DNA of 64,000 nucleotides from Planctomycetia bacterium. Lineage in GTDB: Bacteria; Planctomycetota; Planctomycetia; Pirellulales; UBA1268. The position numbers and the translations under genes were made by a program. Of this stretch, positions 1 through 64,000 are shown in pieces (the stretch's first letter is position 1; every line of letters starts with the position of its first letter). The notes beneath the pieces were generated by a model. That model did no database searches, had not been told where the DNA came from, and saw only the letters and a list, made by a program, of their open reading frames with translations. The stretch is taken from NCBI GenBank assembly GCA_026401035.1, contig JAPLNR010000072.1, positions 1 to 64,000 of the forward strand, given 5' to 3'.

Positions 1-1
1 C

Positions 2-391
2 GCACCGGCTCTCTCGGTGCGCACGCGGGTCGCCCTCGGGCTCCTGCAGGTGCATGCCTCCGTCATCGCCGCCGCCGCGGCCCTCGCGCAGCTCAAGGGG
101 GATGTCTGGTGGGACGGCACCGCGGTCTGGTGGCTGGCCGCGCGAAGCGATTCCCGGCTCGTCGACCTCACGGGCCTCTTCATCCGCTCGGAATACCTGA
201 CGAATCTCGTCACCCATGCGATCCCGCTCTTCGAGCTCACCTTCGCGATCGGCCTCTGGTTCGTGCCGCTGCGGCGGGTGCTCGTGCCGGTGTCCTGCAT
301 CGCCTGGCCGCTCATCGGCGTTCTGGCCGGCGAGCCTTCCTGGGGCCTTGCCATGGGAGTGCTGGCGGTGGCATTCGTGCGGCGGGGCTAA
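2..391 (+). CDS. HTTM (vitamin K-dependent gamma-carboxylase-like) domain protein, C-terminal part; open at window start
   Basis: Frame open from base 2; QVHASVIAAAAALAQLKGDVWWDGTAVW resembles the HTTM family; hydrophobic helices. Confidence 0.6.
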   Translation, partial: APALSVRTRVALGLLQVHASVIAAAAALAQLKGDVWWDGTAVWWLAARSDSRLVDLTGLFIRSEYLTNLVTHAIPLFELTFAIGLWFVPLRRVLVPVSCIAWPLIGVLAGEPSWGLAMGVLAVAFVRRG

Positions 392-448
392 GGCAGGCCG
401 CAGCGGTCAGGCTCCAACTCCGCCTCGCGAGCGGGCTATACTTCCGGT

Positions 449-2748
<2,300 letters not shown>

Positions 2749-2766
2749 GACAGGCTTCAGCCTGTC
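2749..2766 (+). repeat. GACAGGCTTCAGCCTGTC palindrome, abuts ligA TAG stop
   Basis: Exact 18-mer; arms GACAGGC/GCCTGTC. Confidence 0.9.
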
Positions 2767-2797
2767 GCCGCCTGCTTGGAAGCGGCCTCCAATCCCC

Positions 2798-3820
2798 TCA
2801 GGCGGCAGCCCGGGAGAGGAGCGCGGCGACCGACGCGACGACGCGGTCGACCTCGATGCCCCCCATCGCGACGGTGTCGGTCTTGCGCTGTTCCCATGCC
2901 GGCCGCAGCGAGACCGGCGGTTCGACCGCCTGGTGAATCGATCCGTAGGGTCCGTTCCGCTTCGCCGGCACCGGACCGAAGAGTCCGACGCAGGGGGTGC
3001 CCACCGCGGCGGCCAGATGGAGGGGGCCGGTATCGCTCGAGATGAAGACCCGCGCGAGGCGGCAGAGTTCGCCGAGATCGGTGAGGCTCGTCTGCGGCGC
3101 CAGGATCGCGGCGTTGCCGGCGAGGTTCGCGATCTTTTCGGCGGCCGCCCGCTCCTGGCCGCCACCCCAGACCACGATCGATTGGAGTCCATGCCGCTGG
3201 TGGAGCGCACGGGCCACCGCGGCGAACCGTTCCGCCGGCCAGATCTTCGACGGCCAGCCGGCGCCGGGATTGATCATGGCGGGCGCCGCGGTGAACCGCT
3301 GCGTGACGAACCACTGCTGCATCCGCGCATGACTCACGGGCCACCGTGGCATGTCGAACGTGGTCCCCGGCTCATGCACGCCGAGAGCCCCGAGCAACTG
3401 GCAATGACGATCGACGACGTGCGCTGCCGTCGTGACGACGGGATGCGTGTAGAACCGCCAGGCCTGTTCGCGGGATTCGGGCCGGGCGTAGCCGATCCGC
3501 ATGCGACTGCCGGAAAGCCAGGTGGGAATCCCGCTCTTGAGCAGTCCCTGGAGATCGATCGTCACGTCGGGAGCGAAGTCGAGCAGTTGGCGCCGCAGCG
3601 AACGGACAGCGCCGAGCGACTTGAGCCAGCCGCGCGGCAGCCGAAAGAGGTGGTCGATGGCGGGGTGACCGGCGAGCACGTCGCCGGCGCGGCCCTCGAC
3701 GACCCAGCCGATCGTCGCCCGCGGAAAGGCCCGCTTGAGCGCCACCGCCGTGGGCACGCCGTGCAGCACGTCGCCGATGGCGGAGAGTTTGACGATGACG
3801 ATGGAGCGGGGCGCGTTCAT
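2798..3820 (-). CDS. glycosyltransferase family 9 (lipopolysaccharide heptosyltransferase-like)
   Basis: IVIVKLSAIGDVLHGVPTAVALKRAFP ... INPGAGWPSKIWPAERFAAVA ... SSDTGPLHLAAAVGTPCVGLFGP, GT9 motifs. Confidence 0.9.
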   Translation of the reverse strand: MNAPRSIVIVKLSAIGDVLHGVPTAVALKRAFPRATIGWVVEGRAGDVLAGHPAIDHLFRLPRGWLKSLGAVRSLRRQLLDFAPDVTIDLQGLLKSGIPTWLSGSRMRIGYARPESREQAWRFYTHPVVTTAAHVVDRHCQLLGALGVHEPGTTFDMPRWPVSHARMQQWFVTQRFTAAPAMINPGAGWPSKIWPAERFAAVARALHQRHGLQSIVVWGGGQERAAAEKIANLAGNAAILAPQTSLTDLGELCRLARVFISSDTGPLHLAAAVGTPCVGLFGPVPAKRNGPYGSIHQAVEPPVSLRPAWEQRKTDTVAMGGIEVDRVVASVAALLSRAAA

Positions 3821-3825
3821 GGGGC

Positions 3826-3881
3826 GGGGATTTTTTCGCGATGCCGCCGGCGAAGCAAGGCCAGTTTCGCGGAAAATCCCC
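3826..3881. repeat. inverted repeat GGGGATTTTTTCGCG ... CGCGGAAAATCCCC just upstream of the GT9 gene
   Basis: Arms 3826-3840 and 3868-3881 are near-perfect reverse complements. Confidence 0.6.
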
Positions 3882-3922
3882 CTCGGCCATGAAAGCCGTG
3901 ACGACCGCCCTCCGGAAAGTGG

Positions 3923-3940
3923 GACAGGCTTCAGCCTGTC
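3923..3940 (+). repeat. GACAGGCTTCAGCCTGTC palindrome copy
   Basis: Exact 18-mer in context GGAAAGTGGGACAGG. Confidence 0.9.
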
Positions 3941-3979
3941 ATGGCCTCGCCTGTGCTGACAACCCGTATTGGTCGCCGG

Positions 3980-4079
3980 CGGCAGAAGTCTCCTTCGCGC
4001 TGCATTTTCTCCGCTGACGACCTACGGAGCTGCTGACCTCAGGAGGTCGAAAATGCAGACGCTCGTCGAGCTTCAGCCG
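3980..4079. ncRNA. 100-nt three-stem structured intergenic element, copy A (RNA or folded DNA repeat; strand unknown)
   Basis: P1 CGGCAGAAG(3980-3988)/CTTCAGCCG(4071-4079); P2 CTGCATTTTC(4000-4009)/GAAAATGCAG(4049-4058); P3 CGACCT(4018-4023)/AGGTCG(4044-4049); same architecture as copies at 17662 and 38023. Confidence 0.65.
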
Positions 4080-4135
4080 ACCGCCTCCCCAGCAAGTGGC
4101 TTCACGCAAAACTCGAGCATTCTGCCGGAAAGTAG

Positions 4136-4153
4136 GGCGGGCTTCAGCCTGTC
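4136..4153 (+). repeat. degenerate palindrome copy GGCGGGCTTCAGCCTGTC
   Basis: Context GGAAAGTAGGGCGGGCTTCAGCCTGTC. Confidence 0.75.
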
Positions 4154-4164
4154 ATGCCGGCGGC

Positions 4165-5211
4165 TCAGAGCCCGGCGAGCTGGCAGAGCATCGCGTCGGC
4201 GACCGTCTGCGGGCAGCTCCAGACGAGATAGAAGAGCGACTCGCGGACGAGCCGTTCGGCGGGGTGGCCCGCCACGAAGCCGGCCCCCTTCGAGGCGGTG
4301 AGCGCCGCCTGAGCGGCGCGGATGACGAGGCTGTTGGCGTCGCCGCGGAGGCGGTCGCGGGCTTCCGGGTCGATGCCGTCACTGGCGGCGGTGGCAAGCC
4401 GGGCGGAGAGCGCCAGCGTTTCTGCGCGGAGCCCCGCCGCGATCGGGGCGAGTGCGGGCCGGCCGTCGGCTTCGTGGTCGAGCAGCGCGAGTGCGGCGCG
4501 GCTGCTGCCGAGGGCCAGGGCCGTGGTCGCCAGGCCGCCGGTCCGCACACCGCCTCCGGCCGGGGCGATCACGTCGGCGGGGCGGACGTTATGAAAGGCC
4601 ACGCTCGAGGTGCGGCTGCCCGAGAGCGCGAGCATGTCGAGGGGCGGGGCGATGTCGAGGCCCGGAGAATCGGTCGGCACCACGAAAAACAGTTGCGTGC
4701 CCCTGTCGGTGACGGCACCGGTCACGATCGTGTCGCAGGCATCGGCTCCGGTCACCCACGGGCAGTTGCCGGTGAGCCGCCAGCCGCTGCCGTCTTGGGT
4801 GGCACTGAGGGCCGGCGCGGTCAGGTGGCGGCGGCTTGTCGTGAGGTGCGAGATGCCGACGGTGGTGAACGACTCGCCGCGGGCGAGCGGCGGCAGCCGT
4901 ACGGCACGAACATTCGGGGCACCGGCGGCGATGATCCGGCAGGCGCTCGCCCATTGCGTGAGGGCAAGCGCGGTCGTCAGGCAACTCGTGGCGATCGCGG
5001 TGAGTGCGCCCAAGATCGCGGGCTCGTCGGCCGCCGTGCCGCCGCAGTCGGCGGGCAGGAAGGCGGCGAGCACGCCGGAGCGGGCGAGCAGCGAAAATCC
5101 GCCGCTCTGCCAGGGGCCGTCGCGGCTGGTCGCTGCCGAACGCTCGGCGAGTGCTGCACAGAGGGAATCGAGCGCGGCTGCGTCTGGTGGCAACCGATCT
5201 GAGGAAATCAT
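4165..5211 (-). CDS. acyl-CoA dehydrogenase family protein
   Basis: GWRLTGNCPWVTGADACDTIVTGA, LALSGSRTSSVAFHNVRP, acyl-CoA dehydrogenase middle and C-terminal signatures. Confidence 0.8.
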   Translation of the reverse strand: MISSDRLPPDAAALDSLCAALAERSAATSRDGPWQSGGFSLLARSGVLAAFLPADCGGTAADEPAILGALTAIATSCLTTALALTQWASACRIIAAGAPNVRAVRLPPLARGESFTTVGISHLTTSRRHLTAPALSATQDGSGWRLTGNCPWVTGADACDTIVTGAVTDRGTQLFFVVPTDSPGLDIAPPLDMLALSGSRTSSVAFHNVRPADVIAPAGGGVRTGGLATTALALGSSRAALALLDHEADGRPALAPIAAGLRAETLALSARLATAASDGIDPEARDRLRGDANSLVIRAAQAALTASKGAGFVAGHPAERLVRESLFYLVWSCPQTVADAMLCQLAGL

Positions 5212-5329
5212 GCACGGCATTATGACATCGCCGTGGGCGGGGGTCGAAGCAATCGCGGCGGGCGGCTATACTCCGAACCACTTCTGGCAGGTTTCCCACC
5301 ATCTCCACATCACGTCCGGAGCGAACATC

Positions 5330-7561
5330 ATGAGCCAGGCCGAAGAAGTCTCCCGCCGATCCCCTGCCAAAACAACGGCCGCTCAGTTGGCCCACCTGGC
5401 ACCGCCGCGGCTCGATGAGCTGTCGCCGCAAAACCTCTACGACAAGTGCATGGCGCTGGCGAGGAACCTGTGGTGGAGCTGGCACCCGGAGGTGACCAAC
5501 CTTTTTCGCGAGCTCGACCCGATTCGCTGGCGGCAGCTTGATCACAACCCGATCGCCCTTCTGGCAGAGTTCACCCCCGAGCGGCTCGAGGCCCGGGCGG
5601 CCGAACTGGTGCTCTACAGCCGGATCAATCAGGCCTACCGCCGGCTGAAGGAATACCTCGCGGCCGGAACGACCTGGAGCGACGTGAATGCCGGCGTGCT
5701 CGGCTCCAAGCCGGTGGTCTACTTCTCGGCAGAGTTTGGCATCCACGAATCGGTGCCGATCTATTCCGGCGGCCTGGGCGTGCTGTCGGGGGACCATATC
5801 AAGAGCGCCAGCGGCCTCGGCATCCCGCTGATCGCCGTCGGGCTCTTTTACGATCAGGGCTATTTCAAGCAGCAGCTCGACATCGACGGTTACCAGCACG
5901 AGGAATACCTGCAGTCGCGGGTCGAGGTGCTGCCCATCGAGCCAGCGATCGGGTCCGACGGCAAGCCCGTGATGGTGCAGGTCGAGACGCGTTCGGGAAC
6001 GATCCGCGCCAAGGTCTGGAAGCTGGCCGTCGGCCGCGTGAGCCTCTACCTGCTCGACTCCGACGTCGAGGGCAACACGCCGGAGGATCGCGAACTCACC
6101 AGCCGGCTCTACGGCGGCGACACCCGGATCCGCATCCGGCAGGAGATCGTGCTCGGCATCGGCGGCGTGCGGGCGATCCGCGCGCTGGGGATCGTGCCCG
6201 GCGTCTATCACCTCAACGAGGGCCATTCCGTCTTCGCCACGCTCGAGGCCATCCGCGGCCGGATGGATCGCGACGGCTATCCGTTCGACGATGCGGTTCG
6301 CAAGGTGTCGCGGCAGACCGTCTTTACGACGCACACTCCGGTGCCGGCCGGCCACGACCGCTTCGACAGCGGCCTGATGGAGGAGCATCTCGGGCCGATG
6401 CGTGATGCGCTGGGCATCTCGCACGACCATTTGATGGGGCTCGGTCGCGTCGAGCCGCACAACCACAACGAGCCGTTCTGCATGACCGTGCTGGGGCTGA
6501 AGATGTCGCGACGGGCCAATGCCGTGAGCGCCCTCCACGGCCATGTCAGCCGCAAGATGTGGTCCGCCCTCTGGCCGTACCGCGTCGAGGAAGAGGTGCC
6601 GATCGGCCACATCACCAATGGCGTGCACGTGCCGAGCTGGCTCTCGTGGCAGATGCTGCAGCTCTACGACCGCATCTTCCCGGCCAACTGGTTCCGGCGA
6701 ATGGGCGAGCCGGACGTCTGGCAGAAGATCCACGAGGTCGATCCGGGCGAACTCTGGGAAACCCATTACGCACTCAAGAACCTGCTGCTGCAGTTCGTCC
6801 GCCGCCGTCTGAGCCGGCAGTGCCGGCGCCGCGGCGAGTGCGACGAGGCGGTGGAACTGGCACGGACGGTGCTCGATCCGAACGTGCTCACGATCGGCTT
6901 CGCCCGGCGGTTCGCCACCTACAAGCGGGCCGATCTCGTGCTCGGCGAGCTCGACCGTCTGCTCGCGCTCATCAGCGACCGTGATCGGCCGATTCAGATC
7001 ATCTTCGCCGGCAAGGCGCACCCGGCCGACGAGCCGGGCAAGTCGCTGATTCGCAAGATCGCCAACCTGCGGCACGACCCGCGGACCGCCGGCCGGATCG
7101 TGTTTGTCGAGGATTACGACATCAACGTCTGCCGGCATCTCATCCAGGGCGTCGACGTCTGGCTCAACAACCCGCGCCGGCCGCTGGAAGCCTCCGGCAC
7201 GAGCGGCCAGAAGGTGGTGCTCAACGGCGGCCTCAACTGCTCGATCCTCGACGGCTGGTGGGCCGAGGCCTTCGACGGCCATAACGGCTTCGCGATCGGC
7301 CGGGGCGAGACGCATTCCAACGACGAGATCACCGATCGCCGTGATTCCGACGCGCTCTACGAGGTGCTCGAGCAGGAGGTGATCCCGCTCTTCTACGACC
7401 GTGACGCCGACGGCCTGCCCCGCGAGTGGATCCGGATGATGAAAAACTCGATCAGTTCGCTGGCCTGGCGGTTCAGCGCTCACCGCATGGTGATGGACTA
7501 CGCGCGGGCCTGCTACGTGCCGGCCGCGGGCGGTGTGTCGTGCGACATGCATAATCGTTGA
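5330..7561 (+). CDS. glgP: alpha-glucan family phosphorylase
   Basis: NLWWSWHPEV, YFSAEFGIHESVPIYSGGLGVLSGDH, GFARRFATYKRADL, NNPRRPLEASGTSGQKVVLNGGLNCSILDGWW. Confidence 0.95.
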   Translation: MSQAEEVSRRSPAKTTAAQLAHLAPPRLDELSPQNLYDKCMALARNLWWSWHPEVTNLFRELDPIRWRQLDHNPIALLAEFTPERLEARAAELVLYSRINQAYRRLKEYLAAGTTWSDVNAGVLGSKPVVYFSAEFGIHESVPIYSGGLGVLSGDHIKSASGLGIPLIAVGLFYDQGYFKQQLDIDGYQHEEYLQSRVEVLPIEPAIGSDGKPVMVQVETRSGTIRAKVWKLAVGRVSLYLLDSDVEGNTPEDRELTSRLYGGDTRIRIRQEIVLGIGGVRAIRALGIVPGVYHLNEGHSVFATLEAIRGRMDRDGYPFDDAVRKVSRQTVFTTHTPVPAGHDRFDSGLMEEHLGPMRDALGISHDHLMGLGRVEPHNHNEPFCMTVLGLKMSRRANAVSALHGHVSRKMWSALWPYRVEEEVPIGHITNGVHVPSWLSWQMLQLYDRIFPANWFRRMGEPDVWQKIHEVDPGELWETHYALKNLLLQFVRRRLSRQCRRRGECDEAVELARTVLDPNVLTIGFARRFATYKRADLVLGELDRLLALISDRDRPIQIIFAGKAHPADEPGKSLIRKIANLRHDPRTAGRIVFVEDYDINVCRHLIQGVDVWLNNPRRPLEASGTSGQKVVLNGGLNCSILDGWWAEAFDGHNGFAIGRGETHSNDEITDRRDSDALYEVLEQEVIPLFYDRDADGLPREWIRMMKNSISSLAWRFSAHRMVMDYARACYVPAAGGVSCDMHNR

Positions 7562-7619
7562 AACGGCTTGTCCCAACCCGGCTACGGCTTTCGCGCTGTC
7601 GCCGCAAATAGCCCAATCC

Positions 7620-7761
7620 GGCTTCGGACTACCCGTGCCCCGTCGCCGGACGTTCGCTACGGGCATCCATGCCCTTCGCTCACTCGATGCTGCCCGCGCT
7701 TCGCCATCCTGGCTGCGCTTGGCAGCAACGCCGGCTCCTGGGGCACGGGTAGCCCGAAGCC
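7620..7761. repeat. 22-bp inverted repeat flanking about 98 bp
   Basis: 7620-7641 GGCTTCGGACTACCCGTGCCCC vs 7740-7761 GGGGCACGGGTAGCCCGAAGCC (21/22 complementary). Confidence 0.75.
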
Positions 7762-8028
7762 TCCCGAAGGGGGTGAACTGCAGAAAGAGGGAAGGCCCGG
7801 GGCTGCCTTCCCTTCAGCACCTGCGACTCCCGATGCTTTCGGCGGAGCTGGTCGGGGGCACGCGCAGAAGCCGGTGAATCTTTGCGACTCACGAGCGATT
7901 CGCCGTTGGCCGAGCGGGCCTCCTGTAGCACACCGCAGGTGGGTCGGAGACCTCAAGTCCTCCGTCTGCATGTCACCGCCGGCTCCGAGTGCGGCCCGAC
8001 ACCGCATGCGCTGCAAAAAGAGGAGGCA

Positions 8029-8072
8029 GACAGGCACTGAGGCCTGTCGTACCGGCAGGTCGCAAACCTGCC
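8029..8072. repeat. two adjacent hairpins GACAGGCactgagGCCTGTC and GGCAGGTcgcaaACCTGCC; possible 3' end/terminator of the downstream minus-strand gene
   Basis: Perfect stems directly downstream (minus strand) of the gene ending at 8092; minus strand runs into CTTTTT. Confidence 0.5.
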
Positions 8073-8091
8073 CCTGCTTTTTCGAGGAGAG

Positions 8092-9852
8092 CTATTTTTG
8101 TTTACGGCTGAACTCGAGTTCCGCCTTCCAGCGTTCGAGTTGTTTTGCAGCCTCGGCCTCGTCCGCCTTCGTGGCCGCGACTTCCGCGGCAGATGTCTCG
8201 ATCAGCTTGCGGGCCTCATCGACAGCCTTCTGGGCCGCGGCGGACTGCGACTCGGCGACCTGCATCGCATCGGCTGCGGTCCGCGCCTTTTCAGTTGCCG
8301 CTCTCTCCGCGGCAGCGGTCCTTTCGAAGACGGCCGCGGCGGCCTTGAGTCGCTCGTCCAGACGCGGTGGATTCGTGTCGGGCGTACCCACGACCGTGCC
8401 GGTGTCGATGTCGAAGGCCGTCAGCGTGCCGCCGAGGTCGCCCGCCAGCAGCCGTCGGCCGTCGCTCGTGGCCGCCACCCGCAGAAAGATCTCGGGCGGC
8501 CGGCCGGGCGGCGGCGGATAGTCGCGATCCCGCGTGCCATCGGCCTTCCAGGTTGCCACCTTTTTGTCGCGGCCACCGCTGGCGAGCCGGCCGTCGACAA
8601 GCCAGCACACGCTTTGCACGCCGCCGGGGTGCGCCTCCCACTCCTTCATCTTGTCACCGGTCTTCCGGTCCCAGAGACGAATCCGCCCGTCTTCGCTCGC
8701 CGTCGCGAGCACCGCGCCGTCGCTCCGCCACGACACGGCCGTGATGCCGCCGCCGTGCCCTTTGAGCACCGCATGCTCCCGCGCGCCCCGCGTCTCCCAG
8801 AGAAACGCATTGCCGGCGCGATCGCCGCTGGCGAGGAGCTTGCCGTCGGGGGAAAATTCCACGGCCGTGATCCAGTCGGTATGCCGGCGGATCTCGGCAT
8901 CGATCCCGCCGTCGGCCGTCCGCACGATCCGCACCACCTTCTGCGGGCCTCCGAGCGCGACGGCCTGCTGGTCGGCCGTGACGTCGGCCGCGAGCACCTG
9001 GTCGAACTCGTCGCCCAGTTCCGCGACCCGCGCGGCCGTGGCCACGTCCCACGCGACCACGCGGCCGCTCTTAGCCCCCTGGCCGCCACCCGCCACGAGC
9101 AGCTTTGCGTTGCGAGAAAACCGCAGCGTTTTCACGTCGCCCTCTGGAAATGGAAGCACGCCGAGGAATGCGAGGGTGGATGTGTCGTAGAGGAGCACCT
9201 GCCGCCGGCCGCCGACCGCGGCGACCGTGCCGTTGGGCGAGGTGGCGAGCGCCGTGATGGCCAACGGCCGGGAGCCATGGGTTTCCACGTCGAGCGCCAG
9301 CCGCGGCGGCATCACGGGCGGCCCGTCGGGCACGATCGGCGACTGCAGGTCGAGCGCCAGCGTTGCGGCTGGCTGCTTCGCGATCGGCTTGCCGCCGGCC
9401 CTTTCGATCGCCCCGCCCGCGATCCACTTCCGGATCGTGTCGAGCATCTCCTGGGGGATGCGGTCCGACTGCGGCGGCATCTTCGGCTCGGATGCATGGC
9501 TCGCGAGTTGCCAGAGATAAGAGCCGTCGGCATCTCCCGGCGCGATGACCTCCCCCGAGGAGCCGCCGGCCAGCGCCTGGCTGTGCGATGTGAGGTCGAG
9601 GCCGCCCTGTTTCTTGTCGGCGTTGTGGCAAGAGCAGCACTTCTCACGGAAGATCGGCAGCACGTGCTCTTCGTAGGTCGGGGGCGTGTCGGCCGCGCGG
9701 GCGAACGCGTACGACATCGCCCAAAGAGCGACCACGGAGAGCGAGCCCGTCCAGCCCGGCTTGGGGATGGCAAAAATTTCGTCGCGGCGGCCGAACGCTC
9801 CGCGAGCGTTCGCCGATCCCCTCGCCTTCACGTGTCGATCGGGGGCAGTCAT
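8092..9852 (-). CDS. planctomycete cytochrome c (PSCyt1) domain protein with WD40 repeats and C-terminal coiled coil
   Basis: ILPIFREKCCSCHNADKKQGGLDL; WD40 repeats (FSPDGKLLASGDRAGNAFLWETRG; VSWRSDGAVLATASEDGRIRLWDRKTG). Confidence 0.9.
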   Translation of the reverse strand: MTAPDRHVKARGSANARGAFGRRDEIFAIPKPGWTGSLSVVALWAMSYAFARAADTPPTYEEHVLPIFREKCCSCHNADKKQGGLDLTSHSQALAGGSSGEVIAPGDADGSYLWQLASHASEPKMPPQSDRIPQEMLDTIRKWIAGGAIERAGGKPIAKQPAATLALDLQSPIVPDGPPVMPPRLALDVETHGSRPLAITALATSPNGTVAAVGGRRQVLLYDTSTLAFLGVLPFPEGDVKTLRFSRNAKLLVAGGGQGAKSGRVVAWDVATAARVAELGDEFDQVLAADVTADQQAVALGGPQKVVRIVRTADGGIDAEIRRHTDWITAVEFSPDGKLLASGDRAGNAFLWETRGAREHAVLKGHGGGITAVSWRSDGAVLATASEDGRIRLWDRKTGDKMKEWEAHPGGVQSVCWLVDGRLASGGRDKKVATWKADGTRDRDYPPPPGRPPEIFLRVAATSDGRRLLAGDLGGTLTAFDIDTGTVVGTPDTNPPRLDERLKAAAAVFERTAAAERAATEKARTAADAMQVAESQSAAAQKAVDEARKLIETSAAEVAATKADEAEAAKQLERWKAELEFSRKQK

Positions 9853-9869
9853 GACGTCTGGAAAAACTC

Positions 9870-12326
9870 TCAGTGATTGAAGATGAATTCGGGAGAATTG
9901 AGCAGCGCCCAGAAGACGTCTTCGAGCGCCTGCGTGCGGTCCGGCGCGTCGAGCACGGCGACCACCGTCTCGATCCGTTCCCGCTCCGTCGGTCGGCGGC
10001 AGTAGCACCGCACGAACAGGTTCTCGACAATTTCGCTGTCGGGCAGGCCGTCCTTGATCCACCGGGCTACGAGGCCCCCCTGCCGGATGCGTTCGTTCGC
10101 GGCATCGCCGTTCAGGAGATGCAGGGCCTGCGACAGATTGGGGTCCATCCGCACGGCACAGCTGCAGACATCCTCGCGGGTGGCGCGGCCGAATGTCGTG
10201 AGAAAATAGTTCGTCGTCCGCCCGTCGGCCACCTGCACGGCGCGGGCCCCCAATGGCAGGCCCGGAAACTTGTTCTTCGTGCCCGTCACCTCCGCCAGCA
10301 CGTCGAGCAGCACCTCGGCGCGGACTCGCCGCACGGCCGCGTGCGAGAAATTCGTATCGTCGAGCCGGTTGGTGTCGTTGAGGTCGCACGACCGCTGATA
10401 GGTCTGCGAGAGAACGATGTCGCGGACGAGCTGCCTGAAGTTCCAGCCCGACGCGGCCAGCCGCCGGCCGAGCTCGGCGAGCAAGGGGCCATTGGAGGGC
10501 GGGTTGCTCACCCGCGCGTCGTCCGGCTCGTGCACGATGCCGCGGCCGAAGAAGTGCGTCCAGGCCACGTTCGCCACGTGTTTGGCGAAATAGGGATTGT
10601 CGGGAGCCGTTATCCAGGCCGCGAGCGCCTCGCGGCGGTCGCGGTCGGTCACCTTCGGCACCGCCCCGCCAAGAAACTTCGGTGGCACGGTGGCCCCCGT
10701 CACCGGATGCTTCATGTCGCCCGAGCCCGAGTCGTAGACGATGGTTTCCCGCGGGTCGGCCCCGCGCTTGCGGGCGATCTGCTTGAAGAAGGCGGCGAAG
10801 CCGTAATAGTCGTCCATCGTCCAGCGGTCGAACGGATGGTTGTGGCACTGGGCGCACTGGATCCGCATGCCGAGGAAGGCCTGGGCCACGTTTTCGGAGA
10901 GCTTGAGCGTGTCGCGCTCGAGCTGGAAATAGTTGGTGGGCGGATGTTCGAATGTGCCGCCCGACGCCGTGATCAGGTCGCGAATCATTTGGTCGACGGG
11001 CACGTTGGCGGCGATCTTCCGGTCGAGCCACTGGTGGTAGAGATTCGCCCCCTTCGGGCTGACATCGTTGCCGCTGGAGCGAATCTGGAGGATCTCAGCC
11101 CAACGCATCACCCAGAGCTCGACGAACTCCTTCCGCGTGAGGAGTTCATCGACGAGGCGGGCCCGCTTGTCGGGCGCGGTGTCGGCGAGAAAGCCGGCCC
11201 GCTCCTCCGGCGTCGGCACGAGGCCGACGAGATCGACCGTGGCGCGGCGGAGAAATGCCTCGTCATCGCAGAGACCGCTGGGGGCGATCCGCAGCTGCGC
11301 GAGCTTCTTGTCGACCAGATCATCGATCCAGCGGGATTCCGTCGCCGCCGCCGTCGCGTCCGCCGCGGCTGGAAACGTGAACGGCAGGTCTTTCGGAATC
11401 ACGACCAGTGGCGTGCCGACGGTGATCGTGTCGTAGCGGGCCATGATGAAGGCCTCGCCGCGGCTACCGCTGGTGACGACGCCAGCGGGCGATACCTTGG
11501 CCGTGGGATCGTTGTTGGAGCCATACCAGCAGAGGTCGGTGACGTCGCGGTCGGTGCCGTCGGCAAACCGAGCCACGGCGACGAGCGGCTGGACGAGGCC
11601 GCTGCCGGCGAGCAGGGCCGTGGAGGGATACAGATCGAGGGCGACGAGTTGCAGCGGCGGAAGCGGATCGTCCAGGCCGCCGGCCGCGATCCAGCGGACG
11701 AGCGTCTGCGCGAGGCCACTGTCGGCCTCGAACCGCTTGCCGCCGGTGTGTGGCACGCTGCCGAGCGCCTTCTGCACGAGCAGGCTGCCGGCGGGATCAC
11801 CCGGATCGATGCGACGTCCGGGGAATTCACGCGTGATCCGCTGGTAGTCGCCCGCGGGATCGAAGCCGAAGAGCGAAAGCCGGAAACCGTCCTTGCCGCG
11901 GGCGGCGCCGTGGCAGCTGCCCATGTTGCAGCCGGCCCGGGCGAAGACCGGCATCACGTCGAGCCGAAACGAGAGCGGCGGCTCCGACGATGCGGAGACG
12001 ACCTTGAGCGGAATCTCCCGCACATGGCCGGCATGCTCGACGCGGATTTTCCCCACGCCGTCGGCCAGCGGCCGCAGGCTGTTCGTGTCGATGGCGACGA
12101 GCCGAGCGTCGGAGGGCGTGAACGCGGCGGCCGCCGTGACGTCTTCCGTGCGGCCGTCGGCATACACCGCCTGCACGATCAGCCACTGCCGATCGCGGGC
12201 TGAGTCGAGCTGCACCTGCGGCGGATAGACCTCGATGGCAACGGGCTCGTCGGCATGGGCATTCGCGAGAGTGAGGAAGAGGAACAGCGAGATCGAAATG
12301 GAGATCGAGCGAACAAGATTCCTCAT
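9870..12326 (-). CDS. DUF1549/DUF1553 domain-containing protein with N-terminal bacterial Ig-like region
   Basis: NMGSCHGAARGKDGFRLSLFGFDP; RIQCAQCHNHPFDRWTMDDYYGFAAFF; NVAWTHFFGRGIVHEPDD; C-terminal DUF1553 signature. Confidence 0.93.
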   Translation of the reverse strand: MRNLVRSISISISLFLFLTLANAHADEPVAIEVYPPQVQLDSARDRQWLIVQAVYADGRTEDVTAAAAFTPSDARLVAIDTNSLRPLADGVGKIRVEHAGHVREIPLKVVSASSEPPLSFRLDVMPVFARAGCNMGSCHGAARGKDGFRLSLFGFDPAGDYQRITREFPGRRIDPGDPAGSLLVQKALGSVPHTGGKRFEADSGLAQTLVRWIAAGGLDDPLPPLQLVALDLYPSTALLAGSGLVQPLVAVARFADGTDRDVTDLCWYGSNNDPTAKVSPAGVVTSGSRGEAFIMARYDTITVGTPLVVIPKDLPFTFPAAADATAAATESRWIDDLVDKKLAQLRIAPSGLCDDEAFLRRATVDLVGLVPTPEERAGFLADTAPDKRARLVDELLTRKEFVELWVMRWAEILQIRSSGNDVSPKGANLYHQWLDRKIAANVPVDQMIRDLITASGGTFEHPPTNYFQLERDTLKLSENVAQAFLGMRIQCAQCHNHPFDRWTMDDYYGFAAFFKQIARKRGADPRETIVYDSGSGDMKHPVTGATVPPKFLGGAVPKVTDRDRREALAAWITAPDNPYFAKHVANVAWTHFFGRGIVHEPDDARVSNPPSNGPLLAELGRRLAASGWNFRQLVRDIVLSQTYQRSCDLNDTNRLDDTNFSHAAVRRVRAEVLLDVLAEVTGTKNKFPGLPLGARAVQVADGRTTNYFLTTFGRATREDVCSCAVRMDPNLSQALHLLNGDAANERIRQGGLVARWIKDGLPDSEIVENLFVRCYCRRPTERERIETVVAVLDAPDRTQALEDVFWALLNSPEFIFNH

Positions 12327-14782
12327 GACCCGCCCTCCTTCGCGGCCGGCGGCGGGAGGGGCTTGTCGATCCGGAGCGACGTGGCGGGCGTCTGGTGCAC
12401 CACGCTGGCCGTGCCCACGGGAACCTCGATCCGGCAGAAGATGTTTTCGTGCCTGCCCACGGGAGCATCGGCGGCGACCGTCACGGCAAACTCGAGCGAC
12501 TCGTCGCCGGCCTTGAGTTCGAGCGCCGGCGCCTGCGTGTTCGTGGGCAGGCCGATGAGCGTCGCCTTGGCGGTGCCCGTGAAGGCGGCCGGGCGGGTGG
12601 CCTTGAACGTGAGCTTCGTTTCATGCCCCTGTTCCACCATCGCCTTCTCCGCCGCCAGTTCGACGAGCGGCTCGCTGACCGTGAGCGTGACGGGCCGGCT
12701 GGCGATCCAGCTGCCACGGCCGGCCCGCCTGGCCTGCTGCCGTTCTTTCTTTCCGTTGGGTTTCTTGGTGTCAGAGTTTTTGCTGTCGGGCTTCTTCTCC
12801 GCGGCTGGGATCAGGCTGGCCGCGACGGCGATCTGCCACTCCCGCATCGGCGCGTCGGCTGCGGCATTGATCGGAAACAGGATCTCCGTCTCGCCTTCCT
12901 TCACGTCCACGGTCGAGGCTCCGATTCCCGGCGGCTTGAACGGCAGTTCGAGCCGCACCTTGCCGTCGAAGTCTTCCGCGCGGTGCACCTTCACCTTCAA
13001 TTCAAGAACGCCCCGCCGCACGATCGGCACGGCCGGTGGCACGAGTTCGATCGACACCGGCGCTTCCTCCACCACCGCCACGGCGAGGCGGTCGCCGAGC
13101 GCGGTGCGGTAGGTCGTGCGGTTGGGCTCGCCGTAGATCGTGTCCGTTTCCTGCCGCAGTCCGCCGATCTGTTTGGCCGCGTCGCCGGCGCCGCTCATGA
13201 CCCGCACCGTGGCGAGCGCCGTGCCCGCCGGCGCGTCGGGGGCCGCCTCGAAGACCACGAGGCCGCCGGGGGCAGGCTCGCCAAGGAGTGGCGATAATGC
13301 CGTGACACCCGCCGGCAGGTCGGCGAAAACGAGCTGCACCGGATCGCCGCAGTTGATGCGGGTGGCGTTGAAAAACAGGGCCATGCGATTGCCGCGGGGT
13401 ACGGCGACGACGAGCCGCTGCTGGGTTTTCGTCTGTGCCGGCGGCACGGAGACCGTGACCTGCGGCAAGACTTGCTCGACATCGATCCAGTAGATGAAGT
13501 CGGGCCCGCCGCGATGTTGAAAATCATTCACGCGGAGCAGAAACGCCGCCTCTTCCGGCACCGTTACCTGCACGACGCTGTCGGGCCCGTCGGCATCGTC
13601 GTTGCCGGTGATCTTCTCCCGCTTGTCGTTGTCGCGATGGGCATTGAGCACGAGATCGACCGGCGACCCGAGCCGCCGGCCCCAGCCGCTCACCCGCCAG
13701 GTGCTGCCCTTTGGGGCCTCGACGCGAATCCAGTCGATATCGTCGGAGGCATCGATGCGACCGATGATCGCGGTGGGCGCGGTTGCCCGAGCCGCTGCGG
13801 CCGGCTCGTTGCTCGGCTCGGCCACGATCGCGACGGGGGCCGCGGTGACGCGAAAGGGAACGGCCAGCGGCGACGGCTGTTCGCCCCCGCCACGCACGGG
13901 CCGCACGCGGGCGAGGCCGTCGAGTTCGGCTGCCGGCAGGATCACCTGCTGACGGAACGGCCCGGCCGGATCGCCGATCCATTCGACATCGAGCGTCGCT
14001 CCCGGCGGCCCGCCGGGTGGCCAGGCGACATGCGGGATCGGAAAGTTGCCGACGTGCAGAAGATAGACGCCGTTGCCGCCGCCGTAGGCCGTCTCCCGCA
14101 CCCGCAGGAAATAGTCTCCTTCCCGCCCCACCGTGACCGCGATCGCGGCGTCTTGGGCGAGCAGCGGATGGTCGTCGCAGGCGGCGACGACGAAGCCCTC
14201 GGCGTCGAGGAGTTCGAGGTGCGGATCGAGCATCTGTTGATCGAGCCGGACGGCCTCGACCACCGCACTGATTCGGCCGCCGGCGGGCAGATGGATCCGG
14301 AAGGTGTCGACGTCTTCGTTTCGCAGCGTGCCCCACACCGCCTGCCCGGCCGCGATCGGCTGCGCGGATTCGGGGGCATCGTTCGGCTCCTGTTCCTCAA
14401 GTTGATCGGAGAGATGAACGTGGAACATCCGCAGGTCGGACAGCCCTTCGGCCGTCCGCAGCCGCAGCCGCTGCGGTCCGGGGGGGCAGTCGGCCGGAAT
14501 CCGCAGCGTGGCTGTCACGACGTTGTTCTCGCCGGTCAGTGCTGCGACGCTGATCCGACCCGCCTCGAAGAAGAGCTCCTGCGGCTCGTCGAGCTCCGTG
14601 CCCGTGATCCGAATCTCGACCTCGGCGCCCTGCTTCCCACCGGGCGGCTCGATCCGCTCGAGCGCCGGTGCCGCGATCGTGACGCTGCCGTAGCAAACAA
14701 GTAGACCAAGGCAGGCAAGCAGGCCAAGGCAGGCAGGCAGGCCAGTGACGATGCGGCGCATGAAAGAGGAGTCGGGAGTCAT
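12323..14782 (-). CDS. large secreted protein with pre-peptidase C-terminal (PPC)-like domains, partner of the DUF1549/DUF1501 cluster
   Basis: Signal peptide; EQEPNDAPESAQPIAAGQAVWGTLRNEDVDTFRIHLPAGGRI; start overlaps neighbouring gene. Confidence 0.8.
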   Translation of the reverse strand: MTPDSSFMRRIVTGLPACLGLLACLGLLVCYGSVTIAAPALERIEPPGGKQGAEVEIRITGTELDEPQELFFEAGRISVAALTGENNVVTATLRIPADCPPGPQRLRLRTAEGLSDLRMFHVHLSDQLEEQEPNDAPESAQPIAAGQAVWGTLRNEDVDTFRIHLPAGGRISAVVEAVRLDQQMLDPHLELLDAEGFVVAACDDHPLLAQDAAIAVTVGREGDYFLRVRETAYGGGNGVYLLHVGNFPIPHVAWPPGGPPGATLDVEWIGDPAGPFRQQVILPAAELDGLARVRPVRGGGEQPSPLAVPFRVTAAPVAIVAEPSNEPAAAARATAPTAIIGRIDASDDIDWIRVEAPKGSTWRVSGWGRRLGSPVDLVLNAHRDNDKREKITGNDDADGPDSVVQVTVPEEAAFLLRVNDFQHRGGPDFIYWIDVEQVLPQVTVSVPPAQTKTQQRLVVAVPRGNRMALFFNATRINCGDPVQLVFADLPAGVTALSPLLGEPAPGGLVVFEAAPDAPAGTALATVRVMSGAGDAAKQIGGLRQETDTIYGEPNRTTYRTALGDRLAVAVVEEAPVSIELVPPAVPIVRRGVLELKVKVHRAEDFDGKVRLELPFKPPGIGASTVDVKEGETEILFPINAAADAPMREWQIAVAASLIPAAEKKPDSKNSDTKKPNGKKERQQARRAGRGSWIASRPVTLTVSEPLVELAAEKAMVEQGHETKLTFKATRPAAFTGTAKATLIGLPTNTQAPALELKAGDESLEFAVTVAADAPVGRHENIFCRIEVPVGTASVVHQTPATSLRIDKPLPPPAAKEGGS

Positions 14783-14799
14783 TGCCGGGCAAGACCCTT

Positions 14800-16107
14800 T
14801 CAGGCGAGCAGGTCCCGCCGAACCTTGCCCCCGTCGACGATCTCCACCGGCCGGTTTCCCGGAGCCACGAGCTCCTTGTCGGCCACGATGCCCAGGCAGT
14901 GATAGACCGTGGTCGCCAGATCCTCGACCGACAGGGGAGCATCGGCGGGCTCGGCGGCGATCGCGTCGGACGCGCCGTAGACGAGGCCCTTTTTCACGCC
15001 GCCGCCGGCGAGCAGGATGGAAAAGACTTTCGGCCAGTGGTCGCGGCCGGCGTCCTTGTTGATCTTCGGCGTGCGGCCGAATTCACTCGACACCATCACG
15101 AGCGTCGAGTCGAGCAGCCCGCGCTCTTCGAGGTCGCGGATGAGGGCCGCATAGGCCTGATCAAACGGCGGCAGCGTCTTCGCAATGCCGTCGGTGATCT
15201 TCTGGTGCATGTCCCAGCCGCCATAGTTGAGCGAGACGAGCCGCACACCCGACTCGACGAGTCGCCGGGCCAGCAGCATCCGCTGGCCGGCCTCGTTCCG
15301 CCCGTAGGCGTCGCGGGTCGCGGCCGACTCGGCCTGGATGTCGAAGGCGGCCCGCGCCCGGTCGGAACTGACGAGGTCGTAGGCCCGGCGATAAAACTCA
15401 TCCATCGCCTCGAGGTTCTCGCTCTCCTCGAGCTGCTGAAAGTGCCGGCCCACGATGTCGCGCAGCCGCTGCCGCGTGGCAAACCGCCGGGCATCGACAC
15501 CGCCGGGCAGCGCGAGATCCCGCACGGTGAAGTTGGGGCTCGCCGGATCGGCGCCGATCGTGAACGGCCCGAAGGCACTCCCGAGGTAGCCCGCGCCGGC
15601 ATCGGGGGCCGGCAGGTTTGGGAGGCAGACATACGGCGGCAGGCTCTCGCGGGGCCCGAGTTCGTGCGACACCACGCTGCCAAAACTCGGGAACGTGAGC
15701 GCGGGGCTTGGCCGATACCCCGTGAACATGTTGTGCGTGCCCCGCTCGTGGGCCGCCTCGCCGTGGGTCATCGAGCGGACGACCGTGATCCGGTCGGCGA
15801 TCTGCGCGGTCTGCACGAGCTTCTCGTTGAAGTGCACGCCTGACAGGCTTGTCGGGATCGTGCCCATGTCGCCGCGGTATTCCAGCGGCGCGAGCGGCTT
15901 GGGATCAAACGTCTCCTGCTGCGCCCAGCCGCCGGGGAGCCAGATGTGGATCACGCTCTGGGCGGTGCCCGAGAAATGGGCGAACGACTTGGTGTCGCCG
16001 CGGGCCGCCTGCTGACGGAGCAGCCCGCCGAGTGAGAGGCCGAGGCCGGAGGCCGCTCCAACCTGGAGAAAATCCCGCCGCGAACCACTGCCGGACGCCG
16101 CGAACAT
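14800..16107 (-). CDS. DUF1501 domain-containing (sulfatase-like) protein with Tat signal
   Basis: SRRDFLQVGAASGLGLSLGGLL; FGRTPKINKDAGRDHWPKVFSILLAGGGVKKGLVYGASD. Confidence 0.93.
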   Translation of the reverse strand: MFAASGSGSRRDFLQVGAASGLGLSLGGLLRQQAARGDTKSFAHFSGTAQSVIHIWLPGGWAQQETFDPKPLAPLEYRGDMGTIPTSLSGVHFNEKLVQTAQIADRITVVRSMTHGEAAHERGTHNMFTGYRPSPALTFPSFGSVVSHELGPRESLPPYVCLPNLPAPDAGAGYLGSAFGPFTIGADPASPNFTVRDLALPGGVDARRFATRQRLRDIVGRHFQQLEESENLEAMDEFYRRAYDLVSSDRARAAFDIQAESAATRDAYGRNEAGQRMLLARRLVESGVRLVSLNYGGWDMHQKITDGIAKTLPPFDQAYAALIRDLEERGLLDSTLVMVSSEFGRTPKINKDAGRDHWPKVFSILLAGGGVKKGLVYGASDAIAAEPADAPLSVEDLATTVYHCLGIVADKELVAPGNRPVEIVDGGKVRRDLLA

Positions 16108-16214
16108 GGGAAGACCTCCCGGGGGGGTGCCGTCACGGGAAAGATTTTACAGTGGCGACGCGGGACGGGCTAGGTTTGGGAGATGGGGGCAAAGATTACG
16201 GCCTCAAGGCCCCC

Positions 16215-17588
16215 CTATTCGTCGAACGTGCGCTTGCCACGCAGCAGGTGGTGGTAATGCTGGGCGAAGCGGTGGGCCTCGTCGCGGACATATTCCAGGA
16301 GCCGCAGGGAGTAGGAGTCGCGGGAGAGCCGCAGCGGCTCGCTCCTGCCCGGCAGGAAGACCTCCTCCTCGCGCTTGGCCAGCGAGATGATGCACGGCGG
16401 CTCGATGCCGAGTGATTCGACGGCGTCGAGCGCCGCCGACAGCTGCCCCTTGCCGCCGTCCACCAGGAAGATGTCGGGCAGCGAACCACCCTCGCGAGCG
16501 AGCCGCGCGAACCGTCGCGACACCACCTCGTGGATGCTCTTGAAATCGTCGATCCCGTCGACCGTCTTGATGCGATACCGCTTGTAGCCCGGCTTGAATG
16601 GCAGGCCATCGATGAACTGCACGAGGCTGGCCACCGTTTCGTTGCCATGCAGGTGGGCGATGTCGACGCCCTCAATCACCCGCGGCGGCTTCTTCAGGCC
16701 GAGCACCTTCTCGAGGCCCGCGAGCCCCTTCTTCGGATCGACGAGAAACACCTCCGGCTGGACGTTCTCCTCCAGGTCGCCACGGTCACCGAGCGTTTCG
16801 AGCAGCCGGATCTCATCCCGCAGCCGGGCTGCCTTCTCGAACTCGAGTTTGCCCGAGGCCGCGAGCATGTCCTGCTTCATCTCCTCGAGGAGCCGTTTCT
16901 TGCCCCCCTCGAGAAACGTCTTCAGCCGGTTGATGTCCTTGCGATACTCCTCCTTCGAGATCCGCAGGTTGCAGGGGGCCGTGCACTGGTCGATCGACGC
17001 GAGCAGGCAAGGGCGAAACCACCGCCACTGCTCGTCGTCGGCATCGATGTCGAGCGTGCAGGTGCGAAACTTGAAAATCCGCTGCAGCACCACGATCGCA
17101 CCCCGCAGGCTGCCGGCGCTCGTGAACGGTCCGTAGAGCTTCACGCCCTTCTGCCGGGGCGTGCGAGTGAACTCGACCCTGGGGAAATCCTCGTGGGTCG
17201 TAATCTGCAGATAGGGAAACGTCTTGTCGTCCTTGAGGTCGGAGTTGAACCGCGGCTGCACGTCCTTCACGAGCCGGCTCTCGAGCAGGAGCGCGTCGAC
17301 CTCGCTCTCGGCCTCCAGGTAATCGATGTCGCGGATCTCCTGCACGAGATCGGCCGTGCGGCGGTCGAGTTCGGCGGCCTTCAGGAAATAGCTCCCCGCC
17401 CGCGACCGCAGGTTTTTCGCCTTGCCGACGTAGATCACGCGGCCGGCGGCATCCTTCATGAGATAGACGCCCGGCGTCTGGGGAAACGTCTTCACCTTCT
17501 CCGCGGCAGCCGAACGATCGAGGCTCCCCGTCGCGTGGTCGGTGTCGGCGGGAGTGGTTTCGGCCCGCGGGTCGGCTTCAGCGCTCAT
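16215..17588 (-). CDS. uvrC: excinuclease ABC subunit UvrC, compact form lacking C-terminal HhH
   Basis: GIY-YIG (PGVYLMKDAAGRVIYVGKAKNLRSR), UVR motif, VDGGKGQL, RDEAHRFAQHYH; ends 12 residues later. Confidence 0.93.
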   Translation of the reverse strand: MSAEADPRAETTPADTDHATGSLDRSAAAEKVKTFPQTPGVYLMKDAAGRVIYVGKAKNLRSRAGSYFLKAAELDRRTADLVQEIRDIDYLEAESEVDALLLESRLVKDVQPRFNSDLKDDKTFPYLQITTHEDFPRVEFTRTPRQKGVKLYGPFTSAGSLRGAIVVLQRIFKFRTCTLDIDADDEQWRWFRPCLLASIDQCTAPCNLRISKEEYRKDINRLKTFLEGGKKRLLEEMKQDMLAASGKLEFEKAARLRDEIRLLETLGDRGDLEENVQPEVFLVDPKKGLAGLEKVLGLKKPPRVIEGVDIAHLHGNETVASLVQFIDGLPFKPGYKRYRIKTVDGIDDFKSIHEVVSRRFARLAREGGSLPDIFLVDGGKGQLSAALDAVESLGIEPPCIISLAKREEEVFLPGRSEPLRLSRDSYSLRLLEYVRDEAHRFAQHYHHLLRGKRTFDE

Positions 17589-17661
17589 GGCATCGATTGT
17601 ACCGATGGAGCCTGGGGGCCGCTTCATTCACAAGCGGTCTGCCACCCGCATTGGTCGCCGG

Positions 17662-17761
17662 CGGCAGAAGTCTCCTTCACGCTGAAATCTCTCCTTTGAC
17701 GACCTACGGAGCTGCTGACCCCAGAAGGTCGAGATTTCAGACGTTCGTCGAGCTTCCGCCG
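17662..17761. ncRNA. 100-nt three-stem structured intergenic element, copy B
   Basis: P1 17662-17670/17753-17761; P2 CTGAAATCTC(17682-17691)/GAGATTTCAG(17731-17740); P3 17700-17705/17726-17731. Confidence 0.65.
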
Positions 17762-17823
17762 ACCGGCTCCTCAGTATCGGGAGGTGGAAAAGGCAAATGG
17801 TGGCTGTCACCTTTTTCGCTGCA

Positions 17824-19698
17824 TCACACTCCCGCGAGGGCGCGGAGGTCTTTCTCGAGCGCGTCGAGCCGCTGGGTGAGCGACTGCTTCACGGCCGGGA
17901 GCTGGGCGTTGGTGCAGGGGGGGGCGGCGGCGAACAGATAAAACTTGATCTTTGGCTCGGTGCCGGAGGGCCGCGCCGCGACCGCGTTGCCGAGCGCGGG
18001 AAAGTGGCCGGGCGTGCCGGAGCCGGCGTCGGGCAGGCCCGCGAGGTCGAAGATCACGAGATCCCCTTGGGCGCCCGTGAACGCGACGGGCTCTGTGGTT
18101 GGAGTAAATGTCGTAAGGCCGCCGTAATCACGGACGCGGACGACGTCGAGGCCGCCGAGTTGCGCCGGCGGCTTCGCCCGCAGCGCCGCCATGATGTCCC
18201 GCATCCGGTCCATGCCCGCGGCGCCCGGGAGCGTGATCGCCACCTGCCGCTCGAGGTGGCAGCCGTGCAGGCAGAAAAGCTCGTCGAGTTTTTCGTGGAG
18301 TGTCTTGCCCTGGGTCTTCAGGGCGGCTGCCAGTTCCGAAATCAGCAGGGCGGCCACGCTCGCGTCTTTGTCGCGAACATGCGTGCCGGCGAGGTAGCCG
18401 TGCGACTCCTCGCAGCCAAACGCAAACCGCTCGGGGCCGATCCGGTCGATTGCCTGCCCGATCCACTTGAAGCCCACCTGCAGGTCGTCGACCACGGCCG
18501 CGGCATATCCCGCGGCGATTCGTCGCACCAGGCCGGTGGTGACGAGCGTGGTCACGGCGGTGTCCGTGGGCTTCAGCACACCGCGGGCCTGGCGGCTCGA
18601 AAACACCCAGTCGACGAGGAGCCCGCCGATCTGATTGCCCGTGAAGGTTTTCCATGGGCTGCCCGGCTGAGCCGTGAGCGGCGCCGCGGCGCCGAGCCGG
18701 TCGCAATCGGGATCGCTCGCGAGCACGAGGTCGTCGCCCCGGGCCTTGGCCTCGTCGATCGGCCCGCCGAGCACGGCCGGATTCTCGGGGTTCGCCACGT
18801 GGCCCGGCACGTTGGGGAAGTCGCCGTCGGGTTTTTCCTGCGGTCCGTAGAGGCGGAGTTTCTTGAACCCGGCGCCGTCCAAGACCGGCACGACGGCGCT
18901 AGCGCCCACGCCGTGCAGCGGCGTGTAAAGAATGGAGACATCCCGCGGACCGGGCGTGGCTTGTTTCAGCACCGCGGCAACGAACGCCGGATCGATCTCC
19001 TGTTCGACGAACTGCACGCGGCCTGCTGCCACGCCGGCCTCGAAGGGCTCCCGCCGCACCTGGTCGACCGTCATCACGCGGTCGATGATCCCCTTGTCGT
19101 GCGGCGGCAACACCTGCACGCCGCCGGCCCAGTAGACCTTCACGGCATTGTCGCTCGGCGGATTGTGGCTGGCCGTCACCATGATGCCGCAGGTGCTGCC
19201 CGTGTGCCGCACGGCGTAGGAGAGCTCTGGCGTGCTGCGGAACCCGCGCAGGAAAAAGATCTTGAAGCCCGCCGCCAGCAGCACCTCGGCGCAGAGTTTC
19301 GCGAAGTGCTCGGAGCGGTGCCGCGTGTCGTAGGCGATGGCGCAGGAGGGCGTCGCGGCCGACTCGAGCACACCGGCGGGGAGGCTGCGGATGTAATCGG
19401 CCAGGCCCTGGGCGCTCTCGCCGATCGTGCGGTCGTTGATCGCGTTGGATCCGACCGGGTACATCTTCCCGCGGCGGCCGCCGGTGCCGAACGGAATCAC
19501 GGTCCAGTAGGCGTCGTCGAGTTCCTTCCAGAGACCGCGGTCGATCTGCGCGGCGAGTTCTCCCGCAAAGTCGGCATAGCGGGGCTGTGTGAGCCAGTCG
19601 CGCATCGTGCGGGCGGAGTGGTCGGTGAGCGTGCCGGCGGCGTGGGCCGCGGCGATCGCGTCGAGGCGGCGGGAAAGGTCGGGGGACGGCGTCTGCAT
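17824..19698 (-). CDS. phospho-sugar mutase (phosphoglucomutase/phosphomannomutase family)
   Basis: GTGGRRGKMYPVGSNAIN, MVTASHNPPSDNAVKVYW, SDPDCDRLG, RPSGTEPKIKFY. Confidence 0.93.
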   Translation of the reverse strand: MQTPSPDLSRRLDAIAAAHAAGTLTDHSARTMRDWLTQPRYADFAGELAAQIDRGLWKELDDAYWTVIPFGTGGRRGKMYPVGSNAINDRTIGESAQGLADYIRSLPAGVLESAATPSCAIAYDTRHRSEHFAKLCAEVLLAAGFKIFFLRGFRSTPELSYAVRHTGSTCGIMVTASHNPPSDNAVKVYWAGGVQVLPPHDKGIIDRVMTVDQVRREPFEAGVAAGRVQFVEQEIDPAFVAAVLKQATPGPRDVSILYTPLHGVGASAVVPVLDGAGFKKLRLYGPQEKPDGDFPNVPGHVANPENPAVLGGPIDEAKARGDDLVLASDPDCDRLGAAAPLTAQPGSPWKTFTGNQIGGLLVDWVFSSRQARGVLKPTDTAVTTLVTTGLVRRIAAGYAAAVVDDLQVGFKWIGQAIDRIGPERFAFGCEESHGYLAGTHVRDKDASVAALLISELAAALKTQGKTLHEKLDELFCLHGCHLERQVAITLPGAAGMDRMRDIMAALRAKPPAQLGGLDVVRVRDYGGLTTFTPTTEPVAFTGAQGDLVIFDLAGLPDAGSGTPGHFPALGNAVAARPSGTEPKIKFYLFAAAPPCTNAQLPAVKQSLTQRLDALEKDLRALAGV

Positions 19699-19755
19699 CG
19701 AAAAGGGCTCCGTGAGATGGGCGAATCCGCGGTGGAGTTTTATACTCTCCCCCCT

Positions 19756-21123
19756 ATGGCGGACACATTGATCGTGAGCGTGTCGGGATTACGCGGTGTC
19801 GTGGGCACGAGCCTCACACCCGACGTGGCGGTGCGGTATGCCGCGGCGTTTGCCGACACGCTGCCCCCCGGCCCGATCGTGATCGGCCGCGACGGCCGCA
19901 CGAGCGGCCCCATGCTGGCGGCCGCGATCTCCAACTATCTGACCGGGATCGGCCGCGACGTGATCGACTGCGGCGTGGCGGCCACGCCCACCGTCGGGAT
20001 CGTGGTTCGCGACGAAATCGCGGCCGGCGGCATCCAGATCTCGGCCAGCCACAATCCCGCGGCCTACAACGGCATGAAACTCTTCTCCCGCGCGGGCCGC
20101 GTGCTCTCGGCAGCCGCCGGCAAGAAGGTGCTCGAACGATTTCAGGCCATCGCCCCGAGCGACGAAACGCGGCCGCTGGCCGAGACCGTCGGGGATGTCC
20201 GGGAAGTGGACGGCACGGCCGCGCACGTGCGTCTCGTCGCGGCGACCGTGGATGTCGCGGCGATCCGCCGCCACCGGCCGCGGGTCTGGCTCGACAGCGG
20301 GCATGGCGCGGGGAGCCGCGTGGCCGTGCCGCTCCTCGAGCATCTCGGGTGTGAGATGGTGATCGAAGGGGGCGAGCCCGACGGGCTGTTCGAGCATCTG
20401 CCGGAGCCGACGGCCGAAAACCTCGCCGGCATGCTGCCGCGAATTGCCGCCGCGAAGGCCGATGTCGGCTTCTTCCAGGATCCCGACGCCGACCGGCTCG
20501 CGATCGCCACGGCCGACGGCCGCTACATCGGTGAGGAGGCGACGGTCGCGCTGGCGGTCGAAGGCGTGCGCGCCAAGCGGCCGGGGCCGATCGTCGTGAA
20601 CTGCTCGACGAGCGGCATGGCCGCCGCGATCGCGGCCCGTCATGGCGTGGCCTGCCATATCTCGGCGGTGGGCGAGGCGAATGTCGTCGAAAAGATGAAC
20701 GATACGGCCGCCGTGCTCGGCGGCGAGGGGAATGGCGGCGTGATCGATCCGCGGGTGGTGCTCGTCCGCGACAGCTTCGTGGCGATGGCGCTGGTGCTCG
20801 AGCGGATGTGTGCCGGCGAAGCGCTCACGAGCATCGATGCCCTGGCCCGCGCGCTGCCGCAATTCGTGATGAAGAAGACGAAGGTCGATCTCTCTCCGGA
20901 GATCCGCGGTCCGGCGCTTGCCGAGGCCCTCGTGCGGATCGAAAAAGCTTTTCCGGAGGCGAAGCCCGACCGGCTCGACGGCCTGCGGCTCGACTGGCCC
21001 GGCGGCTGGCTGCTCGTGCGGAGCAGCAACACCGAACCGATCGTGCGGCTCGTCGCCGAAGACCGCGACGCGGCGAAGGTCGACGAAGCCCTGGCCCGCG
21101 CGGCGTCGGCACTGCTTCAGTAG
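19756..21123 (+). CDS. glmM: phosphoglucosamine mutase-like phosphohexomutase
   Basis: VSGLRGVVGTSLTPDVAVRYAAAF, QISASHNPAAYNGMKLF, FFQDPDADRLAIA, RSSNTEPIVRLVAE. Confidence 0.85.
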   Translation: MADTLIVSVSGLRGVVGTSLTPDVAVRYAAAFADTLPPGPIVIGRDGRTSGPMLAAAISNYLTGIGRDVIDCGVAATPTVGIVVRDEIAAGGIQISASHNPAAYNGMKLFSRAGRVLSAAAGKKVLERFQAIAPSDETRPLAETVGDVREVDGTAAHVRLVAATVDVAAIRRHRPRVWLDSGHGAGSRVAVPLLEHLGCEMVIEGGEPDGLFEHLPEPTAENLAGMLPRIAAAKADVGFFQDPDADRLAIATADGRYIGEEATVALAVEGVRAKRPGPIVVNCSTSGMAAAIAARHGVACHISAVGEANVVEKMNDTAAVLGGEGNGGVIDPRVVLVRDSFVAMALVLERMCAGEALTSIDALARALPQFVMKKTKVDLSPEIRGPALAEALVRIEKAFPEAKPDRLDGLRLDWPGGWLLVRSSNTEPIVRLVAEDRDAAKVDEALARAASALLQ

Positions 21124-21141
21124 GACAGGCTTCAGCCTGTC
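21124..21141 (+). repeat. GACAGGCTTCAGCCTGTC palindrome, abuts glmM TAG stop
   Basis: Exact 18-mer. Confidence 0.9.
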
Positions 21142-21150
21142 GAATACATC

Positions 21151-21168
21151 GAAAGGCTTCAGCCTGTC
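21151..21168 (+). repeat. palindrome copy GAAAGGCTTCAGCCTGTC
   Basis: 17/18 match. Confidence 0.85.
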
Positions 21169-21177
21169 GATGTGGGT

Positions 21178-21195
21178 GACAGGCTGAAGCCTGTC
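21178..21195 (-). repeat. GACAGGCTTCAGCCTGTC palindrome, abuts DUF3748 gene TAG stop
   Basis: Plus strand reads GACAGGCTGAAGCCTGTC|CTA. Confidence 0.9.
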
Positions 21196-22653
21196 CTACT
21201 TTTCGACTTTGGGCAGGACTGCGGGATCGGCCGACACGATGAAAATCTGGTTGTGCGGTGCGGCCGCCGGCAGCCGCCGCATGAACGCGATCCGGCGGCC
21301 GTCGGGAGAGAAGACGACCGCCTCCGGCAGCGGGTCCGCGCCGTCCGCGCGGCGGTCCGTGAGGCGATGCGACCTTCCCGTCTGCACGTCGACCGTCATC
21401 ACGCTGCCGTCGGCGGCGTAGGCGATGCAACTGCCGTCGGGGCTCCATGTGAAGGCGCTGGCGACGTTCCACGGATCGCGGGTCACCTGCTGGGCCGCGC
21501 CGCCCCAGGGGTTCACGGTGAAGAGTTGCACGACGCCGTCGTCGTCGCGCATGAGAAACGCGATCCGGGCGCCGTCGGGACTCGACCGCAGCCAGTGCCG
21601 CGGTCCCTGGATGCCCGGATGTTTGCGGCTCGCGGTGAACGTGAGCCGCCGCTGCACCACGCCCCGCGGCGGGCAGGGGCGGCGGGTGGCCGTGCCCGCA
21701 AGCGGTCCGGTGCTGGGTTCCGTGAACGCCGTCGGATCGTCGGGCAGGTCAACGATGAAGACCTCGCTGATGGTCTCGCCATGGGCCGTCCTGACGAGCC
21801 CCTGACAGGCAAGGGCATACCGCTGCCGCGAGCCGTCCGGGCGGCGATAGCCCGCGGTGCCGATCCACGCTTCCTCGAACGCCTTCGAGATCTCCTCACT
21901 GCCAGGCCGCGGCGCGTCGTGGAGCGTCGTGACGAGCACCGTGAACGCCGCGCCGTCGTGGTTCCGCGGATGAGTCGCGGGCACCCGCACGGGCTTGCCG
22001 CACACGCTGACCCCCACTCCGCGCAGGTTGGCCTGCGGACAGTCGCTGCCGGCCGCGGCGGCCGCCACTGCCGCGCCGAGCACCGCGTCTTCGTACGTAA
22101 AGCTCACGAGGCGGCCGTCGCCGCTGAAGGTGTGCACGTGGCTGCCACCCCGCAACGCGCCGGGCGTGAACGGTGCCAGGAGGTCGCGGGCGTCGAGATT
22201 TTCTGCGACACCCGGCCGGGAGCACTGCACGACAACGCCCTGCCGGTGGGCCGGGCCGTACTGCCAGTCGGGCGTGGGGTTCTCGGGCCCGAGAATGAAC
22301 ACGCTGCGGTCATCGACTGGGCTCGCCGTCACCACGCCACAGCACGCGCCGTTCCGGGCTGCATAGAGCACCTCGACACGGCCAGTCGTCGCTTCGACCC
22401 GCTCGATCCGCACACCGTCGAAGACCGAGCCGTCAGCACCGGACCGCGTGTCGTAGACGATCCACCGCGAGTCGGCCGACCACGCAAATGCGTTGGTCAG
22501 CATGTGGCCGTGCGGTGCGGTCGTGAGTTGTTGCTCGCCCATCCGTGGATCATCAGTTGCCCGTGAGGCCGTGAGCCCAAGCCGGTTCCGCAAGGCCAGG
22601 CTCTCCGGATCAACCACCGAACGCTGCGACAAGAGTGTAGGGAAGTTCTTCAC
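21196..22653 (-). CDS. DUF3748 (YidR-like) beta-propeller protein
   Basis: HGHMLTNAFAWSADSRWIVYDTR, VFILGPENPTPDWQYGPAHRQGVVV, LDARDLLAPFTPGALRGGSHVHTFSGDGRLVSFTYED; matches the E. coli YidR pattern as remembered. Confidence 0.8.
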   Translation of the reverse strand: MKNFPTLLSQRSVVDPESLALRNRLGLTASRATDDPRMGEQQLTTAPHGHMLTNAFAWSADSRWIVYDTRSGADGSVFDGVRIERVEATTGRVEVLYAARNGACCGVVTASPVDDRSVFILGPENPTPDWQYGPAHRQGVVVQCSRPGVAENLDARDLLAPFTPGALRGGSHVHTFSGDGRLVSFTYEDAVLGAAVAAAAAGSDCPQANLRGVGVSVCGKPVRVPATHPRNHDGAAFTVLVTTLHDAPRPGSEEISKAFEEAWIGTAGYRRPDGSRQRYALACQGLVRTAHGETISEVFIVDLPDDPTAFTEPSTGPLAGTATRRPCPPRGVVQRRLTFTASRKHPGIQGPRHWLRSSPDGARIAFLMRDDDGVVQLFTVNPWGGAAQQVTRDPWNVASAFTWSPDGSCIAYAADGSVMTVDVQTGRSHRLTDRRADGADPLPEAVVFSPDGRRIAFMRRLPAAAPHNQIFIVSADPAVLPKVEK

Positions 22654-22750
22654 GCTGTGGAACGCGGGCGGCCGGTCTCAAACGCCAGAACGTATGTCGG
22701 GGGCTGGCGAACACATGGCTGCAGGCACGGAAGCAGGTTATAGATGGTGT

Positions 22751-25700
22751 ATGGCAGCGTCTTTCGCAATCCATGATTGGACTGCCCCGGCCTGGGCGAC
22801 CAGGCACGGCCGTGTCGTCGTGCTCTGCCTGGCCGGCCTGCTGTTGGCGGCGTTCCCCTGCCAGGCCGATCCCGCGGCCGACGACACGTTTTCCCCAGAG
22901 CAGATCGCGTTTTTCGAGGCGAAGATTCGCCCGATCTTCGTCGAGCATTGCTGGAAATGCCACACCGACGACGAGCAGGGAAACCTGCGGCTCGACTCGC
23001 GTGACGCGGCCCTTGTCGGAGGCGACTCCGGGCCGGCGCTGGTGCCCGGTGATGCCGCGGCCAGCTTACTGGTCAAGGCAGTTGGCTATGCCGACCCGGC
23101 CTACCAGATGCCCCCCTCGGGCAAACTGCCCGCTGCCGCCGTGGCGGCGATCGAAGAGTGGGTTGCGCTCGGTGCGCCGTATCCGGGGGCAACGAAGTCG
23201 GCCGGCGCCGGCGCGGTGCGGCGGGGTGAATTCACGGTCAGCGACGACGACCGCGAGCACTGGTCGTATCGTCCGGTCGAGCGACCGTCGGTGCCGGCCA
23301 CCGCGGGCACGGCGGGCACGGCGGCCATTGATGCGTTTCTCGACCAGAAGCTGACCGCCCGGAAACTCGCGGCGAATCCCGAGGCCACGCCACGGGAACT
23401 CGTCCGTCGGGCCTGGTTCGATCTCGTGGGTCTACCGCCGCCGATCGAGGAAGTAACGGCCTTCGAGAGGGATCCCTCCGCTGCCGCCTGGCAGGCGCTC
23501 GTGGAACGGCTGCTCGCGATGCCCGCCTACGGCGAGCGCTGGGGACGGCACTGGCTCGACGTCGTGCGGTTTGCCCAGACCAATGGTTACGAGCGCGACC
23601 ACGAGAAGCCCTTTGCCTGGCGCTACCGCGACTGGGTGATCGACGCCTTCAACGCCGACCTGCCGTACGACCAGTTCGTGCGGCAGCAGATTGCGGGCGA
23701 TCTCCTGGAGCCGCGGAACGACTCGGCCCGGATTGCCTCCGGCTTCTGGCACCTGGGGACGTGGGACGACGAACCCGACGACGGCCGGCTCGCCCGATAC
23801 GACGAACTCGACGACATGCTCGCGACCGTTGGCCAGGGCTTCCTCGGGAGCACGATCAACTGCGCGCGGTGTCACGACCACAAGTTCGACCCAGTCGGGC
23901 AGGCCGATTACTACAAGATGCTCGGCATGATCCAGTCGGTCCGCCGGTACAGCCCCCGGTATGGCGTCGAAAAGAAGAAGAAGGGAAAGAACAAGGAAAA
24001 GGCGGAGGCTGACGTTCAGGCGGAGGCCGCCAAGCCGTCGGAAAAGCAGCCTGAGAAAGAGGAGGAGCAAGAGGAAATCGTCGAGATCGACGCTGCCGCC
24101 TTCGTGAAACTCTCGCAGCCAGGCGAGTGGGCGCTCGCCGCGGTCGATGACAAGCGGGCTCCAGCGCAGGCGCACGTCCTCATCCGCGGCAATCCCGCGA
24201 CACCGGGGGCCGCAGTCGATCCCGGTATTCCCGCCGTCTTCACCGGCCGCGTGCCCGATGCGCAACTGGCGGGATTCACCGGCCGACGAGCGCTTGCGGA
24301 GTGGATTGCCAGCCCGGCCAATCCCTTGACGGCCCGCGTGATGGCGAATCGCATCTGGCTTCACCATTTTGGCCGTGGCCTCGTGCCCACCCCCAACGAT
24401 TTCGGCTTTGCGGGCGTGCCTCCCCTGCACGAGGAACTGCTCGACTGGCTCGCGGCCGAATTCATGGAGCACGGCTGGAGCGTCAAGCACCTCCACCGCG
24501 TGATCATGAACTCGCAGGCCTATCGCCGCAGTTCGAACGCCGATCGTGTTGAGTGCCTCGCCACCGACGATGGGAACGACCTCTACTGGCGGCAGAACCG
24601 CCGTCGGCTCGAGGCCGAGGCGATCCGCGATGCCTTTCTCACCACGGCGGGCACGCTGCACCCGCAGGCCGGTGGCCGCGGTTTTTTTTCCACGCTGGGC
24701 CGCGACTGCCTCGCCGGACAGTCGAAGCCGGGCCAGGGCTGGGAAATCTCCGCTCCCAAGCAGCAGTGCCGCCGCAGCGTCTACAGCTTCGTGAAGCGCA
24801 CGCTCCTGCTGCCGGAGATGGAGGGCTTCGACTACACCAATACGACCAGTTCCGTCGGCGAGCGGGCCGTCACCACCGTTTCGCCGCAGGCGCTGCTGTT
24901 GACCAATGGCGTGTTTGCCCGCCTGCAGGCGGAGGCGATGGCGAAGCGGATTGCGGCGGAGCAGCCGCCGGTGGCAGCCGATGCCGCGGCGGCGGACACT
25001 GCCGATGCTCGGTTCGTGGCCCGAGCCTACGAGCTGGCCCTCGCCCGGAAGCCGACTCCCGCCGAGAGCGAGATCGCCGTGGCCTACCTGGCCCGGCAGC
25101 GGTCGGCGTGGGCGTCGACGACCGACGCCATTTCACTGATGCCGCTCGTGCCCTCGGCCCTCGTGGATGGGTATCAGGAGAAGTTGCGGTCCGAGGAGAT
25201 CCTCACCGTCTCTCCGGCCGGCTGGCTGGTTGGTGGCGGTCTCTGGGCCGGCGGGTATGAGGCGATCAAGAACATCGACACCGACACGGGCCCGTTCGCG
25301 TTCTGGTTTGAGAGGAGCAAGGACGATCAGCCCGGAGCGTCAGCCGGCTTCGTCGCCGGCACGATGTTCGCCGACGGCGTCGTGGAGACGGAGCTCTTCA
25401 TTCGCGGTGCGACCGAACTGGCAACCGTGGTGGTGCGCGGCCTGCCCGATGACGATCAGGCCGGGAAGCGGTTCACGGGCTACGAACTCGCTTTCGCGCC
25501 CGCGGTCAAATCGATCCAGTTGCGGAAGGTGACCGCCAAGGGCGCTGCGACACTCGCGGCCATCAAGCGGGAAATCGAGCCCGATCACTGGGTGCATGTG
25601 CGGATCGAAATCCGTGGCGGGCGGGTTTCGGCCACGCTCGACCACGAGCCGGAGCCGCTCCTCGCGGCGGACGATCCGGAGCCGCTCGCTCTCCCAGGCC

Positions 25701-25885
25701 ACGTCGGCCTGCGGACCTGGGGCGCGGGCCTCCTGGCGCGAAACATGTTCGTCACACCGGCCGGCGGCGAACCGGTGCGCATCGATCCCTCCACGCCGCC
25801 GGATTCCGCCGAAGCGACGGCCCGCGCCCGCCGCGATCTCTGCCTCGTCGTCCTCAACCTCAACGAGTTTCTCTATGTGGACTAA
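22751..25885 (+). CDS. PSCyt1/DUF1549/DUF1553 protein with C-terminal LamG-like domain
   Basis: IRPIFVEHCWKCHTDDEQGNLRLDSR; ERWGRHWLDVVRFAQTNGYERDHEKPFAWRYRDWVIDAFN; INCARCHDHKFDPV; RVMANRIWLHHFGRGLVPTPNDFG. Confidence 0.93.
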   Translation: MAASFAIHDWTAPAWATRHGRVVVLCLAGLLLAAFPCQADPAADDTFSPEQIAFFEAKIRPIFVEHCWKCHTDDEQGNLRLDSRDAALVGGDSGPALVPGDAAASLLVKAVGYADPAYQMPPSGKLPAAAVAAIEEWVALGAPYPGATKSAGAGAVRRGEFTVSDDDREHWSYRPVERPSVPATAGTAGTAAIDAFLDQKLTARKLAANPEATPRELVRRAWFDLVGLPPPIEEVTAFERDPSAAAWQALVERLLAMPAYGERWGRHWLDVVRFAQTNGYERDHEKPFAWRYRDWVIDAFNADLPYDQFVRQQIAGDLLEPRNDSARIASGFWHLGTWDDEPDDGRLARYDELDDMLATVGQGFLGSTINCARCHDHKFDPVGQADYYKMLGMIQSVRRYSPRYGVEKKKKGKNKEKAEADVQAEAAKPSEKQPEKEEEQEEIVEIDAAAFVKLSQPGEWALAAVDDKRAPAQAHVLIRGNPATPGAAVDPGIPAVFTGRVPDAQLAGFTGRRALAEWIASPANPLTARVMANRIWLHHFGRGLVPTPNDFGFAGVPPLHEELLDWLAAEFMEHGWSVKHLHRVIMNSQAYRRSSNADRVECLATDDGNDLYWRQNRRRLEAEAIRDAFLTTAGTLHPQAGGRGFFSTLGRDCLAGQSKPGQGWEISAPKQQCRRSVYSFVKRTLLLPEMEGFDYTNTTSSVGERAVTTVSPQALLLTNGVFARLQAEAMAKRIAAEQPPVAADAAAADTADARFVARAYELALARKPTPAESEIAVAYLARQRSAWASTTDAISLMPLVPSALVDGYQEKLRSEEILTVSPAGWLVGGGLWAGGYEAIKNIDTDTGPFAFWFERSKDDQPGASAGFVAGTMFADGVVETELFIRGATELATVVVRGLPDDDQAGKRFTGYELAFAPAVKSIQLRKVTAKGAATLAAIKREIEPDHWVHVRIEIRGGRVSATLDHEPEPLLAADDPEPLALPGHVGLRTWGAGLLARNMFVTPAGGEPVRIDPSTPPDSAEATARARRDLCLVVLNLNEFLYVD

Positions 25886-27395
25886 TTTTGGGGCGAGCGG
25901 TTCTGGGTCGAGTCGCTCCGGATCGAGCCGGTCGCAGTTCTGCGGCCGCACCCGTCGCGAATTCATCTGGGAAACCGGTGCCGGCTTCACCGGTCTCGCG
26001 TTGTCGAGTCTGCTGGCCCGCGACGGGTTTTTTCCGGCGGCCCACGCCGCCGCCAGCGGGCAGCCGCCACTCGCCAGCCCGCTGGCCATGAAGCCGCCGC
26101 ACCATCCCACAAAGGCCAAGGCGTGCATTTTTCTCTACATGTACGGCGGCCCGTCGCAGATGGACCTCTTCGACTACAAGCCGGAACTACAGAAGCGCGA
26201 CGGCGAGGAACTGAGCATCGAGATCCGCCGTCGCAGCATCCAGAAACAGAAAATCCTCGGCTCGAAGCGGAAGTTCAAGCAGCATGGCGAATCGGGCCTC
26301 TGGTGTTCCGACGCGTTTCCGCACATTGCCAAACACATGGACGAGATGGCGGTGATCAAGAGCCTCTATGCCGACTCGTTCGCCCACGGCTCCGCCAATC
26401 TGCAGATGAACACGGGCCGGATCCTCCAGGGCTATCCGTCGCTCGGCAGCTGGCTGGGCTATGGCCTGGGCAGTCAAAACGAAAACCTCCCCGCCTTCGT
26501 CGTGATGCTCGACCCGCGGGGCGGCCCGATCCCGGGCGCCGCCAATTGGGCGAGCGGCTTCATGCCCGCGGCCTATCAGGGCACCGTGTTTCGTTCGACT
26601 GGCGAGCCGATCCTGGCGCTCGATGCACCGAGCGGCGTGAGCCGCGTGATGCAGCGGGACACCGTCGATACGCTTGCCGCGCTCAACCGCGTGCACGCCG
26701 CCGACCGGCCGGGCATGTCTGAGCTCGACGCCCGGATCGCGAGCTACGAACTGGCCTTTCAATTGCAGTCGAGCGCGCCGGAACTGCTCGACCTTTCGGA
26801 CGAGGACGATCGCACGCTCGAATCCTACGGGCTCTACGACAAGAAGGGCGACCAGCCGCTCACGATCGGCCCCGCCACGTTCGGCCGGCAGTGCCTCGTG
26901 GCCCGGCGGCTGGTCGAGCGGGGCGTGAGGTTCGTGCAGATCTACTCCGGTGGTGGCCATCAGCAGCAAAACTGGGATGCCCATCAAGGCATTGAGTCGA
27001 ATCTCGCCATCCATTGCCCGGAGGTCGACAAGCCGATCGGCGCGCTCCTCAGCGATCTCAAGGCCCGCGGACTGCTCGACAGCACGCTCATCGTCTGGGG
27101 AGGCGAGTTTGGCCGGCAGCCGGTGAGCCAGGGCGGCAGCGGCCGCGACCACAATCCGAAGGGGTTCACCTATTGGCTCGCCGGCGGTGGCGTCAAGAAA
27201 GGGATCAGTTACGGAGAGACCGACGATCTCGGCCACGAGGCCGTCGTCGACCGCCACCACGTCCGCGATCTGCATGCCACGATCCTGCATCTCATGGGGC
27301 TCGAGCACGAGAAGCTCTCCTTTTTCTTCAATGGCCTCGACCAGAAACTCACCGGCGTCCAGCCGGCGCACCCAATCACCGGAGTCATCGCATGA
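25875..27395 (+). CDS. DUF1501 domain-containing protein with Tat-like signal
   Basis: TRREFIWETGAGFTGLALSSLL; YMYGGPSQMDLFDYKPEL; GGEFGRQPVSQGGSGRDHNPKGFTYWLAGGGVKKG; overlaps preceding stop. Confidence 0.93.
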   Translation: MWTNFGASGSGSSRSGSSRSQFCGRTRREFIWETGAGFTGLALSSLLARDGFFPAAHAAASGQPPLASPLAMKPPHHPTKAKACIFLYMYGGPSQMDLFDYKPELQKRDGEELSIEIRRRSIQKQKILGSKRKFKQHGESGLWCSDAFPHIAKHMDEMAVIKSLYADSFAHGSANLQMNTGRILQGYPSLGSWLGYGLGSQNENLPAFVVMLDPRGGPIPGAANWASGFMPAAYQGTVFRSTGEPILALDAPSGVSRVMQRDTVDTLAALNRVHAADRPGMSELDARIASYELAFQLQSSAPELLDLSDEDDRTLESYGLYDKKGDQPLTIGPATFGRQCLVARRLVERGVRFVQIYSGGGHQQQNWDAHQGIESNLAIHCPEVDKPIGALLSDLKARGLLDSTLIVWGGEFGRQPVSQGGSGRDHNPKGFTYWLAGGGVKKGISYGETDDLGHEAVVDRHHVRDLHATILHLMGLEHEKLSFFFNGLDQKLTGVQPAHPITGVIA

Positions 27396-28306
27396 CGCCC
27401 GCCGCATCCGCCGCCGATCAAGTCGCCGATCAAGCTGCAGGCACGCCCGCCCTCGGCCGCCCGCTGCGGGTGGGCTGCGGCGAGTGGGGCTTTCGCAACC
27501 TGCCGATGCGCGAGCATTTCGAGATCGCGGCGGAGTTTGGATTTGAAGAGTTGGAGTTTGGGATCGGCGGCGGTCAGGTGGGGCGGCTGCCCGAGGAGCC
27601 GTCGCCGGCCGACAGCGCCGCCTTCAGGAGGCTCGCCGAGTCGAGCGGCATCGCCACGCCCGGCTGCTGCATCGAGAACGAGTTCACGCTTCCCGATGCC
27701 GCCGCGCATGCCGCCGCCGTCTCGAAGGCGCTGGCGCAGTCGGAGGCGGCCGCCGCCTGCGGTGCCAGGCAGGTGCGGTTTTTCGCGGGCTTCACCCCCT
27801 ACGCCGAAATGACGGAGCCGCTCTGGCAGCAGTTGATCGAGGCCCTTGTCACCTGCGACCGCGCCTTGGAGACGCTCGGCCTGACGATGGCGATCGAAAC
27901 CCATGGTACGATCCGCTGGAACCCCGACGGCTCGGCCACGCACATCCACACGACGACGACCCATCGCGAGGGCTTGCAGCGGCTGCTTGCCGCACTGCCG
28001 CAGCGGGTCGGATTTAACTACGACCCCGGCAACATCCGCGCCGCCGAGCCCGGGGATGCCCGTCATGCCGTCGATCTCCTCGCGGGCCGGATCACCTACT
28101 GCCATCTCAAGGACTGGCTGCGGATGGGCGCAGGCTGGACGGCCGGGGCGGTGGGCGATCCCGCCGATGGCATCGACTGGGCCGACCTGCTGCCCAAGAC
28201 CGGCTACAACGGAACGTGCCTGATCGAATACGAGCCGCTCGCTGACACGCATGCGGGCATCGACCGCAGCCTCGCGCACCTCCGAAGCGTCGGCTTTACA
28301 TTCTGA
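27392..28306 (+). CDS. sugar phosphate isomerase/epimerase (xylose isomerase-like TIM barrel)
   Basis: HFEIAAEFGFEELEFGIGGGQVG, MAIETHGT, GFNYDPGNI, YCHLKDW; ATGA coupling. Confidence 0.85.
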   Translation: MTPAASAADQVADQAAGTPALGRPLRVGCGEWGFRNLPMREHFEIAAEFGFEELEFGIGGGQVGRLPEEPSPADSAAFRRLAESSGIATPGCCIENEFTLPDAAAHAAAVSKALAQSEAAAACGARQVRFFAGFTPYAEMTEPLWQQLIEALVTCDRALETLGLTMAIETHGTIRWNPDGSATHIHTTTTHREGLQRLLAALPQRVGFNYDPGNIRAAEPGDARHAVDLLAGRITYCHLKDWLRMGAGWTAGAVGDPADGIDWADLLPKTGYNGTCLIEYEPLADTHAGIDRSLAHLRSVGFTF

Positions 28307-28407
28307 TAAAAGGCAGCACGGAGCTGCCGGCCTCCTGCAGTCGCATCGGCCGTGGTCATTCGCAGCCTGGTGCGCCGCGCCGGCTCTCGCGAATCCCGTC
28401 GGGATGG

Positions 28408-29622
28408 TCAGGAAAAAGTCTTCGTGCCGGCCTGCGCCCGCCGCCGGTAATCGCGGGGTGATTCCCCGACGTCGCGCTTGAAGGCGTGGCTCAGATAACT
28501 GGCCTGCGAAAAGCCGACGAGCGGCGCGATCCGTTCGAGCGGCAGATCGGTCTCGGCCAGCAGTTGCCGCACCCGCTTCATCTGCACGCCGCGAATTTCC
28601 GCCTGCGGAGTGCGGCCGAGGACATCGCGAAACCGGCGCTCGAGGCTCGTGCGCGACAGGCCCGATTGCTTGACGATCTCCCGAACCGTGAGCCCGTCGC
28701 AGGCCCGCTCTCGGATCAGCCGCAGCGCCGCCGCAAGCTGTGGATCGTCGATGGCGAGGATGTCGGTGCTCTGCCGCGCGGTGACGCCGAGCGGCGGCAC
28801 CAGAATCTGTTGCGGCCCGGATTCCCAGGCAGCCGCGGTGCCGGCACGCCGCCGCGCCATCAGCTGCTCAAGCTGCTCGGCCGCGCGATAGCCTACCTCT
28901 TCGGGATTGGGCCGCACGCTCGACAGGGGCGGATCGCACAATTCGCAGAGGAGCGCGTCGTCGTCGACGCCGATCACACCCACCTCCTCCGGCACCGCCA
29001 GGCCGGCCCGTCGCGCGGCATCGATGACGTGCTGTCCGCGCAGGTCGTTGCACGCCAGCACGGCCAGCGGCGGAGTGAAGCCCTGCAGCCAGGCCTTGAG
29101 CCGCTCCTGGCACGACTCCCATTCAGGCGCGTTCGCGCCGAACCAGTCTGACTCGAAGACCTCGACCACCAATCCGGCCTCGACCGCCCGCTCCCGGAAG
29201 CCTTCCAGCCGCAGGTCGCTCCAGCGTTGGTCCGAAAAGCCGCAGAACCCGAGCCTGCGAAACCCCCGGTCGATCAGGTGCTCCGCGGCCACGCGGCCAA
29301 TCGCCCGGTGGTCGCTCCAAATATGGATGAACCCGAGGTCGTCATGGAGATCGTTCAGGTCGACAACCGGCATGCCGCCGGCCCGCAGGAGGGCCGCAAC
29401 CTGCGGATCGGTCACCCGACAGAGCACGCCGTCTCCGCGCCAGCCCGCCAGCCATGCCGGAGGAGAGGCGATCAACTCATGCTGCTCCAGATACATGCTC
29501 CAGCGGCGCTGGCTATGCAGCCAGCGGGTGATGCCGCGGAGGATCCCGCGGCCGTAGGCGATCGATGTCTCGACCATCACCAGCACATGCGGGCGTTCGT
29601 ATGGCGGATTTTTAGGGGTCAT
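28408..29622 (-). CDS. XylR-family transcriptional regulator (periplasmic-binding-like sensor plus AraC HTH)
   Basis: VLVMVETSIAYGRGILRGITRWL; C-terminal AraC HTH SGLSRTSLERRFRDVLGRTPQAEIRGVQMKRVRQLL. Confidence 0.92.
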   Translation of the reverse strand: MTPKNPPYERPHVLVMVETSIAYGRGILRGITRWLHSQRRWSMYLEQHELIASPPAWLAGWRGDGVLCRVTDPQVAALLRAGGMPVVDLNDLHDDLGFIHIWSDHRAIGRVAAEHLIDRGFRRLGFCGFSDQRWSDLRLEGFRERAVEAGLVVEVFESDWFGANAPEWESCQERLKAWLQGFTPPLAVLACNDLRGQHVIDAARRAGLAVPEEVGVIGVDDDALLCELCDPPLSSVRPNPEEVGYRAAEQLEQLMARRRAGTAAAWESGPQQILVPPLGVTARQSTDILAIDDPQLAAALRLIRERACDGLTVREIVKQSGLSRTSLERRFRDVLGRTPQAEIRGVQMKRVRQLLAETDLPLERIAPLVGFSQASYLSHAFKRDVGESPRDYRRRAQAGTKTFS

Positions 29623-29730
29623 CCGTCGCTCTCGCGGAAACAGGGGTCGGCCCCATGTTTTACAGGCTGGCGAGGAGTATCGCCATCTGCCGCGGAAGCA
29701 TATGCCAGCAACGCACGATCGCCAGGCCGT

Positions 29731-29748
29731 GACAGGCTGAAGCCTGTC
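29731..29748 (-). repeat. GACAGGCTTCAGCCTGTC palindrome copy
   Basis: Plus strand GACAGGCTGAAGCCTGTC. Confidence 0.9.
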
Positions 29749-29769
29749 ACGGCCTTCGAGTTCGGGCAT

Positions 29770-29787
29770 GACAGGCTGAAGCCTGTC
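29770..29787 (-). repeat. GACAGGCTTCAGCCTGTC palindrome, abuts sigma-factor TAG stop
   Basis: Plus strand GACAGGCTGAAGCCTGTC|CTA. Confidence 0.9.
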
Positions 29788-31296
29788 CTACTCTTCGAGT
29801 TCGGGTAGGACGGCTTCGGCGGCGGCCGCCTCGCGGAGCTTCTCGAGGGCCTTGGCCTCGATCTGACGGACGCGTTCCTTCGTCACGCCGAGCGCGGAGC
29901 CGACTTCCTTCAACGTCTGCGGATCGCGCTCGTGGTCGAGCCCGTAGCGGCGGATGATGATCGTCTGCTCACGCGAGTCGAGCCGGTCGAGGAACTTGCC
30001 CACCTGCTGCAGCCGATCGTTTTCGGCGAGCCGCAGCTGGTATTCGTCCGTCCGACGATCGGTCGCCGACTGCAGCATGTCCATGTCGGCGGCGCGGAAG
30101 CGGTCGCGACGACGGTGCTCGTCGGGGATCGTGCGGGCGTAGTTCTTCATGATCGCCCACGAGGCGTAGGTGCTGAACTTGTTGCCCCGCGAGTAGTCGA
30201 ATTTCTCGACCGCACGGATCAGAGACATGTTGCCGTCACTGACCAGGTCGAAGAAGCTGTCGCCGGGCGCCACTCGCCGCTTCGCGATCGAGACGACGAG
30301 CCGCAGATTCGACCGCACGAGCCGGTTCTTCAGGGCCACGATCTCTTCGTAGAGCTTGTCGATCTGATCCATCAGCCGCGTGCTCGGCCGTTCGGGATTG
30401 AGCTGCTCGCGGAGTTTCGAGGCCTTGTACTTGAGGAAGTTGAACTTTCGGAACAGCCACACCTCCTGCTCCCGCGTGAGCAGCGGCACCTCGTAGAGAC
30501 TGGCCAGGTAGGCGGGCAGACCGGATGGGCGGCGAACCTTCTTCGTCGGCTCGTTCAGGCCGGGGAACGGCTGGTCGACCACCTTCTCGGCACTCTTCCG
30601 GGCGAAGAGGGCGTTGGGAATGAAGTCGAGCGGCAGCTGCACCACATGCTCCGCACGCTGGGCGAGGATCACTCGATAGATGCTCGCCTTGGAGCGGCGG
30701 TACCGCTTGGCGATCGACTCAACCGGCTCGCCCTGCGCGTAGAACTGGAAGATGCGGGCGCACGTCTCGGGCCGGAGCTTGCCTTCGTCCGCCGCGAAGA
30801 CGGCCAACTCGGGATGGTCCTGGTCATGCTGCTTGATCGTGTAGCGGATCGTCTCGACGCTGCGATTGAGCCGACCGGCGATTCGCCGGTGGACGTCGGC
30901 CGGGCAGGCGCCCGCCGCGGCGAGCCGCCGGGCCCAGGAGATGATCCGATCGTGCTCGTCTGGCGTGAGCTGACTGAACCGGGCGCCACGCTCGATCCGC
31001 AGTGGATTCGAGGCAATGAAGCGATCGACGGCACTCTTCAGAAAGCCGACCCGTTTGCGGCCGCCGATCTCGTACCGCTGGGCCACGAGCCCATGCTCGC
31101 GCCACCGGGAGATCGTCTTCGTCGAGACATTGAATTGCTCGGCGAGATCCTCGATCGACAGCACCTCGTCGTCGGCGCCGACCTTTCCGCCCTGCTCCTC
31201 GGAGAAGAGACGGATCATCGACTGAGCCTGGCTCGAGGCATCGGCGGAGTCAGAACCAGCGCCGGGGAAATCACCATCGGGAAAATTGGAACGCAT
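29788..31296 (-). CDS. sigma-70 family RNA polymerase sigma factor with N-terminal MerR/excisionase-like HTH extension
   Basis: Regions 2-4: LVRSNLRLVVSIAKRRVAPGDSFFDLVSDGNMSLIRAVEKFDYSRGNKFSTYASWAIMKNYAR; KEVGSALGVTKERVRQIEAKALEKLR; N-term SIEDLAEQFNVSTKTISRWREHGLVAQRYEIGGRKRVGFLKSAVDRFI. Confidence 0.92.
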   Translation of the reverse strand: MRSNFPDGDFPGAGSDSADASSQAQSMIRLFSEEQGGKVGADDEVLSIEDLAEQFNVSTKTISRWREHGLVAQRYEIGGRKRVGFLKSAVDRFIASNPLRIERGARFSQLTPDEHDRIISWARRLAAAGACPADVHRRIAGRLNRSVETIRYTIKQHDQDHPELAVFAADEGKLRPETCARIFQFYAQGEPVESIAKRYRRSKASIYRVILAQRAEHVVQLPLDFIPNALFARKSAEKVVDQPFPGLNEPTKKVRRPSGLPAYLASLYEVPLLTREQEVWLFRKFNFLKYKASKLREQLNPERPSTRLMDQIDKLYEEIVALKNRLVRSNLRLVVSIAKRRVAPGDSFFDLVSDGNMSLIRAVEKFDYSRGNKFSTYASWAIMKNYARTIPDEHRRRDRFRAADMDMLQSATDRRTDEYQLRLAENDRLQQVGKFLDRLDSREQTIIIRRYGLDHERDPQTLKEVGSALGVTKERVRQIEAKALEKLREAAAAEAVLPELEE

Positions 31297-31825
31297 GACA
31301 CTCCTCCATTGCCGGCGATCCTTTGCCGGCTGTTGTGAAACAAACTGCCGCCTAAAACCAATCCGTCCGCGTTCGAGGGAGGTCCTCCTGACCCCCGCCT
31401 TGCTCTTCCATGGGACGTGTGAGTTATACGCGGCGTCCGCGGGAAGGTTCGCGCCGCCGATCGCATTCTTGAGTCTTTTTCGTGGACGTGATCCAAACGG
31501 ACCGACCTGCTGGTTGATGCAAATCCTTGGCGTTCAGTCCTTTATGAAAAATTCCCGGGGCTTGACTTATTGCAGGGAAACCCCGTTGCGATGCAAAGAG
31601 TCTTGTGAATATAGGGGGTTTAAAGTGGTAGACAGTTGGTATCTGATCGGTTTTCAGCCCGCGAACTGGGCAGTTGGGGAGGGGAAAACGGCGGGCTCGC
31701 GGACTCGGCATGGGCGGCGGCAGCAACCGGCCGATGACGAGAGGCGGCGAGATAGGTCGAGAGAGCGGGCCGGCGGGCCGCACTGAGCGGAAAGCACGGT
31801 CGGAGACTTCGGGAGCGCGGCAGTG

Positions 31826-33310
31826 ATGGCAACTTTCGAGGATGGATCGGCGGGGGTGGGCGGACGGGGCGTGATCTGTCTGGCCGTCATGGGTGTCGTG
31901 GCCGTCGTGGCCTCTTTGGCCACGCTGCCACTGGCGGCGGCCCCATCGCCTGATCAGCGGGTGCGGGTGAAACTCGACGTCACCGGGGAGTTGGTCGCTG
32001 CCGCGGGCCGTGATGCGGAGCCCGTCCGCGAACCGATCACCGTGGCGGCGGTGTTTGAGTTTCTCGAATCGGACGTTCCCTCGAACAGTCCGGAGGCCTC
32101 CGAAAAGGTCGTGGCGACGCGCCGGTATCTCGAGGCCGCCGCCGAGATCAGCATCGCCGGCCAGCCCTCCCGCACGGCGCTCGCGCTGGATGCCCGCACA
32201 CTCTCCATCGCCCGCCTGGGCACGACGGCCCTGCCATTCCTGCACGACGCCTTTTTGTCGCGGGAGGAACTCGACCTTCTCGAGACACCGTTCGACTCGA
32301 TCCTGCTCGACGAACTTCTGCCGAAGACCCCGGTGGCTGATGGCGACGCCTGGCAGATTTCCGGCGACGTGACGGCTGGCCTGCTGGCGATCGACACGGT
32401 GGACAACGGCACGCTCGAGGCGAAGCTCGACTCGGTCGTCGACGGCGTTGCCCGGATCACGCTGGCTGGCGTGATCGACGGCGCGATCGATGGCGTGCCA
32501 ACGCACGTCGTGGTCGAGGGCACGTTTACAGCGGCCGCACGCGAGGAGGAGGACCGGCATGTGATCGAAGGCCACGTGGCCGGCGTCGAGGTGGTGTTGC
32601 GGGAACGGCGGCAGGCGAGCCACGTGGCGCCGGGGTTCGACGTGGAGGCCCGGCTGACGCTGGCGCGAGCGTCCGCAGATACCGCTTCAGATACCGCGAC
32701 CTTGTCTGCAAATGTCGCCGCGGAGCCGGTGGCGACGTTGCGACGGCGCGGCACCGGCAGGCCCGGCCGCCTTTGGCATCGCGATGCGGAAGGTCGGTAT
32801 GACCTCGTCTACGATGCGGGGTGGCGGTCGGTGGAGGATAGTCCCGGCGGCCATGTGCTGCGGCTGGTTGACCATGGGGCGCTGGTGGCCCAGTGCTCGA
32901 TCATGACGTTGCCGCGGGCCAACGCCGACGTGACGCCCACGATCGACGAGGTGCGGCGGGACATCCAGTCGTCGCTCGCCGGGCAGTTCGGTCAATTCGA
33001 GGGCGCGAGCGAATTCACCCGTGACGGCATCGACGCCGGCGACGCCGCGGCCGAAAGCCCCGCGGGAGGCAGCGGCGCGGTCAAGGTGGTGCGGGTCGCC
33101 TCCACGGGCACCGCCGAGGGCCTCCCCTTCCACTGGATTCATTACGTGCTGAGCGACGGGGAGGGCCGTCGGGCGAGTGTCACCTTCATGCTTGAGGAGT
33201 CGCTGCGGAAACGGTTTGGCGACGCCGACCGGGCCCTGGTGGACGGCCTGCGGCTCGAACCGGACGCTGTGCGGGAGGCCCGGCTGCCAGAGAAATCAGT
33301 GCTGCCTTGA
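31826..33310 (+). CDS. hypothetical secreted/membrane-anchored protein
   Basis: Long ORF with N-terminal hydrophobic segment; no confident family. Confidence 0.7.
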   Translation: MATFEDGSAGVGGRGVICLAVMGVVAVVASLATLPLAAAPSPDQRVRVKLDVTGELVAAAGRDAEPVREPITVAAVFEFLESDVPSNSPEASEKVVATRRYLEAAAEISIAGQPSRTALALDARTLSIARLGTTALPFLHDAFLSREELDLLETPFDSILLDELLPKTPVADGDAWQISGDVTAGLLAIDTVDNGTLEAKLDSVVDGVARITLAGVIDGAIDGVPTHVVVEGTFTAAAREEEDRHVIEGHVAGVEVVLRERRQASHVAPGFDVEARLTLARASADTASDTATLSANVAAEPVATLRRRGTGRPGRLWHRDAEGRYDLVYDAGWRSVEDSPGGHVLRLVDHGALVAQCSIMTLPRANADVTPTIDEVRRDIQSSLAGQFGQFEGASEFTRDGIDAGDAAAESPAGGSGAVKVVRVASTGTAEGLPFHWIHYVLSDGEGRRASVTFMLEESLRKRFGDADRALVDGLRLEPDAVREARLPEKSVLP

Positions 33311-33494
33311 CGCCTGCCCCCGCGGGCTGGAATATTGTGGGACTTTTCCCGGGAAACAGCGGCGTCGATCTTCGGCTGCCGCCCGGGAACCTCTGGGAGG
33401 TGATGCACTGTTGGCAGATGCCCAAGCGGCAGGTGCCTGCGTCGCGGCTGCCTCCTTCCCAGGGGAAAACAGTCCGTGACCGGAGGCGTAAGCC

Positions 33495-33995
33495 ATCGAG
33501 AAACAGCATCGCATCAATGAGCAGATCCGGATCACTCCGATCCGGGTGATCTCCGCCGAAGGCGGCCAGCTCGGCATCATTCCGACCGAGGAGGCGCTCA
33601 ACCTTGCCCGGGAGGCGGGGCTCGACCTGGTCGAGGTGGCGCCAAACGAAAAGCCGCCCGTCTGCCGAATCATGGACTTCGGCAAGTTCAAATATCAACA
33701 GAAGAAGAAGCTCCACAAAACCCACGTTCACCAGACGAAGCTCAAGGAGATCCGCCTGCGGCCCAAGACGGGCGAGCACGACATCGAGTTCAAGGTGAAT
33801 CAGGCCAAGGGGTTCCTGCAGCACAAAGACAAGGTGATCGTGTCGGTCGTGTTTCGCGGTCGCGAACTGGCCCACATCGACGAGGGCCAGCGCGTGATGA
33901 AAAATATTCTTGTCCAACTCGAACCGGTGGGAAAACTCGATTCCCCGCCGCAGCAGATGGGCCGACGGCTGGTGTGCACGCTGTCGCCAAAGTAA
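33495..33995 (+). CDS. infC: translation initiation factor IF-3, AUC start codon
   Basis: [67 protein letters not shown]; in-frame TAA at 33489; SD GGAGG 33482-33486. Confidence 0.95.
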
Positions 33996-34030
33996 CATTC
34001 AACGATCGAAATTTTGAAAAGGAGTTTGCC

Positions 34031-34234
34031 GTGCCAAAGCAGAAGACCCACAAGGGCGTCAAGAAGCGGTTCCGGATGACAGCCCGCGGCAAGGTGAAGC
34101 ACCGCCGCGCCGGCACGAGCCATCTGCAGGTGCGGCTCACCAGCAAGCGGAAGCGGAATCTCCGTGGCACGGGTGTGCTCGCCGAGGTCGATACGCCGAA
34201 GATCGTCGAAGCGCTCGGCAGCTACAGTTACTGA
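34031..34234 (+). CDS. rpmI: 50S ribosomal protein L35 (GTG start)
   Basis: VPKQKTHKGVKKRFRMTARGKVKHRRAGTSH. Confidence 0.95.
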   Translation: MPKQKTHKGVKKRFRMTARGKVKHRRAGTSHLQVRLTSKRKRNLRGTGVLAEVDTPKIVEALGSYSY

Positions 34235-34464
34235 CAGCATGCCGGCAGGGCCGTTCGCGGCCGCTGTCGGCTTTGGCCGAGTCCGACCAACGCCAAGGGT
34301 TTGTCGGGACCACGGGCCGGCTTGCACCTCCGGGCGAGCCTGCGGCTGCCGCCACGGTGGTGATGCGGTGCCGTAAAAGCACAAGGAATTCCGGGGTGGC
34401 CTTGCATTTCCGCCGTTTTGCGGCACATTTGGTGTCTCTCCGAACTCTCTAAAGGCTGTGAATC

Positions 34465-34842
34465 ATGCGTACAAAAAGTGTCGTTCCCCGGTTGCGGGCC
34501 AAGAAGCGTCTCTTCAAGCGGGTGAAGGGCTTCGTCGGCGGCCGTCGCCGCCTGCTGCGAACGGCGACGGAATCGCTCATCCGCGCGGGTGTGTATGCCC
34601 GTCGCGACCGCCGGCGCAAGAAGCGTGATTTCCGCCGCCTCTGGATCGTGCGCATCAACGCCGCCGTTCGTGAACGCGGCATCCGCTACAGCCAGTTCAT
34701 CGCCGGCCTCGACAAGATCGGTTCCGATCTCGATCGCCGCACCCTCGCCGAGATGGCCGTCCTCGATCCGACGGGCTTCGATGCCGTCGTCGAGCAGGTG
34801 CGGAAGGCCCTCGGCCTGCCGGAGCCGGCCGCGGTCGCGTAA
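34465..34842 (+). CDS. rplT: 50S ribosomal protein L20
   Basis: [55 protein letters not shown]. Confidence 0.96.
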
Positions 34843-34846
34843 GGCA

Positions 34847-35860
34847 GTGCCAACCGTTTCGCTCGACGCGTTTCTGGCCGAGATCGAAAGCCTGCGTGCG
34901 GATGCCGTCGCCGCTCTCGGTGTCGTCGCCGACGAAGCATCGCTCGAGCAGGCGCGAATCGAGTTTCTCGGCGCCAAGAGCGGCCGCCTGAAGTCCATCC
35001 AGAAGATGCTCGGCGGGCTGTCCGTCGCCGAGCGTCCCGCCGCCGGCAAGCATTTCAACGACGCGAAGCAGGCGATCACCGCGGCGCTCGAGGCCGCGCA
35101 GGGTCGCCTGGCGGGAACCGCCGCCGAGGCCGACGCGATCGATGTCACGCTGCCGGGCGATCCGCTGCGGCTCGGCCATCTGCATCCGATCACGCAGACA
35201 ATCCGCCGCGTGCAGGAGATCATGTCGCGGCTTGGCTTCGAGAGCGTTGATGGTCCCGAGGTCGAGGATCAGTGGCACAACTTCGAGGCGCTGGCGATCG
35301 GCGCCGAGCATCCGGCCCGCGATCCGCTCGACAACTTTTACCTGGCGGTGGCCCGCGGGGCCGATCCGCTCCTCCTGCGGTCGCAGACGAGCACCGTGCA
35401 GATCCGCGTGATGGAGCAGCGGAAGCCCCCGCTGCGGATCGTGTCACTGGGCCGCGTCTACCGGCCCGACACGGCCGACGCGACGCACTACCCGATGTTT
35501 CATCAGGTCGAGGGGCTGCTCGTGGAACAGGGCACCACGATGGCCCATCTCAAGAGCGTGCTGCGGCTCTTCGCGTCGAGTTTTCTCGGCGGCGACGTGC
35601 ATGTGCGGTTTCGCCCCTCCTTCTTTCCGTTCACCGAACCCAGCGTCGAGGTCGACATGGAGTGGGGCGGCCGCTGGATCGAGATGGGGGGCGCCGGCAT
35701 GGTGGATCCCGCCGTGCTCGCGGCCGTCGGCTACGACCCCGATCAGGTCTCGGGATTCGCCTTTGGCCTGGGCGTGGAGCGGATCGCCGCCCGCCGCTAC
35801 GGCGTGGCCGACATCCGCGATTTCTACCGCAACGACGTCCGCTTCCTCGAGCAGTTTTAG
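34847..35860 (+). CDS. pheS: phenylalanyl-tRNA synthetase alpha subunit
   Basis: [76 protein letters not shown]. Confidence 0.96.
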
Positions 35861-35863
35861 CCG

Positions 35864-37906
35864 ATGATCATCTCCACGAACTGGCTGGCCGATTACGTGC
35901 AGGTGCAGACCACGACGGAGCAGCTCGTCGAACGGCTGCTCATGTCGGGGCTCAATCATGAGTCGACCGCGACGGTCGGTGCCGATACGGCCGTGGAGAT
36001 CGAGGTGACGAGCAACCGCTCCGATTGCCTCGGGCACATCGGCGTGGCCCGCGAGGCCGCGGTGCTCTTCGCGCGGCCGCTCCACGTGCCCGATCCGCGG
36101 CCGCTGGAAGGGGGCGGCCGGGTGGCCGAGAGCATCGCCGTCGAGATTCGCTCGGCCGATGTCTGTCCCTTTTATACCGCCCGCGTCATTCGCGGTGTGC
36201 GGGTGGGGCCGAGCCCCGCCTGGCTCGTCGAGCGGTTGGCGACGGTCGGCGTCGAGAGCGTCAACAACGTGGTCGACATCACCAATTACGTGATGCTCGA
36301 GTGCGGGCAGCCGCTGCATGCCTTCGATCTGGCCAAGATCCGCGGTGGCCGCATCGTCGTACGGCGGGCCGCGGAAGGGGAGCCGTTTACGGCGATCAAC
36401 CACAAGACCTACACGCTCACCGGACAGATGTGCGTGATCGCCGATGCCGCCGGCCCCGTGGCCCTCGCCGGGGTGATGGGGGGCGCGGAGAGCGAAATTT
36501 CAGCCGCCACCACCGACATCGTCATCGAATCGGCACAGTTTGCGCCCCTGGCGGTGCGGGCCGCCGCGCGGGGGCTCGTGCTGGCGAGCGGTTCGTCCTA
36601 CCGCTTCGAACGCACCCCCGATCCCGCGGCCGTCGACTGGGCCAGCCGCCGCGCCGCGGCGCTGATCCTCGACAGCGCCGGCGGCACGCTTGAACGCGGC
36701 GTCGCCGAGGCGGGCACGCTCGCCTGCGCACCGGCCACGATCGACCTGCGGGCAACGCGGGTTCAGGAAGTGCTCGGAATCGACATCCCCTCGGAACGGC
36801 AGCAGGCGATCCTCACCGGTCTCGGGTTCGTCGCCGTCAAGCCGCTGGCCGACGGCCCTTCGCGGTGGCAGGCCCCGACCTGGCGCCGCGATGTCTGGCG
36901 GGAGATCGATCTCGTCGAAGAGATCGCCCGCATCGAGGGCTACGACAAGGTGCCGGAGGATCGGCCGATCACCGCCCGGCCCGTCGAACTCTCGCCGCGC
37001 GAGCAGGCGATCCGCACGGCATCGGCCGTGCTCGTGGCCGCCGGGATGTGCGAGGCCCTGACACGCAGCGTCGTCAGCGTCGCCATGGAAGTGACGCAGA
37101 GCCCCTGGGGCGCGGCCCCGCCGCTCGTCGTGTCGCCAGCGCTCGTTCGTGGTGCCGACCGCCTGCGGCGCACGCTCCTGCCCAGCCTGCTCGAGGCCCG
37201 CGCGGGCAATGTCGCCGTCGGTGCCCCGCATGCCGAACTGTTCGAGGTGGCCCGCGGCTACATCGGCCGCGATTCAGACCACAGGCCCGACTCGCCGATT
37301 CAGGAGCCGCTGCTGGTGTCGTTGGTGACGGGCGGCGCATTCACGGCCGCCAAGGTCCGCGCCGAGGCGGTGCTTGCGCGACTCGGTGTCGCGGCCACGT
37401 ATCGGCCGATCGATCTCGACCTCTTTGCCCGCGGCCGCTCGGCGGAAATCCTCCTCGAGCGACCGGGCCAGCCGGCCGAACGGATCGGTGTGGTGGGAGA
37501 ATTTTCAGCGGCGGCGCTCAAGGCCGCGGGGCTCGACACGCCGGTCAGCGGTGCGGAACTGCGGCTGGACCGGCTCGAATTCGCGGTCGGCATCGAGAAG
37601 AAGCTCCGGCGGCCGAGCGACTTCCCGGCCGTGGAGCGGGACGTGAACCTCGTCGTCGACGACGCCGTGGCGTGGGGCCACGTCGCGGCCGCCGTCAGCG
37701 AGACAGCCGGCGATCTGCTGGAGCAGTGCCGGCTGGTGCAGGTGTGGAAGGATGCCGATCGTCTCGGAGTCGGCAAGAAAAGCCTGGTCATATCGCTCCG
37801 GTTGCGGAGCGCCACCGGAACGCTCTCCAGCGAAGACGCCAACCGTACGGTCGCGGCCGTCGTTGAAGCCTGCGGCCGACAGGTCGGCGCCGTGCTGCGG
37901 AAGTAG
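35864..37906 (+). CDS. pheT: phenylalanyl-tRNA synthetase beta subunit
   Basis: MIISTNWLADYV; EVTSNRSDCLGHIGVAREAA; VNNVVDITNYVMLECGQPLHAFDLAKI; FDX-ACB C-terminus. Confidence 0.96.
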   Translation: MIISTNWLADYVQVQTTTEQLVERLLMSGLNHESTATVGADTAVEIEVTSNRSDCLGHIGVAREAAVLFARPLHVPDPRPLEGGGRVAESIAVEIRSADVCPFYTARVIRGVRVGPSPAWLVERLATVGVESVNNVVDITNYVMLECGQPLHAFDLAKIRGGRIVVRRAAEGEPFTAINHKTYTLTGQMCVIADAAGPVALAGVMGGAESEISAATTDIVIESAQFAPLAVRAAARGLVLASGSSYRFERTPDPAAVDWASRRAAALILDSAGGTLERGVAEAGTLACAPATIDLRATRVQEVLGIDIPSERQQAILTGLGFVAVKPLADGPSRWQAPTWRRDVWREIDLVEEIARIEGYDKVPEDRPITARPVELSPREQAIRTASAVLVAAGMCEALTRSVVSVAMEVTQSPWGAAPPLVVSPALVRGADRLRRTLLPSLLEARAGNVAVGAPHAELFEVARGYIGRDSDHRPDSPIQEPLLVSLVTGGAFTAAKVRAEAVLARLGVAATYRPIDLDLFARGRSAEILLERPGQPAERIGVVGEFSAAALKAAGLDTPVSGAELRLDRLEFAVGIEKKLRRPSDFPAVERDVNLVVDDAVAWGHVAAAVSETAGDLLEQCRLVQVWKDADRLGVGKKSLVISLRLRSATGTLSSEDANRTVAAVVEACGRQVGAVLRK

Positions 37907-37930
37907 GGTGGCCTTCAGGCTGCCGTGCCT

Positions 37931-37982
37931 CCGCTTTTAGCCCGCTTTTAGCCCGCTTGTAGGCAGCTTGTAGGCAGCTTTG
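37931..37982. repeat. 11-bp tandem repeat (CCGCTTTTAGC / CAGCTTGTAGG variants, about 4.5 units)
   Basis: CCGCTTTTAGC CCGCTTTTAGC CCGCTTGTAGG CAGCTTGTAGG CAGCTTTG. Confidence 0.85.
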
Positions 37983-38022
37983 TTTGTTGCCCAGTGGGGG
38001 CTACCCGCATTGGGAGCCGGAA

Positions 38023-38122
38023 CGGCAGAAGTCGCCTCACACGGCATCTTCTCCTTTGACGACCTACGGCGATTCATGCCCCAGAAGGTCGAAGAAGCCT
38101 CATGTTCGTCGAGCTTCTGCCG
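38023..38122. ncRNA. 100-nt three-stem structured intergenic element, copy C (divergent)
   Basis: P1 CGGCAGAAG(38023-38031)/CTTCTGCCG(38114-38122) perfect; P2 GGCATCTTC(38043-38051)/GAAGAAGCC(38091-38099) 8/9; P3 38060-38065/38086-38091. Confidence 0.65.
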
Positions 38123-38136
38123 ATTCCGTCTCCTCA

Positions 38137-38215
38137 GCATCCGCAGCATTGGGGGCATCTGCAGCTTTGGGGGCATCCGCAGCATCGGGAGCTTTGCTGC
38201 GTTGGGAGCTTTGGG
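38137..38215. repeat. 18-bp tandem repeat (GCATCCGCAGCATTGGGG-like, about 4 units)
   Basis: Copies at 38137, 38155, 38173, 38191 (last degenerate). Confidence 0.8.
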
Positions 38216-38253
38216 TTCGGAGAGACTGGGCTTTGGCCTGAGTCGGGCGGGGT

Positions 38254-40728
38254 TCACCGGTCCGAATAGACCCGCGTGATCTCTTCCTTCGTGATCGGTG
38301 CCGCGTGGTCGTCGCTCGTCAGCTGGACCTGCACCCGCTGGTCGCCTTCGCGGTGACCGCGGACGCGGACGCGGAAGATGGCTTCCTCGGCGGGGGCGAG
38401 TTTGGCCAGCGGCTCGAAGCCGACGCTGAGATTCTCGATGCGATGGGCGGCGGGCCCCTTCGCTTCGATCGGCTCCAGTTCGCCAAGCATGGTGGCCGTG
38501 AGCCGCACGCCGCTGGCCGACTTCGTGCCCTGGTTTCGCACCCGCACGATGTATTCGGTGAGGCCGCCAACCTCGATCGGATCTTCGCTGTCGGTGACCT
38601 CGAAGGAGATGGCGGCGAGGCCCTCGACTTCGAGCGTGTGCGCGACCTGATCGGAGAGGCCATCGGCGGAACGGGCCGCGGCCACGATCTTCTGCGGTCC
38701 GAGGTCGATCGGCATCACGACCACTTCGCAACTGCCGGTTTCGGCGGCGGGCAGTTCCTCGAGGTTCCAGAGCACGCGGTGACCGCGCTCGTCGTAATAA
38801 CCGGCGTTGTTGGCCCGCACGAATTTCACGCCCGGCGGAAGCTGGGCGGCGAGTTCCACCGCCTTGGCCGGCGCCGTGCCGGTGTTGGCCATCGAGATCA
38901 CGCAGGTGGCGGGCCGCTGCAGGTAGCGGCGGGTGGGCATCACCACGGCGATTTCGAGCGTCGGGGCCGTCACCTCGATCCGCAACTGGTGCTCCACCTC
39001 GATCTGGCCGTCGGCGCGGGCCACCAGGCGCACAGTATGGACACCGGGGCCGGTCGAGCCGAGCGCGAGATCGATCGTGCGCGAGCCGCCGGGCTGCAGC
39101 TGGCCGACGTCGAATTCCAATTCGCGGCCCGACTTGTGAATGAGCTGTTCCGGGAGGGCCCCCTCGAGCACCACGCCGGTGGCCACGCCCGTGCCGGGGT
39201 TGGTGATCTTGATCGACACGTTCACATCCTTGCCGATCAGGATCGGCTTGGGGTCTGACATCTCGAGCCGCAGGGCGGGCTTCGTCGCGCGGGATCGCAC
39301 CGAGGCGTCGGCGCGGAACGTCACGCTGGCGACGCTGCCCACGTCGCCCTCCGTCGTCGGCATCAACTCCATCGCCACGCGGGCCTGTCCGCCGGGGGGC
39401 AGGGTGCCGAGCATCCAGACGAGGTCGCCGTTGCCACCCGATCCCGTCGCGGGATTTGTCGGGCTGGCCGGGGGCGTCGTGGCGACGAGCGTGGTGCCGT
39501 AGGGTACGGAGTCGCGGAGGAGGCATTCGTGTGCCGTGGCGCTGCCGACATTCCGCACGAGAATTTCATAGCGTGCCGCCTTGCCCACCTGCACCTCCCG
39601 CGGCCCGCGTTTTTCCACGGAGAGCTGCGGCGTCTGCACGCCCTCGAGTTGCATCGGGCCGGGACGGCCCTGGCCCGTGGAACCACCACCGGCTGGCGCA
39701 GTGTCCGCACCAGACCCTGGGAGTGGCGGATTGCCGCCGGCACCCGGCAGCGACGCCGCGCCGAGTCCGGGAACGAGCGGGGGCGCTGCGGCAAATGGAA
39801 CTGCTGCCGCCAGTTGCGGACGGGCCGGGGCGGCAGGCCCGTTGCCCCGCAGCGGATTGCCGGTCACTGCAGCCGCAGGCACGGTCGTCGCGAGCAGGTC
39901 TGTGGAAGCATGTGGCATCGGCGCCTCGGGATCGGCGGCGGAGTTTGGCCGCGGGAACGATGCGGGCGGGTCGATGTCGCGGGAGAATGCCGTTGCGGGT
40001 GCTGCGGCGGCGGGAACTGAAGCAGCGTTTGCGGCTGCGGTCTCTGGCTGGGCGACGAGATCACCCACATCTTCGGGGAGCGGTCGCGAATCGGCAGCCG
40101 CTTCTGTCTCCGCAGCGGCCACGGCTGCCGGCGAAATCGGCTGTGTCAGGAACGGATTGGTGGGGGCCGCAGCCGGCTCCTCGGCGAGGTCGTTCGCCGG
40201 CTCGGATTCAGTCGAGGCCGCCGGCTCCCCGATGGTCTGGATGTCCGACTCCGGGGCAATCGTCTCGGCTGACCGGCCCGGTTCCGCCGACGGATTTTCA
40301 TCTGCGGGGGGGGCCGACTCCAACGCCGGCTCTTCACCGTTTGCAAACCGTGAGAATCGGGACGAACTGGCCGCGGTCGGCACGACGTCGCCCGGCGTAT
40401 CGAGCGACGTCGTCTGGATCGGATAGCGGTCGCCGTAACGGTCTGTGGCACCGGGGCCGTCCGCTGTCGGCCGGGGTGCACTGCCCGCGGAGGGCGCGAA
40501 GCGGCCAGGCTCCGCCTCCTGCTCCGCTGAATTTTCCGGGGCAAACGCGGCTGCGATCGGCGGTTCGAGCGACGGATCATCGGCCTGCCGAGCCCCGGAG
40601 CGACCAAGCCCAAGAGCCAAGACAGCGACGAAACCGGCGCATCCGCTGGCGGCGGCGCCCAGGACGAAGGGCAGATTGGATCGCTTTCGGGGAACGACGA
40701 GATCCTGGCGGGTAGGTCGGTCAGACAT
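38254..40728 (-). CDS. DUF11/CARDB-type conserved-repeat secreted protein with N-terminal TM anchor and Ala/Pro-rich linker
   Basis: TM LPFVLGAAASGCAGFVAVLAL; repeats VGKAARYEILVRNVGSATAHECLLRDSVPYGTTL, LTEYIVRVRNQGTKSASGVRL. Confidence 0.85.
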   Translation of the reverse strand: MSDRPTRQDLVVPRKRSNLPFVLGAAASGCAGFVAVLALGLGRSGARQADDPSLEPPIAAAFAPENSAEQEAEPGRFAPSAGSAPRPTADGPGATDRYGDRYPIQTTSLDTPGDVVPTAASSSRFSRFANGEEPALESAPPADENPSAEPGRSAETIAPESDIQTIGEPAASTESEPANDLAEEPAAAPTNPFLTQPISPAAVAAAETEAAADSRPLPEDVGDLVAQPETAAANAASVPAAAAPATAFSRDIDPPASFPRPNSAADPEAPMPHASTDLLATTVPAAAVTGNPLRGNGPAAPARPQLAAAVPFAAAPPLVPGLGAASLPGAGGNPPLPGSGADTAPAGGGSTGQGRPGPMQLEGVQTPQLSVEKRGPREVQVGKAARYEILVRNVGSATAHECLLRDSVPYGTTLVATTPPASPTNPATGSGGNGDLVWMLGTLPPGGQARVAMELMPTTEGDVGSVASVTFRADASVRSRATKPALRLEMSDPKPILIGKDVNVSIKITNPGTGVATGVVLEGALPEQLIHKSGRELEFDVGQLQPGGSRTIDLALGSTGPGVHTVRLVARADGQIEVEHQLRIEVTAPTLEIAVVMPTRRYLQRPATCVISMANTGTAPAKAVELAAQLPPGVKFVRANNAGYYDERGHRVLWNLEELPAAETGSCEVVVMPIDLGPQKIVAAARSADGLSDQVAHTLEVEGLAAISFEVTDSEDPIEVGGLTEYIVRVRNQGTKSASGVRLTATMLGELEPIEAKGPAAHRIENLSVGFEPLAKLAPAEEAIFRVRVRGHREGDQRVQVQLTSDDHAAPITKEEITRVYSDR

Positions 40729-40892
40729 CGCTCGAGGCCCCTGAAGAAGTGAATGCAGCGGTGCAATCTCGTGGAATCACGGCGTGGCGCGCGGGTCGCG
40801 CGGATCACCACGAAGGGAAGTAGCAGACGCAAACCCCCACGAGAAGGTCACCCTGCGGGAGATCCGGGTGCGGGGGCGGCAGCCGCAGCAGT

Positions 40893-41786
40893 TCAGGCCG
40901 GGCTGAGAATCTGGCGAAGATGGAAATGAAACTTGCCCAGTTTGCCGCCGTAGTTTCCGGCTGAAATGGCGATCGTATCGGGGCCGCTGGCCGCGCGGAT
41001 GCCCGCGATCATGCTCGCGGCCACGACGGCCTCGTCAATGCCGTCGATCACGATCTCGAGGCCACAGACGGCCCCCGCGACCAGTTCCGAATCCACCCGT
41101 CCGGCCAGCGACGGACAGAAGGCATCGTTCGTCGAAGCCTTGAGTCCCTCGTATCGCGAACCCACCTTGCTGCCGGAGCGAACCACGCCCCCCGGGAATG
41201 GCGTGATCGTACCACTCACCGCCGCGATGGCATCGACTCCCCTCCGGGCCGCCGCCAGCGCGGACTCGAGCGACCGTGCCTGGAGGATGAAATTTCCACC
41301 GCCGACACCCTTCTCGATGCCGACCGCATCCTCGACGAGAAACTCTCCGTCCATCACCGGCACCCGCCAGAAGCGGCGACCGTCGACGACCTTCGTCTTT
41401 TCGAAGCCATCGCCGAAATAGCGGATATGAGACCCGAGCGGCGCCCGGTCCTCGGCCTCCGGCAGGCCGTCGAAGACGCTGGCAGTCGGGCAGGTGAGCA
41501 GGCTCTGGGCGGTGCGATTCGCGATCGCCTTCGCCAGTCCATCGGCCGAAAATCCGAACGCGAGGACCGCGGCTCCGGGGCGGCCGTCCGGAGTTTCCTG
41601 CGGGGACAGGCGGCGTTCGACACCGATTTCCGCATCGCAGCCGATCACGCTCGTGCCGTAGCCGCAGGCGGCCCGCAGCCCCGCGTCGAGCCAATGATCG
41701 TCATGCGCCGTGACGATCAGCCGCGCAAATCGCAGTCGGAAGGCCTCGGCAAAGGTGTCGACGATATATGTGGAGTCGATGAGCAC
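40893..41786 (-). CDS. ftr: formylmethanofuran--tetrahydromethanopterin N-formyltransferase
   Basis: YIVDTFAEAFRLRFARLIVTA, GYGTSVIGCDAEIGVERRLSPQETPDGRPG, TPFPGGVVRSGSKVGSRYEGLKASTNDAFCPSL, ISAGNYGGKLGKFHFHL. Confidence 0.93.
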   Translation of the reverse strand: MLIDSTYIVDTFAEAFRLRFARLIVTAHDDHWLDAGLRAACGYGTSVIGCDAEIGVERRLSPQETPDGRPGAAVLAFGFSADGLAKAIANRTAQSLLTCPTASVFDGLPEAEDRAPLGSHIRYFGDGFEKTKVVDGRRFWRVPVMDGEFLVEDAVGIEKGVGGGNFILQARSLESALAAARRGVDAIAAVSGTITPFPGGVVRSGSKVGSRYEGLKASTNDAFCPSLAGRVDSELVAGAVCGLEIVIDGIDEAVVAASMIAGIRAASGPDTIAISAGNYGGKLGKFHFHLRQILSPA

Positions 41787-41910
41787 GCTGGTTCTCGCCG
41801 GAGATTTTCTTTCGCCACCGAAAGGCTGGGGATTTCATGTTCTCCCGCCACGGTGATTTCGCATATGTTAGGGCATCCTGATTCCGATCACCAAGCAAAG
41901 GATCTCACCG

Positions 41911-44346
41911 ATGGTTGCCCCGATCCACGCCCTGGTCGCCACCTGCCGGCAGACCACCTCGACGACCGCCCTGACGACCGCCCTGCTCGTTTCCACGCTC
42001 TGGCTGACCGGTGTGCATGGGAATGCGGCCGCCCGCGGTGACGACTCAACCGTCGGCGGCGTGGCCGTGGTGCCCAAAGACGCCGCCTTCCTCTCCGCCT
42101 CGCTGCGGCTGCGTGAGCAGTACGACCTGTTCGTGAAGAGCAACGCCTTTGCCGCGGTGCGAAACCTGCCGGCAATGCAGCGGGCGATCGAGAGCTTCGA
42201 GGAGCAGGCGACGCAGCCCGGCAGCCCGCTCTCGACACTGGCCACGTTCATGGAGCTGCCCGAGAATCAGCAGGCGCTGGAGGTGCTCAAGGACATGATC
42301 GCCAGCGACACGTTCGTCTACGGCGAGCCGTCGTGCATCACCTTCATCGAACTCATGGTGAAGCTGCAGCAGGCGCAGCAGGCGGCCAACGTCCTGCAGA
42401 TGGCCCGCGGCGATTCCTCATTCGGTGGTATCGAAATCGATGCGTTCGAGGGCCTCGACGGCATCGAACTCGATGATCTTCAGGATACCGACGATGATGA
42501 AGAAGACGACGACGGTGCCGCGGCGCCGCGGCGGCTGCCCGTGCTGCCGGTCCGCTTTCAGGCCGTCGAAGAAGAGGAGATCTCGTCCGACGAACTCGCC
42601 GGCCGCCTGCTCCTGCAGACGCTCGCCGACAACACCGACCTGATCGTGGTGCCCGACCTGATCTGGGGCTTCAAGACCACGAAGCTGCCCGCCGCCGAGG
42701 GGCAGCTCAAGCGGATCGAAGTGCTCATCAAACTGGTGACACAGGCCAACCCGGATCTCGCCGAGTCGCTGGAGCGGCGGAAAATCGCCGGCGGCGAGGT
42801 GGTCACGTTCACGATCAAGGGCCAGTCGCTCCCCTGGGAGGAAATGACCCGCGAGGCGACCGACGGCATGGACGGCGAGGCGCTCGACAAGGTCCGCGAA
42901 CGGCTCCGCGAACTCGACATCGTCGTGGGGCTCGGGATCATCGGCGACCACGTGATCCTTTCGATCGGCGATTCGGCCGACCATCTCGAGAAGTTGGTGA
43001 AGCCGGGTGCTGGCGGCGGGCTGACGGCCACGAAGCCCTTCGCACCGCTGGTGGCCCATCTCGCCACCCATAAAGACAAGCGGATCACCGGCATCAATTA
43101 CATCAGCGAGCCGCTCGCCAAGGCGATCGCACCGTCGGCCGCCGACATCGAGCAACTCGCGGCCCTCAGCGACAAGATCGCCGCCGCCGCCGATCTGCCC
43201 GAGGGCGCCGCCGAAGAGGCGAAGAGTTTTCTCGCCAAGGCCGCGGCGGGCTACAAGCAGCGGCTGCCCGTGCCCGGCCCGTGGATGTCCTATTCCTTCC
43301 TGACCGAGCAGGGTTACGAGGGCTATGCGTGGAATTGGGCGAAGAATCTGCCCATCGATGGCTCGAAGCGGCTGGAACTCCTCGAGCACGCCGGTGGAGC
43401 GCCCCTCGGGGCCCTGGTGTTCCGCACGAAGAATGATCCCGCGCAGTTTGAGGACCTCGTGTTGTGGGGCGACATGGCCCGGAAGTTCTTCAAGAAATAC
43501 CTGCTTTCCAAGACGGGCGACGAGGCCCGCGAGAAGGTCGAGGAGGCCGACGAGCACCTCGTGCCGCTGGCCGAGAAATTGGTCGGTATCCTGCGGACGA
43601 AGATCCTGCCGGCGGTCGCAGATGGCCAGATCGGTCTCGTGCTCGATGCCAAGAGCAGAACGAAGCGGCCGCAGGCAGGCCTGCCGGAAGCGGTCGAGCC
43701 GCTGCCGCTCATCGAGCCGGCGATCGTGCTCGGCATCGATGATCCCAAACTCTTTCGCGAGGGCATGAGCGATATCTTCGCGCTCACCGACCAGCTGGTC
43801 GATGCGGTCCGGGAGATCAGCCCCGATGCGGTGCCGGCCGAGTATCGGATTCCGGATCCCGAAAAGACCAAGCTCGACAAGGGCTCCGTCTGGTCGTGGA
43901 AGCTGGATCGCAGCGGTGTCGACGAGCAGGTGCGGCCGGCGATCGGCGTCGGCGACGACGTGGCCGTGTTTTCGCTGCTGCCCAAGCAGGCCGGCCGACT
44001 GCTGGTGGAAAGCCGGCTCGAGACCGGCTCGCAGCTCTCGAAGTTTGACGAGCCCCTGGCCGCCGCCGCCGCGCTCGACTTCGCCGGCTTTGTCGATGTC
44101 ATTCAACCCTGGATCGTCTATCTCACCCGCTACGGCTGCGTGCAGCAGCGTGACGGGAGTGTCGACCGCGATGCCGAACTCACGGCCGACGTCGAAAATG
44201 AACAGGCCCGCGATGCGCTCAGGAACGTGGCGGTGGTATGCGAGGCGCTCAAGTCGCTGCGGGCGGCGGTCGCCGAGATGTCGACCACCCCCGATGCCAC
44301 CGTCACCCACTGGCGGAACGTCATCCGCGACATGCCCGCCAAGTAG
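41911..44346 (+). CDS. hypothetical secreted protein with acidic insertion
   Basis: 811 aa ORF, signal-like N-terminus, DDLQDTDDDEEDDDGAAAPRR tract. Confidence 0.8.
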   Translation: MVAPIHALVATCRQTTSTTALTTALLVSTLWLTGVHGNAAARGDDSTVGGVAVVPKDAAFLSASLRLREQYDLFVKSNAFAAVRNLPAMQRAIESFEEQATQPGSPLSTLATFMELPENQQALEVLKDMIASDTFVYGEPSCITFIELMVKLQQAQQAANVLQMARGDSSFGGIEIDAFEGLDGIELDDLQDTDDDEEDDDGAAAPRRLPVLPVRFQAVEEEEISSDELAGRLLLQTLADNTDLIVVPDLIWGFKTTKLPAAEGQLKRIEVLIKLVTQANPDLAESLERRKIAGGEVVTFTIKGQSLPWEEMTREATDGMDGEALDKVRERLRELDIVVGLGIIGDHVILSIGDSADHLEKLVKPGAGGGLTATKPFAPLVAHLATHKDKRITGINYISEPLAKAIAPSAADIEQLAALSDKIAAAADLPEGAAEEAKSFLAKAAAGYKQRLPVPGPWMSYSFLTEQGYEGYAWNWAKNLPIDGSKRLELLEHAGGAPLGALVFRTKNDPAQFEDLVLWGDMARKFFKKYLLSKTGDEAREKVEEADEHLVPLAEKLVGILRTKILPAVADGQIGLVLDAKSRTKRPQAGLPEAVEPLPLIEPAIVLGIDDPKLFREGMSDIFALTDQLVDAVREISPDAVPAEYRIPDPEKTKLDKGSVWSWKLDRSGVDEQVRPAIGVGDDVAVFSLLPKQAGRLLVESRLETGSQLSKFDEPLAAAAALDFAGFVDVIQPWIVYLTRYGCVQQRDGSVDRDAELTADVENEQARDALRNVAVVCEALKSLRAAVAEMSTTPDATVTHWRNVIRDMPAK

Positions 44347-44397
44347 GGCGGGCTTCGCGTGGCTGGAACGCCAATCGTGGGTTTGCCGGGAGTTCAA

Positions 44398-44517
44398 ATG
44401 AACGCAAGCGTGGTTGCCGTCGCCATCGCGGGGCTCGTCGGTTGGGGCACGGCGGCCGTCGCCGACCGGGCCAGTGTCGAGTTTCTCGACGCCCATCTGA
44501 AACCGTGGCGGATCTAG
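44398..44517 (+). CDS. 39-aa putative secreted peptide
   Basis: MNASVVAVAIAGLVGWGTAAVADRASVEFLDAHLKPWRI; GGGAG upstream of ATG. Confidence 0.35.
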   Translation: MNASVVAVAIAGLVGWGTAAVADRASVEFLDAHLKPWRI

Positions 44518-44539
44518 CGGACCTTGGGAACGCGCTGTC

Positions 44540-45166
44540 TTGAATGGCGGAATGCGGGTGAATCCAGAAACGTCCGACATCGCCGGGCTCGGCGGTCTCG
44601 CCGACGAGCAACTCGCCGCGCAGGCGGCGCGGGAAGGCTCCGACGGCGCGGCGTTTACGGCGCTCATGGACCGCTATCGCGAAAAGGTCTGGCGGGTCTG
44701 CTGGCGGCTGATGGGCGGCCAGCACGATGCAGAAGATGCTGCGCAGGAGGTGTTTGTCCGGCTGTTTTTCGAGCGCGGAAAGTTTGCCGGCCGCTCGACC
44801 TACTCGACCTGGCTGCACGGCGTGGCGATCCGCACCTGCCTGATGCTGCGGCGGTCGCGGTCGCGCCGGCAGCGGCGCGAGGGGCCCGGGGGCGACGAGC
44901 AGATCGCGACCCACGCCGACACCCAGGCATCGGGCAGCAATGCTGTCGACGCGAGCCATGACATCCACAAGCTGCTCGAGGGTCTCGACGAGGAGGACCG
45001 GGCGCTGGTGCTGATGCGGTTTGGCGAGAGCCACGACTACGAGCAGTTGGCTGAGATGTTTGGCACGACGGCCGGCGCGTGCCGGATGCGGATCAGCAGG
45101 ATCAGGGAAAAACTGTCGGCCAAGGCGGGCAGGCTGTTCGGTGAGCCGGTCGACAAGAAAGGGTGA
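44540..45166 (+). CDS. ECF-type sigma-70 family RNA polymerase sigma factor
   Basis: FTALMDRYREKVWRVCWRLMGGQHDAEDAAQEVFVRLF; YEQLAEMFGTTAGACRMRISRIREKL. Confidence 0.92.
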   Translation: MNGGMRVNPETSDIAGLGGLADEQLAAQAAREGSDGAAFTALMDRYREKVWRVCWRLMGGQHDAEDAAQEVFVRLFFERGKFAGRSTYSTWLHGVAIRTCLMLRRSRSRRQRREGPGGDEQIATHADTQASGSNAVDASHDIHKLLEGLDEEDRALVLMRFGESHDYEQLAEMFGTTAGACRMRISRIREKLSAKAGRLFGEPVDKKG

Positions 45167-45414
45167 AGCAGATGGATCCGTTCGAACAGTTGGCAGAGAT
45201 CGAGGTGCCGCCGGTGCCGGCCGCGAGGACCTTCACAGCGGGTGTGCGGCGCAAACTTCATCCCCGGCTGCTCGCCCTGCACCTCATCGAGTTTGCCTTC
45301 GGGGCGACGGGCTGGGCCCTCGTGCACATGGCCTCGGCCCTGGCGGCGGCGGTTCGCTACACCGTCACCGGCTCCTGGCCGGAGCGGCGCAAAACTGGCG
45401 AAAAACGGCGGTAA
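45163..45414 (+). CDS. small membrane protein coupled to the ECF sigma factor (possible anti-sigma or regulator)
   Basis: GTGA overlap with sigma gene; one TM segment. Confidence 0.55.
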   Translation: MKQMDPFEQLAEIEVPPVPAARTFTAGVRRKLHPRLLALHLIEFAFGATGWALVHMASALAAAVRYTVTGSWPERRKTGEKRR

Positions 45415-45620
45415 CGCCGGGGAAAACCTGGCCCAAAAATTTTTTTGTGACACGGCGGGCCCGGCCGGCAACTCATCTTTTGGCAGCCGAGACGGGCAGC
45501 GGCAACGCGAGCCCGGCCGGCGGCCGGAGAAAACACACTCGCCGGCACGGCGCCGGCGGCACAGATTGGGTTGCGGGCCAAGTCAATTCCCGCGAGAGGT
45601 TTTGGGGAGGGATTCATCCA

Positions 45621-46484
45621 ATGGCTGATTTCGCGACGGTCGGGCAGACGGCTGCCGATACCGTGAACGTTTCGAAGCAGGCGCTCGTCGACAGTTTCAC
45701 CCAGGCCTGGAGCCAGGTGATCCTGCTCGCGCCGAAAATGGTGGCGATGGTGTCGGTGGTGGTGATCGGCTACGTGATCGCCCGGTGGGTGGGTGGCGTG
45801 ATCACGGTGATCGCCGACAAGATCGGCCTGCAGGTGGCGGCCGAGAAGAGCGGCCTGGCCAAGAGCATGAACGACGTGGGCATCAAGCGGCCGGTACCGG
45901 CGATCGTGGGCGGGCTCGTGTTCTGGCTGCTGATGTGCGTCTTCGTGATGGCGGGATTCAACATCCTCGGCCTCGAGAGCGTCACCTCGGCGATGGGTGA
46001 GGTGGTCAACTACATCCCGCGGCTGCTCGTGGCGACCGTGGTGGTGGTGATCGGCCTCTTGGCGGCGACCTTCCTGCGTGGTGTGGTGGCGACCAGCGCC
46101 GACCGCGTCGGGCTGTCCTACGCCGAGTATCTGGCCGGCGGCTGCTACTGGGTGCTCTCGCTGCTGACCTTCATCGCGGCCTTCAACCAGCTCGGCATCC
46201 AGTTTGCCCTGCTCGAGAAGCTGATCCTCATCGGTTCGGCGGGCCTGTCGGCCGGCTTCGCGCTCGCCTTCGGCCTCGGCGGCCGCGACGTGATGAGCGG
46301 CATCCTCTCGGGCTACTACGTCCGCCAGCGTCTCCAGGCGGGAGACACGGTGAGCGTGGGCACGATCGAGGGCACGGTTCGTGAAGTCGGTCCGGTGGCG
46401 ACGGTGATCGAGACCCGTGAGAACGGTCTCGTGAGCCGCCGCTCAGTGCCGAACTCCAAGATGCTGCAGGAGGCGGTGCGGTAG
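45621..46484 (+). CDS. mechanosensitive ion channel (MscS-like) family protein
   Basis: TM helix pairs; SAGLSAGFALAFGLGGRDVMSGILSGYYVRQRLQAGDTVSVGTIEGTVREVGPVATVIET. Confidence 0.85.
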   Translation: MADFATVGQTAADTVNVSKQALVDSFTQAWSQVILLAPKMVAMVSVVVIGYVIARWVGGVITVIADKIGLQVAAEKSGLAKSMNDVGIKRPVPAIVGGLVFWLLMCVFVMAGFNILGLESVTSAMGEVVNYIPRLLVATVVVVIGLLAATFLRGVVATSADRVGLSYAEYLAGGCYWVLSLLTFIAAFNQLGIQFALLEKLILIGSAGLSAGFALAFGLGGRDVMSGILSGYYVRQRLQAGDTVSVGTIEGTVREVGPVATVIETRENGLVSRRSVPNSKMLQEAVR

Positions 46485-46545
46485 GGCGAAACCGCGAGAG
46501 CATCACCCGGCAGTGCACTCAAGTCTGCCTGCCGAAAGCAAATCG

Positions 46546-46578
46546 GGCCCGCGGTGCGAAAGCGCCGCGGGCCTTTTT
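46546..46578 (+). terminator. Rho-independent terminator downstream of the MscS-like gene
   Basis: GGCCCGCGG-tgcgaaagcg-CCGCGGGCC-TTTTT. Confidence 0.85.
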
Positions 46579-46602
46579 CATGCGCCGCTGCAACCGCGGC
46601 GG

Positions 46603-47946
46603 CTATTTTCGCACGAGCACGTGCGAGCCGGGGCCGAGGATGTCGATGATCTCCTCGAGGTCATCGGCGGAGACGATAAGGCTCGCCTGCGGCGCGGAAT
46701 CGACGACGAGGCCGGGGTCTTCGGCGGCCTCGATCGAAAGCCCGTCGCCGAGCACGATCGACTTCGCCGCGGCCGGGCTGACGAAGGCCACCTGGGCCGC
46801 CGGACCCGCTGACGGTGAGGGATCCCCGCCGCGACGGACGTCGATCACGGCCAGCGATGCGCCGATGCGATCCTGAACCTGACGGCCGATCACCACCGGG
46901 AAGCTGCCGGCGTAGTTGCCGCCCACCTGCAGGCTGAGCCGGCGCCGCGACACGCTGACGACCGCATCGAAGGGGCCACGGACGACTTTGAGGTGTTCCC
47001 CCGGCACCAGTCTGGCCGGATCCGCGACGCCGTTGATCTTGGCGAGCAGTTGCCACGGCACGGCCAGTTGGCCGGCGATCGACTGGAGCGTGTCGCCCGC
47101 CGCTACGATATGGGGCGGCAGCAGCAGATCCTGCTGCGAATAGATGACCGTGCCGGCCAGCTGCCCGAGCAGATCCTCGAGCCGCTGGCTCTCCTCGACG
47201 CTGAGCGACGGATCGTCGTGCCAGATCGAAAGGGCGGCGAGCCCCTCGGCATAGCGGGCGGCGGCCAGCTTGTCGTGAGCCTCGGCCCAGGCGGTGGCGA
47301 AGGCGGCGGAGCCTGCCGCGGCTGCAGCGGCACCGAGCGTCATGGGGGCGGCCGGGGCGGCAGCAGCGACCGGATCGGCCGCGAATGCGGCGGGCGGTTC
47401 AGCCGAAAACGACGACGGTGCCGCGCCGGGCGCTGCCAGCAACGCGGCGGCCGCGGCTGTTTCCGCCACCGGTGGCGGCGCCGAGCGGGCGTTGAGAAAG
47501 GTCGGCGGCTGGTCGGGCAGGGGGGGCGCGACAGGCGGAGCCGAAGCCAGTGCGGCGGGTGGTTCGGGAATCGCTGCGGGCTGGGGAGGCCCACTGAATG
47601 CCGGCGGCCCCGCGAATTGGGCCGGGGGCTGAGTTATCGCGGGCTCGTTGGTCGTGTTGATTGGGGGTGCGGCCAGCGGCTGGCTGGCCACCGGAGCCGG
47701 CATTTCGATCGCGGGTGCCGCGACCGGCGCGAAGGGGGGAGCGTCGGCGGCCATGCCACCCTGGGCGATATCGGTCTGGGTTGCGGCGGGCCATGCCGGG
47801 CCGGTCTGGCCAGGGCCCTTTTGCACGACGAGATAGGCACCGTAGAGGATCGTGCCGAGCAGCCCGAGCACGACGAGCGGCTTGAGTGCTTCCATGGTGT
47901 CGGACTCCCGTTCGCGACGGAGCGGAGTCTTGGAACGGTGTGCCAT
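46603..47946 (-). CDS. LysM domain protein with Ala/Pro-rich region and L,D-transpeptidase-like C-terminus
   Basis: HIVAAGDTLQSIAGQLAVPWQLLAKINGVADPARLVPGEHLKVV. Confidence 0.8.
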   Translation of the reverse strand: MAHRSKTPLRRERESDTMEALKPLVVLGLLGTILYGAYLVVQKGPGQTGPAWPAATQTDIAQGGMAADAPPFAPVAAPAIEMPAPVASQPLAAPPINTTNEPAITQPPAQFAGPPAFSGPPQPAAIPEPPAALASAPPVAPPLPDQPPTFLNARSAPPPVAETAAAAALLAAPGAAPSSFSAEPPAAFAADPVAAAAPAAPMTLGAAAAAAGSAAFATAWAEAHDKLAAARYAEGLAALSIWHDDPSLSVEESQRLEDLLGQLAGTVIYSQQDLLLPPHIVAAGDTLQSIAGQLAVPWQLLAKINGVADPARLVPGEHLKVVRGPFDAVVSVSRRRLSLQVGGNYAGSFPVVIGRQVQDRIGASLAVIDVRRGGDPSPSAGPAAQVAFVSPAAAKSIVLGDGLSIEAAEDPGLVVDSAPQASLIVSADDLEEIIDILGPGSHVLVRK

Positions 47947-48204
47947 GTCTGGCCTTTCGCGGGGAGGCGGGGGGACCGCTGATCACAGAGGCCGGGATCG
48001 TAGAAAACCGTCCAGCCCCGTGCCAGACCGCTTGCGAGCCGGAAAATGACAGCGGTGCTGGCATTCCCGGGGGCCGGTTCCCCAAACCAGCGTCGCTTTC
48101 CCCGGGGGGGAAGGCGTATATTCATCCCACGTTCAACCGCGGTCCAAGGCATTGGCCCGCAAGACATCCCCGAAGGAGCGCGGAATTCGGGAGGAGGCAG
48201 ACAG

Positions 48205-49488
48205 ATGCGTTCACGCGACGTGGACCCAACGCGCATGCGAGATGTGGTGGCCGTGGTGCTGGCCGGAGGCAAGGGCGCGCGTCTCGATCCGCTGACCCGC
48301 GACCGGGCCAAGCCCGCCGTGCCGTTCGGCGGCAGCTATCGGATCATCGACTTCGCGCTCTCCAATTGCCTGAACAGCGGCCTGCGGCAGGTGCTGCTGC
48401 TCACGCAATACAAGGCGAGCAGCCTCGACCGCCATTTGAACCTCGGCTGGCACCGGTTCTTTTGCCGCGACCTCGGCGAACGCCTCGACGTGCTGCCCCC
48501 GCAGCAGCGGGTCGACGAAAACTGGTATCTCGGCACGGCCGACGCGGTCTACCAAAACATCTACTCGCTCGAGATGGCCGCGCCCCGGCTGGTCATCGTG
48601 CTCGCGGGCGACCACATCTACAAGATGAACTACCAGTCGCTCATCGACGCCCACGAGGAAAACGCCGCCGACGTGACGATCGGCGCGCTGCCCGTGCCGC
48701 GGGCCGATGCACGGGAGTTTGGGACGATGGAGGTCGACGCCTCCGGCCGCGTTCGCAAGTTTCGCGAGAAGGTCGTCGATCCGCCGGCGATCCCTGGCGA
48801 TCCGGGGATGTGCCTGGCATCGATGGGCATCTACTGCTTCTCGTGGCCCTTCCTTCTCGAACGGCTCAAGTTCGACGCCAATGAATCGGCCAGCCGCCAC
48901 GACTTTGGCCATGACCTGCTGCCCTCCGTGGTCGACACGCACGGCGTCTACGCCTTTCCGTTCCGCGACGAGAACCGCAAGCGCGACGCCTACTGGCGCG
49001 ACGTCGGCACCGTCGACGCCTACTTCGAGGCCAACATGGATCTGATCGACGTCGACCCGCAGCTCAACATGTACGACGAGCAGTGGCCGATCCGCACCCA
49101 CCACCCGGCCTATCCGCCGCCGAAGTTTGTCTTCGCGGGCGAGGGGCACGATGCCCGCCGCGGCGAGGCGACCGACAGCCTCGTCTGTCCCGGGGCGATC
49201 CTCTCGGGCGGTCGGGCGACGCGTTCGATCATCGGCCCCGGAGTTCGCGTCAACAGTTTTGCACGGATCGAAGACAGCATCCTGTTCGAAGGGGTCGACA
49301 TTGGTCGGCACGCCCAGGTGCGCAGGGCGATCATCGACAAGGGAGTCTGTGTGCCGCCCGGAATGACGATTGGCTTCGATCTCGAGCAGGATGTCGCCCG
49401 GGGGTTGACGGTTTCGCCGCAAGGCGTGACCGTGGTTCCAAAGGGTTACCAGTTCGAAGATGCCCCCCTCACCGCCCTCACCCGCTAA
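48205..49488 (+). CDS. glgC: glucose-1-phosphate adenylyltransferase
   Basis: VVLAGGKGARLDPLTRDRAKPAVPFGGSYRIIDFALSNCLNSG; DHIYKMNY; YWRDVGTVDAYFEANMDL. Confidence 0.95.
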   Translation: MRSRDVDPTRMRDVVAVVLAGGKGARLDPLTRDRAKPAVPFGGSYRIIDFALSNCLNSGLRQVLLLTQYKASSLDRHLNLGWHRFFCRDLGERLDVLPPQQRVDENWYLGTADAVYQNIYSLEMAAPRLVIVLAGDHIYKMNYQSLIDAHEENAADVTIGALPVPRADAREFGTMEVDASGRVRKFREKVVDPPAIPGDPGMCLASMGIYCFSWPFLLERLKFDANESASRHDFGHDLLPSVVDTHGVYAFPFRDENRKRDAYWRDVGTVDAYFEANMDLIDVDPQLNMYDEQWPIRTHHPAYPPPKFVFAGEGHDARRGEATDSLVCPGAILSGGRATRSIIGPGVRVNSFARIEDSILFEGVDIGRHAQVRRAIIDKGVCVPPGMTIGFDLEQDVARGLTVSPQGVTVVPKGYQFEDAPLTALTR

Positions 49489-49511
49489 CCGTCCCCCGCC
49501 CGCCCCGCATC

Positions 49512-50810
49512 ATGCCGAAGCGAAACCTTCTCCTCCTGTGCCTGCTCACGGTCGTCTGCGTTCTGGCCTGGACCGCCCGTGACCGTGGCGTGCACGGCCG
49601 CCACTTCGGCGAGGTGCTGGCGGCGATCGAGCGGTCGTATCTGGAACCGGTCGATCCCGAGACGCTCTTCGACGCCGCGATGGAGGGAGTCTTTGCAAAA
49701 CTCGACGAGCACTCGGCCTTTCTCGACAGCACGGCCCGGCAGGGGCTCGATGCGGCGCTCGACCAGGAATTTGGCGGCGTCGGCCTGGAACTGTCGGTCG
49801 ACGAGCGGGCAGGCACGCTCGTCGTCCAGAGCCCCATCCTGAACTCGCCGGCCTGGCGGGCCGGCATCGTGACGGGCGACCGGATTCTGTCGATCGACGG
49901 CGTCTCCGCCCGCGGCCTGAAATTCACGGAGGCGGTGGCGGCGCTGCGGGGACGTCCCGGCACCCCGGTGACGGTCACGGTCAACGATCTAGACCGTGTG
50001 GTCACGCTCGATCGTGAGGTCGTGCGCACCGAGAGCGTGCTCGGAGACCGCCGGCGGCCCGATGGATCATGGGAGTGGTTCGTGGAAGGAGAGCCGGGAA
50101 TCGCCTTCATCCGCATCACCGGGTTCGGCGACCACACGCTCGAGGAGTTGGACCGCACGATCGGCGAGATCAGCGGCACGCCCGGGCTGAATGGCGTCGT
50201 TCTCGATCTGCGCGGCAATCCCGGCGGACTGCTCGCCGTTGCCGTCGAGGCCTGTGATCGGTTTCTCGACGAGGGCGTGATCGTGTCGACGCGGGATCGC
50301 GTTGCCCGGCAGTCTGCGCTGCTCGACGTCCGGCGGGCCACGGCCGGCGCCGCTTTTCCGGGCGTGCCCCTGGTGGTGCTCATCGACGGTCTCACTGCGA
50401 GTGCCGGTGAAATCGTGGCGGCCTGCCTGCAGGACAATCGCCGCGCGGTCGTCGTCGGCAGCCGCTCGTTCGGCAAAGGCACCGTGCAGTCGATCCTGCC
50501 CCTCTCCGACGGCCGGAGCCTGCTCAAGCTCACGACGAGCGAATACCTGCGGCCGAGCAGCGTCAACATCCAGCGGCGCGAGGGCGATGCCGAGTGGGGC
50601 GTGTCGCCCGAGGCGAAGCACGAGATCAATCCGCCGGCCAAAACGCTCGAGGCGGTGAAGGCATGGCGGGCAGGCCGCGACGCGGTGTTGCCGCCCGATG
50701 CAACCGCACGTTCAGCCGAGCCGGCGTTGGACGAGGGACAGTCGGCGGCAACGCTGCCCCGGCAGGTCGACCCGGTCCTCGCCCGGGCGTTGGAAGTGCT
50801 CGCCCAGTAG
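49512..50810 (+). CDS. S41 family C-terminal processing peptidase with PDZ
   Basis: LDQEFGGVGLELSVDE ... GDRILSIDGVSARGL; VVLIDGLTASAGEIVAACLQDNRRAVVVGSRSFGKGTVQSI. Confidence 0.93.
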   Translation: MPKRNLLLLCLLTVVCVLAWTARDRGVHGRHFGEVLAAIERSYLEPVDPETLFDAAMEGVFAKLDEHSAFLDSTARQGLDAALDQEFGGVGLELSVDERAGTLVVQSPILNSPAWRAGIVTGDRILSIDGVSARGLKFTEAVAALRGRPGTPVTVTVNDLDRVVTLDREVVRTESVLGDRRRPDGSWEWFVEGEPGIAFIRITGFGDHTLEELDRTIGEISGTPGLNGVVLDLRGNPGGLLAVAVEACDRFLDEGVIVSTRDRVARQSALLDVRRATAGAAFPGVPLVVLIDGLTASAGEIVAACLQDNRRAVVVGSRSFGKGTVQSILPLSDGRSLLKLTTSEYLRPSSVNIQRREGDAEWGVSPEAKHEINPPAKTLEAVKAWRAGRDAVLPPDATARSAEPALDEGQSAATLPRQVDPVLARALEVLAQ

Positions 50811-50928
50811 GGCGGGCTGCAGGCTGACCGGATACCGGCCACCACAACTCACCGCTCGGGTTTAACGGGATCTTGATTCGTTTCTTGCCGCCGTGAGGAA
50901 GCTGTGGCACCGCTTGGCTTGAGGCCCG

Positions 50929-51168
50929 TCAAGGAGCCGACTGGGAGTCCTGCAGACGGAAAGGCTCGATCGAGGCCACGTGCAAGAGCGGGCAGATATC
51001 GAACTCTGCGGGCATACCGTCGTGGATGATGTCGGTGCTCACGAGGATGTCGTTGCGCAGCACCCAGGCCATCTCTGGATGGCGAACCTCGTACTCCTTG
51101 CCACTCGACATCACAAGTCTAAAAGGGGATGACCGGCTGCTGCCGCTGACTCGCGCTCGCACATCCAT
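50929..51168 (-). CDS. small conserved hypothetical protein
   Basis: PFRLVMSSGKEYEVRHPEMAWVLRNDILVSTD ... LHVASIEPF. Confidence 0.6.
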   Translation of the reverse strand: MDVRARVSGSSRSSPFRLVMSSGKEYEVRHPEMAWVLRNDILVSTDIIHDGMPAEFDICPLLHVASIEPFRLQDSQSAP

Positions 51169-51205
51169 CAAACTGTAGGCGGGGCAAGTAAATAATTGCC
51201 GAATC

Positions 51206-51607
51206 TCACTTCCGTGTGGTTGGCGGTGACTTTTCGGGCACGACGATGTCGAGTATCGACGTCCCCTTGGAGATTTCAGTCTTGAATGTATGTGGTGGGA
51301 ACAGCGGCACGCCCAGAAATGATTCCCCCTCTTGAATGCCTGAAAGACCGGTGACCTGCACGATGACCGGCCCGCTGACCGCACCGAACTGGGGCCTCGT
51401 GGCGTATTGCCCCTTCTCGATGGCGGCGATCGCTTGAGGCCCGCGGTTCGAACGCTCCGAATCGGGTTCGATCGTGATCATGCCGACCGGCACCGGCTTG
51501 TTGCGCCAGGTGACAAAGCCCTGGACCCGACTCAGCCCTTTGTCACGACCGCACCCCGCCAACGTAACGGCGAGAATCGCGGCCACGCCGCCGAGGTGCC
51601 TCACCAT
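51206..51607 (-). CDS. small lipoprotein, DUF1559-operon partner
   Basis: Lipobox LAVTLAGCGRD; VQGFVTWRNKPVPVGMITIEPD; overlaps the stop of the upstream gene. Confidence 0.75.
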   Translation of the reverse strand: MVRHLGGVAAILAVTLAGCGRDKGLSRVQGFVTWRNKPVPVGMITIEPDSERSNRGPQAIAAIEKGQYATRPQFGAVSGPVIVQVTGLSGIQEGESFLGVPLFPPHTFKTEISKGTSILDIVVPEKSPPTTRK

Positions 51608-52671
51608 GGCAGCGTTTCCATGAGTGCACCATCTGCGCGTTGGCCCAGACGACGGTAGAGATTGATGTCGATCATCTCGTCGATGAATTTCGTCGCTCCA
51701 TCCGCTAGGGCCATGTGGCAGCCGCCGGGATGAAAGCTGCCAAAGGCTGATACCTGATTTAATCCGGGATTGCATTCCGCGGCCATCAACGGCGGCGCCT
51801 TGGTCATGTCGGTGCAGCCGGATGCGTTGATCCCGGTTTTCGATGTCGAGGCCGCGGTGGCCCCGAGTGCAAAGGTGGTGTTACTGCTGCAACTCCACAA
51901 TCTCGCTCCTCCGGCCCATGACGGACGGCTGACGCGGTCCACGGGGAAGTCGGGCTTGTAAGCGGCCCAGGCAACCTCGCTCGCTAATTGAAATTGATAA
52001 CGCGTTTCTCCGAGGAGGAACGTGTTCGACGTTCCATCGAGAATACTGCCCTCGGTGACCCGGCCATTGATAGGGATGATGCCGTTGTTGTAGTAGAGGA
52101 GCCCGTTACTGGTGCCCAGCCATGCGTAGCCATTCTTTGGCGTCTTTCCGGACGGCGGTGCCGACCAGGCGCCGCCGCCCGAGACACCGAAATAGTTCGT
52201 GTTCGGCACGTCGGGTAGGCTCGCCGGGTCCGACGGACACTGAAACGCCGTGTTTGGCGTGTAGGCCGCCGTGCGATTCGTCACGTTCCAGCCCACGTAA
52301 GCGCCATCGAAGCCGGCCGCGGCGTTGAACGAGTTGTAGCGATTGATGTCATCGAGATAGGGCAGTACCTGCACGGTCCAAGCGGGCCCCTGATCATTAC
52401 TGAAATCTGGCATCCCACTACCGCAGGTGAGGTAGGCGTTCGACGATGCCGATTGAAAAGTCTTGCTCGTGAAAGCGGACGGAAATGCTGCTTGGGCATT
52501 CCGAAAGAGGAGGCATGCTTTGCCAAGTTGCGCGATCTTGTTCATGCAACTAACGCGGCGGGCGGACTCGCGGGCCGACTGCACCGCTGGCAGAAGGAGT
52601 CCAACCAATAGGCCAATGATGGCGATCGTGGCCAGGAGTTCCACCAAGGTGAATCCCGGATATTTTTTCAT
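51601..52671 (-). CDS. DUF1559 prepilin-like protein
   Basis: GFTLVELLATIAIIGLLVGLLLPAVQSARESARRVSCMNKI; C-terminal SFHPGGCHMALADGATKFI. Confidence 0.93.
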   Translation of the reverse strand: MKKYPGFTLVELLATIAIIGLLVGLLLPAVQSARESARRVSCMNKIAQLGKACLLFRNAQAAFPSAFTSKTFQSASSNAYLTCGSGMPDFSNDQGPAWTVQVLPYLDDINRYNSFNAAAGFDGAYVGWNVTNRTAAYTPNTAFQCPSDPASLPDVPNTNYFGVSGGGAWSAPPSGKTPKNGYAWLGTSNGLLYYNNGIIPINGRVTEGSILDGTSNTFLLGETRYQFQLASEVAWAAYKPDFPVDRVSRPSWAGGARLWSCSSNTTFALGATAASTSKTGINASGCTDMTKAPPLMAAECNPGLNQVSAFGSFHPGGCHMALADGATKFIDEMIDINLYRRLGQRADGALMETLPW

Positions 52672-52721
52672 AATCGTAAACGGCCGCGTAGTCCGCTTCA
52701 TTCTGCAGCGAAACCGGTCTG

Positions 52722-55329
52722 TTATTGCTCTTGGGAACCAGGCAGGAAATCAGCCAAGGATTGGCGGCGCCGCCTCGAGAGTGACCAGCCGGCGAGGGCG
52801 ATGCCGATGCCGGCGGCCACGATAGTCCCTGGTTCGGGCACCACGATCACGCTGGCGGCGATCGTGAGGTCCCGGCGCTGGGTCGCGCCAGACAGGTTCT
52901 GGTTGTCGGAGAACGAGAGCGTGAAGTTCTTCGAGAAAGTACCCTGGCCGTTCGGCGTGAACGTGAACTGATAGCCAGCCGTGCTGCTCGCAGCGAGATC
53001 CAGGAGCGACGAGAGACCCGATGAAAATCCGTCGCCGTCGGCAGTCCAGTCCGTGAGGTCGAGGCCGGCTGTGAGATTCGCGCCGGCCAGGGCCGCGAGA
53101 TTTGTGAGCGAGTAGCTGAAGGTTTGCAGGCCGCTGGACGGGTCGATACTGCCGAAGTTGATCGAGAGCGTCGTGCCCGAGAACCCGAGGAAGGCGGGCG
53201 TCGCATGATCCAAGACGGCCACGCTCACCGATCCGGTGCCCGTCGTCGTGATCGCATTTGGATCGCTCACCGTAAATAAGCCGGTCTGGTTGCCGACAGT
53301 GGCGCCGGTGAAGAAGAGTCCTGCGACGGTGCCACTCGTCGAGTCTGCAGTCGCCGTGCCGGCGCTGGCCCCCGACACGTTCGAGCCGCTGACGCTTGCG
53401 AACGAGAGGGTGGCACCGCCGGTGGGCGTTGTATTCGCCACAGAGTAAGTGATTGCCGCCGAGCCACCTGTGATGATCTGGGCAGTTGCCGAGGCTGTTA
53501 CCGTGCCAATGTCGGCCTTCCGTTGCACGAACAGGTTTACGGTGGTGGCCGTATTTGTGAGCGAGTAAAGAAAGTCCGCGTTCGGCGTCGTGCCGATCGC
53601 CATGCTGCCGGTGCCCGAGAGCGAGCCGCTGCCGCCGGTGGCATAGTCGAAGATCCGGTAGGTGCGGCTGCCAAAAGTGTCGAACGCGGGCGACGCGATC
53701 ACGTTGAGCGTGCCGCCGAGGGTGAGGCTGCCGGCCACGCGGGTGAGGTCGTTGATGCCGCTGCCCACGGCGGCGTCTGTGCCATTGATCTCATAGCTCG
53801 TGATGCTCGACGCTCCGAGCACAAGGTCCCCGCCGGAGATGGTGAGCGTACCGGGGCTGTTGCCGGCGGCCAGTGTGCCATTGATCGTGAGCACCTTGCC
53901 GGCGGCCATCTGGATTGTGCCGATGCCTTTCAACGTCTGGCCGGAGCCAAACGAGAAGCCGCCGGTCTTCGCGGTCAGGTTGAGCACGGCACCCGTTGAT
54001 CCGGCGTTGCCGACCGTGATAGTGGGGCTCAAATCGAACGAACCGCTCGCGCCTAGCGCTAGCGTACCGGCCGAAATAGTGGTGGCTCCGGAGTACGTGT
54101 TGGCAGCCGACAGCGTCAGCGTGGCTGCACCGCCCTTGGTGAGCGTTACCGAGCCTGCGCCATTCCGGATGACGCCGGCGAATGTGCCGCTGCCGGTGTT
54201 GTTGACGGAGAGTGTGGCGAAGCCGCTACCGCTTTCGATGAAATGGTTGGTATTGCCCCCATTGAGTCCGGTGACAGCGATTGCTTTGCCATTGAGGTCG
54301 ACAATCAGGAATGTTGACCCGCTTAAGGCAGTTGGCGTCAAGGTGAGGGGGCCGGAGCCGAAGGCGTAGTCACTACCGGCGACGAGCTTTGAAGTGGCCC
54401 CTGCTGTAGAAGTCGGAGTGAATTTGAGCCCACCAGTGAAGGAGTTGCTTCCGCTCAGGGTGGTCGTTGTGGACAAAGAGTCACACACTAAAGTCAACTC
54501 CCGAGCCGTCTCGTAATCGCTGATGTTACCGGCCAACGTCAAGCCCGCGCTGCGGGTGACGATCGAAGCGTTGCCGGAAAGCCTGATGCTCCCGCTGATT
54601 GTGGCAGTGCCGGAGGCGTAAAAACTGAGGGGGCCACGGTTGCCAACCCCGAACCCATTGATGTCGAAAGATGTTGCTGCCGAGATGGAATAAGGATTCC
54701 AAAAGCGAAGGGTATTGGCATTGCCGACCGTTATCTGAGTCGCCCCAAGCAGAGTGTTTGCTCCATTCACTCCCGCCAATAGATTGGAACCGCTGACAGT
54801 TACCGAGCCACCGATACTGTTGGAGCCGCCGAGGCTAAGATTCAGAATACTGGCAGAGGACCCCGATATGGTCAGGTTGCTACCGGCATCAGTCACGAGT
54901 CGGGAGCTGACAATCGGAGTCCCGTTGGAGCTGGCCGTGATCGTCGGGGCCGCAGTTTGCAGGGCGATGACGCCCCCAGTGAGCGTATAGTTCCCTGAGG
55001 AAGGGTTTACGAAAGAGAGCCCAGTCGGAGTCACCGTGCCGGTGATAGTTACCGTGCCCGCCGTGCCTGATGTACCGCCACCGAACTTGGCGATATCGCC
55101 GGCGTTGGTCGTGTTGTTCCACACAACTGAACCGGAACCATCTGAACGGCCCAGAAGTGGCGGTCCATGCGCCAGTGCCATCCGTGATGATGGCGTCAGG
55201 TGCGACCGTCGTGTCCCAGTTCAGGGTTGCCGCACGGGTCGGCGCGAGAAGCGTGACTAGCAAGCAGACTGCTGGAAGCGAGTGGATCGAAATGATCCGC
55301 CCGGCTTTCGAACTTGTCCGATGAAGCAT
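52722..55329 (-). CDS. PEP-CTERM protein with autotransporter-associated beta-strand repeats; reading frame interrupted near 55150
   Basis: VVPEPGTIVAAGIGIALAGWSLSRRRR; repeats TKGGAATLTLSAANTYSGATTISAGTLALG; signal peptide lies in a different frame (54889-55329 ORF). Confidence 0.85.
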
Positions 55330-55399
55330 GCTCGATTCCCCCCCGACGATGGATTAAAGTCGTGTCAACACGAAAGAGGCCATCGGTCGACACATTAGC

Positions 55400-55428
55400 A
55401 GCATATGTGGGTGTTTGGAACGTGTCAA
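55400..55428 (-). promoter_or_regulatory. candidate sigma70 promoter for the PEP-CTERM gene: TTGACA-17-TATGCT
   Basis: Minus-strand -35 at 55423-55428, -10 at 55400-55405, 17-nt spacer. Confidence 0.6.
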
Positions 55429-55477
55429 CTCTTCGGAATAAAAATTCGTCGGTGATGTTGAACGGCTTCGGAGGCCT

Positions 55478-55500
55478 AAAAAAAGAGCTTTTGCCGCTCT
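55478..55500 (-). terminator. candidate terminator of the GntR gene
   Basis: Minus strand AGAGCGGCAAAAGCTCTTTTTTT. Confidence 0.7.
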
Positions 55501-55615
55501 CGGTGGGGGCGGCGATCGGCAGACGCGGCCGCTCAGACCGTGTCGCCAGGAAAACGGCCGCGTTGCGGCGTCGATTCCTGCCGAGATGACAGTGCGTTGG
55601 GCCTGATCTTGCGAA

Positions 55616-56740
55616 TCACAGTCGGCGGGTCGATTCCCTTTCCACAATCGATTGCTCGATCCGCAAGGTTCGTTGTTCAGGGGCATCGCCGAGGCAGGCG
55701 GCCTTGAGGAGGCTCAGCGCCTCGCGGGCCGCGGTCTCCGCATTGCCCTGAACCACCGTGAGGGCCGGATTGGTGAATTCGGAAAGCTTATTTTCGCCCG
55801 CATGGGCAATCACGCTGACATCGCCGGGCACCTGAATGCCCAGTTCCCTGAGCGCCCGGAGTGCAGCAAGCGCGCCGGTCCAGTGGAGGCAGAAGAGGCC
55901 GGTCGCGTCGAGCTTGTTGCCATTTTGGTAGAGCCAGCGGCGGAGCTTTTCATAGGAGCCCAGGATGGAATCGAGGCCGGGCTTCACCGAGCCATCGATT
56001 ACCAATCGCTCTGGAAGTTTTTCCCCCGTCTCCCGCATCGCCTGCTCCCAGCCGGCAAGCCGGTTGTTCATCCGTAGGAGTGGCGGCTCGCTCAAAAATG
56101 CCGCGATCCGCTTGTGTCCGAGTTTTTGCAGGTATTGCGTGGCCAGATAGCCCGCTGAGTGGTCGTCGTCGGCGACGCACATCATGCCGTCGGCCAGTTC
56201 TTCCTCGAAGAGCATCACGGCGGGCGTCGCCGTCTGCTTGAGGAGGGCGGCGAGGTTGGTGGGCATCGACGAGGGCAGGATCACGACCGCGTCATGCGCC
56301 TCGATCGCAGGCTGGAGGTTCGCGGTACCGCCTGCCCCCCATTCGGAGCCGTAATGCACCGACTCGATCGAAAACCGCTGACGGCGAGCCTCGTCGACGA
56401 GGGCCTGGTTCATAGTATTGTAGTCGGGCGAACTCCAATTGGGGCAGAGTACGAGCACACTCAAAACCGTGTCGCGGTTCTTCGCGCGACCAACGGCGAC
56501 GAGCCGCTTCTTGCCGGGGATCTTCGTGATCAGCCCACGGGACCGGAGGTGTCGGATCGCATGCACGACCGTGCCCTGCGACACCCCAAATCGCTCCATC
56601 AATTCCAGTACCGGGCTGATGGGAGTTCCTGGGGCCATGTGCCGAATCTCACGATCCATGGCCTCCGCCATGAGCGCGTGCTTGGGTTTGGAGCCGTTGT
56701 CGGGGAGCGGTTTCGTGGTCGCTTTTTTGATCGAGTGCAT
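55616..56740 (-). CDS. GntR-type HTH / LacI-type sensor transcriptional regulator
   Basis: MERFGVSQGTVVHAIRHLRSRGLITKIPGKKRLVAV; DDHSAGYLATQYLQKLGHKRIAAFLSE; VPGDVSVIAHAGE. Confidence 0.9.
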   Translation of the reverse strand: MHSIKKATTKPLPDNGSKPKHALMAEAMDREIRHMAPGTPISPVLELMERFGVSQGTVVHAIRHLRSRGLITKIPGKKRLVAVGRAKNRDTVLSVLVLCPNWSSPDYNTMNQALVDEARRQRFSIESVHYGSEWGAGGTANLQPAIEAHDAVVILPSSMPTNLAALLKQTATPAVMLFEEELADGMMCVADDDHSAGYLATQYLQKLGHKRIAAFLSEPPLLRMNNRLAGWEQAMRETGEKLPERLVIDGSVKPGLDSILGSYEKLRRWLYQNGNKLDATGLFCLHWTGALAALRALRELGIQVPGDVSVIAHAGENKLSEFTNPALTVVQGNAETAAREALSLLKAACLGDAPEQRTLRIEQSIVERESTRRL

Positions 56741-56782
56741 GGAACTTAGGCTATTTGGTTGATATTCTTGTCGATCTATCGG

Positions 56783-56811
56783 ATGTTATGTGTCAGTATG
56801 GAATATGTCAA
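56783..56811 (-). promoter_or_regulatory. candidate sigma70 promoter for the GntR gene: TTGACA-17-TAACAT
   Basis: Minus-strand -35 at 56806-56811, -10 at 56783-56788. Confidence 0.6.
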
Positions 56812-56839
56812 CACGATGCGAAGGAAGGACCCTGTTGTG

Positions 56840-58867
56840 ATGAGAATGAGTATTCAACAGTTCTTCGTGCTCATGGCTAGCGCATCGTTGAGCCTGTTGC
56901 CGATGGCCGCGGATGCCAGGCCCATTCCGGCAGGCATGTTTGGCGATCACGCTGTACTGCAAAGGGAGTGTGTCGTGCCCGTGTGGGGCATGGCCGATGC
57001 CGGCGAAAAAGTGACCGTTTCGTTTGGCGGCAAGGATTTCACAGTGGTCGCGGGCCCGGATGGCCAGTGGCGGGTGCAGTTTGATTCCATGCCGGCATCC
57101 TCGGAACCGCGCGACATGGTGATCCGCGGCGAAAGTGGTGAGCCGGTCACGCTCACGGACATCCTGGTGGGCGATGTCTGGCTCTGCTCCGGGCAGTCGA
57201 ACATGGGCTGGAACGTCGAATCGTCGTTGAACCCGGCAGAGGATATCGCGACCGCGAATTACCCAGCGCTCCGGCAGTTCCGGGCTGCGGAGCGGTCGTC
57301 GCTGACCCCGGTTTCGGAGGTGAAAGGGAATTGGGAGCGGTGCTCGCCGCAAACGGTCGGTAAGTTTTCCGGCGTTGGCTATTTCTTCGCGCGGGAACTC
57401 CACAAAGACCTCGATGTCCCGATCGGAATTTTCATCAGCGCCGTGGGCGCGACGCCGGCCGAGGCGTGGACACGGTTGGAGGCTCTCCAGAAGCTTCCCG
57501 ACATCGGCCAGCGGGCGGCAGCGGAGATCGCGAAGATCCAATCGCAGCAGGAGGACAACCGGCGGTTTCTGGTGGAGCGGGCTGCCTGGGAGGAAAAACA
57601 TGGCGTAACGCCGCCGCCGGTGGCCGAGGCCGCAAAGGGCTGGGCCGCCCCCGACCTCGACACGGGCGACTGGCAGGCGGTCACGTTTCCGGGCCAGTGG
57701 AAAAACTTCGGGCTCAAAAGCGGCGGGGTGTTTTGGATCCGCAAGGAGTTCGACCTGCCCGCCGAGGCGTTGAAACACCCCCACATCATCATCGGGCTCA
57801 ACTGGGCGAGCGAGCAGTACGACACCGTGTTTCTCAACGGTGAGAAGGTGGCAGAACTCGTCGAGAAGCCGCCGACGTTCTACACGGCGCAGCGAACGTA
57901 TTACGTGCCGGTGAGGTTTGCGAAACCTGGCCGCAACGTCGTGGCCGTGCGGTTCGTCGCTGCCACCGAGCACACCGGCATGCATCAATGGGGCAAGGGG
58001 GTTTTTCCATTCGCCGGCTTGAAAGACATCGACAACCACTGGCTCATGAAGGTCGAGTCGACCTTCCCGCGACTGCCGTCCGAGGCACTCGCGTCACGGC
58101 CGAAGCCCAACGGCCTCAACAGTAGGGCGGTTTCCTCGTCGCTCTACAACGGCATGATCGTGCCGCTCATGCCGATGGCGATCAAAGGGGTGATCTGGTA
58201 CCAGGGGGAGAGCAACGTGACGCGGCCCAAGGAGTATCGCGATCTGCTTTCCGCGCTGATCGAGGACTGGCGCGAGCGTTGGGGCCAGGGCGATTTTCCC
58301 TTTTACATCGTGCAGTTGGCCAACTATTACGGTGCGCCCAAGGAGCCGGCTGACAGTGGCGTGGCCCGCGTGCGCGAGGGGCAACTTCAAGTGGCCCAGA
58401 ATGTGCCGGGTACCGGCCTCGCCGTGGCGATCGACATCGGTGAGGAAAGCATCCATCCCCGCAACAAGCAGGACGTGGGCAAGCGGCTGGCGCTTCAGGC
58501 GTTGCACCACACGTATGGTCGTGCGGTGACCTGCAACGGGCCGATCTATCGCGGCATGGCCGTGGAGGGCGACACGGTCCGCCTCTCGTTCGATCACGTC
58601 GCAGGGGGACTCATCGCGAAAAATGGGCCGCTCACGTGGTTCGCCATCGCCGGCGATGACAAGAAATTCGTCTGGGCCGACGCGAAGATCGACGGCGAGA
58701 CCGTGGTCGTCACGAGCTCGCAGGTTCCCGAGCCTGTCGCCGTGCGGTTCGCCTGGGCGGACAATCCCGAGGGCTTCAATCTTTACAATGCCGCCGGTCT
58801 ACCGATGTCGCCGTTCCGAACCGACGATTGGCCGGTTTCGGGTGATTCCGGGAAATCGCAACCATGA
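56840..58867 (+). CDS. sialate O-acetylesterase
   Basis: MFGDHAVLQRECVVPVWGMADAGEKVTVSF; DVWLCSGQSNMGWNVESS; VIWYQGESNVTRPKEYRDLLSALIEDWRERWGQGDFPFYIVQLA. Confidence 0.94.
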   Translation: MRMSIQQFFVLMASASLSLLPMAADARPIPAGMFGDHAVLQRECVVPVWGMADAGEKVTVSFGGKDFTVVAGPDGQWRVQFDSMPASSEPRDMVIRGESGEPVTLTDILVGDVWLCSGQSNMGWNVESSLNPAEDIATANYPALRQFRAAERSSLTPVSEVKGNWERCSPQTVGKFSGVGYFFARELHKDLDVPIGIFISAVGATPAEAWTRLEALQKLPDIGQRAAAEIAKIQSQQEDNRRFLVERAAWEEKHGVTPPPVAEAAKGWAAPDLDTGDWQAVTFPGQWKNFGLKSGGVFWIRKEFDLPAEALKHPHIIIGLNWASEQYDTVFLNGEKVAELVEKPPTFYTAQRTYYVPVRFAKPGRNVVAVRFVAATEHTGMHQWGKGVFPFAGLKDIDNHWLMKVESTFPRLPSEALASRPKPNGLNSRAVSSSLYNGMIVPLMPMAIKGVIWYQGESNVTRPKEYRDLLSALIEDWRERWGQGDFPFYIVQLANYYGAPKEPADSGVARVREGQLQVAQNVPGTGLAVAIDIGEESIHPRNKQDVGKRLALQALHHTYGRAVTCNGPIYRGMAVEGDTVRLSFDHVAGGLIAKNGPLTWFAIAGDDKKFVWADAKIDGETVVVTSSQVPEPVAVRFAWADNPEGFNLYNAAGLPMSPFRTDDWPVSGDSGKSQP

Positions 58868-61800
58868 ACCGGAGTCTGTTGGCCGCCGCGCTGCTTGTGG
58901 TGATGCACGGCCGTTTTCCCGCGGCGGCCGTCGAGTCTGCCGCAGCGCCGCGGCTCCACTGGGATACGTCGGAAGCGCCCGGGCTACAGGGCGGCGGAGG
59001 CACGTGGAATGCCGATGCGCTTGCCTGGAACCCGGTGGCCGACGGTTCGGCGGCGCGGGTCGCGTGGCAGTCGGGGGCGATCGCCGTGTTTGACGGCGCC
59101 GAGAGTGATGGTGGCAAAGGCACGCCGCCACGGGTGCTCCTCGCGGCAGACATCGAGGCCGCAGGCATCGTGGCGCATGCGATCGAACTCGTGGGTGGTT
59201 ACCTGCGGGTGGCGGGGGGAGGCCTGGCGATCAACTCGCACGGCGAAGTCGTGCTCTCGTGCGGCGTGGGCGGCGGGGGATCGGTCGCCCTCACCGGCAG
59301 CGGTAGTGTCGTGCTCACGCGGCCGACCGCCGCCGGCGGCTGGACGCTCCAGTCGGGCACGTTGCGGTTCTTCGATCCGCGGTCGCTCGGTACCGGCACG
59401 TTGGCGGTCACCGGCAACGCCACGCTCGCCCCGGCGGCTAGGAACATCATCGTCGAAAATCCGCTCGTCATCGACGTCGGCACACGGCTTGTCGTGGAAT
59501 CGCGGGTGGCGCCGGTGACGCTCGCCGGCCACATCTCCGGCGGCGGCGAACTGGTTGCCACGGACCGCGGCGGCCTTGTGATCCGCGGCCGCTGGGCCGC
59601 CGGCTGCCGGCTCACCGTCACCTCCGGTACGGTCGAGTTTGCGCCGCCGCAGCCAGCCACTCTCCTGGCCACGGTTCGCGGCGGCCTCTTTCGCGCGGCG
59701 AAAAACAGCCTCGCCGCGGGTACGAGACTCGCGATCGCTTCGGCAGGGGCGGTCGCCGCATCGGGCGCGGCCGACGGCATCGATGCCTGGGCTGAAAGCG
59801 GCTGGATCGCCGCCGACTCGACGGGCGCGATCGCAATCGACGGCGACACGACGCTCGATCGCCCGCTCGATCTCGCCCGCTTGCAGGCGGTGTGTCCGAA
59901 GCTGAGCGTTGGGGCCTCGGGGAGCGCGGCTCTTGCCGGCGGCATCAATGGCGCGGGCGCCACGCTGCGGCTTGGCGGCGGCGGCGGGCTGCTCGACGTC
60001 CGCGCACCGATCACGGGCCCCGTGCGACTCGTCGTGGGCGGCCCCGGTGCGACTGGCGCCGTGACGCTCGCTGCGGTCAACACGTTCTCCGGCGGCATCA
60101 CCGTCGCGGGCGCGACGCTCCGCGTCGGCCACCCGCAGGCGATTCCTCCCGGACCGCTCGTAATCGGCGACAAGCAGAGCAACGAGCATTCCTGCGGACT
60201 TGATCTCGCCGATGCCACGCTCTCGAACCCCGTGCGGCTCGCCGGCCGAGCCTCGATCCGGAACGCGGGCGGTGGCGAGGCGACGTTCGCGGGATCGATC
60301 ACGGCAGGCCCGCACCGGCTGCGACTCGCGGCCGATCACGGCTCCACGCTGCGGGTGACTGGGGCGATCGAATCGACGTCGCTCATCTCCGTCAACTGCG
60401 ATCACCTACCGCCACTGGGTAAGACGAACGTGGTGGAGCTTTCACCTGCGAGCCCGAATACGTGTGCCACGATCCAGGTGGATCGCGGGCTCGTATTGCG
60501 GGCCCGCGATGGCGTTGGGCTGCCGCAGGCCGCGCGGCTCGTGCTCGCCGGCGGCGTGCTCGAAAGCCACGGCGAGTTCACCCGTGAGCCGGTGCGGGCC
60601 GACGGCCCACCACATGGCTCAGGCGGCATCGCCCTGCTGTGGAATCGCTATCACGGCAGCGGGTTCAGCGCCCGCGGCGGCACGCTGACTGTGCGGCTCA
60701 GCGGCGATCTCCCGCTCGTGTGGGGGCGACAGCCCGACGGCTCCATCGAGCCGGCCCCGCGCGAACTCGTGCTCAACGCCCCGACCGCCGACGGCAGGCT
60801 CGAGTGGGACGTCGCACTTGATCTCGCCGGCGAGACCCGCGACCTGAAGGGCGACCCCACGCCGCTGCACACGATTTCAGTGGGAGCGGGAACGGCCGCG
60901 ATCGTCCAGCCGGTGTCGAACTCGGGGCCGACGCCCGCCGGAATCAAGAAGACCGGCGTGGGCGCGCTCATGCTCGGTGCCGCGAACACGTATGACGGCC
61001 CGACCGTGGCTTCGGAAGGCACGGTCGTGTTCGGCTCGGCCGAGGCAATCGGCGGCAGCGGCCGCACGGTGACCGCCGACGCAGGAGCGGTCGTGGCGGC
61101 CGGCTTCCCGATCGACAACGCGTTTCTGAACCGGCTTGCGAGCCCGACCGCCGTGCCGTTCACCGTGGCCCTCGCGGCCGACAGCGACCGGCCGCTCGAC
61201 TTCGGGTCGGACGCGGGCGCGATCCTCCGGGCGGCCACGCTCGGCGTCATCGGTAATCGAATCTACTCCGGCGAGTTTTCACCATGCGACCGGGTGGTGC
61301 GTCTCGGCGGCGGAGACGGCACGCTCGCCACGGGTCTGCGGAGCTGGGACGCTGCCGACAGTGAACCGCCGGCGGATACTCCCGCCGCGGCGACACTCCC
61401 GGACGAGCCGCCGGTGACGACGGCCTCGGCCAATGATCGCTGGATCGACGCGGTATGGACGTTTCCCGCCGACCCGCCGGGCGGATTCGCAGTGGAACTT
61501 TCGCACAACGGTGGCGGCTTCGAGCCCGCCGGAACCGCCTGGCCGGGCGAGCGGCGGTTTCCGATCTATCTCCCCGATCCGGCCCGCGATCTCTCCACGA
61601 TCCGCGGCGAACTCTCCTTGCGGGTAGCCGCGATCGCGTCCGACGGCACGCGCGGCCAGTGGTCGAACGTGGCCCAGGCCCGCCCGGCGGCGCGGTTCGA
61701 GCCCGATGTCGAACTAGCGCGACGGTTCCCCGGCACGGGCGATGCCCGGCGCTACTCGGTCGACGATCCGGTGCGGCTCGTCGAATACTCCGCTGCCGAG

Positions 61801-63561
61801 AAGGAGGCCCAGTGGGCGGCGGGCCGCGACCTCGCGTTACGGCTCCACGCCGCCGCAGCCGACGCGACCGCACAGCAGCAATTGACGATCCCGCCCGGTA
61901 TCTACCGTGTCGCGCCGGGGCAGATCAAACTCAAGAATATGAAGCAGTTCACGATCCACGCCGCGGGCGTGAAGATGATCGTCGACTCCGAGAAGAGCGG
62001 CGCGGCGTTCACCTTCGAGGGCTGCGCGGACATCGTGCTCACGGGCCGGCCGCAGGACGGGCGGCTCGAGCCTGGCCTCGAAATTGACTCCGAGCAGTTC
62101 GCGATGAGCGTCGCTCGGATCGTGGGCGTGAACGTGGCAGCCGCCACGCTCGACGTGGAGATCCTTCCCGGCTACGAGACGACGTTGCCCGACGAGGAGC
62201 GGATGATCGTCTACCGGCCCGACGGGCGGATGGCCAATTTCCAGCAGATGGGCTGGAAGGGTGTCGAGCCGCTCGCCGGACGGAGCATTCGGCTTGGCGT
62301 GCCGGCACTCTCCAGCCCGCGGCAGCACAACACCGTGCTCGCCATCGGCAATCTGCTCTCGCTGCACAACAACATTCATCACTCCGCGCGGACGCACGTC
62401 GCCGTCGGAGCCCATGGCTGCCGCAACATGACCTACGAATCGATCCGCATCGTGAACGGCGTCGGTCAGCCTGCCGACCAGCGCACCGCCGGCGACACGG
62501 TCTACCGGGGCTGGCGGCTGATGCCGACGCCGGGCACCAGCCGGCTCGAGATCTGCGGGGGGCTCGGCCAGTTCTCCAAGGAGGGCGGGCGGTTCATATT
62601 CGAGGATTGCGAGTTCGCCGCACATCTCGACGACGGGATCAACCTGCTCTCCAAAATGGGCATGGTGGCCCGCCAGGACGCAGGCGCAACGATCGTGGTG
62701 GTCGGACCCGAGCCGACACCGGGACAGGTGCTCACGTTTCACGATTTCCACAGTTGGAAACGGCTGGGCACGGCTTCGATCGTCTCCTGCGAGAAACTGG
62801 CCGAGCCGGAGACACTGGCTGCCGTCAATTCCTTCAGCGCCTCGAAGGGATTCAGGGACGTCGGCCGCGCGTCATGGCGGGCGAAACTCGACCGGCCCAT
62901 CGCGCTCGGGCCGTTCGCCGTAGCGATCCATTCCGACCACCGGGCCGACGAGATCGTCGTGCGCGGCTGCCTGTTCCGCGACCAGCTTGCCCAAGTCATG
63001 CTGCTCCAAGGAGCAAAACGAGGGCTCATCGAAAACAATCTCATCCTGCGGAGCACCGGCCCGGCCGTGAGCCTGCAGTTCTCACAGTATTGGTGGGAGG
63101 GACCGATGCCGGGGAACTTCGTCGTGCGTAACAATGTGATCCGCGACAATCCCGTCTGGACGCCGGTCAGCGGGATGGGCGGATCGGGCTCGATCTCGGT
63201 CTGGGCCGGTACCGGTCAGCCCGTCGCAGAGCGAATCCTCTCGGGGTTTCGGATCGAGGGCAACGTGATCGAGAATCCGGCCGTGAGCGGCATCCTCCTG
63301 CGGAATGCGGAACACGCCGTCGTGCGGTTCAACCGAATCGTGAATCCTGGGGCGCAGCGGATCGAAGGCGAATTTCGGGGGCGGCCTGCCTGGCAGGAGG
63401 CCGCGGGCATCCGCCTCGATCGAGTGTCACACGCAGTCGTGACGGACAACGATATCGTGCTCGCGAGCCCATGGTGCCGGCAGGCGATCGTGATCGAAGA
63501 CACGTGCGATGCGGCGACCGTCACAGTCGCGGGAAATCGAGTGGACACCCACTTTCCGTGA
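58864..63561 (+). CDS. giant secreted protein: autotransporter-associated beta-strand repeats plus right-handed beta-helix domain
   Basis: 1565 aa; signal peptide; KKTGVGALMLGAANTYDGPTVASEGTVVFGSAEAIGG; beta-helix NNLILRSTGPAVSLQFSQYWWEGPMPGNFVVRNNVIRDNP; ATGA coupling. Confidence 0.85.
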   Translation: MNRSLLAAALLVVMHGRFPAAAVESAAAPRLHWDTSEAPGLQGGGGTWNADALAWNPVADGSAARVAWQSGAIAVFDGAESDGGKGTPPRVLLAADIEAAGIVAHAIELVGGYLRVAGGGLAINSHGEVVLSCGVGGGGSVALTGSGSVVLTRPTAAGGWTLQSGTLRFFDPRSLGTGTLAVTGNATLAPAARNIIVENPLVIDVGTRLVVESRVAPVTLAGHISGGGELVATDRGGLVIRGRWAAGCRLTVTSGTVEFAPPQPATLLATVRGGLFRAAKNSLAAGTRLAIASAGAVAASGAADGIDAWAESGWIAADSTGAIAIDGDTTLDRPLDLARLQAVCPKLSVGASGSAALAGGINGAGATLRLGGGGGLLDVRAPITGPVRLVVGGPGATGAVTLAAVNTFSGGITVAGATLRVGHPQAIPPGPLVIGDKQSNEHSCGLDLADATLSNPVRLAGRASIRNAGGGEATFAGSITAGPHRLRLAADHGSTLRVTGAIESTSLISVNCDHLPPLGKTNVVELSPASPNTCATIQVDRGLVLRARDGVGLPQAARLVLAGGVLESHGEFTREPVRADGPPHGSGGIALLWNRYHGSGFSARGGTLTVRLSGDLPLVWGRQPDGSIEPAPRELVLNAPTADGRLEWDVALDLAGETRDLKGDPTPLHTISVGAGTAAIVQPVSNSGPTPAGIKKTGVGALMLGAANTYDGPTVASEGTVVFGSAEAIGGSGRTVTADAGAVVAAGFPIDNAFLNRLASPTAVPFTVALAADSDRPLDFGSDAGAILRAATLGVIGNRIYSGEFSPCDRVVRLGGGDGTLATGLRSWDAADSEPPADTPAAATLPDEPPVTTASANDRWIDAVWTFPADPPGGFAVELSHNGGGFEPAGTAWPGERRFPIYLPDPARDLSTIRGELSLRVAAIASDGTRGQWSNVAQARPAARFEPDVELARRFPGTGDARRYSVDDPVRLVEYSAAEKEAQWAAGRDLALRLHAAAADATAQQQLTIPPGIYRVAPGQIKLKNMKQFTIHAAGVKMIVDSEKSGAAFTFEGCADIVLTGRPQDGRLEPGLEIDSEQFAMSVARIVGVNVAAATLDVEILPGYETTLPDEERMIVYRPDGRMANFQQMGWKGVEPLAGRSIRLGVPALSSPRQHNTVLAIGNLLSLHNNIHHSARTHVAVGAHGCRNMTYESIRIVNGVGQPADQRTAGDTVYRGWRLMPTPGTSRLEICGGLGQFSKEGGRFIFEDCEFAAHLDDGINLLSKMGMVARQDAGATIVVVGPEPTPGQVLTFHDFHSWKRLGTASIVSCEKLAEPETLAAVNSFSASKGFRDVGRASWRAKLDRPIALGPFAVAIHSDHRADEIVVRGCLFRDQLAQVMLLQGAKRGLIENNLILRSTGPAVSLQFSQYWWEGPMPGNFVVRNNVIRDNPVWTPVSGMGGSGSISVWAGTGQPVAERILSGFRIEGNVIENPAVSGILLRNAEHAVVRFNRIVNPGAQRIEGEFRGRPAWQEAAGIRLDRVSHAVVTDNDIVLASPWCRQAIVIEDTCDAATVTVAGNRVDTHFP

Positions 63562-64000
63562 TGCAGCGGACGTGCCGACGGATTCGCCCCTCGGCTTTGG
63601 CCGGGGGCCGCAGCAGTGCGAAAACATGACACTCGAGCGGAGCACGTTGCAGGCGATCTACCTCAACGCCAGCAGCTACTGGCACGAGGGCTACTGGCCC
63701 AGCAATGTCACGATCCGCAACAACGTGATCCAAAACAACACCCCCGTCTCCAATCGGTATTCCTGTCCCTCCATCGAGGTTGGCAGCCGGCTCGCCGTGC
63801 CCGGTCACGTCCGCGGGCAGATCGAGAACTGTGACATCCTGGGCAACACGATCATCAATTCCGCGCACTCGGCAATCCAGCGCAACTATGGCCGCAACTA
63901 CCGCATCGTCGGCAACACGATCGTCAATCCTGGCGTGGTGGGCGGAGCGACGCATTTCGCGATCGTGATCCGCGGTGGTGAGAACGTTGTCGCGGCCGAC
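63560..64000 (+). CDS. right-handed beta-helix fragment in a shifted frame, open at window end (pseudogene remnant or frameshifted continuation)
   Basis: DAADVPTDSPLGFGRGPQQCENMTLERSTLQAIYLNASSYWHEGYWPSNVTIRNNVIQNN ... GNTIINSAHSAIQRNYGRNYRIVGNTIVNPG. Confidence 0.6.

Follow-up and report, generated by a model that had tools for sequence, protein, structure and literature searches.

A GTAG-headed REP family, nearly limited to one planctomycete genus, often shares its TAG with the stop codon of the adjacent gene

REPs are common in bacteria, and their position downstream of genes is usually attributed to selection. REPINs (Bertels and Rainey) are REP doublets, and the inverted pairs described here resemble them in having GTAG at both outer ends. 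GTAG REPs were defined by Di Nocera et al. (2013, PMC3733652), who reported planctomycete cases, R. baltica among them, and stated, in one sentence of the text, that GTAG termini "often provide" a TAG stop to flanking ORFs. The present family has in common with that superfamily, as the text presents it, a short palindrome, an unpaired end GTAG, hundreds of copies, head-to-head pairs, and a location downstream of genes; its stem and its restriction to one genus were not found in the text of that paper, figures apart. That GTAG REPs supply TAG stops, and that they occur in Planctomycetes, is already known, and this is a new family of a known type. Three things are quantified here relative to the text of PMC3733652 and are new, judging from the papers searched: the statistics of zero-distance coupling, the test of ortholog stops, and the sharing of stop slots between REP families. 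Literature searches on REP/RAYT cleavage or targeting found no report of target choice by REPs at stop codons. A gammaproteobacterial REP, GTAGGGTGGGCTTcAGCCCACC of Haemophilus influenzae (Nunvar et al. 2010, PMC2817692), has the same architecture, including the TTCA loop and the GTAG head. The IS200/IS605 elements (PMC6006769) insert beside a fixed short target and share a related enzyme family, hairpin ends, and a tetranucleotide at the hairpin foot, the likeness being the insertion 3' of a short motif that we propose below; however, no complete element is present here, and their guide and target tetranucleotides are separate, whereas our proposal makes GTAG act as the target.

The window, i.e., the whole 64,000-nucleotide stretch analyzed (positions 1 to 64,000 of contig JAPLNR010000072.1, assembly GCA_026401035.1), contains 15 strand-matches to the 18-bp core of the palindrome at up to three mismatches, against 0.09 expected from shuffling. 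All eight palindromes of the original prediction were found where it had placed them, six of them exact, the one at 21151 with one mismatch and the one at 4136 with two; they are given here, heads included, with three degenerate copies.

2745-2766, plus strand: exact GTAG-REP; TAG at 2746-2748 is the stop of ligA (709-2748)
3919-3940, plus strand: REP, core exact, head GTGG; no convincing gene stops there
4132-4153, plus strand: REP with GTAG head (AAAGTAG) and two core mismatches; between convergent genes, no called gene stopping there
21120-21141, plus strand: exact GTAG-REP; TAG at 21121-21123 is the stop of glmM (19717-21123); left arm of a head-to-head, REPIN-like pair
21151-21168, plus strand: core with one mismatch and without GTAG head; inside the 21120-21199 pair
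21178-21199, minus strand: exact GTAG-REP, inverted; TAG at 21196-21198 is the stop of the DUF3748 gene
29731-29748, minus strand: core exact, GTAG head absent; 21 bp past the 29770 copy
29770-29791, minus strand: exact GTAG-REP; TAG at 29788-29790 is the stop of the sigma-70 gene
37904-37922, plus strand: degenerate copy, AAGTAG GGTGGCCTTCAGGCTGCC; starts at the TAG stop of pheT
44344-44360, plus strand: degenerate copy, AAGTAG GGCGGGCTTCGCG; starts at the TAG stop of an 811-aa gene
50808-50826, plus strand: degenerate copy, CAGTAG GGCGGGCTGCAGGCTG; starts at the TAG stop of an S41 peptidase gene

A TAG stop directly before the palindrome was confirmed for ligA, glmM, the DUF3748 gene, and the sigma-70 gene, whose names are backed by Pfam (NAD-dependent DNA ligase, phosphoglucomutase/phosphomannomutase, DUF3748 protein, and sigma-70 factor, respectively); the nearest relatives of ligA come from planctomycete metagenome assemblies, many labelled Planctomycetaceae or Pirellulales. 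The degenerate versions that had been noted after pheT, the 811-aa gene, and the S41 peptidase gene are likewise present, with four, three, and three mismatches in their first 11 bases. Four of the listed copies lie away from called stops, those at 3923 (GTGG), 4136 (AAAGTAG), and the headless 21151 and 29731. The two facing copies at 21120-21199 have as their outer GTAG ends the stops of the convergent glmM and DUF3748 genes, and the 80-nt unit folds as RNA into one long hairpin (-64.6 kcal/mol, z -12). A separate interspersed repeat of ~110-150 bp, at 3985-4135, 17667-17774, and 38028-38139 of the window, gave 24 BLAST matches in 0.85 Mb, several of them near REPs; another frequent repeat, GGCGAGACGGTACGGGGTAACCCCGAGCCGGATTGGGC, lies beside REPs in the sister species G001 (flanks of loci L261-L310) and has 15 matches in the sample of the present genome, one at window 7601-7657.

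The consensus of the palindrome, head plus 18-bp core, is (A)AGTAG-GACAGGCTTCAGCCTGTC, and its stem-loop is GACAGGC-TTCA-GCCTGTC; there is very little doubt that it is a GTAG-headed REP. GTAG is unpaired in the RNA fold, giving the 20-40 bp palindrome with an unpaired end GTAG that characterizes the superfamily. A profile of 90 copies of the present genome (G000), taken at up to three mismatches, showed the head at -4 to -1 (G 0.90, T 0.81, A 0.85, G 0.90) to be conserved to much the same degree as the stem and GTAG to be preceded by A-rich positions; heads of TAGG were found in 65 of 89 copies of the G000 sample. Across the 3.77-Mb, 82-contig draft genome, the core matches 311 times forward and 315 times in reverse with two mismatches or fewer, near-palindromic copies being counted on both strands in these totals, and the core with its GTAG head has 167 forward matches, a high copy number such as marks the superfamily; the reversed core, used as a control, gave 0 and 1 matches at the same threshold. 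A chance origin of the palindromes is ruled out by the shuffled-window and reversed-core controls. Forward core matches number 13-166 in each of the five other genomes of the genus; beyond it, a second genus has a few, a single copy occurs in one more genome, and the core is absent from the remaining sampled genomes of the family and order. The REP family is almost confined to one genus.

Coupling to stop codons was measured in 0.852 Mb of G000, comprising the window and 40 further stretches, in which our own in-frame hexamer model called 719 genes (89% coding) and which contains the 90 copies at up to three mismatches; p values throughout are descriptive. Like the superfamily, the copies are mostly extragenic and mainly downstream of genes: 85 of the 90 lie outside called genes, 55 of them in convergent and 27 in unidirectional gaps. 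In 41 of the 90 the head's TAG also serves, in frame, as the stop codon of the gene before it. Seventy copies have a gene end facing their head; the 41 lie at zero distance from it, whereas uniform placement within gaps predicts 4.1. The sister species G001 has 32 of 98 copies coupled in the same way, and exact coupling thus holds for about 33-45% of sampled copies; that it lies far above chance is virtually certain. The enrichment at stops, and the conservation of the head, roughly equal to that of the palindrome itself, bear out the original view that the TAG stop belongs to the conserved unit. The last codon of REP-coupled genes ended in -AG in 80% of cases, mostly as AAG, compared with 17% of other TAG genes, 6% of TGA genes, and 21% of TAA genes. 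Head-to-head dimers are frequent, with inverted pairs in the window and in the genome and 11 "+-" clusters in G001, and at six convergent gene pairs each stop is one GTAG end of a facing REP pair. The base preceding GTAG is species-specific, A in G000 and T or C in G001, which fits either a part of the element or a target preference.

Our overall best explanation, which we regard as reasonably probable, is that GTAG-REPs, present in this genus both singly and as head-to-head, REPIN-like pairs, were moved in the past, presumably by a RAYT (a single-strand HUH tyrosine transposase), and that each copy went in just 3' of an (N)GTAG already present. Insertions would survive outside coding sequence, where many GTAG sites are TAG stops, and copies would accumulate precisely at gene ends with the TAG common to gene and REP; the hairpin at the gene end may then act on the 3' end of the mRNA. 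That insertion beside a pre-existing TAG was the main route we consider evenly balanced. More tentatively still, and with somewhat more doubt than belief, we propose that N is set by the element or transposase of the species (A in G000, T/C in G001), that TAG stops would thus be preferred landing sites for this class of mobile hairpin, and that successive REP families reuse the same stops across species.

The census of sites bears on this target reading in both directions. Among noncoding sites of G000, 21% of GTAG and 49% of AGTAG are TAG stops, and REPs occupy 40/115 stop, 20/300 intergenic, and 4/2448 genic GTAG sites. For AGTAG in G000, the expected stop share is 0.49 and 33 of 51 copies were at stops; for TGTAG in G001, the expectation is 0.39 and the observation 18 of 49. 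The stop share among available AGTAG and TGTAG sites, together with the loss of genic insertions, would therefore account for most of the coupling without any special function. However, when GTAG is counted regardless of its 5' neighbor, coupling (40/59, with 0.21 expected) exceeds site frequency and argues against the target reading. In the published view (PMC6006769), moreover, the REP carries GTAG as its guide sequence rather than meeting it as a target, and this view and the one-codon excess described below both speak against GTAG as target.

Whether TAG preceded the element can be addressed through orthologs. C-terminal tiles of 80-85 aa from coupled genes of G000 were traced into G001, G003, and G005, and tiles from coupled genes of G001 into G005, G004, and G002, with other genes as controls, yielding 135 comparisons with element-free orthologs, which are non-independent because several orthologs may represent one gene. 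A TAG stop was present in 67 of the 135 (50%), compared with 21/44 (48%) for ordinary TAG genes, 11/88 (12%) for TGA genes, and 25/94 for any operon-terminal gene, the last being lower than REP-stop genes (p = 6e-4). Per-gene means gave the same order (REP-stop 0.53, ordinary TAG 0.41, terminal 0.28, TGA 0.15), with p = 5e-4 by per-gene permutation of REP-stop against operon-terminal genes. The TAG share of REP-stop genes equals that of ordinary TAG genes, and they thus behave as genes already ended by TAG, a comparison which suggests that the hairpins settled beside stops already in place rather than reshaping proteins. G precedes TAG in 76% of element-free orthologs compared with 52% of controls (p = 0.054). 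Counting against the target reading, about half of the element-free orthologs stop with TGA or TAA.

Few empty sites align on both sides because sister genomes are only ~75-89% identical in DNA; matches at four mismatches within coding sequence were left out of this comparison as non-REP. In the clearest case, G001 has CCGTAG, an inverted REP pair, and then the next gene, and in G004 and G005 GGGTAG stands directly before the start of that gene, i.e., a REPIN in G001 corresponds to CGGGTAG without a REPIN in both others. GTAG is also present at an empty site in G004, GCAAGTAG, where G001 has a REP, and at one in G001, CTGTAG, where G000 has a REP; at certain other empty sites TGA or TAA stands in place of TAG. 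A REP was common to both orthologs in only 25 of 176 comparisons, and most sites therefore turn over within the genus.

It had been suggested that the element redefines C-termini, but protein ends with and without it are largely alike: across 135 comparisons, the element-free ortholog stopped at the identical residue in 46% and no more than one residue away in 78%, and many of these orthologs already have a TAG without a hairpin. The sigma-70 protein ends in LPELEE in every genus member readable to its end, whether the gene finishes with TAG and REP, TAA and REP, TAG alone, or TGA alone, and ligA is of identical length in all genus members readable to its stop. The element therefore lies at the native gene end, and C-terminal truncation as a general rule is contradicted by the ortholog end positions. 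Agreement of ends resembles that of control genes save for one excess: 29 of 135 element-free orthologs are one residue shorter, compared with 7 of 132 controls (p = 1e-4), and the focal genes that are one codon longer often have AAG or CAG before TAG, as if in some cases the extra codon came with the element. The excess, the several empty orthologs with TGA or TAA at the same residue, and the published role of GTAG as a guide carried by the REP (PMC6006769) would all follow if the REP carried (AA)GTAG, inserted broadly, and survived mainly where its in-frame TAG replaced the native stop within one or two codons, the element then supplying the stop. We judge this rather unlikely, although it is the alternative that survives best: selection alone should leave many copies a few bases past stops, whereas G000 has 41 at distance 0 and only ~11 over the following 40 bases, and TAG is kept by element-free orthologs at the rate seen for ordinary TAG genes.

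Alternatively, the TAG of element-free orthologs could be a vestige of lost elements, the REPs having stood at these stops in the ancestor of the genus and having later been lost or replaced in some species with TAG left behind. Degenerate remnants follow 15 of 153 non-REP TAG stops compared with 4 of 411 TGA stops (p = 2e-6), a partly deleted copy is present at an orthologous stop in G005 (gene S00), and different families occupy common slots. Yet G, the first base of the stem, is not enriched after TAG (24/67 element-free orthologs vs 58/145 ordinary TAG stops), and when orthologs with G after the stop were dropped as possible relics, TAG was still found in 43 of 96; such old insertions are an unlikely general source of the TAG stops. 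Least probable, and in our judgment quite improbable, is selection for function, in which a stop-abutting hairpin would protect mRNA 3' ends, slow ribosomes, or terminate between convergent genes, the varied palindromes reflecting repeated recruitment: the single hairpin (-10.9 kcal/mol, z -3.6), the far more stable paired unit, the 55 of 90 copies between convergent genes, the different palindromes at the same orthologous stops, the terminator-like score of the 21178 copy, which is followed by CTACTTTT, and the effect that E. coli REPs have on translation when a stop lies within 15 nt (cited in PMC12306157) all agree with it, but most copies have no U-tract after them, sister species rarely have a REP at the same stop, and function alone leaves unexplained both the zero distance and the TAG at all 41 coupled ends of G000. 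A role of the REP as a 3'-end hairpin is possible; intrinsic termination was rejected for most copies, as the downstream profiles in G000 and G001 have no T-tract, one inverted copy having CTACTTTT.

It had been suggested that a RAYT-like transposase be looked for elsewhere. The sister G001 encodes a full-length RAYT protein (L172; 66 bits, below the NCBIfam cut-off of 80), but in the 94.5% complete draft of G000 the single Y1_Tnp match is a truncated RAYT fragment covering 28-87 of 121 profile positions, which matches the NCBI REP-associated tyrosine transposase weakly. Gammaproteobacterial REPs flank a RAYT gene (PMC2817692), whereas no REP core lies within ~1.5 kb of the remnant in G000 or the full-length gene in G001, and neither resembles a REPtron in this respect. 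The flank scan itself works, since it detected inverted GTAG hairpins on both sides of RAYT genes, in a REPtron-like arrangement, in G032 (L183) and G027 (L185) of the same order.

The exact TAG coupling, the TAG found in half the orthologs that lack an element, and the different families at the same stops offer target choice at stops as an alternative to selection; if true, this would explain the distribution of REPs and would tie stop-codon choice to a mobile element. With regard to the different families, a second GTAG palindrome, GTAGCGACGGAGCTCCAGCTCTGTCG, and variants of it (GTAGCGACAGGCCTCCAGGCCTGTCG) were found at seven of the same orthologous TAG stops in G004 (loci L311-L371), at genes whose G001 orthologs bear the other palindrome.

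Two further palindromes were observed. One with a GTGG head, GTGGGGCAAGCGTCTCGCTTGCC / GTGGGGCGACCGTCCCGGTCGCC, recurs near gene ends in G001, G002, and G005. The other, a longer palindrome of G000, GTAGTCCGCT...AGCGGACTAC, follows TAG stops on both strands of contig C43, at the end of the minus-strand gene 130197-132356, and apparently supplies both stops of one convergent pair.

Follow-up and report, generated by a model that had tools for sequence, protein, structure and literature searches.

A family of structurally conserved hairpin repeats dispersed in genomes of one planctomycete family

Three copies of a long hairpin in the window

The stretch of planctomycete DNA analysed here (the window, 64,000 nucleotides) contains three copies of a long hairpin, designated A, B and C. 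Copy A is flanked by a glycosyltransferase-9 gene and by a gene resembling acyl-CoA dehydrogenase; the neighbours of copy B are uvrC and a phosphoglucomutase gene, and copy C adjoins pheT. The features are listed below in window coordinates; bit scores are those of the covariance model R1, described in the next section.

3962..4095, minus strand: copy A (subfamily I), whole modelled repeat; R1 160.3 bits
17644..17777, minus strand: copy B (subfamily II), whole modelled repeat; R1 161.4 bits
38003..38140, minus strand: copy C (subfamily III), whole modelled repeat; R1 119.8 bits
3980..3988: P1 arm of copy A, plus strand CGGCAGAAG; from the sequence and from pairing in the alignments of matches from the window's genome and its relatives
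4071..4079: P1 partner arm of copy A, plus strand CTTCAGCCG; from the sequence and from pairing
4061..4071, minus strand: tandem G·A internal loop of copy A, conserved 5' half, GCTCGACGAGC; from covariation of the central pair
3985..3999, minus strand: tandem G·A internal loop of copy A, conserved 3' half, CGCGAAGGAGACTTC; from covariation of the central pair
4000..4009: P2 arm of copy A, plus strand CTGCATTTTC; from compensatory changes
4049..4058: P2 partner arm of copy A, plus strand GAAAATGCAG; from compensatory changes
4010..4048: apical part of copy A, differing among subfamilies in sequence and pairing; its P3 stem is without covariation support
3919..3940, plus strand: GTGG-tagged REP-like palindrome adjoining copy A; in subfamily I, the repeated unit often includes it
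4132..4153, plus strand: GTAG-tagged REP-like palindrome on the other flank of copy A, in the same orientation as the first

The original prediction described hairpins at 3980-4079 (A), 17662-17761 (B) and 38023-38122 (C), with stems P1 and P2, a P1-to-P1 length of exactly 100 nt in each and three compensatory double changes in P2 between copies A and B; all of this is borne out by the sequence. The fixed length it assumed is, however, not a property of the family. The repeat is longer than 100 nt, being modelled here at about 134 nt with an outer stem added, and its matches in G000, the genome that contains the window (3.77 Mb in draft contigs), measure 63-161 nt, mostly 133-138 nt.

Exact matches of the conserved 13-mer TGACGACCTACGG occur in the window at the three copy sites only, and six matches with at most two mismatches are found there against 1.39 expected. 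An unfiltered covariance-model search of the window gave 120-161 bits for the three copies and at most 22 bits for everything else.

The window also contains eight palindromes of the type GACAGGC(TTCA/TGAA)GCCTGTC (at 2749, 3923, 4136, 21124, 21151, 21178, 29731 and 29770). Most of them are tagged with GTAG or GTGG (or the complementary CTAC); they make up a REP family of the GTAG kind, and one is located directly 3' of the ligA stop codon.

Family size and distribution

A 124-nt query detected 46 full or partial matches in G000. To build the covariance model R1 (134 positions, 32 base pairs), 33 copies were aligned in the orientation of the window minus strand. The search that the original prediction proposed for such a model found further copies both in this genome and in other planctomycetes: with a limited number of candidates scored per genome, so that all counts are lower bounds, R1 gave 117 matches in G000 at E<=0.001, and matches in 28 of the 60 genomes made up of G000 and its relatives. 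All 28 belong to the planctomycete family of G000, in which 37 genomes were searched, and no R1 match was obtained in the 23 genomes from other families of the order. An exact 26-nt core pattern was present in 19 stretches of species-representative genomes, mostly titled as planctomycete MAGs, and gave no match in viral contigs.

The comparison with Rfam suggested by the original prediction returned no known family. At the gathering threshold, Rfam (release 15) has no match in the window, and six loci representing different subfamilies gave nothing at the element at E<=5. The open-access literature searched does not describe these repeats. Within the reach of Rfam and of that literature, the repeat family is previously undescribed; it is real and structurally conserved.

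Conservation of the fold

On the minus strand of the window, the repeat can form a long hairpin, with P0 as its outer stem, a tandem G·A internal loop between P1 and P2, and an apex that varies. In an alignment of 100 matches from G000, fitted to the model and thus favouring the structure, 90.6% of the pair cells hold standard pairs, against 81.5% after shuffling and 36-47% with slid partners; double changes affect 24 of the 32 pairs, and the covariation score reaches 0.226 against 0.089. In the 55 matches from relatives, aligned with the same bias, double changes are found in 26 of 32 pairs and the score is 0.404 against 0.131. Counted by parsimony on a FastTree tree, compensatory double changes number 61 and affect 23 of the 32 pairs; in the tree controls, sliding the partners left 1-7 such changes, and re-dealing them left 3.9 on average and at most 14. 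Selection on the fold, which the original prediction had proposed from three copies, is strongly supported now that many more copies, a large covariation signal and the lack of any Rfam match can be added to it. Covariation could arise by template switching at the DNA level between the arms of the hairpin.

Stems P1 and P2 are separated by a conserved loop, 5' TCGAxGAGC facing 5' GCGAyGAGA. This loop can be interpreted as a single Watson-Crick pair, x-y, with two tandem G·A pairs on either side; x-y is C-G in 73 of the 119 copies parsed, G-C in 44, T-A in one and broken in one. The strand modelled by R1 (window minus) is opposite to the one originally presented. Among 92 copies, it is the more stable strand in 81 under RNA parameters and in 83 under DNA parameters, and the choice of strand is based on these folding energies together with the G·A loop. 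The ratio of G·U to A·C combinations (113 to 95 in G000, 88 to 39 in relatives) is dominated by two columns and is weakly informative on this point. The structure that RNAalifold derived from a MAFFT alignment of the plus strand was poor. The third stem of the original prediction, P3 (CGACCT/AGGTCG), fared less well than P1 and P2: it is nearly invariant in subfamilies I-III, where it displays no double change and has two rival pairings, and it is absent elsewhere.

Subfamilies and modular architecture

Copies A, B and C represent types I (P2 CTGCATTTTC), II and III respectively, and types IV and V have TTGGAGTTTTCGC as P2 and a different apex. Some copies carry a hairpin insertion of about 23 nt in one P2 arm. 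Subfamily I is near-identical in sequence and lineage-specific; a GTAG-type palindrome is often found at a fixed distance from its copies, so that the amplified unit in this subfamily probably includes the REP-like element.

The outer arms fall into at least three sequence classes, each of which pairs with itself. They are also shared by a second structured repeat, in which the inner domain is different (GGTGACATGCTCGG...GCGTGCCCCCGACC) and which was located at three loci of G000 (L290, L294 and L302) and seven loci of relatives (L050, L057, L062, L067, L069, L070 and L054). At another locus of G000 (L292, C69:23784-23845), both outer arms run straight into each other with no core between them, as if the inner domain had been lost. 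Two or three copies follow one another in tandem at L163, L170, L176, L042 and L031, with a period of about 109-200 nt. An autonomous relative was sought as two widely spaced arms, and the loci examined yielded truncated or half copies only.

Genomic context and empty sites

Gene contexts were assigned with a codon-score gene caller of our own on draft contigs, by which the copies of G000 are distributed as 41 convergent, 26 co-directional on the same strand, 23 co-directional on the opposite strand and 2 divergent. The excess of convergent over divergent contexts (41 against 2) is highly significant (p ~1e-10), and the co-directional contexts reveal no strand preference. Copy B, one of the two copies called divergent, owes this label to a miscalled right neighbour; Pfam supports a minus-strand phosphoglucomutase gene at this position, which would make B co-directional. 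The trend is weaker in relatives, with 17 convergent, 15 same-strand and 6 antisense co-directional, and 7 divergent contexts.

At two loci, comparison across species places copies A and B in stretches that are missing from related species. The neighbours of site A are kept in G001, G002, G003 and G005, where about 60-110 bp stand in place of about 330 bp in G000, and site B is reduced to about 43 bp in G001, G003 and G005 against 262 bp in G000. No R1 match was obtained at either site in the same-genus relatives examined. The additional DNA of G000 at sites A and B also holds other small palindromes. The termini of the element are not of the TA...TA type, and the flanks are too divergent between species to place its ends or a target-site duplication.

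Small inverted repeats flank copy B at 17606-17640 and 17797-17820, within the stretch that relatives lack.

Alternative explanations

Strong covariation alone cannot tell an RNA gene from a mobile hairpin. A structured RNA family with many paralogues, whose folded minus-strand transcript would either act in trans or, as part of 3' UTRs, stabilise or terminate mRNAs, would agree with the covariation, with the conserved unpaired and G·A nucleotides of RNA type, with the strand asymmetry of the fold, with the location of copies behind genes and, in relatives, with the surplus of same-strand over antisense contexts (15 against 6). This explanation is nevertheless rather unlikely: the co-directional contexts of G000 are balanced (26 against 23), sites A and B are not kept in the genus, copy numbers show bursts and tandem arrays, Rfam has no matching family, and no T-run terminator could be seen by eye beside the element. 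A coding origin, either as a gene fragment or as a translated insertion peptide, had been named in the original prediction as a result that would count against it. It has next to no probability, even if subfamily III reads by eye as an uninterrupted peptide and 3 of 100 copies lie within predicted ORFs, since no frame is open in all copies (the best in 69 of 81, in a GC-rich genome), length differences are not multiples of three and substitutions follow base pairing.

A mobilising enzyme was sought among Y1_Tnp, integron integrase and reverse transcriptase proteins and none was found; in the genomes examined, the content in Y1_Tnp, integron integrase and RVT_1 does not track the number of elements. 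The genomes' content in these three kinds of enzyme does not account for the mover. Mobilisation as a REP/REPIN element, by a REP-associated tyrosine transposase (RAYT), is improbable. Many element-rich genomes have no Y1_Tnp match and Y1-rich genomes exist without the element; G000 itself has one weak, partial Y1_Tnp match, and the best element match at the 13 Y1_Tnp loci checked was a single one of 19.7 bits. A GTAG-type palindrome does occur within 200 nt of 37 of 100 copies, counted over all subfamilies together, and often at a constant distance of 21 or 31 nt, and the gene-context bias resembles that of REPs (PMC3733652), but the majority of copies lack such a neighbour and no GTAG/CGTC terminal tag was seen at either end of the copies inspected. 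An integron attC-like site, folded as single-stranded DNA and recombined by IntI, would match the folded single-strand architecture and the IntI match of 443 bits in G000. It is very improbable, as the repeats resident beside IntI, attC-like in look, are quite different in sequence, the copies are scattered between genes rather than set in cassette arrays, and element number does not follow IntI: IntI-positive genomes G013, G016 and G042 contain no copy, whereas G003, G012, G014 and G015 contain 29-41 copies with no strong IntI match. A SINE-like origin through reverse transcriptase was also considered and rejected, with no RVT_1 match in the element-rich genomes G012, G014, G015 and G023.

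Interpretation

The 117 matches in G000, the near-identity of subfamily I, the tandem arrays and the exchangeable inner domains are best read as the record of a mobile repeat. The original prediction had offered an RNA element or a hairpin-forming mobile DNA unit; the mobile unit is retained, as the best fit to lineage-specific insertion at two sites, to more than 100 dispersed copies and to the lack of strand preference, and a dedicated structured RNA gene is the less likely reading. The repeats are thus probably, if not securely, non-autonomous mobile interspersed elements of about 130-155 bp, of the ERIC/BIME-like kind, amplifying in the genomes of one planctomycete family.

Such a repeat would amplify within genomes without a mover of its own. 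The factor that mobilises or maintains it would recognise the folded single strand, either as single-stranded DNA at replication or as a transcript, and the G·A loop is the probable binding site predicted for this factor. Copies may persist mainly behind genes because insertions in promoters would be selected against. Alternatively, an RNA function exerted after insertion could account for the conservation of the structure.

Small bacterial repeats are usually recognised by their sequence. The family described here keeps its structure through a large sequence turnover across one bacterial family, with many independent compensatory changes. It is conceivable, as a tentative proposal, that it represents a new class of mobile elements in which the folded single strand is the unit of selection, a host or element factor recognises the conserved tandem G·A loop, the stems and even the inner domain are replaceable, and the common outer arms serve as a chassis. 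The identity of the recogniser becomes a testable question, since a specific binding partner is predicted from the conserved G·A loop.

Comparison with known systems

Among known systems, the element would work most like ERIC and BIME repeats. Bacterial MITE-like palindromic repeats include ERIC/IRU, NEMIS/Correia, RUP, YPAL and RPE (PMC2229807). As in ERIC-type repeats, which are non-coding and intergenic, measure 100-170 bp and occur in tens to hundreds of dispersed copies, the element is a long imperfect hairpin with size variants and no transposase of its own, and empty sites are known for some of these repeats as well (PMC2229807). It is a non-autonomous, dispersed intergenic palindrome of less than 200 bp, and relatives lack the insertion at the orthologous sites A and B. 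Unlike ERIC-type repeats, with sequences compared through Rfam only, it is GC-rich, it keeps its pairing through large sequence turnover in several stems, it has a conserved tandem G·A loop and exchangeable inner domains on common outer arms, and it was found in only one planctomycete family among the genomes searched.

With REP, BIME and REPIN elements (PMC3733652), it shares a palindromic nature, mosaics with other repeats, convergent or unidirectional contexts and a location downstream of genes. It differs from them in length (about 130 nt against 20-40 nt), in the lack of a terminal GTAG/CGTC tag and in having no link with RAYT. Membership of the REP family was rejected on length (about 134 nt), tag and Y1_Tnp association, the location being in agreement.

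Integron attC sites are long hairpins with unpaired bases, of which one strand folds better than the other. The element resembles them in both the long hairpin and the better-folding strand, but forms no cassette arrays and has no link with IntI. Assignment to attC was rejected: R''/R' core sites (RYYYAAC...GTTRRRY) beside IntI were not found for the element, and the resident integron repeats are distinct from it. A stringent attC scan, an insensitive one, found none in four integron loci.

The integron of G000 is located on contig C47:135-4326 (L279). Its integrase (TIGR02249, 443 bits) is encoded at 3385-4326, and it includes five repeats of 50-84 nt with core ends of the GGTTAGGC/GGTTCGC type, spaced by 402-936 nt.
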